38,367 bases of DNA from Patescibacteria group bacterium. Its GTDB lineage: Bacteria > Patescibacteriota > Dojkabacteria > JAKAPS01. The notes beneath the pieces were generated by a model. The model was given only the letters and a program-made list of their open reading frames with translations, did no database searches and had not been told where the DNA came from. Made by a program: the position numbers and the translations under genes. The stretch's first letter is position 1. The number at the start of each line of letters is the position of its first letter. The stretch lies in contig JANWIC010000009.1 in NCBI GenBank assembly GCA_025450075.1, forward strand, positions 1-38,367. The letters run 5' to 3'. Of this stretch, positions 1 through 38,367 are shown one piece after another.

Positions 1-1
1 A

Positions 2-1333
2 TTAGAAAATACATATGAATGGTTAAAATCTTCAGAATTTACAAAAAATCCTCAGGAGATACAATTACATCACATTGCCACTGAAGATATTGCACCGCCT
101 ATAAGAAATTACCAGCCTCCAGTTTCACGAGAAATTCCTCCATTACAAGGCAGTAATACCCTGTCACAATCTGAATCAAATAGGACGGGTAGTTTACGAA
201 ACATTCAAGATGTAAAAGCTCGAATGGGTATGGAACCTGAGAAGAAAAACCGAAAGATTTCAGCTTTTTCCTTCAAACAGGGAACTAATAAATTTTTAGC
301 AAGTTTTAAAAAACAGGAAAAAGAATCAGCATCGACATATCAAACAATTCAGCATAAAAATAACATACCTTTACTTATTACACTAGGCATAGTCTTTTTA
401 TTATATATAACTATTATCGTTCCCTTAGCATCCACTGTATTTGCATATATAACCCTTTCTCATAATCTTGCAACTTTTCCATCTGTAAAATTATCAAATA
501 TATCCAAAGAATCTGATCAGTTTAAAAATGGATTAGTATCTCTCAAATGGTTATTTGAAGTAACCGGACAAGATACACGATATACAAATATGGCTACTAC
601 AGCAGATACTCTTGAATCAATCGTAAAAGCACAGGAAGCATATAGCACATATAGCACACCTATGAGTCAATTTAACGGAGAATTTTTTAACCAAAAAGGT
701 AACGTTTCACAAATTTTACAATCTTTTAACCAAAATCCTCAATATGACCTTACTTATAATAGTCTCATCATTGCAGAAAATAGTTTAGGAGGATATAACC
801 CACTATTTCCAGGAAATATTCAAAAAATAAAATCCATAATTGATAGCGAAATACTTTCAACAACATTTTTGAAAAATCAATATGCAATTATCCCTCAATT
901 ACTTGATCAAAATACAAACTATATTGTTATCATAAGCAAATCTAATAATACACCATATACTACTGATACGATATCTCAACTTGCATTAGTATCTTATAAA
1001 AATGGCATTTATCAAGGAATATTACCACTTCCAACACCAAAATCTATTTCTTCTACTAGTTTTTCTGAATTCTCCCTGTCATTAGAAAAGCAATATACTT
1101 TAAATTATAATGGAATTATCTATATTAATTCTAATGAAGAGGCAACTCTCCTTCAAATAGCAGGAAGTACTGATACAAACAATCCTATCCCTATTCTTGT
1201 AAATGCCCTACAAGAACATAACCATGAGCAAATCTTTACAGAAATAAAAAATGGGTTAGAATCTGGTACCATATCATTTTTTACTCATTCACTCCCGATT
1301 ACAAAAGATGATATAATCAGTGCCATAAAATAA
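2..1333 (+). CDS. Hypothetical membrane-anchored protein (5' end truncated by window)
   Basis: Frame is open from base 2 (LENTYEWLKSSEF...) through the listed ATG at 224; one hydrophobic segment (PLLITLGIVFLLYITIIVPLASTVFAYITL) followed by a long extracellular-type region. Confidence 0.6.
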   Translation, partial: LENTYEWLKSSEFTKNPQEIQLHHIATEDIAPPIRNYQPPVSREIPPLQGSNTLSQSESNRTGSLRNIQDVKARMGMEPEKKNRKISAFSFKQGTNKFLASFKKQEKESASTYQTIQHKNNIPLLITLGIVFLLYITIIVPLASTVFAYITLSHNLATFPSVKLSNISKESDQFKNGLVSLKWLFEVTGQDTRYTNMATTADTLESIVKAQEAYSTYSTPMSQFNGEFFNQKGNVSQILQSFNQNPQYDLTYNSLIIAENSLGGYNPLFPGNIQKIKSIIDSEILSTTFLKNQYAIIPQLLDQNTNYIVIISKSNNTPYTTDTISQLALVSYKNGIYQGILPLPTPKSISSTSFSEFSLSLEKQYTLNYNGIIYINSNEEATLLQIAGSTDTNNPIPILVNALQEHNHEQIFTEIKNGLESGTISFFTHSLPITKDDIISAIK

Positions 1334-1338
1334 GCATA

Positions 1339-1806
1339 ATGCTTGGTATACCAAAACAACCTACAATTGACGTACCGATAGCACTTGATATCAAACCCAA
1401 AGGAGATAAATTTTTGTATTACAAGAGAAAGCTTGAAATAGTAGAATCATCAATGCGAGTTTTTCCTTTTTGGAATAATATTGTGGTATGGGTTTTCATA
1501 ACTTATTCCTTCATTACGCTTTATTTTATACTCTTTCTTATTGATAAGGCATTTGACCGATTTCCTGATACGGTGCAACTATTTATTTTTGATAGTAATT
1601 CGCCATCTCTTGAAAAAGGATCTTTATATCTTCTTATCTTGATCCCACTCATCAATTTTTTGATGACATTTCTATTCGGATATAAATTGTATAATAAAAA
1701 GAAATATATTTCCTATACTCTTTTTACTATAAATCTCATTGCAACTTCATTATTTCTTGTTACACTCATTAAGATCATTCAAATGCATTATGCCATAATA
1801 CAATAG
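1339..1806 (+). CDS. Hypothetical multi-pass membrane protein
   Basis: 155 aa ORF, three hydrophobic segments, tightly packed between neighbouring ORFs on the same strand. Confidence 0.6.
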   Translation: MLGIPKQPTIDVPIALDIKPKGDKFLYYKRKLEIVESSMRVFPFWNNIVVWVFITYSFITLYFILFLIDKAFDRFPDTVQLFIFDSNSPSLEKGSLYLLILIPLINFLMTFLFGYKLYNKKKYISYTLFTINLIATSLFLVTLIKIIQMHYAIIQ

Positions 1807-1809
1807 CTT

Positions 1810-2916
1810 ATGAATATTCCAGAGAATTTTCTTCCATATACCAAATTTATTCCTATAATTATTATTGGATTTATTTGCTCCCTTCTGCTGACGCCAATTG
1901 TAGGTATCATAGTACAAAAGTATAAAATTTTAGATTTACCTGGTAACCTCAGAAGACCTGATGATCCGACGAGATCACGTCGCATCCATACAGAACCAAA
2001 ATTAAAATTAGGGGGAATAGCCGTTGTTCTTCCTTTCCTTGTTATTATTCTCATTACTGTACCTGGAACAAAATTTTTATGGGGTTTTATTGCGGGATTA
2101 TTTGTATTATTTATTTGTGGTATTATTGACGATATTTATGAATTACCTGCAAAGATACAGGCAGGATTTCACATCATTGCAGCTTTACTTGTTGTTGCAT
2201 CTGGACTTGAAGTTACAGTTTTAAACAACCCTTTTGGACATGCCATATCTCTTACATATTGGCAATTTACCATACATGGTATTATTCGCTTTTTACCTGC
2301 AGCAATATTTACTGTTGTATGGATATTTTTTATCATAAATGCCGTTAAATGGGTAGCTGGAAGCGATGGGCTTGTAGAGGGAAATGGAGCAATTGCAGCA
2401 ATAATAATCGGATTATTAAGTGTTCGTTTTCAAACACAAGAAACTGCTTTTATGGGATTTGCTTTTGCAGGTTGTCTTCTTGGATTTTTAGTTTATAACT
2501 TTTATCCTGCTAAAATTTATTCAGGTTCAGCAGGAAAATCAGTATATGGATTTATACTTGCCGTCCTTGCAATCTATTCTGGGGGTAAGCTTGCTACTTT
2601 TATTCTTACATTAAGTCTACCAATAATTGATGCTGTATGGGTTATTGGGTACAGGATTTATAAACATAAACCGAAGAATATTTTTCAGCTTTTTGCTATT
2701 AATGATAAATCACATATGCATCATAAATTGCTGAGTATAGGTTTTAATCCAAAACAAGTAGCATTTATTGAATATACCTATACTCTCCTTACCGGAATCT
2801 TTGCCTTCTTCCTTACAGGACTACATAAGGCATTAGCAATATGCATTTTCATCTTTTTCCTCTTATTGCTATATACGATCCTGGCCCTAAACCTTAAAAA
2901 CAGACATTCGCAGTAA
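1810..2916 (+). CDS. MraY/WecA-family glycosyl-1-phosphate transferase-like membrane protein with altered motifs
   Basis: RRIHTEPKLKLGGIAVV, GIIDDIYELPAKIQ, NAVKWVAGSDGLVEG, PAKIYSGSAGKSVYGF and KSHMHHKLL match the order of MraY/WecA family motifs, but several catalytic positions differ. Confidence 0.8.
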   Translation: MNIPENFLPYTKFIPIIIIGFICSLLLTPIVGIIVQKYKILDLPGNLRRPDDPTRSRRIHTEPKLKLGGIAVVLPFLVIILITVPGTKFLWGFIAGLFVLFICGIIDDIYELPAKIQAGFHIIAALLVVASGLEVTVLNNPFGHAISLTYWQFTIHGIIRFLPAAIFTVVWIFFIINAVKWVAGSDGLVEGNGAIAAIIIGLLSVRFQTQETAFMGFAFAGCLLGFLVYNFYPAKIYSGSAGKSVYGFILAVLAIYSGGKLATFILTLSLPIIDAVWVIGYRIYKHKPKNIFQLFAINDKSHMHHKLLSIGFNPKQVAFIEYTYTLLTGIFAFFLTGLHKALAICIFIFFLLLLYTILALNLKNRHSQ

Positions 2917-2966
2917 TGTTTATAACAGAGAAAAACTCCTAGCTAATATATATTTTTGACACATTG

Positions 2967-2975
2967 TGCTATAAT
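2967..2975 (+). promoter_or_regulatory. Extended -10 promoter element (TGCTATAAT)
   Basis: TG-n-TATAAT 24 nt upstream of the ATG at 2999. Confidence 0.45.
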
Positions 2976-2998
2976 ATTTTTAGTTAAGATTTAAACAT

Positions 2999-3379
2999 AT
3001 GCAAAACCCAATATCAGTAGTAACACCAAAGGAAAAAGAAGAAATATTAACACAATTTCAAGATCTCGTATCAGGATATTGTGATAAATGTGGAAGACCA
3101 TATAACAAAAAATATATAAATGTTATCCAGAAACAGGATAATGTCTATGTTCTTCATTTAATGTGTGAACATTGTAAGGCAAATATGCTTACATATGTAA
3201 TAAAATCAATTGGTCTCAGCAATAAAGTACAGATATATACAGACTTGAGTGTTGATGAGATGAAAAATATCGCTATGTCTCAGCCGGTAAAAGCAGATGA
3301 TCTTCTAGATATCTGTGAAATATTCGAAAAAGATATGAAAGCTGAAGATTTCATCAATATGCTTACCAAGCCATCCTAA
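2999..3379 (+). CDS. Small zinc-ribbon-like protein
   Basis: CDKC...CEHC: two CxxC pairs about 35 residues apart. Confidence 0.55.
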   Translation: MQNPISVVTPKEKEEILTQFQDLVSGYCDKCGRPYNKKYINVIQKQDNVYVLHLMCEHCKANMLTYVIKSIGLSNKVQIYTDLSVDEMKNIAMSQPVKADDLLDICEIFEKDMKAEDFINMLTKPS

Positions 3380-3384
3380 ACTTC

Positions 3385-3690
3385 ATGTTAACGAAGTTTT
3401 CAAATCTCATTAAAGAAACAACATTTCTAGCAGGTAGTGATACTCTTGAAAAGAATGCTGCTGTATATTCTGCATGGAAAGAAGCAATGGCTTCGCAAGA
3501 AGATTTACGTATAAATGTCAAAATAAAGATGTTGAAGGGGACAACTTTACATTTAACAGCAAGCAATGGGATTTGGGCACAAGAAATCCAATTACGTTCA
3601 TATCAAATAATGAAAAAGATCAACAACATTTTGAAGAATAATACAACATTCAGAATAAAGGAAATAGTTGTTTTTGTCAGCAGTCGTTGA
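3385..3690 (+). CDS. DciA-like (DUF721) protein
   Basis: Short protein with VYSAWKEAM ... LHLTASNGIWAQEIQLRSYQIMKKINNIL ... RIKEIVV, resembling the DUF721/DciA pattern (W near N-terminus, S..WAQEL.., helix, I..I.V); located near dnaN/recF. Confidence 0.6.
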   Translation: MLTKFSNLIKETTFLAGSDTLEKNAAVYSAWKEAMASQEDLRINVKIKMLKGTTLHLTASNGIWAQEIQLRSYQIMKKINNILKNNTTFRIKEIVVFVSSR

Positions 3691-3715
3691 TTCATTAATT
3701 TTCTTGGGCTATACT
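3687..3715 (+). promoter_or_regulatory. Putative sigma70-type promoter TTGATT-N17-TATACT
   Basis: -35 3687-3692, -10 3710-3715, start codon at 3723. Confidence 0.5.
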
Positions 3716-3722
3716 GATTCGT

Positions 3723-4058
3723 ATGAAAATACTTATTAATCTTTTTGTAAATACTATTGCTGTCATAATTGCAGCATATTTGCTTCCTGGAGTGCATGTA
3801 TCTTCATTTATTGCCGCATTTTTTGTTTCTCTTGTTTTTTCCATATTTAATACATTTCTTAAACCTATCCTACTTATACTTACATTCCCACTTACCCTAA
3901 TGACATTGGGTCTTTTTACTCTCATTATTAATGGAATCCTTGTTGCTTTAATTAGCTGGGTTGTACCGGGATTTCAAGTTAATAATTTCTTGTGGGCCAT
4001 TTTATTCAGTCTAATTCTCTCTATAATTAGTGGAATTCTTCGAATAGTCGTTAAATAA
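3723..4058 (+). CDS. Phage holin family 4 / YvlD-like (DUF360) membrane protein
   Basis: 111 aa, four hydrophobic helices, FNTFLKPILLILTFPLTLMTLGLFTLIINGILVALISWVVPGF is characteristic of this family. Confidence 0.8.
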   Translation: MKILINLFVNTIAVIIAAYLLPGVHVSSFIAAFFVSLVFSIFNTFLKPILLILTFPLTLMTLGLFTLIINGILVALISWVVPGFQVNNFLWAILFSLILSIISGILRIVVK

Positions 4059-5141
4059 CTATATTTCAATTATAAAAGCGTCTTTTAGAGGGTATCTCGA
4101 TTTATGTATTGCTGTAAGTATTAATTGAAAACCCGTTAATTGGAAAAGAGAAAGTATTACTTTCATATTTTGGTCATCCATTTCTGCACTCAAATCATCA
4201 AGGAGAATGACGGGATTAGTTTGCCTGCCTATTTTTATATATTGAGCTATTAAAAAAAGAAGTAGTGCAATTGATATTTTTTGCTCACCTCGTGATGCAA
4301 ATTGATTAATATTTCTTGAGTCAAGAAGTACTTCAAAATCATCCCTGTGAGGCCCTACAAGACACCTGCAAGCATCCATTTCTATTCTTCCATACTGGTC
4401 TGTATCTTTTTTTAATTTCTCAACTATTTCATCATAAGAAAGCGTGTCATTATATTTTGAAACATACCTGATATCAATAAGATGATGTAATTGTTTTTTA
4501 CTTTCGTAAGATTTTAAAAATTCCTGTAAATCTTTAATAAATTTACTTCGTGCATAGACAAGACGTGATCCTTTTTCTATGAGTTCGCTGTTCCAATAAG
4601 TTAACTGTTCCGGATCGCTTCCCATTTTAATCATTTTTAACAACCTGCTTTTGTTTTTGATTACTTTTTCATATTGTGCAAGATGAGAAAGATATTCTTT
4701 ATCAAGTTGGCTTAAAATTTGATTGAAAAATTTCCGTCTGATGGATGCTTTATCGGTAAAACTATTAATGATGTCTGTTGTAAATAGCACAGTATATAAT
4801 TCACCAATAAATGAACCTGCCCGTTTTGTTATATCATTTATCGAATATGTTTTCTTTATCCGTGTATCTGAAGTTTTTTCATAAACAATTCTTAAAGTAT
4901 GCTTCGTATTATCTTCTATTTCTTCAGCTTCAATGATAGAGAAATCTTGTCCATGCAAAAGCATATCTATTTCTCGTTTTGCCTTAAATGATTTTGTTGT
5001 TGAAAGTGTATTAATTGCTTCAAGGATACTTGTTTTCCCTGCTCCATTTTTTCCCACAATGATGTTTATTAAAGGGTCAAAGGATATTTTTCGTTCAGAT
5101 TGGTTTCTGACATTTTTGAGTAAAAGAGATTGAATATACAT
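4059..5141 (-). CDS. recF: DNA replication and repair protein RecF
   Basis: Walker A GKNGAGKTSILEAI; RRKFFNQILSQLDKEYL; GPHRDDFEVLL; SRGEQK; ILLDDLSAEMD. Confidence 0.95.
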   Translation of the reverse strand: MYIQSLLLKNVRNQSERKISFDPLINIIVGKNGAGKTSILEAINTLSTTKSFKAKREIDMLLHGQDFSIIEAEEIEDNTKHTLRIVYEKTSDTRIKKTYSINDITKRAGSFIGELYTVLFTTDIINSFTDKASIRRKFFNQILSQLDKEYLSHLAQYEKVIKNKSRLLKMIKMGSDPEQLTYWNSELIEKGSRLVYARSKFIKDLQEFLKSYESKKQLHHLIDIRYVSKYNDTLSYDEIVEKLKKDTDQYGRIEMDACRCLVGPHRDDFEVLLDSRNINQFASRGEQKISIALLLFLIAQYIKIGRQTNPVILLDDLSAEMDDQNMKVILSLFQLTGFQLILTAIHKSRYPLKDAFIIEI

Positions 5142-6286
5142 TACTCTTGTTCAATTTTTATCGGAGTCATGAGGTTGAAATATGACTGCTCATAAGCGTA
5201 TGGATTCTTTTTCTCCACTTTCGCATTATAGAAAACAGATGGTTTTTCCTGCTTTAGAACGATCCTTATCACAATTGTATCTTCTGTAAAATGAGCAACA
5301 GCATCATGCAAGAATCGGGAGTTATAAGTGATAGATCCGGTTTCGCCTTTCATCATACAATCAAGTCTTGTTTCGCTTTCTCCAATTTCTTTTTGGAATG
5401 ATTTGAGGATAATATGATCATCATTAATTTGCATTTGAGTTTTTCCAATATCTTTTTGAGATGAAAAAATACTTGCAGTTCGTACTGCGTCCATAAATGC
5501 TTGGCGATTGACTACAACTTCAGTAGTAAATTCTTGTGGTATAACTCGGGTATAATCAGGATAAACACCTTCAATTAGTCTAATGATAAAATCAGTATTT
5601 TTATATCGAAGACCTAATTGGTTTTTATTTCCAATAATAAAAATTTTAGTATCTTCATCTTTACTACCCTGCATCTTTGCAATTTCCTCTATATAATTTG
5701 AAGGAACAATAAAGGAAAGAGTTGAGGTAACACCTGTTTCAATTTGTAACGTTTTCTTTGACATTCTGAACCCATCAATAGCTACAAAATCAATATGGTC
5801 TTGAGATATTTCAATATATATTCCGGTAAATGTTGGGCGGGTATCATCTTTAGAAGCTGAAAATGAAACTGCATTTATGGCTTCAAAAAAAAGAAGTGAG
5901 TTAATCGTACATAATGCTTCCTCCTTAATATCTCCAATTTTAGGGAATTCTTCAGCAGGAATTGTATTAAATACAGCTTTACTATTTTTCGAAACTAAAG
6001 TAAGTTCAGTTCCTTCTAATGTTAATTTAATATTTCCATCTGGAAGAGTTGTTATATATTCTAAGAATCTTTTTAAAGAAACAGTTGTACTACCGGATTT
6101 TTCAATTTCTGCACCAATCCAGGTGATAATGTTAATTTCTAAATTTGTTGAATAAAGATAAAGCTTAGATGTATCTGCTTTTAATAATACATTTGAAAGA
6201 ATTGGAATATTTGATCTTCCACTAATTGCTTTTGATTGAATATTTAAAGCTTCAACAAGTGTTTCCTTTAAGGTTTCAATTTCCAT
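5141..6286 (-). CDS. dnaN: DNA polymerase III beta subunit (sliding clamp)
   Basis: RSNIPILSNVLLKAD, FSASKDDTRPTFTGIYIE, DGFRMSKK, EGVYPDYTRVIP; adjacent to recF and dnaA. Confidence 0.95.
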   Translation of the reverse strand: MEIETLKETLVEALNIQSKAISGRSNIPILSNVLLKADTSKLYLYSTNLEINIITWIGAEIEKSGSTTVSLKRFLEYITTLPDGNIKLTLEGTELTLVSKNSKAVFNTIPAEEFPKIGDIKEEALCTINSLLFFEAINAVSFSASKDDTRPTFTGIYIEISQDHIDFVAIDGFRMSKKTLQIETGVTSTLSFIVPSNYIEEIAKMQGSKDEDTKIFIIGNKNQLGLRYKNTDFIIRLIEGVYPDYTRVIPQEFTTEVVVNRQAFMDAVRTASIFSSQKDIGKTQMQINDDHIILKSFQKEIGESETRLDCMMKGETGSITYNSRFLHDAVAHFTEDTIVIRIVLKQEKPSVFYNAKVEKKNPYAYEQSYFNLMTPIKIEQE

Positions 6287-6687
6287 AATAATAATATTAT
6301 CTTAATAAATGAAAAATTATAGTATTAGTATATAGTATAGTATGTGTATATGTTGATAATTGTCAATTCGATTGATAGATATATACCGTATAGCCTTTTT
6401 CGAGTTGTGTATAATTCTAATATTTTGTTTCGATTTGTACCTAAGCAGTATTATAACAAAGTGGGCATAAAAAAACTATCTAAATCAATCAGGTAAATTG
6501 TTGATAACAAGAAAAATTTGTGGAAGAATTTGTGGATAAACTGTTGAAAAGAAATGAAGAGTTATCAATATAAAATTTGGAATAATACATTATTGCTTTT
6601 ATATCAATACTTCTTATGAACCAGGTTATCCATTTGTTGTAAACAAGCAAACACATTCAATACACCTATTATCCACAAAGTTATCCA
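6287..6687. other. Putative chromosomal replication origin (oriC) in dnaN-dnaA intergenic region
   Basis: AT-rich noncoding region with DnaA boxes: rc TTATCAACA 6351-6359, rc TTATACACA 6406-6414, rc TTATCAACA 6499-6507, rc TTATCCACA 6531-6539, TTATCCACA 6669-6677, TTATCCACT 6681-6689 (overlaps the dnaA stop codon). Confidence 0.8.
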
Positions 6688-8070
6688 CTATCCCTTTATA
6701 AGCTTTACAATTTCTTCTAATTCATACCGTACTTCCTCATCAAGATGTCTTAAAGTTTCTATTTTATCGACCGCATGTATAACCGTGGTGTGATCTTTTC
6801 TATTTAGAATTTTAGCTACTTCTGTTAAAGGTAATTGCAATTCAGTTCTTAAAAGATACATCGCAACTTGTCTTGTAAAAGCAATTCTTTCTGTTCTCAC
6901 AGAGCTTTTTATTTCTTTCGGAGTGATATTATAATTCTCACAAACTGCAACAATGATATCCTGCGGCTTTATTCTTGCAGTTTTTTTTGTAATTTTTGGC
7001 CCGAGAATCTTTATTGCATCTTTAATAGTTATAACATCTTTTCCAAGTACGCCAAGACTTCCTAATTTCATAAGTACCCCTTCCAATTCTCTTATATTTG
7101 ATTGGTATTTCTGAGCAACAAACTCTAAAACATCCGGATTTATATGATAATTTTTTTCCTCACATTTTTTTTGAAGTATTGCAAGGCGTGTTTCAAATTC
7201 CGGTTTGTTAATATCTACCACCATTCCTCCTTCAAATCGAGATCGAAGTCTTGCTTCAAGAAAAGGCATATCTTCCGGCGGTCTGTCGGAGACAATAACG
7301 ATTTGTTTATTAAATTGATACATTGAGTTAAATGTATGGAAGATTTCTTCTTGAGTTCCTTTTTTACTTTCAATAAATTGAATATCATCAATGATAAGGA
7401 AACTTTTTTCTCGATATTTTCGTCTGAAATTATCAGCATTACCTGCTCGAATAGCACTGACCATTTCATTTAAAAATACTTCGCTTGAGCAATATACAAG
7501 TTTATATGAAGGGTTTTTTAAAAGTAAGTGGTTTGCAATAGCTTGTATTAAATGTGTTTTTCCCAATCCTACATCACCATAGATAAATAACGGGTTATAT
7601 GCAAATCCTGGGTTTTCTGCTACAGCAAGAGCAGCAGCATGTGCAAGTCGGTTTGATGCCCCTACAATAAAATTATCAAATGTATATTTTGGATTTATAC
7701 CTAAAAGTTGAGTTGATTGTATGTATTGTTGTTCATAACTTACTTGAGTAGCTTCCTCTAAACCTTTTTCATTGTCAAATAATGGTGAAGTATATCCAGA
7801 TTCTTTTTCTTTTTTATCAGGCTTTGGATTCACAATAATAGATATTTTTACACTCTTTCCAACAGATTTAGACAATGATTCTTTGATGATATCATAGAAT
7901 TCATTTTCAAAATATTCTCTAGCAATTTTATTTTTTACAGAGATAATTGCTTCCTCGTTATGAAAAGATTCAAGTGAAGAATTGCTAAACCATGCTTTAA
8001 AATGGGTTTTAGAAATGGCTAACTGAATATTCGCTAAGGCTTCGCGCCAAATCTCTTTCAGATCATCCAT
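6688..8070 (-). CDS. dnaA: Chromosomal replication initiator protein DnaA (start likely the internal Met of MDDLKEIW)
   Basis: NPLFIYGDVGLGKTHLIQAIAN, LIIDDIQFI, RNLEGVL-like IRELEGVLMKL, AMYLLRTELQLPLTEVAKILNRKDHTTVIHAVDKIE. The listed ORF extends to 8151, but the DnaA domain I-like start is at 8070. Confidence 0.96.
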   Translation of the reverse strand: MDDLKEIWREALANIQLAISKTHFKAWFSNSSLESFHNEEAIISVKNKIAREYFENEFYDIIKESLSKSVGKSVKISIIVNPKPDKKEKESGYTSPLFDNEKGLEEATQVSYEQQYIQSTQLLGINPKYTFDNFIVGASNRLAHAAALAVAENPGFAYNPLFIYGDVGLGKTHLIQAIANHLLLKNPSYKLVYCSSEVFLNEMVSAIRAGNADNFRRKYREKSFLIIDDIQFIESKKGTQEEIFHTFNSMYQFNKQIVIVSDRPPEDMPFLEARLRSRFEGGMVVDINKPEFETRLAILQKKCEEKNYHINPDVLEFVAQKYQSNIRELEGVLMKLGSLGVLGKDVITIKDAIKILGPKITKKTARIKPQDIIVAVCENYNITPKEIKSSVRTERIAFTRQVAMYLLRTELQLPLTEVAKILNRKDHTTVIHAVDKIETLRHLDEEVRYELEEIVKLIKG

Positions 8071-8104
8071 TGAATTTATAATGAGATGATCTAAATTAAC
8101 AAAA

Positions 8105-8113
8105 TGTGGATAA
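8105..8113 (-). promoter_or_regulatory. DnaA box (rc TTATCCACA) upstream of dnaA
   Basis: tgtggataa in the dnaA-RDD divergent intergenic region. Confidence 0.6.
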
Positions 8114-8194
8114 CTTTGCAACAAGGAGTAAGTAATCAACTTGAAGAGCATTATTTTTTAGTATACAATGAAATATATTACTATTTTCTAACAA

Positions 8195-8803
8195 ATGGCA
8201 TTTATCAAGGTTGGAGAAAATTCAGAAAATGCAGTACAAAAAACTCTCATACTAGGGAATATTGCAAGGCGATTTGCCTCGTATATTATTGATCTGCTTG
8301 TTGTGAATGTGCTTTTTCTTCTCATCATAAACCTGATAAATCAAATTTATACACTACCCTCTGTTCAATCATTTTATAATCAGACGGTTGGAAATAATGC
8401 TGGAAATACAACAATGAATGCAATTGCTGTTGAATTTTTATTTAGTTATCTATTTCTTCTTGGAGTCTATTTCTTCTTAATGCTACTAATTTTTAGCAAA
8501 ACACTTGGCATGATGGCAACTAATCTTGTATATGTATCATCAAATAATGAAGGAAACCCGGTTCCATTAAGTGTTCCTCAAAAATTCTTGCGAGGTTTTA
8601 TAGGTGAATTTTCAAGCATCCTATTTATCTTTGTTCCGATAATAGTATTTCCTTTTGATCAATACAGAAGATCACTAGTTGACAGAATATCAGGTGTATT
8701 TGTTATGCAAAAAGATAATGAGATGAGAAGGACTATAATAGCATATATCATTATTTTTGCATTTATTGCGCTCTACACTATTGTAAATTCCTTTATTCAG
8801 TAA
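8195..8803 (+). CDS. RDD family membrane protein
   Basis: GNIARRFASYIIDLLVVNVLF ... KTLGMMATNLVYVSSNNEGNPVPLSVPQKFLRGF ... DQYRRSLVDRISGVFVM matches the RDD family layout. Confidence 0.85.
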   Translation: MAFIKVGENSENAVQKTLILGNIARRFASYIIDLLVVNVLFLLIINLINQIYTLPSVQSFYNQTVGNNAGNTTMNAIAVEFLFSYLFLLGVYFFLMLLIFSKTLGMMATNLVYVSSNNEGNPVPLSVPQKFLRGFIGEFSSILFIFVPIIVFPFDQYRRSLVDRISGVFVMQKDNEMRRTIIAYIIIFAFIALYTIVNSFIQ

Positions 8804-8811
8804 GGAAAATT

Positions 8812-8840
8812 TTGCATTATGATTATTTTTATGGTAAACT
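8812..8840 (+). promoter_or_regulatory. Putative promoter TTGCAT-N17-TAAACT (with TG extension) for rpmH
   Basis: -35 8812-8817, -10 8835-8840, upstream of rpmH. Confidence 0.4.
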
Positions 8841-8862
8841 TCATCGAACTTAGCAAATTTGT

Positions 8863-9045
8863 ATGAAAAGAACGTATCAGCCTAAAAAAATTAGAACACT
8901 CAGAAAGCGCGGATTCTTAAAAAAAATGCAGTCAAAAGGTGGTAGAAGCCTACTAAAACGAAGAAGACTTAAAGGACGTACGCTCCTTACTGTTTCTGAC
9001 GAATTTAGAATAAAAGATAAAAAGCCTAATAATCGCAATAAGTAA
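8863..9045 (+). CDS. rpmH: Ribosomal protein bL34 with C-terminal extension
   Basis: MKRTYQPKKIRTLRKRGFLKKMQSKGGRSLLKRRRLKGR; followed by rnpA. Confidence 0.92.
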   Translation: MKRTYQPKKIRTLRKRGFLKKMQSKGGRSLLKRRRLKGRTLLTVSDEFRIKDKKPNNRNK

Positions 9046-9047
9046 CA

Positions 9048-9377
9048 ATGTTTCCCAAAAAGAACAGAATATCGACTGGGTTTAAAGCGATTTTACGGTC
9101 TGGCACGAAGATAAAAACAACGTATTGCCTGCTTATAGTTAAAGAGAACTATTGCCCCTATTCAAGATTTGGTATAATTACCACTAAAAAGATAGGAAAT
9201 GCTGTTATTCGGAATAAAGTAAGAAGATTTATTCGCAGTATTCTAAGGGAATATATTACTAGTATTCCTTCAGGCTTTGATATAGTTATAATTCCTTCAC
9301 AATTCATACCGGATTGGAAAAGGATCGATAAAAATGAGTTTAAAACTGTATTACTTGATGCATTAAAATCAATATGA
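9048..9377 (+). CDS. rnpA: Ribonuclease P protein component
   Basis: RFGIITTKKIGNAVIRNKVRRFIRSILRE (RNxxRR signature), position after rpmH. Confidence 0.92.
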   Translation: MFPKKNRISTGFKAILRSGTKIKTTYCLLIVKENYCPYSRFGIITTKKIGNAVIRNKVRRFIRSILREYITSIPSGFDIVIIPSQFIPDWKRIDKNEFKTVLLDALKSI

Positions 9378-10264
9378 TTATTCTTTCTCTCCTTGGCCTT
9401 ATCTGGAATACAATATTTTATCATCCAATTGTAAACTTAATAGTCCTGTCATACAAATTTACAGGCAATCTTGGATTTTCAATCATTGTCATTACGATTA
9501 TTGTCCGGTTGGTTCTATGGCCTTTAATGAAAAGTCAGATTGATTCACTAAAGAAAATGCAATCAATGAAACCAAAACTTGATGCACTTCGAAAAAAATA
9601 CAAAAATGATAAAAAAAAGTTTCAGGAAGAGCAGTTGAAATTGTATCGAGTTAGCGGTGTAAATCCTGCAGGAAGCTGTTTACCACTACTATTACAAATA
9701 CCATTTATCTATTCCGTATATAATGTCATTCGGGCAGTATCTCTTTCAAAAAATACTTCAGTATTCAATAATGTAGTTTATTCACATGCATTACAGTTAT
9801 CTTCTAAGACAAAATTCAATATGAATTTTTTTGGTATCAATCTTGCAAAAGATGCTGCTGGCGTTGGATTTAGTCATTTTAACGCAGTGCTTCCCTATCT
9901 TATTCTTGCACTTCTCGTTGGTATAACACAATATTTTGCTAGCAAAGTAAGTATGCCTGTAAATACGGCAGAGTTAACGGAAACTGTTGACATTATTGAG
10001 AATCCTAAAAAGAAGAAGAATGCAAAGACAATAGAAAAAAATGCTCCAAAGGCGAAAGATGAACCTCTGGATCCGGAACAGTTTAGCAAAATGGTATCTA
10101 GTCAAATGCTCTATTTTTTTCCACTTATATTAGTATGGATTTCATTAGGATATTCTGGATCTATTCCAGCTGCACTTAGTATCTACTGGATAGTTCAATC
10201 CCTAATGGTTGTTCTTCAAACTTTAATATTACAAGATAAAATACCATGGAAGAGAAAAAAGTAA
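9374..10264 (+). CDS. yidC: Membrane protein insertase YidC/Oxa1
   Basis: YKFTGNLGFSIIVITIIVRLVLWPLMKSQIDSLKKMQSMKPKLDALRKKYKND; PLLLQIPFIYSVYNVIR; ALSIYWIVQSLMVVLQTLIL; follows rnpA with a 4-nt overlap. Confidence 0.94.
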   Translation: MIILSLLGLIWNTIFYHPIVNLIVLSYKFTGNLGFSIIVITIIVRLVLWPLMKSQIDSLKKMQSMKPKLDALRKKYKNDKKKFQEEQLKLYRVSGVNPAGSCLPLLLQIPFIYSVYNVIRAVSLSKNTSVFNNVVYSHALQLSSKTKFNMNFFGINLAKDAAGVGFSHFNAVLPYLILALLVGITQYFASKVSMPVNTAELTETVDIIENPKKKKNAKTIEKNAPKAKDEPLDPEQFSKMVSSQMLYFFPLILVWISLGYSGSIPAALSIYWIVQSLMVVLQTLILQDKIPWKRKK

Positions 10265-10713
10265 ATCAAAAACAAATTCAAGAACTGATCGAACAGTTTA
10301 TTGATATAATTGGTTATGCAATTGATATTAACCTTGAGCCAGATGAAGAAAGCGGAGGGTATAAGGCACAATTAAATGGGGAGAATTTGGGGGTTTTAAT
10401 AGGGTATCATGGTAAAAATATATCTTCAATTGAGCATATTATAAATCTCATGATCGTTAGGAAGTATGGAATAGGAACCTTTGTTAATATTGATATCAAC
10501 GAATATCGTAAAGTCCGTCTTGATAATATAAAGAAATATGTAGAGTCTACTATAAAGAAGATTGAAAAAAGTCATGAATCATATACTCTTTATCCTATGT
10601 CCCCTTACGAAAGATTATTCGTTCACAAGCTTGTAAAAGAGCATGGAGAGCTTGAAACACTCAGTTCAGGAGAAGAACCAAATAGATCAATAACAATTAC
10701 TTTCAAGGAGTAG
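10246..10713 (+). CDS. Jag/KhpB KH-R3H RNA-binding protein
   Basis: LGVLIGYHGKNISSIEHIINLMI (KH), IDINEYRKVR, SPYERLFVHKLVKEH...EPNRSITI (R3H); follows yidC. Confidence 0.88.
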   Translation: MEEKKVNQKQIQELIEQFIDIIGYAIDINLEPDEESGGYKAQLNGENLGVLIGYHGKNISSIEHIINLMIVRKYGIGTFVNIDINEYRKVRLDNIKKYVESTIKKIEKSHESYTLYPMSPYERLFVHKLVKEHGELETLSSGEEPNRSITITFKE

Positions 10714-11533
10714 AATTTTGCTTTACCTGAAACAGAAGTTTCCAATCGTCCAAGGATAATTCTTGAGGTCTTTTTTGCAAAAGCAGTGCCACCTGGTTAT
10801 CAGTTGTATCAATTTTTATTGTATTTGAAAGTTTTTTTCTTGGGAATACGAAACTATCCTTGATAAAACGCGAGATTTTATCGGCATTTTCTAACTGCAA
10901 CGAATCTTCATAAGTATAATCGGTTATTGTCACGATTCGACTATCTACTTTTGGTATAGGATAAAATTCACCTTTTTTCAATATTTCTCCCTTTTTAATT
11001 CTTGCAAAAAGTTTGGATGAAACAGATAAGAATGATTCATCTGGAGCTTGTAAATCATATTTATCAGCCACTTCCCTTTGAAGTATGAATGTACAGCTAG
11101 ATGGGTGAGGGAGGAGATTCAGTGCCTTATGGACAATCGGTTTTGAAATATTGTATGGTAAAGCACCTATAAATTGATAATCAAGGGAAGCATAAAGTGA
11201 ATGTATTTCAAATGTAAGGATATCACCATGAATTATATCCACCCAAGCAGGATAAACACCATCATTAAATTTTGTAAGGGTTTCTTTTAAAAGAGGAATT
11301 TTTTCTTCATCCAACTCAATGAGAGTAACTTTTTTAAAATCTTTGAAATAATTAATTGTTATATTGCCAATACCTGGACCAATTTCAATTACATGGGGAG
11401 CAGATGACATGTTATCGATAAATGTTTTAATCCCATGTGCAGTTGTGAGGTAATTTTGACCAAGTTGATAGTGAAGCTGTTCACCATGGTTTGATAATAT
11501 CTCTTTAATTTCCTTTTTTGACAAAATGTACAT
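10703..11533 (-). CDS. rsmA: 16S rRNA (adenine-N6,N6) dimethyltransferase RsmA/KsgA-like
   Basis: LGQNYLTT, VIEIGPGIGNIT, GALPYNISKPI, LQREVADK, PIPKVDSRIV, FVFPRKKLSNTIK. The listed ORF starts at 11587; the Met at 11533 (MYILSKKEI) is the more likely start. Confidence 0.9.
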   Translation of the reverse strand: MYILSKKEIKEILSNHGEQLHYQLGQNYLTTAHGIKTFIDNMSSAPHVIEIGPGIGNITINYFKDFKKVTLIELDEEKIPLLKETLTKFNDGVYPAWVDIIHGDILTFEIHSLYASLDYQFIGALPYNISKPIVHKALNLLPHPSSCTFILQREVADKYDLQAPDESFLSVSSKLFARIKKGEILKKGEFYPIPKVDSRIVTITDYTYEDSLQLENADKISRFIKDSFVFPRKKLSNTIKIDTTDNQVALLLQKRPQELSLDDWKLLFQVKQNSTP

Positions 11534-11626
11534 ATACAAGATTATACGCAAAAAAAGGAATAAACAAAAGGATTTGGTAAGTAGCAATGAAAGATAAATT
11601 TAACAATCAATCAAATGTAGTAGCAA

Positions 11627-11929
11627 TTAATTTGCTAGAGGAGAAAATACTTCGTTATATGTATAGTGTGGAACTGTTGATGAAGAAGTATACAGTTGCC
11701 TATTTTGTCGATCTTTCAGGATTGAATTGTATAAAGAAGTATTGAATTGCGGAATAAGGGTAGCAGAGTTTGGTTGTGCTTGAGATGACGTATTTGTTGA
11801 TATATTTGTAAATATTGAAACAGTATAAATTATTCCAAAAACATTAGCTCCAGTAAATATTACAATCAATGTGATTGTAATTATTTGTAATAAATTGTCT
11901 TTAAAAGATGTTTTCTTTAATTCTTTCAT
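11627..11929 (-). CDS. Small membrane-anchored protein downstream of pilO-like gene
   Basis: One N-terminal TM segment; same operon spacing as the PilMN-PilO genes. Confidence 0.5.
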   Translation of the reverse strand: MKELKKTSFKDNLLQIITITLIVIFTGANVFGIIYTVSIFTNISTNTSSQAQPNSATLIPQFNTSLYNSILKDRQNRQLYTSSSTVPHYTYNEVFSPLAN

Positions 11930-11930
11930 T

Positions 11931-12560
11931 TTAAGATGTCTGTTTAGCTAAATCTTTTACAAAAAGATCAATTGTTATAGTTGATGTGACAGTTTGACTA
12001 ATATTTGCTGTCGGTGTTGGTGTAGGAATTGTACCCGTAGCATTACTACCATTTGTAGATTTAGTTGCAGAAAATGTTACCGCATCAATTCTTGTATAGT
12101 AATATGAATGGTTTAGCATATCAATAAATGCAAGTACTTGGTTATATTTTCCTGTTATTGTAAGGTTTGCATTGAGGAAAGGTGTATTCCCGCTTACCTG
12201 GGCCGGTACAAGAATATTATCTTTTGTTAATTCAGCATTAGTAAAGGTTACAGTTTCTTTAACTCCGATATCTCCTGCAATCGTTTCTAATTGCTCAACC
12301 CAATTTACTACAGTAATTTGGGATGGAAGTGAATCACTAAAATTGTTTTTTGTAAGATCTATTTTTTGAAATTTACTGATGACATCATCATTTATTTGAT
12401 TTGTAAGATTGGTATTATTAATATTATTTTGTGTATCAGAATAGTTTTGGACAGCTTTTCCAAGTACAGTTATAGAAATAGCAAAAATAATAAGTACTAA
12501 TAGAAAAACACTGCTATCCAATATATATACTTTGTTTATTTTTTTTGTAGTTACTTTCAT
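11931..12560 (-). CDS. PilO-like type IV pilus inner-membrane platform protein
   Basis: Single N-terminal TM, coiled/ferredoxin-like region (TVVNWVEQLETIAGDIGV...LTITGKYNQVLAFIDMLNHS), overlaps the PilM-PilN ORF stop (ATGA). Confidence 0.7.
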   Translation of the reverse strand: MKVTTKKINKVYILDSSVFLLVLIIFAISITVLGKAVQNYSDTQNNINNTNLTNQINDDVISKFQKIDLTKNNFSDSLPSQITVVNWVEQLETIAGDIGVKETVTFTNAELTKDNILVPAQVSGNTPFLNANLTITGKYNQVLAFIDMLNHSYYYTRIDAVTFSATKSTNGSNATGTIPTPTPTANISQTVTSTITIDLFVKDLAKQTS

Positions 12561-14125
12561 GATGCAGTCCCCTTTCCACTAATCTTATTAATAGTTGCAG
12601 TAATAGTAAAAGTGATTGATTGGTTTGTTTGTATATATGAAATTGGAAGTGCGAGATTACTTAAATATTTTGATTGATATTCTAAAATATTCAAGTACTG
12701 AAGAAGTGTATTTCTATCTTTTGCCGTACCCGATATACTGACAGTCCAATTTGATTTTGTCTGGTTAATGTTATAGGCACTTAATGATATACCGGAAGGT
12801 ACTGTAGTTGGAATTTCTTCTAGCAAACCAAGCCAATTGACAAATGAACTTTGTGCTCCGTTAATCTTTTGAAGATAAGAATTTTGAGCACTTATCTGCT
12901 GTCCCACTACTTTATATGTATTTTGACGAGGTGAAGAGATGATTGCTTGATATTTCTGGTTTAAATAATTCTGATCAATGATTAAAAAGAATATAAAAAC
13001 TGCGAATATGCTGATATAGGCAAGCATATTTATAGCAGCAATTCGCATCCAGAAAAACACCTTATCAGTTATCAATGTTCGGAGAATTTCTTTAGAGGCT
13101 TGAGCAGGTAGGAAGTTTATTGTACTTGGATCTTTTTGAGTATATTGCAAACCTGCTCCTGATACGCAAATATATTGGTCAATATCACTAGGTATTTTAA
13201 TAAAAGGAATCTTTAAATTCTGCATCTCCAATGCATTAGGTTCTGCAATTATGCTTTTTAGTCCTTTTATTACAGCGCCATCTCCGAAAATATATGCTTT
13301 TGTGATTGGACTTTTATTTTGAAAATGTATAGTTCTTTCCACCTCCTTTTGAAGAGGATCCATGATTGTGTGTATTTTTTCCTTTAATCGCTCATTTTTA
13401 AGATCAAGACCATTTTCTCTGAGAAGTTGTATGCTTTTATCATCGTCAACTTCAAAAAATTCATCGTATGCTTTGATTATTTGATTTAATCCAATATGTA
13501 CAGTTGAGGTAAATTTAATCGCATTTCCTTCTGATAATGCAACAGTAGTTTGTGTTTTTCCAATATCAAGAAGCAACGCATCTTCCTTTTGTGTGTAATT
13601 AATAAGACGCATAGCAGACATTGAACTGCCTTCAAAAGCAAGGGGAATAAATCCTGCACGTCTAACAGCATCATAATATGAATCTACTGTCTCTTTTGCT
13701 GCTGCAGAGATAAGAACATTTAAAGTCCCATCTTTATTCTCCGAGGTAACCAAAAAGTCCCAATATACCTCTTCAATAGGAAGTGGAATAAAGGTTTGGA
13801 TTTTAAACTGAATAGCTTCTTTTAATTTATCATGGGAAAGATCAGGAAAAACTCCTTCTTGCATATATATCTTATCATCCGGTATGGTACATACTGCATA
13901 ATTCTTCTTTCCTTTTTTATTTGGAAATTTATTCAAGCAAGCTTCAAGCGCATTGACGACATTATCGCTTTGGCGGATAACACCGCCAACAAGTGCACTG
14001 ACGGGAATTTTTTCTTCAGTAAATCCTTTTAAAACAAGACCTTTTCTTGTTTTAATGATTTCCGCTACTTTTACTGAGGAAGTTGAAATATCAACACCTA
14101 ATGAAGCAGCCTTTATTCTGATCAT
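12557..14125 (-). CDS. PilM-PilN fusion protein (type IV pilus platform)
   Basis: N-terminal SHS2/actin-like PilM region (LGVDISTSSVKVAEI, ALLLDIGKTQTTVAL, YIFGDGAVIKGL); then INFLP, a TM segment (AAINMLAYISIFAVFIFFLII) and a PilN-like periplasmic domain (NWLGLLEEIPTTVPSGISLSAYN...VSISGTAKDRNTLLQYLNILE). Confidence 0.85.
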   Translation of the reverse strand: MIRIKAASLGVDISTSSVKVAEIIKTRKGLVLKGFTEEKIPVSALVGGVIRQSDNVVNALEACLNKFPNKKGKKNYAVCTIPDDKIYMQEGVFPDLSHDKLKEAIQFKIQTFIPLPIEEVYWDFLVTSENKDGTLNVLISAAAKETVDSYYDAVRRAGFIPLAFEGSSMSAMRLINYTQKEDALLLDIGKTQTTVALSEGNAIKFTSTVHIGLNQIIKAYDEFFEVDDDKSIQLLRENGLDLKNERLKEKIHTIMDPLQKEVERTIHFQNKSPITKAYIFGDGAVIKGLKSIIAEPNALEMQNLKIPFIKIPSDIDQYICVSGAGLQYTQKDPSTINFLPAQASKEILRTLITDKVFFWMRIAAINMLAYISIFAVFIFFLIIDQNYLNQKYQAIISSPRQNTYKVVGQQISAQNSYLQKINGAQSSFVNWLGLLEEIPTTVPSGISLSAYNINQTKSNWTVSISGTAKDRNTLLQYLNILEYQSKYLSNLALPISYIQTNQSITFTITATINKISGKGTAS

Positions 14126-14185
14126 GAATTGGGACAGTAATTTTCTTGTATTATGATAGCATAAAAAAAGAGAATAGCAAAAAAT

Positions 14186-15601
14186 TTATCTGAGTATCTC
14201 TTTGATCTCGTCAAGAGTTACAGCCTTTAGCAATATTATTGCTAATAGATAGACTATTCCAGCAATTATTACTTGAATAAACAAATTAAATGGAGATAAA
14301 AAGGCTAATGCGAATGTAAATGCAACTGTAGCAAGTATTCCTTTTTTAATTATCGCAAAATTGGGGATCTGTTTCAAGATATAGAATACAACATATACCG
14401 ATCCAGCAAGTACTAAGGCTTCCGTGGCAACTGTAATCCATGCAGATGCATAGTAGGAATATCTTGGAATAAAGATAAGATTAAGAGAAATATTGAAGAT
14501 GGAAAGAAAAATATTCCATACAAGCAAATATGTTTGTTTTTTAAATAACAAAACAACAAAAATAAAAGAGGAACCTATAAAAGATAAAAAGATTGCAAAG
14601 GAAAGAATTTTAAGTATATCGACGGAATTTGCATATCTTGCTCCTACATATAGCGGAATAATTTTTTGACTTAAAAATAGTGCTCCAGGAATTATAGGAA
14701 GTCCGGCAAGTATAAGAAAATCAAGAGATTTTTGAAACATTCTGGTAAAATTTCCCATCTGTTCCTTCTTTATCTCAGATGCCATAAATGCAAATACCGG
14801 AGCCATAAACATTTGAGGAAATGCAATAAATACTTCTAATATCTTATAAGGGACAGCATAAATCGAAAGAACTGCAGCAGGTTTCATTAAAGAAAGAATA
14901 ACACTATCAGATTTAAAATATATACTGGAAAATAAAATCATTCCTCCAACACTGATTGATTGAGCAAAGACTTTTTTCCAAATGGCTCGATCAGGTGAGA
15001 AAGATATCCTCTTTAATGGCAAAACAAATAAAATAGACACAAGGAATATCACGAAATAACCAATGGTGGTTGCTGAAATCGCATAATCAATAGAAAGATG
15101 AAAATGGATAAAAATAATTAAAAAAAGTAAGTTTGCGATAAGTCCGGATGCATTTGCATAGACACTTTTTTGCATTTGTAATTTGTTTTGAAAAAGCGAA
15201 AAAAGCAGAGATGCCATAAGAAGGAAAAATGAAGAAGCGCTTGCAATCAATATTCCAATTTTTATAGCTGATGCATATTGTGGTATAAACTGGGCAATAA
15301 TAACTCCAAGGATAAGCGATATGATTAGTGAACATGCACGGATAAGAATAACATTCCCGATAAAGCGGGATTGTTCTTCATCGCTATATTCATGAATATC
15401 CCTTACAAGTATTGTTGAAAGCCCTAGATCTGCAAGTATATTAAAAAGTAATAAATAGGCAAATACTGCAGTATATTCACCAAATTCTGTTAATGAATAA
15501 TGATGGGTAAGTAAATAGACGATGACAAGATTGATAATTATTGAAATTATCTTACCGATTAACTGAACAAGAGTATTGAAGGCAACAGCTTTCTTTTTCA
15601 T
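14186..15601 (-). CDS. Polysaccharide/lipid flippase of the MOP superfamily (Wzx-like)
   Basis: VQLIGKIISIIINLVIVYLLTHHYSLTEFGEYTAVFAYLLLFNILADLGLSTILVRDI; 12-14 hydrophobic segments. Confidence 0.8.
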   Translation of the reverse strand: MKKKAVAFNTLVQLIGKIISIIINLVIVYLLTHHYSLTEFGEYTAVFAYLLLFNILADLGLSTILVRDIHEYSDEEQSRFIGNVILIRACSLIISLILGVIIAQFIPQYASAIKIGILIASASSFFLLMASLLFSLFQNKLQMQKSVYANASGLIANLLFLIIFIHFHLSIDYAISATTIGYFVIFLVSILFVLPLKRISFSPDRAIWKKVFAQSISVGGMILFSSIYFKSDSVILSLMKPAAVLSIYAVPYKILEVFIAFPQMFMAPVFAFMASEIKKEQMGNFTRMFQKSLDFLILAGLPIIPGALFLSQKIIPLYVGARYANSVDILKILSFAIFLSFIGSSFIFVVLLFKKQTYLLVWNIFLSIFNISLNLIFIPRYSYYASAWITVATEALVLAGSVYVVFYILKQIPNFAIIKKGILATVAFTFALAFLSPFNLFIQVIIAGIVYLLAIILLKAVTLDEIKEILR

Positions 15602-15622
15602 AGCAGGATTATACCATGCTAT

Positions 15623-16948
15623 TTACGGATTTTCATACCACTTTGTCGAGTGTACATAACTGGATGGGAAATTAAATCCGGTTATAGTGTCAATATACGT
15701 TGAATCATATGTCAAGACGTCATAATTATACAGATTTATTTGATTTGTTGCCCACGCTCCGCCAATAATTGTAGTAATATTTCCTGGATTTAATCCATAG
15801 CTATTTATCGTTCCATTTGCAAATACAAGTCCATTGAGTGTAACTTTAACATCATTTGAAGTTGCTGAAAGCAGGTACATATCACCATTCGTCGCAAGAA
15901 CTGGGTACTCATTACCACCTGTTTGGTAGGGGGAAGATATATTAATACCCCCTAAATCAATAAATGAAGCATTTACAATTATTGACACATTTGTTCCGGT
16001 AATATTTGTTTGATTACCGCCACTGTCGATAAAACTGTAAATGTATGGAATACCTGAACATCCATTACAATCTACAAAATATATTCCTGATGGAAGATTA
16101 TATGTGACAACCCCACCTGATACAGTTCCGATGGAAGCTAAATAACTCGTAAATTGTGTCGGATTTGAATAATATGTCCCGTTTTGCGTTGCAAGAGTTT
16201 GTGCTTGAGTAAAGTTAAAAGTTGGAGTCGCAATTGGTGGAAGGAATGAATTCCCCTGCTTTGTTTGACTTCCAGTTACACTACTTGATCCGTCAATATG
16301 AAGACTTGTATGATAGAAAACATTTCCATTAATTTTTGTATTGTTTTGCAGCCATGTTGGATCCCATGATTCCATATTTCCACCTGATCCGTGATAAGGG
16401 TTAATAGTTGAGCTATCGATTATTGCCTTTTGACCATTTCCTTTTCCCGCAGCATATAAATCACCATTTAAAGTTGATCCTGTGATATTTAAATCATTAT
16501 TTGTAAATATTTCTCCATTTAAAGTTGAATTATTAATATACATATTGTTTACAGCAAATCCTGCTTTGTTTAAAACGGCAGGAGGTGCGGTAATACTAAA
16601 CACGGCAGTTTCACTTCTTCTAACCCCCTTGTAGGTCGCTACAGAGGTTACCGTGAGGTTGGGAGAGGAGTAGGATTCTGTGATAGTTGCATTTCCGATG
16701 GGAAGAGTGAAAGTCCCGTTATATGTAACATTACTTTGGTCAAATTCATAAATGGCATTATCTATTCCTGCTTCTGCAATTTCTAATGCCTGTTGATCAT
16801 AATTATCATAAACTCCCTGTGAATATTCTGTTATTGCAATAAAGAGCTCGGACAAGGTGATAGTCATCATAACTGTGCATAAGATAATCACAGCTATTAT
16901 TGTCATTTGCCCATTTTTATTGTTGTCTTTGTGCAGCAGTTGTTTCAT
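15623..16948 (-). CDS. PilX-like minor pilus/surface protein with repetitive beta-rich region
   Basis: N-terminal TM (GQMTIIAVIILCTVMMTITLSELFIAI) followed by AEAGIDNAIYEFD as in PilX-type proteins, and a repeat-rich region (NMYINNSTLNGEIFTNNDLNITGSTLNGDLYA). Start may be 16960. Confidence 0.6.
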   Translation of the reverse strand: MKQLLHKDNNKNGQMTIIAVIILCTVMMTITLSELFIAITEYSQGVYDNYDQQALEIAEAGIDNAIYEFDQSNVTYNGTFTLPIGNATITESYSSPNLTVTSVATYKGVRRSETAVFSITAPPAVLNKAGFAVNNMYINNSTLNGEIFTNNDLNITGSTLNGDLYAAGKGNGQKAIIDSSTINPYHGSGGNMESWDPTWLQNNTKINGNVFYHTSLHIDGSSSVTGSQTKQGNSFLPPIATPTFNFTQAQTLATQNGTYYSNPTQFTSYLASIGTVSGGVVTYNLPSGIYFVDCNGCSGIPYIYSFIDSGGNQTNITGTNVSIIVNASFIDLGGINISSPYQTGGNEYPVLATNGDMYLLSATSNDVKVTLNGLVFANGTINSYGLNPGNITTIIGGAWATNQINLYNYDVLTYDSTYIDTITGFNFPSSYVHSTKWYENP

Positions 16949-17423
16949 AATGAGTCGCATTTGTAGAATTCGTACTACTTTGCTGAATATCTAATTTTAT
17001 ATTAATACTTGGTGAGATACCAGCTTCTGATTCAACTTCATATACAACATTTTTAACATAAATATCCTGCGATGATAAAGGGAAGATTTGGTTACTTCCA
17101 ATCTGTTTATATATTACTCCATTGCTGAAAGTATATTGCACAGTATTGTTATTTATATCAATAAGTGTAAGAGAATTTGAAGTTGCATTTACTGAGTTTG
17201 GATTGGAAATGTTTGAAGTTTCTTCAACATTCTGAGTTATATCTCTAAGTAGTGCTCTTGCATTTTCATTCTCTCTTGCAATTACCTGGATACGAGTTTG
17301 GTTATACACGACTTGTTGTAGAATGCCAGAAAGATCAACAAGGATAATAGCACTGATAGTAATGTATAATATGAGTTCTACAAGCGTTGTTCCCCTATTG
17401 TCTTTAATAAGTGTTCTTTTCAT
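16917..17423 (-). CDS. Type IV prepilin-like protein (PilW/PulJ-like)
   Basis: NRGTTLVELILYITISAIILVDLSG class III signal; start ATG at 17423 overlaps the stop of the upstream gene. Confidence 0.8.
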   Translation of the reverse strand: MKRTLIKDNRGTTLVELILYITISAIILVDLSGILQQVVYNQTRIQVIARENENARALLRDITQNVEETSNISNPNSVNATSNSLTLIDINNNTVQYTFSNGVIYKQIGSNQIFPLSSQDIYVKNVVYEVESEAGISPSINIKLDIQQSSTNSTNATHYETTAAQRQQ

Positions 17424-17923
17424 TAGAATGGCTGCCAATCTGAAAGATAGCTTGTTAAGTTCATAGAATATGTTGTTCCGAATGATACCCAGGAAACTGT
17501 ATAAATGATTTTTCTCATAGCATTATCAATAGTTCCCGAACTATCACTCAGTTGTTGATTATTAACTCTATATGGCGTGGAAATTACCATCGAAACAGTA
17601 AACCCGTTTCGTACTCCAGCCCCTGGGAATAATTGCCATCCTTGATAGATTGACGGGGGATTTGATGTTGGATTATATGAAGCGTAATATGTTCCAGGAG
17701 TAAGATCAACCCAGGTCTCATTTCGAACTTGGCGTACTGCTTCTTCTTGTTCCCATAAGTATCCTTCTGCTTGAAGACGCTGTTTAGCGATTTCAGTTGA
17801 TCTGACAGCAGGGAATATTAATGACAATGATCCTGTGAGTAATATCATCAAAACAGATATGGAAATAAAAACTTCAATTATGCTGACACCTCTATTGTTT
17901 TGTAAGATAGATAGCTTTTTCAT
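17423..17923 (-). CDS. Type IV prepilin-like protein (PilV/PulI-like)
   Basis: NNRGVSIIEVFISISVLMILLTGSLSLIFPAV class III signal. Confidence 0.8.
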   Translation of the reverse strand: MKKLSILQNNRGVSIIEVFISISVLMILLTGSLSLIFPAVRSTEIAKQRLQAEGYLWEQEEAVRQVRNETWVDLTPGTYYASYNPTSNPPSIYQGWQLFPGAGVRNGFTVSMVISTPYRVNNQQLSDSSGTIDNAMRKIIYTVSWVSFGTTYSMNLTSYLSDWQPF

Positions 17924-18387
17924 TGAATTGTATCGCTCCCTGATGGTGATAATTTTACTGTTTTTGTCCCTCTTTTTGATGTTATTGTAATTGTTCCGTC
18001 ATTTGATGCGGTTGCATGTGGACTAGTGAAATAGAACCAATTATTGGAATTAAATCCTGACCAGGTTATGGTAACATCATTTGGAATTGTAATTGATGTG
18101 ACAATTGTGTTGCTACCATTATATGTTGATCCCGCATAAACTTGTATTTTATGAGCAGCAAGAACTAATCCATAATTAGTTGTGTTATTATAATGAACCA
18201 ATGTATAGTCTCGAGCGGTTTCTAGAGCAGTTGAGATGTTGTGTAAAGAAGTATTGTAATCAGCACTTGCAAGAAAATATATGGCTCCATATGTGGATCC
18301 GAGAGCAAGTATTGCTGTAATTGCTGTTACAATAATGATCTCTATAAGTGTAAAGCCGTTTTTTTTCCTATTTGCTTGATATTCCAC
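17920..18387 (-). CDS. Type IV prepilin-like protein (GspH/FimT-like)
   Basis: KKNGFTLIEIIIVTAITAILALGSTYGAIYFLASADY...ISTALETARDYTLVHY. Confidence 0.85.
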   Translation of the reverse strand: MEYQANRKKNGFTLIEIIIVTAITAILALGSTYGAIYFLASADYNTSLHNISTALETARDYTLVHYNNTTNYGLVLAAHKIQVYAGSTYNGSNTIVTSITIPNDVTITWSGFNSNNWFYFTSPHATASNDGTITITSKRGTKTVKLSPSGSDTIQ

Positions 18388-19582
18388 TGGTTAGCTGATA
18401 AATAGGGGTAATGACAGATAGAGCAATAAACAAGGTTGCTCCTCCCATGATAAAAAGCATAACCGGCTCGATAATAGTTGATATATTTCCTAAAGTTTCA
18501 TTTACTTGATTTTGATAAAAATCTGCCACGTTAAAAAGCATATCAGGAGTTGTTCCAGTCTTATCTCCGACTGCAACCATACGGATTGATAAGTTAGTAA
18601 ATAATTTAGGTTCATGTTGCATTACAACAGATAACGCGTCCCCCTTTTCAACTTTGTCTTTAAATGCAAAGATAGCTTTAGAATAAATATAATTTGGGGA
18701 AGAATCAGATACAATCTCAAGCGATTTTCCTATTGGAACACCACTTCGTAAAAGACTTCCCAAAGTACGGGCATATATTGCCATATTTAACCTATGATTA
18801 ATTGGCCCGATAATAGGTAAATGAAGCATTAATTTATCATAATGCTTCCTAAAATAATCCTTCCGTCTAACTTTTTTGAAAGTAATATAGCCTGTAATTA
18901 ATACTATGATAATTAACAGGATGTCATTACGTAAAAAATTACTAATTCCTATAAGTATTTGGGTTGTAATAGGGAGTTGTAAGCCTGCTTGGACAAAAAA
19001 AAGACTAAGTTGTGGTATAACAAATACTAGTAAGCCTGCTCCGGCAAAAATCATGATACTGAAGAGGATTTCAGGGTAAATTAATGCACCTTTTACTTTT
19101 GCCCTCAATTCATAATCTTTTTTTACCTGAGTTGAGATTTGTTTAGCACTTTCTTCTAATGATCCTCCAATTTCTCCAACCTCAATGACCTTTACGAAAA
19201 GATGTGGAAAAACTTCTGGATACTTTCCCATACCTTTTGATAAAGTTTCTCCTGTTTCAATACCATATTTCAAATCCTCGATAATCTTTTGAAAATATTT
19301 GTTCTCAGTGTCATCTTTCAAAGCATCAAGTGTTTCGGTTACACTTAAACCTGCCTTTAACATTTGTGCTAAATGATCGAAGAATACAACTTTTTCGATC
19401 ATCTTTACTTTCTTTTTACCAAAAAGTTGGAAATCTTTTTTTTCAATGACCTGTTCAAGATTTAGAACTGTTAACCCCTGATCTTTAAGAAGCTTCTCGG
19501 CTTCTTCTCGGGTACTGGATCTGATCGTTCCATTATCAGTCTGACCTTTTCCTTTTGTTATTGTATATTTAAAATTTGCCAT
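18368..19582 (-). CDS. pilC: Type IV pilus inner-membrane platform protein PilC/GspF
   Basis: FFDHLAQMLKAGLSVTETLDAL, VIEVGEIGGSLEESAKQIS, YARTLGSLLRSGVPIGKSLEIV, MVAVGDKTGTTPDML. Confidence 0.93.
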   Translation of the reverse strand: MANFKYTITKGKGQTDNGTIRSSTREEAEKLLKDQGLTVLNLEQVIEKKDFQLFGKKKVKMIEKVVFFDHLAQMLKAGLSVTETLDALKDDTENKYFQKIIEDLKYGIETGETLSKGMGKYPEVFPHLFVKVIEVGEIGGSLEESAKQISTQVKKDYELRAKVKGALIYPEILFSIMIFAGAGLLVFVIPQLSLFFVQAGLQLPITTQILIGISNFLRNDILLIIIVLITGYITFKKVRRKDYFRKHYDKLMLHLPIIGPINHRLNMAIYARTLGSLLRSGVPIGKSLEIVSDSSPNYIYSKAIFAFKDKVEKGDALSVVMQHEPKLFTNLSIRMVAVGDKTGTTPDMLFNVADFYQNQVNETLGNISTIIEPVMLFIMGGATLFIALSVITPIYQLTSGISSK

Positions 19583-21279
19583 TATTCTTTTGTAACTCGA
19601 AGTACTTCTTCAATTGATGTAATTCCTAATTTTGCTTTGCGAAGACCGTCTTCTTTCATAAGCGTTAATCCATTTTTAATAGCTTCTTCCATGATTTCTC
19701 CTGCATTAGCTTTTCCAGTAATGAGTTCTTTTACTTTTGGTGTAACTTCAAGAACTTCATAAATTCCAATTCTCCCTTTATATCCGTTATTACATTGTGG
19801 ACATCCAACTGGTTGAAAGAATTCATTTTCATCAATGATTTTTATCACATTTTTTGAGCCCATTTGTATTTCATTTTTAAACAATTCGACTAATGTCTTC
19901 TTTGAATCATTGTCTAAAGAAAGTGGTTTTTTACAGCTGGTACAAAGCTTTCTTACCAAACGTTGGGCAACTACAATATTAAGAGTTGATGCAATAAGAA
20001 ATGGTTCAATATGCATATCAATTAGACGTGGAATTGCACCTGCACTATCATTTGTATGTAGCGTAGATAATACTAAATGTCCAGTCATAGCAGCATTGAC
20101 TGCAATATCAGCCGTTTCTGAATCTCGGATTTCTCCTACCATGATAATGTTAGGATCTTGTCGTAAAAATGCTCGAAGACCAGAAGCAAAAGTTAACCCG
20201 ATAGGAGGATTTACCTGCATTTGATTCACCCTAGGCATAGAGTATTCGATTGGATCTTCAACCGTATTAATATTAACTTCAGGTGTGTTTAAGATGCTGA
20301 GAATTGTATATAACGTAGTAGATTTACCTGATCCCGTTGGACCAGTAACCAGAATCATACCGTTTGGCCTTTTTATGTTATATGAAACAGTTTCTAAGTC
20401 TCGTTCTGATAATCCAAGATCTGAGAGATTAAATTTACGTGCGCTGTCTTCAAGAAGCCGCATAACAATTTTCTCTCCATAAAAAGTAGGGATTATTGAG
20501 ACTCGAAAAGAGATTTGCTGATCATTTATATTGATTTTAAATCGTCCATCTTGAGGAAGTCGGTGTTCATCAATTTTAAGGTTTGCAAGAATTTTAATCC
20601 TAGCGATAACAGGAATATATACATCTTTTGGTATTGTTACTACATCATGCAGCACTCCATCTACACGGTATCTGATAATCGATTCGTATTCCAAGCTTTC
20701 CATATGAATATCGCTGGCTTCTTCAGTAATTGCATTTTCAAGGATTAAATCAACCATTTTAATAATTGGAAGACCGATATTATCATCTCCTTTTCCATTC
20801 CCTATTGCTTGTTTGGATTCATTTACATGCTTTTCAATAATCGTTTGGAATTCTTCCCGAATACCCGTTGTATATCGTTTTAAAAGGTCACGGAATTGCT
20901 TTTCGGTGATATAATAGATTTCAACATTATATCCAGTACCCTTTTTAACAAATTCAATTGCTCGTAAATCAGTGGGATTTACCATTCCAATTTTTAAGGA
21001 ATAGGGAGTCTTTTCAAAAGGAATAACTTTCTTTTCAATTGAAACATCTTTAGGAAGTATTTTTAAAATATCAGGATTGATCTCTTTTTTAGTGAGGTTT
21101 ATATATGGAACACCCATTGTTTTTCCGATTATTTCTCCTAACGTATCTTCAGAAATATATCCTTTGGAAATGATGATGTCCATGATATCAGAATGCAACT
21201 GATTTGCAGTTCCAAGCGCTTCTTCATATTGTTGAGAAGTAACAACATTATTATGGATGAGGATTGTTTTAAGATCCAT
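19582..21279 (-). CDS. pilB: Type IV pilus assembly ATPase PilB/GspE
   Basis: Walker A GPTGSGKSTTLYTIL, Asp box VEDPIEYSMPRVNQMQV, Walker B FLRQDPNIIMVGEIRDSETADIAVNAAMTGHLVLSTLHTNDSAGAIPRLIDM; CTSC/CPQC zinc motif. Confidence 0.96.
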   Translation of the reverse strand: MDLKTILIHNNVVTSQQYEEALGTANQLHSDIMDIIISKGYISEDTLGEIIGKTMGVPYINLTKKEINPDILKILPKDVSIEKKVIPFEKTPYSLKIGMVNPTDLRAIEFVKKGTGYNVEIYYITEKQFRDLLKRYTTGIREEFQTIIEKHVNESKQAIGNGKGDDNIGLPIIKMVDLILENAITEEASDIHMESLEYESIIRYRVDGVLHDVVTIPKDVYIPVIARIKILANLKIDEHRLPQDGRFKININDQQISFRVSIIPTFYGEKIVMRLLEDSARKFNLSDLGLSERDLETVSYNIKRPNGMILVTGPTGSGKSTTLYTILSILNTPEVNINTVEDPIEYSMPRVNQMQVNPPIGLTFASGLRAFLRQDPNIIMVGEIRDSETADIAVNAAMTGHLVLSTLHTNDSAGAIPRLIDMHIEPFLIASTLNIVVAQRLVRKLCTSCKKPLSLDNDSKKTLVELFKNEIQMGSKNVIKIIDENEFFQPVGCPQCNNGYKGRIGIYEVLEVTPKVKELITGKANAGEIMEEAIKNGLTLMKEDGLRKAKLGITSIEEVLRVTKE

Positions 21280-21294
21280 GGGCAGTGAATGTGA

Positions 21295-22242
21295 TTATGC
21301 TGGAGTCGATTCTTTTTGTTGAGAAATCTTTGCCCCTTGCCTAATCAGTTTAACAATAATGACAATAAATATCAATAATATTGCTAATAATGCCCCAAAA
21401 ATGATTAAGTGAGATAGAATAAAATTCTTTATAGATGTTGTGAAAGCTGATATTTGAGCGGGAGTTGTCTTGATGATTTTAAATGACCAGTTTTGGTTTA
21501 ATGTAATTCCATCTGGTCTTACCATTGCCAAGCTCACATTATGCAATCCATCAGCCAAATTATGTGCTTGGAAAGTAAAGGTATTATCAAACAATCCGTT
21601 GTTAGCGGATGTACTTGCAAGCGAAATTTGAGGAGTAGTATAGATATTATCTAAGTAAACAGAAAAGTTCTTCTTATCAAAAGGGAAATCCGTCCTTATC
21701 ACTGCCTTAATTAATGGAGAGGTGTCGGTTAAGGTACTATTATCACTTGGGGAAAGGCTAACAACGGTAAGTTTCGCATTAACTATAGTTGGTGAAGTAT
21801 TTACAAGTGTTGGCGATTGTTTTGTTGTAGGAACAGAAGTTTGTGTAATTTGAGCGGTAGGTTGTTCACTTGGTGTAGGAGTATTCGTCTGAGTTTGAGG
21901 TGCAGTTACATACAAATAATAACTTTGCTCGTCTGTTGCTCCATGATTATCATTTGCCACTACATTTATTGTATATCTGCCTGCCGAAGCTGTACTGCCT
22001 GAAAGGATAGCATTTGAAGAATTAAAAGATAGCCATGTTGGAAGAGAAGGGAAGGTATATGATATTTGGTAATTATTGACACTCTTTGCAGCAATTTTAT
22101 ATTGATAAAATTGTCCTGATTGGATAAAGAAAGTAGGAGAAGAAACGATATAAACATCTGAAGCAAATGCGCTTCTTATTCCAACAAACAAAGTAGAAAA
22201 AATTATAAGCGGGGCAAAAATGATTAGTAATCTTTTTTTCAT
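21295..22242 (-). CDS. Secreted/membrane-anchored protein with putative Ig-like (He_PIG-type) domain
   Basis: Signal peptide, YKIAAKSVNNYQISYTFPSLPTWLSFNSSNAILSGSTASAGRYTINVVANDNHGATDEQSYYLYV, Pro/Thr linker, C-terminal TM plus basic tail. Confidence 0.65.
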   Translation of the reverse strand: MKKRLLIIFAPLIIFSTLFVGIRSAFASDVYIVSSPTFFIQSGQFYQYKIAAKSVNNYQISYTFPSLPTWLSFNSSNAILSGSTASAGRYTINVVANDNHGATDEQSYYLYVTAPQTQTNTPTPSEQPTAQITQTSVPTTKQSPTLVNTSPTIVNAKLTVVSLSPSDNSTLTDTSPLIKAVIRTDFPFDKKNFSVYLDNIYTTPQISLASTSANNGLFDNTFTFQAHNLADGLHNVSLAMVRPDGITLNQNWSFKIIKTTPAQISAFTTSIKNFILSHLIIFGALLAILLIFIVIIVKLIRQGAKISQQKESTPA

Positions 22243-22277
22243 GCGATAGTATATTATATGTGCTTTTACTGATTATA

Positions 22278-23582
22278 CTATAAAGAGAGGTCTTTTTGTA
22301 TCTGTGCGTTAATTTGTTGTACTGCTAGGTTTAATGAGGTTTGAGGATCAAGTGATATTAAATAAGTATTGATAAGATCGGTAAAAATACTTCGTGTTGG
22401 AATTTGTCCAGGAATACTCCAATCTTGTGAATGAACTGCTGCGCTTGTAAGTGTTTTTTGAAGTTCGGGATCTTGTAATGAGAGTGGATTGTCTACTCTT
22501 GGTGAAATAATGCCGTAGCCGTTTGATGGAGCATTGATTGTAGAAAAATATTGTTCTGAAGATTTTGAGCCTAAGAACGCAATAAACTTCCATGCAGCTT
22601 CCAGTCGTGGTGTATTCGTATAAACACCAAGATAATTATAAGTTGCTATATCCATTGGTGTCTGCAATGTAGGATAAACTGCTGTACCTATAGCTAATTT
22701 AGGGTTGATACTCAATATTTTTGTTATATCTTCCGGATGAGCAAATATCATAACAAGTTTTCCATCTGCAAAAAGTTTATAATCAGTTGCACTTCCTGCA
22801 ATTTTATCAAAATTGTCTGTAAAATCTCCTGTTATGAATGATTTGTAATACCTGAGTGCACCTATTCCCTGGGAAGTGTTAAAACTTGCTGTTACTCTAT
22901 TCGAATTCATTAGCGTATTGTTTTCAAGCATAAAAAGTTGCAAAATATCTGCAGCATTTTCAATGTTTGTGGGAGACCCAACATTTAATGCTGCAATTTT
23001 TGTTTCCTTTTTAGCAATATTTGCAATAGTAAAATTAAAGGTATCAAAATCTGATGTGATGTTTGCCATATTATATCCCAGTTGTTGTATAAGTGACTTA
23101 TTATAAAGAAGAATCAATGGACTCATATCTTCAGGTATACCCGTGACATAAGCATTATTGTAAATAAGTCCACGATCATAAAGCGGATAATATGTTGAAG
23201 TAAAATCTTTTACAGTCATTACATCGGCAGGAGAAACATGAGAATATTTTAAATAGATGTTTTGGTTTGTACTGTTTGCTTCAAAAACATCAGGAATGAT
23301 AGCTGAATTTGTTGAATGAAACCGTTGGATCAAATAACTGTCATAACTTGACTTATCGATTTGGGTGTAATTAATCGTTATATGAGGATTGGCATTCTCA
23401 TATGCTGTTATCATCCGTTGCATTTGTAAAGGAGTGTATGTATAGCCAATCATATTTATTGTTTGGTCAAGAGGAGGTAATGTTGTTTGTCTTTGTTTCA
23501 AATTAGAAACAATAAGTACAAGGACAGCAACAACCACGATGCCGGTGATTAGAGGAAATATTAAGATCCTGTTTCTATACAT
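22278..23582 (-). CDS. Extracellular solute-binding protein family 1-like, N-terminally membrane anchored
   Basis: MIGYTYTPLQMQRMITAYENANPHITINYTQID...VTGIPEDMSPLILLYNKSLIQQLGY...WKFIAFLGSKSSEQYF; N-terminal TM without lipobox Cys. Confidence 0.75.
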   Translation of the reverse strand: MYRNRILIFPLITGIVVVAVLVLIVSNLKQRQTTLPPLDQTINMIGYTYTPLQMQRMITAYENANPHITINYTQIDKSSYDSYLIQRFHSTNSAIIPDVFEANSTNQNIYLKYSHVSPADVMTVKDFTSTYYPLYDRGLIYNNAYVTGIPEDMSPLILLYNKSLIQQLGYNMANITSDFDTFNFTIANIAKKETKIAALNVGSPTNIENAADILQLFMLENNTLMNSNRVTASFNTSQGIGALRYYKSFITGDFTDNFDKIAGSATDYKLFADGKLVMIFAHPEDITKILSINPKLAIGTAVYPTLQTPMDIATYNYLGVYTNTPRLEAAWKFIAFLGSKSSEQYFSTINAPSNGYGIISPRVDNPLSLQDPELQKTLTSAAVHSQDWSIPGQIPTRSIFTDLINTYLISLDPQTSLNLAVQQINAQIQKDLSL

Positions 23583-23630
23583 GATGTTTGTGTATTTAGC
23601 ATCTATTCTATCATGCCCTTACTCTTCTTA

Positions 23631-24380
23631 CTATATCTGTAATGCCTTAACAATAAGCCGTTTATCTCCGATACCAGGGGGAGAGCATGTCATAAGAGTA
23701 AGTGTGTTTACACCTTTAATGTTTTGTATTTGTGAAAAATCATTTGCAGATATAGTACTAATGCCTTCTACAACATATGAATAGGTGTGATTGTTGAAAT
23801 CAATGGTAATTGGATCACCTATTTGTAAATCAAATAAAGCGCTAAATACCCCTTCATAGGAATGTGGATTAAGATAGTGATACCATAAGACACTTGAATG
23901 TCCATAAATGAAAGTATTTCCCCCTTCTCCTGGAAGAGGTGTTCCTTTAAAATGGGCAACGCTATGTGAAAGAATATTCTCATATGTTTTTGCATCGGAA
24001 CTATCGATATTGGGCGTAATAGCTATTTTATCCAGATGTAATGATGGAAATGAAATGTAAAAAGTTTCAGTATATGAACTGTCCGGCTCAGCAGAATTTG
24101 ATGTGATAAATTCTCCTAATGGATATTGCTGGTCAATTTGAACGTTCGTTTGAGCAATCCCCTGTGCGAGAACATCAATTGGAACAGGATTAACAATATT
24201 CGTGTTTTGAGCTAATTCCTTTTGGGGACTTAAACTTGCAAAGACAATACTTGCACCAAAAAGCAAGAGAATAATCCCGACCTTATTATGGAAATGGGGG
24301 GCAAGAAATACCCGTGCGATACGAGAATGGCTTTTATATGATTTCAGCTTGGGAACTTTTTTAACATATACTTTTTGCAT
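23631..24380 (-). CDS. Sortase family transpeptidase
   Basis: SHSVAHFKGTPLPGEGGNTFIYGHSS (catalytic His region), TLTLMTCSPPGIGDKRLIV (TLxTC and Arg). Confidence 0.9.
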   Translation of the reverse strand: MQKVYVKKVPKLKSYKSHSRIARVFLAPHFHNKVGIILLLFGASIVFASLSPQKELAQNTNIVNPVPIDVLAQGIAQTNVQIDQQYPLGEFITSNSAEPDSSYTETFYISFPSLHLDKIAITPNIDSSDAKTYENILSHSVAHFKGTPLPGEGGNTFIYGHSSVLWYHYLNPHSYEGVFSALFDLQIGDPITIDFNNHTYSYVVEGISTISANDFSQIQNIKGVNTLTLMTCSPPGIGDKRLIVKALQI

Positions 24381-24408
24381 AGTAAAAAAGTATCATGCAC
24401 AGGATACC

Positions 24409-24438
24409 TTGTCAAATAAAGAGAAAATTCTATATAAT
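24409..24438 (+). promoter_or_regulatory. Putative promoter TTGTCA-N18-TATAAT for dnaJ
   Basis: -35 24409-24414, -10 24433-24438. Confidence 0.55.
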
Positions 24439-24441
24439 CAA

Positions 24442-24468
24442 TTAGCAATTAATTTAATATCTTGCTAG
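24442..24468. promoter_or_regulatory. CIRCE-like inverted repeat (TTAGCAATT-N9-TCTTGCTAG)
   Basis: 9-9-9 layout and 12/18 identity to TTAGCACTC-N9-GAGTGCTAA, between the dnaJ promoter and ATG. Confidence 0.4.
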
Positions 24469-24472
24469 CAAT

Positions 24473-25555
24473 ATGAGAGACTATTATGAAGTACTAGGGG
24501 TAAATAAGAGTGCGTCGCAACAAGAAATAAAACGAGCCTTTCGCAAATTAGCTGGGCAATATCATCCGGATAAGAATAAAGAGGCTGGTGCATCTGACAA
24601 ATTTAAAGAAATTAGCGAGGCATACGCTGTTTTATCTGACGAACAAAAAAGAAAAAACTATGATACTTATGGTTCTTCAGGAGCAAATTTTGGAGGCCAA
24701 CAAGGATATAGTAATCAGGATTTTGGAGGATTTCAATATGGAGGTGGACAGGGATTTGATTTTGAAGATCTCATTGGTCAATTTTTTGGTGGAGGATTTG
24801 GAAATACTCGAACAAGGCAGGCACAATATGATAATAGGGGGGCAGATCTTCGCTATGATCTAAGGATCAATTTCGAAGATGCGGTGTATGGATCAGAGAA
24901 AGAAATTTCATTTTATGCAAAAGGTATTTGCGATGTATGTCACGGAAAAGGAACTAAAGATGGCAAAGTGGAGACATGTAAGACATGTGGTGGAAGTGGT
25001 CAGGTTAGAAAGGCTACAAACAGTATATTCGGTAATATGTCAGTTGTAGCGGAATGTCCCACATGCCAAGGTACCGGGAAAACAGTAACCAACCCATGTT
25101 CGAATTGTAAGGGAACAGGAAGGACAAACAAAAACAAAGTATTAAAAATTAAAATTCCAAAAGGGATTCAGGATGGAATGGAAATGCGTTTTGCAGGACA
25201 AGGAGAAGCAGGAGAACGAGGTGGGCAACCTGGCGACCTGTTCATTCAATTCCATGTTGCACCATCAAAAATATATCAACGAAGAGATAATGATATTTAT
25301 ATAAATCAGGAGATTGATGTTACAATTGCAGTTTTGGGAGGAACTGTTACAATTCCAACATTATGGGGAAATGAACCATTAAAAATTCCAACTGGTACGC
25401 AAACAGGTGCAGTATTTAAGCTAAAAGGGAAGGGAGTTGATAAGATTAATTCGAATAATAGAGGAGATGAATACGTTACTATAACGATTAAAATCCCAAA
25501 CAGGCTTTCAAAAGATCAAAAAAAATTATGGGAACAATTGCAAAAGACGCAGTAA
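24473..25555 (+). CDS. dnaJ: Chaperone protein DnaJ
   Basis: [33 protein letters not shown]; four CxxCxGxG repeats. Confidence 0.95.
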
Positions 25556-25567
25556 AATATTGTTAAT

Positions 25568-25596
25568 TTGACGTTTCGACTGATTGTTGGTATACT
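25568..25596 (+). promoter_or_regulatory. Putative promoter TTGACG-N17-TATACT for nusA operon
   Basis: -35 25568-25573, -10 25591-25596. Confidence 0.6.
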
Positions 25597-25607
25597 TTCA
25601 CTATATT

Positions 25608-25631
25608 ATGAGCTTAGTATAGCTCATTTTT
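25608..25631 (+). terminator. Hairpin plus U-run in nusA leader (possible attenuator)
   Basis: ATGAGCT-TAGTAT-AGCTCAT followed by TTTT, just downstream of the promoter -10. Confidence 0.4.
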
Positions 25632-25659
25632 AGTTTAAACATATATTAAAATTTTCCTT

Positions 25660-26805
25660 ATGGCAATATTATCAGAGTTCCTTCTTGCAATTAATCAGAT
25701 CGCAGCAGAAAGGAGTATAAATGTTGAAGATGTATTAGGTGCAGTTGAATTTGCTGTAGCAGCAGCATATAAAAAAGATCATTCGGTTGATGAAGAAGAT
25801 CTTGTTGAGGCAACAATCGATCGCGAAACAGGTGAGATACAGATAAGTGTAAATGGTAAAACAGTACAATCTGAAGGTTTTGGACGTATTGCTGCACAGA
25901 CTGCAAAACAGGTCATTTTTCAAAAAATAAGAGAAGCTGAGAAGGAATCAATGATTAAAGAATATGAAGGGAAGATTGGAAGTATTGAAACAGCAAACGT
26001 ACAAAGGATGGCAGGCCCAGATGTTATTGTTGAAATCGGAAAAGCAACAGCACTTCTTCCTTCATCTGAACAAATCAAAGGAGAAAGATATCGCTCAGGA
26101 CAAAAGTTAAAAGTATATTTATTGAATATTGATAAGACAACGACAAGTGGTAATATCATTGTTTCTCGAAATACTCCATTAATGCTTCATTCATTATTTG
26201 AAAATGAAGTTCCGGAAATAAGTAATGGAAGTGTAGAGATAAAAGCTCTTGCTCGGGAGGCTGGTTCAAGATCAAAAGTAGCTGTATTTTCTAATGTTGA
26301 AGGAATTGATCCTATTGGATCATGTGTTGGACAACGTGGCATCAGAATTGATGCAATCATGAATGAATTAGGTAATGAAAAAGTAGATATTATTGAGTGG
26401 AATGAGGACATTGCAAGATTTATCAAGAATGCATTAAGTCCAGCAAAACCAGTTGCAATTAAAATTGATGAAGCAAATCATAGTGCACTTGTTATCGTAC
26501 CTGATGATCAACAATCTCTTGCAATTGGAAAAGAAGGGCAAAATGTACGATTAGCAGCAAAGTTGACAGGATGGGATATAGATATAAAAGGAGAAACTGA
26601 AATGAATGAAGTAGCAAAAGCTCCAGCACCATCAGAAGAATCCACTGATATATTTCCTGGTCTTGATAAAAAAATTAGTGAAAAATTAATATTGGCAGGA
26701 ATAAATACTAAAGAACAGTTGGAGAAAGTTGCTTCAGGTGAAACAAAAGTAAAAGGTGTTGGCCCGAAAGCAGTTGATGTAATAAAGATCTATGCTGCAG
26801 CATAA
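25660..26805 (+). CDS. nusA: Transcription termination/antitermination factor NusA
   Basis: N-terminal NusA domain, S1-like region, KH motifs (GSCVGQRGIRIDAIMNELGNEKVDIIEW; LAIGKEGQNVRLAAKLTGWDIDI), C-terminal HhH-like segment. Confidence 0.94.
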   Translation: MAILSEFLLAINQIAAERSINVEDVLGAVEFAVAAAYKKDHSVDEEDLVEATIDRETGEIQISVNGKTVQSEGFGRIAAQTAKQVIFQKIREAEKESMIKEYEGKIGSIETANVQRMAGPDVIVEIGKATALLPSSEQIKGERYRSGQKLKVYLLNIDKTTTSGNIIVSRNTPLMLHSLFENEVPEISNGSVEIKALAREAGSRSKVAVFSNVEGIDPIGSCVGQRGIRIDAIMNELGNEKVDIIEWNEDIARFIKNALSPAKPVAIKIDEANHSALVIVPDDQQSLAIGKEGQNVRLAAKLTGWDIDIKGETEMNEVAKAPAPSEESTDIFPGLDKKISEKLILAGINTKEQLEKVASGETKVKGVGPKAVDVIKIYAAA

Positions 26806-27022
26806 AGAACATGAAGTATTACGAACATGTGTTTTATGTAGAAAGCAATCTGATAAGACACTATTACACCGATTTGTATTAAAAGAGAATGGAGTTGCTG
26901 AAGATGAGAAAAAAGTTTTTAATGGAAGAGGTGTATATCTTTGTGAAGTATGTTTTAAAGCTGATCCATTTACAACGAGCACTAAATTATATCAACGTAT
27001 AGTAAGAAAGAAGAAATTATGA
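26792..27022 (+). CDS. YlxR family protein
   Basis: LRTCVLCRKQSDKTLLHRFVL...NGRGVYLCEVC; between nusA and infB. Confidence 0.88.
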   Translation: MLQHKEHEVLRTCVLCRKQSDKTLLHRFVLKENGVAEDEKKVFNGRGVYLCEVCFKADPFTTSTKLYQRIVRKKKL

Positions 27023-28560
27023 CAAAAGAGAAACAAAAAACAAATCGCCCGCCAATTATTACGATTATGGGGCATGTGGATCATGGAAAGACTACTTTAA
27101 TGGATCACATTAAAAAGACTCATATTGCAGATAAAGAAGCAGGAGGAATCACACAGGGTATTAGAGCTTTCAGTTATTCATATAAAGGAAAATTGATGAC
27201 TTTTATTGATACCCCTGGCCACGAAGCATTTACAAAAATGCGTGAAAGGGGATCGACTATTTCAGATATAATTCTGCTAGTTGTAGCAGCTGATGACGGA
27301 GTAAAGCCGCAAACCAAGGAAGTTATTAACCTTGCTTTACATGAAAAGACTCCAATGATCGTAGCAATTAATAAAGTAGATCTCCCAAATGCTGACGTGA
27401 CGAAAGTGAAAACGGAACTTGCTACTGCAGGAGTTATGCTGGAAGGTTGGGGAGGAGATACCGTTTCTATTGAAATTTCTGCAAAAACTGGACAGGGTGT
27501 AGATGCACTTCTTGATATGATTATGCTGGTTGCTGATCTTGAAGATTTACATGAAGATCCTTCACAAAATACGGGAATTGTACTTGAATCTTATATGACA
27601 AAAACAACTGGACCGGAAAGTCAAGTTATTATTAAATCCGGATCCTTTGAAATAGGTGATTTTGTCATAGGAGATAAATCTTATGGTAAAGTAAGGGCTT
27701 TAATAAATGATGAAGGTGAAAGAGTCAAGAAGGCCGATGTTTCCACTCCAATTAGAATATTAGGTTTGAGTACTGTTTTACAAAGCGGTGAAATGATTAT
27801 TGGGGGAAAGGACAAAGTAAAACTCGAAGAAATAATGAGCAATAAGGTAACAGCGATTGTAGATGACGGATTGGATACTGTTGAAATAAATGAAATAGAA
27901 AAAACTCCTATAGAACTTCTTGATGCTCTCATGAACCAATCAAAAGCTGCAGATAAAAAGCCAGTATTGAACATAGTTCTGAAAGCTGATGTGGTTGGAT
28001 CAATTGAAGCAATAAAGAATTCTTTAGAAAATGCAGCGAATGATGCAGTAGATATGAGACTTATCCGAACGGGTACGGGAGAAATAACCGAATCTGATGT
28101 ACTATTTGCAAAATCTACCAGAGCAGTCGTTATTGGATTTAATGCTCAAATATCACCTAGAATACAAACTCTTGCAAGCAGAGAACGTGTCATCATCATG
28201 AATTACAAGATAATTTATGAATTAGTAGATGATGTTGTAACCGCAGCTGAAAGTATGATTCCGCCTGAAATAGTCGAAGTTTATATCGGCTCAGGTGAAA
28301 TAATTGATGTATTTAAACTTTCCAATGGATCGTATGTTGCAGGTACAATTGTAAAAGATGGTAAGGTTGTACGAGGATATAACTGCTATGTAACTCGTGG
28401 TGGAGAACGAGTCTATGAAGGTAAAATTACTTCTATCAGGCATTTTAAAGATGAAGTAAAAGAAGCAGCAAAAGGTGTAGAGTGCGGTATTAGCACATTA
28501 CCAAGTTTTGAATTCTTAAAAGGTGATAAAATAACCTGCATAAGAATTGAAAAAAGTTGA
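27019..28560 (+). CDS. infB: Translation initiation factor IF-2 (short N-terminus)
   Basis: PPIITIMGHVDHGKTTLMDHIKKTHIADKEAGGITQGI, DTPGHEAFTKMRERG, NKVDLP. Confidence 0.96.
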   Translation: MTKEKQKTNRPPIITIMGHVDHGKTTLMDHIKKTHIADKEAGGITQGIRAFSYSYKGKLMTFIDTPGHEAFTKMRERGSTISDIILLVVAADDGVKPQTKEVINLALHEKTPMIVAINKVDLPNADVTKVKTELATAGVMLEGWGGDTVSIEISAKTGQGVDALLDMIMLVADLEDLHEDPSQNTGIVLESYMTKTTGPESQVIIKSGSFEIGDFVIGDKSYGKVRALINDEGERVKKADVSTPIRILGLSTVLQSGEMIIGGKDKVKLEEIMSNKVTAIVDDGLDTVEINEIEKTPIELLDALMNQSKAADKKPVLNIVLKADVVGSIEAIKNSLENAANDAVDMRLIRTGTGEITESDVLFAKSTRAVVIGFNAQISPRIQTLASRERVIIMNYKIIYELVDDVVTAAESMIPPEIVEVYIGSGEIIDVFKLSNGSYVAGTIVKDGKVVRGYNCYVTRGGERVYEGKITSIRHFKDEVKEAAKGVECGISTLPSFEFLKGDKITCIRIEKS

Positions 28561-28576
28561 TAATTATGATAAAATC

Positions 28577-28598
28577 ATCCTATATTATTATATAGGAT
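28577..28598. repeat. Perfect inverted repeat/hairpin upstream of DHH-like gene
   Basis: ATCCTATAT-TATT-ATATAGGAT, ends 3 nt before the ATG at 28602. Confidence 0.6.
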
Positions 28599-28601
28599 GG
28601 T

Positions 28602-30002
28602 ATGGATAGGAATACCCCAAAACCAATCTCAGAGAAATTAAAGTCTTCTAAAAAGATTTTATTAACTACCCATTCACGCCCAAGCATTGATGCAGTTTGT
28701 TCCCTTTCTGTTCTTTACTCCGTTATAAAAAATAACTATAAGAAAGATGTTGATGTTGCTATTCCATCAGATGTTGGAGTTAGAATGCAACACATTCTTG
28801 AAAAAGTAGGTATTGCATCTTCCTCGATTTTAAAAGATCTTCCACAAAGGGTTTATGTTATAACTATCAAAAAGCAAGGAGAAAAAATTGAGAGCATTAA
28901 TTTTAATGAGGAAGATGGTAAATTTAATTTTTTCATTACCCCTTTTAATGGAACACTCGATTTAAGTTCAGTTGCAATAAACGAATCAGGTTCTAATTAT
29001 GATTGTATTATTACAGTTGATACCCCGAGCCTTAATTTTCTTGGAGATCTGTATAAAAAGAACGAAGGATTTTTTTCAAGTGTAGATATTGTTAGTTTTG
29101 ATAATCACAAAAGTAACGCAGGATATGCTGCATATACAGCAGTATATGATGAAATAGATACAACATCTCAAGCTATTCTACACTTTTTAGAAGAATCTGG
29201 AATTAAATTAGATGATACTGTTTCTACACTCCTTTATGCAGGAATGTATTCCCACCTTGGTCTTACAATGCGAAATAAGGTAAGAAAAACATTTTATGAT
29301 GATTTAGCTGTTCTTGTTCAAAATAAAGCAAAAATAAACCAGGTACATGATATGCTGTATGCCCCATATAATATAAATGAAATATTTTTGGTTGGAGATA
29401 TTCTGGACAGGTCAAATGAAGGAAAAGCAGCTAAATTAGATAATGCAAAAGTTATCGGATGCAACATAACTTTAAATAAAGAAGAACTTGAAACGGTAGA
29501 TATGGATAAAACAGCTGAAGTAGTCTTCTGGAATGTGAAACTTGAAGGGGTTCAGTTAGGATACCTTCTTTTCCAAAGATCAGTAGAAGAAACAGTAGGA
29601 TATATTTATGCATATGATGCGGATTTGAATATATTAAGTTATATAAAGCAATTAGAAGGAAAAGGAGATAAATTGTCCGGAAAAGTTGTCTTTAAATCAG
29701 ATGTAAATACTGCAGAAAAGACATTAAAAGAAGTATTTGGTATTGAATTAACAGAAAAAGATAAGGGAAAGTTTATGGATAATGGGTTTGCTACCAACGA
29801 AAATGGTATGTTTGATGATATGTCTGATGATTTCGATTTCCCTGAACCAAAACCATATTTGCCACCTATGCCTTCTGCACCTATATTCGATCAGCAGCTA
29901 TCCCCACCTTCACCGGTACCAACTCCAAAAGAGGAAGAAAATGCAGAGCAAAAATCGAGTGATGATGTCCCTGCTTTGTTTGATCCAAGGGCAGGGAAAT
30001 AA
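28602..30002 (+). CDS. DHH/NrnA-like phosphoesterase homologue with degenerate motifs and Pro-rich tail
   Basis: LLTTHSRPSIDAVCSLSVLYSVI, CIITVDTPSLNFLGDLY, VSFDNHKSNAGYAAYTAVYDEIDTTSQAILHFL, YAGMYSHLGLTMRN follow the order of DHH-family motifs. Confidence 0.7.
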   Translation: MDRNTPKPISEKLKSSKKILLTTHSRPSIDAVCSLSVLYSVIKNNYKKDVDVAIPSDVGVRMQHILEKVGIASSSILKDLPQRVYVITIKKQGEKIESINFNEEDGKFNFFITPFNGTLDLSSVAINESGSNYDCIITVDTPSLNFLGDLYKKNEGFFSSVDIVSFDNHKSNAGYAAYTAVYDEIDTTSQAILHFLEESGIKLDDTVSTLLYAGMYSHLGLTMRNKVRKTFYDDLAVLVQNKAKINQVHDMLYAPYNINEIFLVGDILDRSNEGKAAKLDNAKVIGCNITLNKEELETVDMDKTAEVVFWNVKLEGVQLGYLLFQRSVEETVGYIYAYDADLNILSYIKQLEGKGDKLSGKVVFKSDVNTAEKTLKEVFGIELTEKDKGKFMDNGFATNENGMFDDMSDDFDFPEPKPYLPPMPSAPIFDQQLSPPSPVPTPKEEENAEQKSSDDVPALFDPRAGK

Positions 30003-30032
30003 GTGATAGTAATAAAAGATGTTCGAAATAAA

Positions 30033-30061
30033 TTGACATATTGGAGTGTATTTGTTATGAT
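30033..30061 (+). promoter_or_regulatory. Strong sigma70-type promoter TTGACA-N17-TATGAT for rpsO-pnp
   Basis: -35 30033-30038, -10 30056-30061. Confidence 0.65.
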
Positions 30062-30089
30062 AATACCAGCTTCTTTTACTAACTATACT

Positions 30090-30103
30090 AAGCAAGCTTG
30101 CTT
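30090..30103. repeat. 14-bp perfect palindrome in rpsO leader
   Basis: AAGCAAGCTTGCTT. Confidence 0.6.
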
Positions 30104-30209
30104 GAAAAGTTAATTGAAAATATAAGTGAAAACTTATTTGATGTGACCCCATAAGGGCGGCAAAAAGCAATTTTGCTCTATTTGCTGGTATATACATAAG
30201 ATATAATTT

Positions 30210-30563
30210 ATGAAAAAAGAAGATAAAAAAACTACTGCTGCTTCAAAAGCCGCTAAGACAGCTAAAAGTGCAAAAAAAAGCGAATCCCCATCAAAAGAAT
30301 TTTTGAACGCTCCAAAAGCCGAAGTTATTTCCATGTTTGCTACACATGAACATGACAGCGGATCTCCAGAGGTACAGATTGCTCTACTCACTCAACGAAT
30401 CGAGCAACTGGCAAATCACCTCAAGACACACAAAAAGGATAATCACTCTAGAAGAGGAATCCTACAACTAGTTGGAAAAAGACGAAGAATGCTGCAATAT
30501 CTTGCAAAAAAAGATGATGCAAGATATAAGGTAATCCTTGAAAAGGTTGGATTAAAAAAATAA
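30210..30563 (+). CDS. rpsO: Ribosomal protein uS15 with Lys/Ala-rich N-terminal extension
   Basis: [55 protein letters not shown]. Confidence 0.95.
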
Positions 30564-30577
30564 TTTAGAAAAGATTT

Positions 30578-32680
30578 ATGAATAAATTCATTAAAAAAGA
30601 AGTGTCTATAAATGGCATTAATTTTTCATTCGAAACAGGTAAATTAGCAAATCAAGCAACTGGTTCAGTGAGAGCCCAAATGGGAGATACCGTTGTGCTT
30701 GCAACAGTTGTTACAGCTCAGCCACGAGAAGGAATCGATTTTTTTCCTCTTTCTGTTGAATACATGGAACGTTTATATGCAGGAGGATTTATATCATCTT
30801 CCCGTTTTATTAAAAGAGAAGGAAGGCCATCTACAGAGGAAATTTTAAAATCAAGATTAATAGACCGATCTCTAAGACCGCTATTCAAAAGCGACTTCAT
30901 AAATGAAGTACAGCTTGTCGTAACAGTATTATCATATGATAAAATAAATGACCCAGCTATTCTTGGCATTAATGCAGCATCTGCTGCATTGATGATTTCC
31001 GGCATGCCTTTCGAAGGTCCTGTAGGAGGAGTAAAGATTGGCATGATAAATGGGAAGCTGGTATTAAATCCATCAAATGAACTTATCGATCAAAGCGAAA
31101 TGGAACTTGTTGTCTCAGGGACAAAAGATTCCATTATTATGCTTGAAGCAGGTGCAAATGAAATTCCAGAATCAGAAATTTTGGAAGCATTAACATTTGC
31201 TCATAAAGAAATGCAACCACTTATTCAATTGCAGGAGGCATTACGAAAAGAAGTTGCAAAAGAACCTATAAAGTATACCCCACGAATACTTGAACAAGAA
31301 TTACTAAAATTATTAGATAAAGATTATACTGATCAAATCAGTATAATGATTTATACAAGAGATAAGGTTGAAAGACAAAATCTTCTTGATGCTTTGAAAG
31401 AAGATCTGTATGAAAAGTATTCCGATACCTATTCAAAGAATACGATTAATGAATGTCTTGATGAAGCACAAAAGAATGTTGCTAGAAAAGGAATTATTAA
31501 AAAAGGTGCTCGACCTGATGGAAGAAAAACAGATGAGATAAGGCCAATTACAATTGAAACAGGAGTATTACCTCGAACACATGGAAGCGCAATGTTCCAA
31601 CGTGGAGAAACTCAGGCTATTTCAGTAGTTACTCTTGGATCGGGACGGTTAGAGCAAGTTATGCAAAGTATTGAAGGTGAAGAAACTAAAAGATATATGC
31701 ATCACTATAACTTCCCAGGATGGTCAGTTGGTGAAACAGATAGAAACCTATATTACCCAAGTCGGCGTTCAATCGGACATGGTGCTTTAGCTGAACGTGC
31801 TTTAATTCCTGTACTTCCTTCAGAAACAGAATTTCCTTACACAATTCGAGTTGTATCAGAAATCCTTTCATCTAATGGATCTACTTCAATGGCTTCAACT
31901 TGCGGCTCAACTCTATCACTTATGGATGCCGGAGTTCCAATTAAATCTATGGTTTCTGGTATTGCAATGGGACTTATCATGGATGAAGAAACAGGAGAAT
32001 ATGCAATTCTTTCTGATATACAGGGATTAGAAGACCATTTTGGAGATATGGATTTTAAAGTAACCGGAACAGAAAAAGGTGTAACAGCAATTCAGATGGA
32101 TAACAAGCTAAAAGGTATTTCTATTGAAATTCTTACAAAAGCTTTAAAGCAAGCAAGAGAAGGAAGAATGTTCATTATGGACAAGATGAAAGCTGTAATC
32201 TCATCTCCACGAGAAGAAATATCAAAATTTGCTCCAAAGATAGAAATTATTAAAATTGATCCGAAAAAAATCGGTGAAGTTGTTGGTCCACAAGGAAAGA
32301 TTATCAAAAAGATTATAGAAACTACGGGTGCAGAGATAGATATCAGCGATGATGGAACTGTATCCATCTCATCACAAGATGAAGAGGGACGAAAGAAAGC
32401 TGTTAAGATGGTTCAGGATATTACAGAGGAACCAGTCGTTGGAAAAGTATACGAAGGTAAAGTTGCAAAGCTTATGACATTCGGAGCTTTTGTTGATGTC
32501 TCTCCAGCAATATCCGGATTAGTTCATGTCTCAGAAATGGCAGAAGGATTTGTTAAAGACCCTAGCAAAATTGTTAAAGAAGGGCAGATTGTGAAGGTTA
32601 TGGTAACCGGTATTGATGATCAGGGAAGAATTAATATGTCCATGAAGCGGGTAAAAATAGAAGATAAACCGCAAGAGTAA
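30578..32680 (+). CDS. pnp: Polyribonucleotide nucleotidyltransferase (PNPase)
   Basis: FFPLSVEYMERLYAGGFI, RSLRPLF, LSDIQGLEDHFGDMDFKVTGT, KH (VVGPQGKIIKKI) and S1 (GKVYEGKVAKLMTFGAFVDV) domains; follows rpsO. Confidence 0.96.
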   Translation: MNKFIKKEVSINGINFSFETGKLANQATGSVRAQMGDTVVLATVVTAQPREGIDFFPLSVEYMERLYAGGFISSSRFIKREGRPSTEEILKSRLIDRSLRPLFKSDFINEVQLVVTVLSYDKINDPAILGINAASAALMISGMPFEGPVGGVKIGMINGKLVLNPSNELIDQSEMELVVSGTKDSIIMLEAGANEIPESEILEALTFAHKEMQPLIQLQEALRKEVAKEPIKYTPRILEQELLKLLDKDYTDQISIMIYTRDKVERQNLLDALKEDLYEKYSDTYSKNTINECLDEAQKNVARKGIIKKGARPDGRKTDEIRPITIETGVLPRTHGSAMFQRGETQAISVVTLGSGRLEQVMQSIEGEETKRYMHHYNFPGWSVGETDRNLYYPSRRSIGHGALAERALIPVLPSETEFPYTIRVVSEILSSNGSTSMASTCGSTLSLMDAGVPIKSMVSGIAMGLIMDEETGEYAILSDIQGLEDHFGDMDFKVTGTEKGVTAIQMDNKLKGISIEILTKALKQAREGRMFIMDKMKAVISSPREEISKFAPKIEIIKIDPKKIGEVVGPQGKIIKKIIETTGAEIDISDDGTVSISSQDEEGRKKAVKMVQDITEEPVVGKVYEGKVAKLMTFGAFVDVSPAISGLVHVSEMAEGFVKDPSKIVKEGQIVKVMVTGIDDQGRINMSMKRVKIEDKPQE

Positions 32681-32700
32681 TATTTTATCCAATCTTTCAA

Positions 32701-32769
32701 ATGAAAAAGATAATGGATTTTTTGAAAAAACTATTTAAAAAGACTCCAACACAGGAGCCTCAAGCATAA
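32701..32769 (+). CDS. Possible 22-aa cationic amphipathic small protein
   Basis: ATG...TAA encodes MKKIMDFLKKLFKKTPTQEPQA, between pnp and the terminator; absent from the supplied ORF track because of size. Confidence 0.35.
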   Translation: MKKIMDFLKKLFKKTPTQEPQA

Positions 32770-32782
32770 GCTTGATTAATAG

Positions 32783-32814
32783 AAAAAAAGGACCGGGAAA
32801 CCGGTCCTTTTTTT
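32783..32814. terminator. Bidirectional intrinsic terminator
   Basis: AAAAAAAGGACCGG-GAAA-CCGGTCCTTTTTTT perfect 14-bp stem with GAAA loop. Confidence 0.9.
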
Positions 32815-33211
32815 AATGTGCTTCAATATGGATTAGGTAATCCTTTTGAATATCTGTTGTTGCCCAGAATGGAGTAAATATAAAAGATTTATCAGTGGTA
32901 AATGAAACAGTTTTAGATGAGCCTGGAGTAATTGCCCCGGTTGTTACAACATCACTCTTAAAATTTAATCCTCCATGATAAACACCTGTATCACTGACTG
33001 CGAAAGTAATATGAATTGTATCTCCTTTTTTCACATTTATTGTTGTTATATCAGCACCATCATCTGTAGCATGAATGGTAAAAGTTGTTGCATTTATAGA
33101 TTTCTGCGTTATTGTAGGAGCATTTGCTTTATTAAAGTGAGCATATAAGATTCCTCCAATTATGACAATAGCTATAAAAATAATGGCAAGATAGGTATTT
33201 CTTTTCATCAA
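32813..33211 (-). CDS. Cupredoxin-like membrane-anchored protein lacking obvious copper ligands
   Basis: N-terminal TM, TINVKKGDTIHITFAVSDTGVYHGGLNF...GAITPGSSKTVSFTTDKSFIF pattern typical of cupredoxin-fold proteins. Confidence 0.6.
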   Translation of the reverse strand: MMKRNTYLAIIFIAIVIIGGILYAHFNKANAPTITQKSINATTFTIHATDDGADITTINVKKGDTIHITFAVSDTGVYHGGLNFKSDVVTTGAITPGSSKTVSFTTDKSFIFTPFWATTDIQKDYLIHIEAH

Positions 33212-33729
33212 TTCGTCACCTCCTCTTGTAATAGCTTTTCTTTTATTTCTTTACCTAATATATAGTTGCCGATATTCCCATCTTTGCGAATTACTCTATG
33301 ACAAGGAATCAAGTAAGGAACTGGATTTCTTGCTAATGCACTCCCAACAGCTCGTTGCGCTTTAGGGTGCCCTATTTTTACTGCGATTTGTTCATACGTA
33401 CGTGTTTGTCCTGCAGGAATATTCTCGGTTTCATACAGTACTGATCGGCTAAAATCCGTAAGATCATCCAGGTTATACTGGATTGATGAAAGAGGGGAAG
33501 GAAGCTTATGGAGAATTGCTCCAAAAGTCCTTTTTGCAAAGCTCAAAAACTGTTTTTCTGATTCTATTTTATATGATCGTAGTATTTTTCTCTCTTCATC
33601 TAATATTAAAAACATAGTCCCAATCGGAGTTGAGATTTGAGAATAAAATTGGGGAATTGCGGTTTTCTTCGAAGCCATAAAAGGGAAATAATCTATTGCC
33701 ACTATAGCACGTGGATTATGAAAATGCAT
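33208..33729 (-). CDS. Methylated-DNA--[protein]-cysteine S-methyltransferase (Ogt/MGMT)
   Basis: IPAGQTRTYEQIAVKIGHPKAQRAVGSALARNPVPYLIPCHRVIRKDGNIGNY. The start may be the internal Met near 33678. Confidence 0.93.
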   Translation of the reverse strand: MHFHNPRAIVAIDYFPFMASKKTAIPQFYSQISTPIGTMFLILDEERKILRSYKIESEKQFLSFAKRTFGAILHKLPSPLSSIQYNLDDLTDFSRSVLYETENIPAGQTRTYEQIAVKIGHPKAQRAVGSALARNPVPYLIPCHRVIRKDGNIGNYILGKEIKEKLLQEEVTN

Positions 33730-34614
33730 CTATAACCAGATTGTTTTTGTTTCGTGTTTAAAAAGGAAGTGGTAGAGTGCTATATATACTAAATATTGAA
33801 TCGGCCAAAAGATCAGAATAATAGCTGGTATCCCTAAAATTGTATATTGCTGAAATGGCCAGTTTGAATATTGCCAAAGATTCATAGATAGGTTAAATGA
33901 TTCGATAATTAAAGATGAAATACATGAGGCTATAATTACAGCAATAAATGGGATTATATCCCCTTCAAATAAATGGAGAAGACAACTATCTTCATGATGT
34001 ACATATTCCAAATATTCAATAAGGAAAAAAACAGATAAAGGGAAAAGAATAATGAGGATAAAGTTTGGATTAATGGAAAGGTAGGTATTCAAGAAAGCTA
34101 AAGATTGTTGTGGAATATTTGTGTCAAACGACGTAAAAAGACAAAGAATAAGGGTAAAGAGAGATAATGAACCAAGAAGTGTGAAAAGCATGTCATTACC
34201 AGGATGATTAGTATATTTCCTTCTTTTTCGAGGTATGGCATGATGAATTATACTAGAAATCGCTAAATAGCTTTCATAAAGATTTAAAAACCCAATACTC
34301 AAAAAGAATGGAAAAATTGCTAAATATATAGCTAAAGAAACATTGTAATGCCAAAGCTTTAAAATCGAATTAAACAAGATTTCTATTAATATAGCAGCTA
34401 AAAAGCCTGTTATAACAGCATGAAAGATAGTAGAAAATGGTCCAGTAAGAAGAGATTTGCCTCTGAGAAAATATACAATACTGTCAAAAATGAAAATCAA
34501 TCCGATCCCTAAAAACGCCGTATATACAAGGATTAAATCAATAGAATGCACAAATACAACTTTTGATAAAATTGCTGTTAAAACGAGGAAAACGCCTAGA
34601 ACAAGCCGTTTCAT
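33730..34614 (-). CDS. Hypothetical polytopic membrane protein with apparent internal duplication
   Basis: 294 aa, multiple TM segments; E.LFNSILKLWHY and ESFNLSMNLWQY halves. Confidence 0.6.
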   Translation of the reverse strand: MKRLVLGVFLVLTAILSKVVFVHSIDLILVYTAFLGIGLIFIFDSIVYFLRGKSLLTGPFSTIFHAVITGFLAAILIEILFNSILKLWHYNVSLAIYLAIFPFFLSIGFLNLYESYLAISSIIHHAIPRKRRKYTNHPGNDMLFTLLGSLSLFTLILCLFTSFDTNIPQQSLAFLNTYLSINPNFILIILFPLSVFFLIEYLEYVHHEDSCLLHLFEGDIIPFIAVIIASCISSLIIESFNLSMNLWQYSNWPFQQYTILGIPAIILIFWPIQYLVYIALYHFLFKHETKTIWL

Positions 34615-34672
34615 AACATAATATTGATAAGTCTAGTATACTGGGGATGTAAGTAAATGGCAACACCCGTAC

Positions 34673-34701
34673 TTGACAGTATTAGCCGATAGTGATATCA
34701 T
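34673..34701 (+). promoter_or_regulatory. Promoter TTGACA-N17-TATCAT
   Basis: -35 34673-34678, -10 34696-34701, 27 nt before the ATG at 34729. Confidence 0.65.
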
Positions 34702-34728
34702 CTTAGTGTAAATTATTACAAAACTCAT

Positions 34729-35436
34729 ATGGCAACAGCTATACTTACTTCTCTTGAGAATAGTACGTTCGATTCATCTGCAGGTGAGGTTGCAGCACAA
34801 ATAGCTAAAAGATACGTAGTTCAATATAGTCAGCTTCCTGTAGATATTCGAGAGGAATTTTTTCAAGAGAATTTTGTACAAGGAATGATTGCTAATGATA
34901 AATTTATAGAAGAACTTCAACGAGCAGCAAATATTGCTGCATGGTGTGAGTTCTATGCTTATGATTTAAATATGCTTGGCAAGCTTGAAGATGCTATAGA
35001 GAAAGAAGAAGGAAGATTACAAATTGTTGATAAAACAAATTCTCGTCACATGTTACTTAATGCAATTGCCAGAAACGTTAGAATCTCTTCAAATGATGTT
35101 ACTGCAGAAGTAGAAGGAAAAGATGATGGAAGTGTTGCAATTACTGGAGAACAATTAGAAACGGATGATGATGAAAGTAATGTTGTTCAATATGCTATAT
35201 CTTTACAGGCATTTGAAGCAATGGATACTGATCAACAACTAGCAGTTGTAGCAAAAACTACAAGAATTATGCTTAACAGAAGTGTAGACGCAGTAAAAGC
35301 ACTCTATCATAAGGCTAAGGATGGTGCTGTAAAAGAACGCATTATTAATGAATTACGAAAAATAGGAATGGATGAAGATTGGCTTATTAATAATGGTTTT
35401 ATTGAAACAATTGATCCTAAATTTATAGCAGCTTAA
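34729..35436 (+). CDS. Hypothetical soluble acidic protein
   Basis: 235 aa ORF with its own promoter and terminator; no family recognised. Confidence 0.65.
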   Translation: MATAILTSLENSTFDSSAGEVAAQIAKRYVVQYSQLPVDIREEFFQENFVQGMIANDKFIEELQRAANIAAWCEFYAYDLNMLGKLEDAIEKEEGRLQIVDKTNSRHMLLNAIARNVRISSNDVTAEVEGKDDGSVAITGEQLETDDDESNVVQYAISLQAFEAMDTDQQLAVVAKTTRIMLNRSVDAVKALYHKAKDGAVKERIINELRKIGMDEDWLINNGFIETIDPKFIAA

Positions 35437-35453
35437 AAAATAGTTAGAACTTT

Positions 35454-35480
35454 AAAGACCGGAGCATCCGGTCTTTTTTT
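35454..35480 (+). terminator. Intrinsic terminator
   Basis: AAAGACCGGA-GCA-TCCGGTCTTT followed by TTTT. Confidence 0.9.
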
Positions 35481-35551
35481 ATGCAAACAATTATCACTGA
35501 TTTAGATCTGGTGGAAGGATAGAATAATGGTGACATCAGAAGTTGTTTGTT

Positions 35552-36688
35552 ATGACTGAAATCCCACCGATCTTTGATATCTTGTATCGTTATGCGATGC
35601 AAGCAAGAATCAATGATAACCTGCTTCTTCTTACCATATATTTTCCAGTCACTGATTTGGGACGAAAAGATTTAAGACATAAAGTCAAAGCTTTATGTGA
35701 ACTGTTGTTTCATGATAATCATGCAATCAGAAGATTTTCTTATCTTGAAGTCTCAAGAGTTATTGAAGAAGATATAATAGCAAAGATAATGGAGCTTCCT
35801 GAAATGGGGAAGGGTATTGCAATTTTTGCTTTAATTGATATGAGTGATATAGAACATGAACATCTTCGAATTGAATCACAGGTTTTATTTCTTTCATCAC
35901 CGCCTATTCAGGAGAGCTATCTAGGGAAAACTTTCCACCTTATCCCATATATTCAAGCTGCTGATAGCCACTTTACAAGTCTTTCAATTTTTTTTACTAA
36001 ATCATACTATTGTATATTTCGTTCAGATGAAAAAGGTCAGGAGGAACTCTCAGAAACAGAAGCAGATATCGGAATGGAGAGAGCAACCAGATGGGGAGAT
36101 TATCATAATGATAACAGAGAAGAAACATCTCGAAATGACTCTCTCATAGAAGGAATGCAAAGTATGCATACGTTTCTTTCCCATCAAAAATATGAATATT
36201 TATTCTTCTTCTATACTCAAGGATATCCTGAAGATGAAGTACGAAGGCATATAGAAAAGGAACTGGGAGATATACATCCACGTGGGATTTTTCTTGCTCA
36301 ACGTAATGTATCAGATGAAAGAAAGTTATATCCATATATTTTGGAAAAGATAAGAAGTGTTAAGAAGGAAAGATTAACCCAACTTTTTGATTCTGCCTTA
36401 TCCGATAGGACTAAAATTGCTACTTCGTTTAGTGAGATGGTACATAGCACACAAATGCGGAATTGTGATGTTATTTTTGCTTCAAATGAGACAGATCAAT
36501 TATGGAAGGGGTATGTTGATGAAAATGGAGTTATATATGCTGAAGGGGGCCAAGGACGAGTTTTAACGGACAATTCTTTCTTCTGGATCTGCTTTGCTGT
36601 ACTTCGCTCAGCTGGTAGTGTGTATATTATTGAATCACTTCCAAAGAGTAATCCCTATCTTCTTCATTTACAATATCTTGTTTCTTAA
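35552..36688 (+). CDS. baeRF-like (archaeo-eukaryotic release-factor-fold) protein
   Basis: [81 protein letters not shown] and C-terminal [13 protein letters not shown] resemble the layout of bacterial eRF1-like families. ATG at 35552 preferred over TTG at 35543. Confidence 0.5.
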
Positions 36689-38298
36689 ATGGCAATCGTG
36701 CTTTCTCCTTCCGTATGATGCGTTTTTCGTAACGGAATTTCTTCAAGGAAAAAGGTAGCAACAAAAGCTATGATCATTAAAAGTCCTGCAAAAAAATACA
36801 TATGTGCAATAGAAGATGCAAGTGCATCTTTAAGTAAGGCAATGAAATTTAAGAAAGCCGAAACTATTTGAGGTGGAATATATGCAGGCGAATTGATGAT
36901 ATGCTGTGAAAATGAAGGAGTAAATACTGATTGAATACTATTAATGTCAAAGCTTTGGATATGTAGAGAGGGTAATGCGCTTTGTATTGCCTGTGCAGAA
37001 CTGGTATGTTCAATAGTATGAATATGTCCGCTAAGTGAATTATTCAAAATACTTCCCATGATAGCGGTTCCTACTGTTGATCCAATATTTCTAAATAGTT
37101 GCACGGATGATGTTGCCACAGCGAGAAGAGAGTAATCAAAAGCATTTTGTACGGCAAGTGTAAAAATTGGTAATGCAAGACCCATACCAATTCCTGCAAA
37201 AATCATTTTTTCGATTAATTCTGTATGCGTGGTATGAGAAGAGAGAGTTGAGAATATAAACATAGAAACCATGATAAGGCCGATTCCAATAATTGCAAGT
37301 AATTTATATTTACCTGTACGTGAAATTAATTGACCAGAAAAGATGCTCGTTATTACCATGGCAAGCACGAGAGGAGTTAGAATTGTTCCTGAATCAGTAG
37401 CACTGACACCTAATATATCTTGCGCGAAAAGTGGAATAAAAAGAATTGCTCCAAACATTCCTATACTCAAAAAAAGCGTAATAATAATGGATACAGTAAA
37501 AATTCTGTTTTTGAAAAGTATAAGTGGAAGCAGTGGTTGGCTTGATTTATTCTCAAAGAATATGAAAACGGTAAGTGAGATAAACGAAACAAAAAACAAT
37601 CCAATAATCTGGAATGATAACCAAGGGAATTGCGAACCTCCCCATACAAGCGCAAGCAAAAGTGAAGATAGTCCGAGACTTAAAGTAACAATACCTGGAT
37701 AGTCAATATTTTTGTTTTTTACAACCCCTTTTATATCGGGCATTAATGAAATGATCGTAATGAGAGCAATGATTCCAACCGGTATATTTATGAAGAAATT
37801 CCACCTCCATGATATATGGTCTGTAACCCATCCTCCAAGAATTGGACCAATAACTGAAGCAATTCCAAAAACTCCTCCAAAAAGTCCTTGCCATTTTCCT
37901 CTTTCACTTGGGACGAAAAGATCACCGATAATAGTGAAAGAAATAGCAGTTAGAATACCTGCACCGATACCCTGGAAGCCCCGGAATGCAATAAGCATGC
38001 CAATATTGCTTGAAAAGCCACTTAACAAGGAGCCTAATAAAAAGAGGACGATACCGGCAAGGTATACCTGCTTCCTTCCAAAAATATCAGATATTTTCCC
38101 AGCTATTGGAATAATAATGGTTGATGTTAACAGGTAGGCGGTGGTAACCCAGCTTAAATATTCCAGTCCTTTTAATTCTAAAACAATTCTTGGCATAGCA
38201 GTTGCAACTATTGTCTGATCTAAGGCTGATAACAGCATTGCAAGAAGGACACCGATCATGACGACAATTTTTTGTCTCTTTGATATTTCTGATAACAT
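36685..38298 (-). CDS. MFS transporter, DHA2 (EmrB/QacA, 14-TMS) family
   Basis: [89 protein letters not shown]. Confidence 0.93.
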
Positions 38299-38367
38299 GT
38301 TACTTTTTATGATATATTACTGAAACAATATCTTTTTGAATTCGTAAAAAATCTTCAAGATCTTTTT

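Follow-up and report, generated by a model that had tools for sequence, protein, structure and literature searches.

A fused PilM-PilN protein with an internal docking peptide, encoded in a type IV pilus locus without PilT in a Dojkabacteria-class Patescibacterium

Why would a pilus locus encode PilM and PilN as one polypeptide and still keep the peptide through which the two otherwise meet? PilM and PilN are usually separate proteins, joined via a short docking peptide. In the 38,367-nucleotide stretch of contig JANWIC010000009.1 analyzed here (the window), which comes from a Dojkabacteria-class Patescibacterium, both lie in a single reading frame (Table 1). We read the product as the one-polypeptide PilM-PilN inner-membrane component of a second type IV pilus locus that lacks PilT, with the peptide docked most likely in its own groove, and we consider this reading as a whole probable.

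The original prediction of a single 522-residue ORF composed of PilM, INFLP, a transmembrane (TM) helix and PilN is borne out: its coordinates and motif are exact, and both Pfam domains score above their curated cut-offs (PilM_2, PF11104, 91.2 bits versus 27; PilN, PF05137, residues 434-512, 30.9 bits versus 22.8). TIGR01175 reaches 127.8 bits, slightly below its own cut-off of 133, and phmmer matches the PilM part to PilM crystal structures, with PilM of M. xanthus, T. thermophilus and P. aeruginosa among its hits. The cytoplasmic INxLP peptide ahead of the TM helix is present as INFLP, and no T2SSL or GspL_C domain is found among the Pfam matches of the protein. The C-terminal part is PilN-like, as proposed. 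An AF2 model of these 138 residues (pLDDT 66) matches P. aeruginosa PilO in Foldseek (E 0.002, prob 1.0) and the periplasmic domains of PulL, XcpY and EpsL (TMt 0.64-0.69, E 0.04-0.4); because of these matches, the objection that this part is something other than PilN falls away. The protein thus has the exoplasmic ferredoxin-like fold of PilN, PilO and GspL, at moderate model confidence and with modest E-values.

Table 1. Features of the fused PilM-PilN gene and its pilus locus (positions in the window)
Feature	Position	Strand	Basis or remark
Fused PilM-PilN (PilMN), 522 aa	12557..14125	minus, 14125 -> 12557	ATG start
PilM (SHS2/actin-like) domain, residues 10-299	13229..14098	minus	Pfam PilM_2 8e-26; Foldseek to 5eou, 2ych
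Linker QYTQKDPST, 9 residues, from GAGL (PilM end) to INFLP	13121..13147	minus	mean column conservation 0.47
INFLP, internal PilN-type docking peptide, residues 336-340	13106..13120	minus	mean column conservation 0.82
Single TM helix, about residues 356-384	12974..13060	minus	Kyte-Doolittle scan 356-374; AF2 helix 341-396
PilN-like exoplasmic domain, residues 385-522	12560..12973	minus	Pfam PilN 2.9e-7; Foldseek PilO, PulL, XcpY, EpsL
Probable PilO, 209 aa, 4-base overlap with fusion	11931..12560	minus	position and size; nine-member profile vs 3jc8
Small single-pass membrane protein, 100 aa, after pilO	11627..11929	minus	counterparts (78-109 aa) lie after pilO at most fused loci
PilC platform protein	18368..19582	minus	Pfam T2SSF 8e-52
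PilB extension ATPase	19582..21279	minus	TIGR02538 3e-177, below that model's own cut-off
Three pilin-like genes (17920-18387, 17423-17923, 16917-17438)	16917..18387	minus	N_methyl, strong for first only

Could an assembly error or frameshift have joined two genes? Nothing was found in its favor; we regard this as practically negligible, and it is already refuted, because a homologous single ORF occurs in all nine genomes of the same family or order that were searched (G001-G009, 29-33% identity), as well as in two further families of the class. Within the class, PilMN fusions are found in 14 of 86 genomes, that of G018 being interrupted by contig ends. Elsewhere in Patescibacteria they occur in at least seven genomes (G224, G238, G264, G287, G295, G369 and G406), a count that is a lower bound for the group. 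G425 was dropped from the list, its C-terminal domain being SH3 rather than PilN. A search of viral contigs gave no relative. The fusion is old in the order, real and functionally readable.

How did it arise? A PilM tree of 52 rows, from which long branches were left out and in which the direction of change was not inferred, requires at least three changes between split and fused genes; its starred branches force three and its bootstrap trees give three to four. This tree places the fused gene of G264 within a split-gene clade (support 100/98). It supersedes a quick tree of 71 rows that gave five changes, with long branches unsurely placed. In several split pairs the two genes are neighbors and share a frame, with 0, 3, 6 or 9 bases between the pilM stop and the pilN ATG; an in-frame search supplied part of these examples, so they carry no frequency. 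Since such pairs exist, loss of one stop codon could create a fusion, and this would be its most likely origin.

Joining PilM to PilN is in itself already known elsewhere. PulL and EpsL have been described as natural PilM-PilN fusions (PMC10191384, PMC6325625), and GspL/PulL/EpsL resemble the window protein in joining PilM-like and PilN-like parts in one chain with a single TM helix, and in belonging to a machine that has no PilT. E. coli GspL differs in having Pfam families of its own, T2SSL and GspL_C, and no INxxP at the junction, whereas in the window locus PilM_2 and PilN occur together with pilin-like genes. Among clostridia, C. difficile has a PilM-PilN fusion (PMC6916266, citing Melville and Craig 2013), and this protein and that of Alkaliphilus sp. 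B6464 likewise carry PilM_2 and PilN in one type IV pilus chain; the junction of the Alkaliphilus protein, unlike ours, lacks INxLP, and a PilT-family gene lies near the Alkaliphilus fusion. Most Campylobacterota type IV pilus clusters also hold pilM and pilN in one gene, but within pilMNOPQ clusters with a PilQ secretin (PMC11870540). T4P-2 of the Saccharibacteria member TM7x is likewise a second pilus locus of a Patescibacterium without a retraction ATPase, yet pilM2 and pilN2 are listed there as separate genes (PMC12206443). None of the open-access papers found names the fusions in Patescibacteria. What is new is the peptide kept inside the fusion, the repeated occurrence in Patescibacteria and the placement in a PilT-less pilus locus; the retained peptide sets the window fusion apart from GspL of E. 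coli and from the clostridial PilMN of Alkaliphilus.

What machine does the fusion serve? The window brings together PilB, PilC, PilMNO and pilins, as expected of a type IVa locus; neither GspD nor GspC was seen among the genes examined. The PilO candidate alone has no Pfam match, and a profile built from nine such equivalents matches M. xanthus PilO in 3jc8 (E 0.0012). The small protein encoded after pilO, for which no family match passes its cut-off, may be an extra subunit of the pilus type that has the fusion. Other neighbors deserve mention. A polysaccharide flippase-type gene (Polysacc_synt, 14186-15601) on the same strand separates the fusion from the pilin-like genes. Beside the pilus genes, the segment 21295-24380 encodes a putative Ig-domain protein together with a sortase and an extracellular solute-binding protein, which are unusual neighbors for pilus genes. 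In both the window (6688-12560) and G001 (L038), the fused locus adjoins apparent ksgA, jag, yidC, rnpA and dnaA genes, named from sequence reading, and is therefore possibly near the replication origin.

The same genome carries a second type IV pilus locus, in which the genes are split. On contig C19, separate genes encode PilN (183 aa, MSNTINLLP…), PilO (228 aa) and PilM (343 aa), together with a prepilin peptidase, PilC, and linked PilB and PilT. A PF00437 search of the genome found no PilT linked to the window locus; the only PilT-like ATPase found adjoins the split locus. This division recurs in a set comprising the window genome and 20 others: PilB adjoins PilT in 13 genomes, in 12 of them on the same contig as split PilM, and in 17 the fused locus has a single PilB nearby on its contig with no PilT beside it, the contig of the remaining fused loci having no such ATPase. 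A rule that fusion occurs only where PilT is absent holds for linkage in the Patescibacteria examined and was rejected as a general one, given the PilT-family gene of Alkaliphilus. In architecture, the second pilus of these ultrasmall bacteria, lacking PilT, is nearer to the type II secretion system than to a twitching pilus.

Every fused genome of the class also carries a split PilM. Does the fusion then serve to insulate one machine from the other? Five genomes, G238, G287, G295, G369 and G406, have no strong PilM other than the fused one, their remaining matches (about 420 aa) looking like FtsA. They contradict insulation from a second PilM as a general reason, so it is not the whole reason for fusion.

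The peptide itself is the best-kept part of the junction. The pattern [IVLM]N-x-x-P stands between PilM and the TM helix in 20 of 21 fused PilMN proteins, compared with its occurrence anywhere in 3.5% of shuffled fused proteins. In a 12-row alignment, mean column conservation is 0.44 after the motif and 0.56 overall, against the higher value of the motif itself (Table 1), and N337 and P340 are each present in 11 of the 12 fusions. The spacing from GLxL to INxxP is 9-12 residues across the fusions and 10 in PDB 5eou. In that P. aeruginosa PilM:PilN1-12 construct an equivalent join was engineered (GLALRSFD, a linker and MARINLLP); unlike the window protein it is man-made and has neither a TM helix nor a PilN ectodomain. 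It is also the window protein's best fold match. From an alignment of just eight sequences, AF2 gave a model of the whole protein with a mean pLDDT of 75.5 and a pTM of 0.60, in which the motif block (residues 331-340) averages about 55 and residues 328-334 fall below 50. Its top Foldseek match is 5eou_B. The two structures of PilM with a PilN peptide, 5eou and 2ych, give target-normalised TM-scores of 0.74-0.77 and 0.77, respectively, versus 0.63-0.65 for PilM without it. The predicted fold agrees with the PilN-bound conformation of PilM, the peptide itself not being placed by the model.

Where, then, does the peptide dock? Most likely it docks in cis, fixing PilM:PilN at 1:1, which is plausible because the junction geometry nearly equals that of 5eou. 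The main rival, to which we give a real if minor chance, has the peptide dock in trans into a neighboring PilM, so that the tether forms a daisy-chained PilMN ring under the membrane. A short linker would suit such a neighbor as well, and PilM rings have been proposed for type IV pili (PMC6916266, PMC8389850); against this, a nearly equal linker length worked in the single chain of 5eou, where docking may be cis or swapped. The linker length may, moreover, simply come from the split-gene layout. It is improbable that the peptide is a passive remnant, docking having become superfluous after fusion: 20 of 21 fusions keep it, with at least three split/fused changes among them and identities of 22-33%, and its conservation is well above that of its flanks. 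On the remnant's side are E. coli GspL and Alkaliphilus PilMN, which lack the peptide, and G001 of the same family (L006:1429-2934), a fusion with a fast-evolving PilM that has lost INxLP and shows NIYFQV near the aligned place. Since G001 retains the fusion without the motif, docking has been dispensable at least once.

A different account of the kept junction would have an internal start yield free PilN besides the fused product. The window has a candidate at 13129-13160, an in-frame TTG that lies ten codons ahead of INFLP and has AGGAG five bases before it, but among 18 genes a Shine-Dalgarno-like site with a start near the junction recurs only in G008, plus a more distant one in G264. A dual product was rejected on this lack of conservation, and we think it very improbable.

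Under cis docking, the PilM part would lie in the cytoplasm with INFLP about nine residues past its fold, and the peptide would fold back into the PilM groove, most likely that of its own chain. One helix would span the membrane and the PilN part would pair with PilO outside. The fusion would give each PilN a PilM, in the way GspL does for type II secretion, the kept peptide would preserve the PilN-bound state of PilM, and this state may be coupled to PilB. Assembly economy, fixed stoichiometry and possibly insulation from the second pilus machine would be the benefits.

Does a tethered PilN constrain models in which PilM exchanges partners? The original prediction held that it would. PilM and PilN are indeed genetically 1:1, but a new constraint was overstated; the idea is just partly supported because fused systems were known before and the locus lacks its own retraction ATPase. 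Lacking PilT, the window machine is a poor test of an extension-to-retraction switch, and PilB binding by the fused PilM could continue as the peptide docks and undocks. The kept peptide provides a natural tethered PilM-PilN contact, for which the same genome offers a matched split system and G001 a motif-less relative, and the question whether pili need PilN to leave PilM therefore becomes askable.

The peptide is also kept beside other ectodomains. In G425 (L126:1501-3096) PilM, INLLP and a TM helix are followed by an SH3 domain (E 5e-12), a non-PilN ectodomain, and in G350 (L147:852-3116) PilM, VNLLP and a TM helix precede a weak baseplate-J-like match (E 0.007). Two other long PilM-TM proteins (L092:414-2774 and L093:4651-6906) lack INxLP. 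We tentatively suggest that in Patescibacteria the PilM groove and a tethered INxLP may form a reusable intramolecular switch, fused repeatedly to PilN, also to SH3-type and possibly to baseplate-J-like ectodomains, in which cis docking would control PilB binding in machines without a linked retraction ATPase; we hold this speculative and rather unlikely.

Two minor observations may be added. The PilM-TM proteins of L147, L092 and L093 are 750-786 residues long, and two of them have weak baseplate-J-like matches. Orphan PilN-PilO pairs without PilM occur in L094 (5675-6881) and L096 (5872-7061) and also in L095, L097, L098 and L099; in L094 and L096 the pair is flanked by genes resembling ychF (a GTPase) and rpoB, both named by reading, with N-terminal INLLN or INLLH instead of INLLP.
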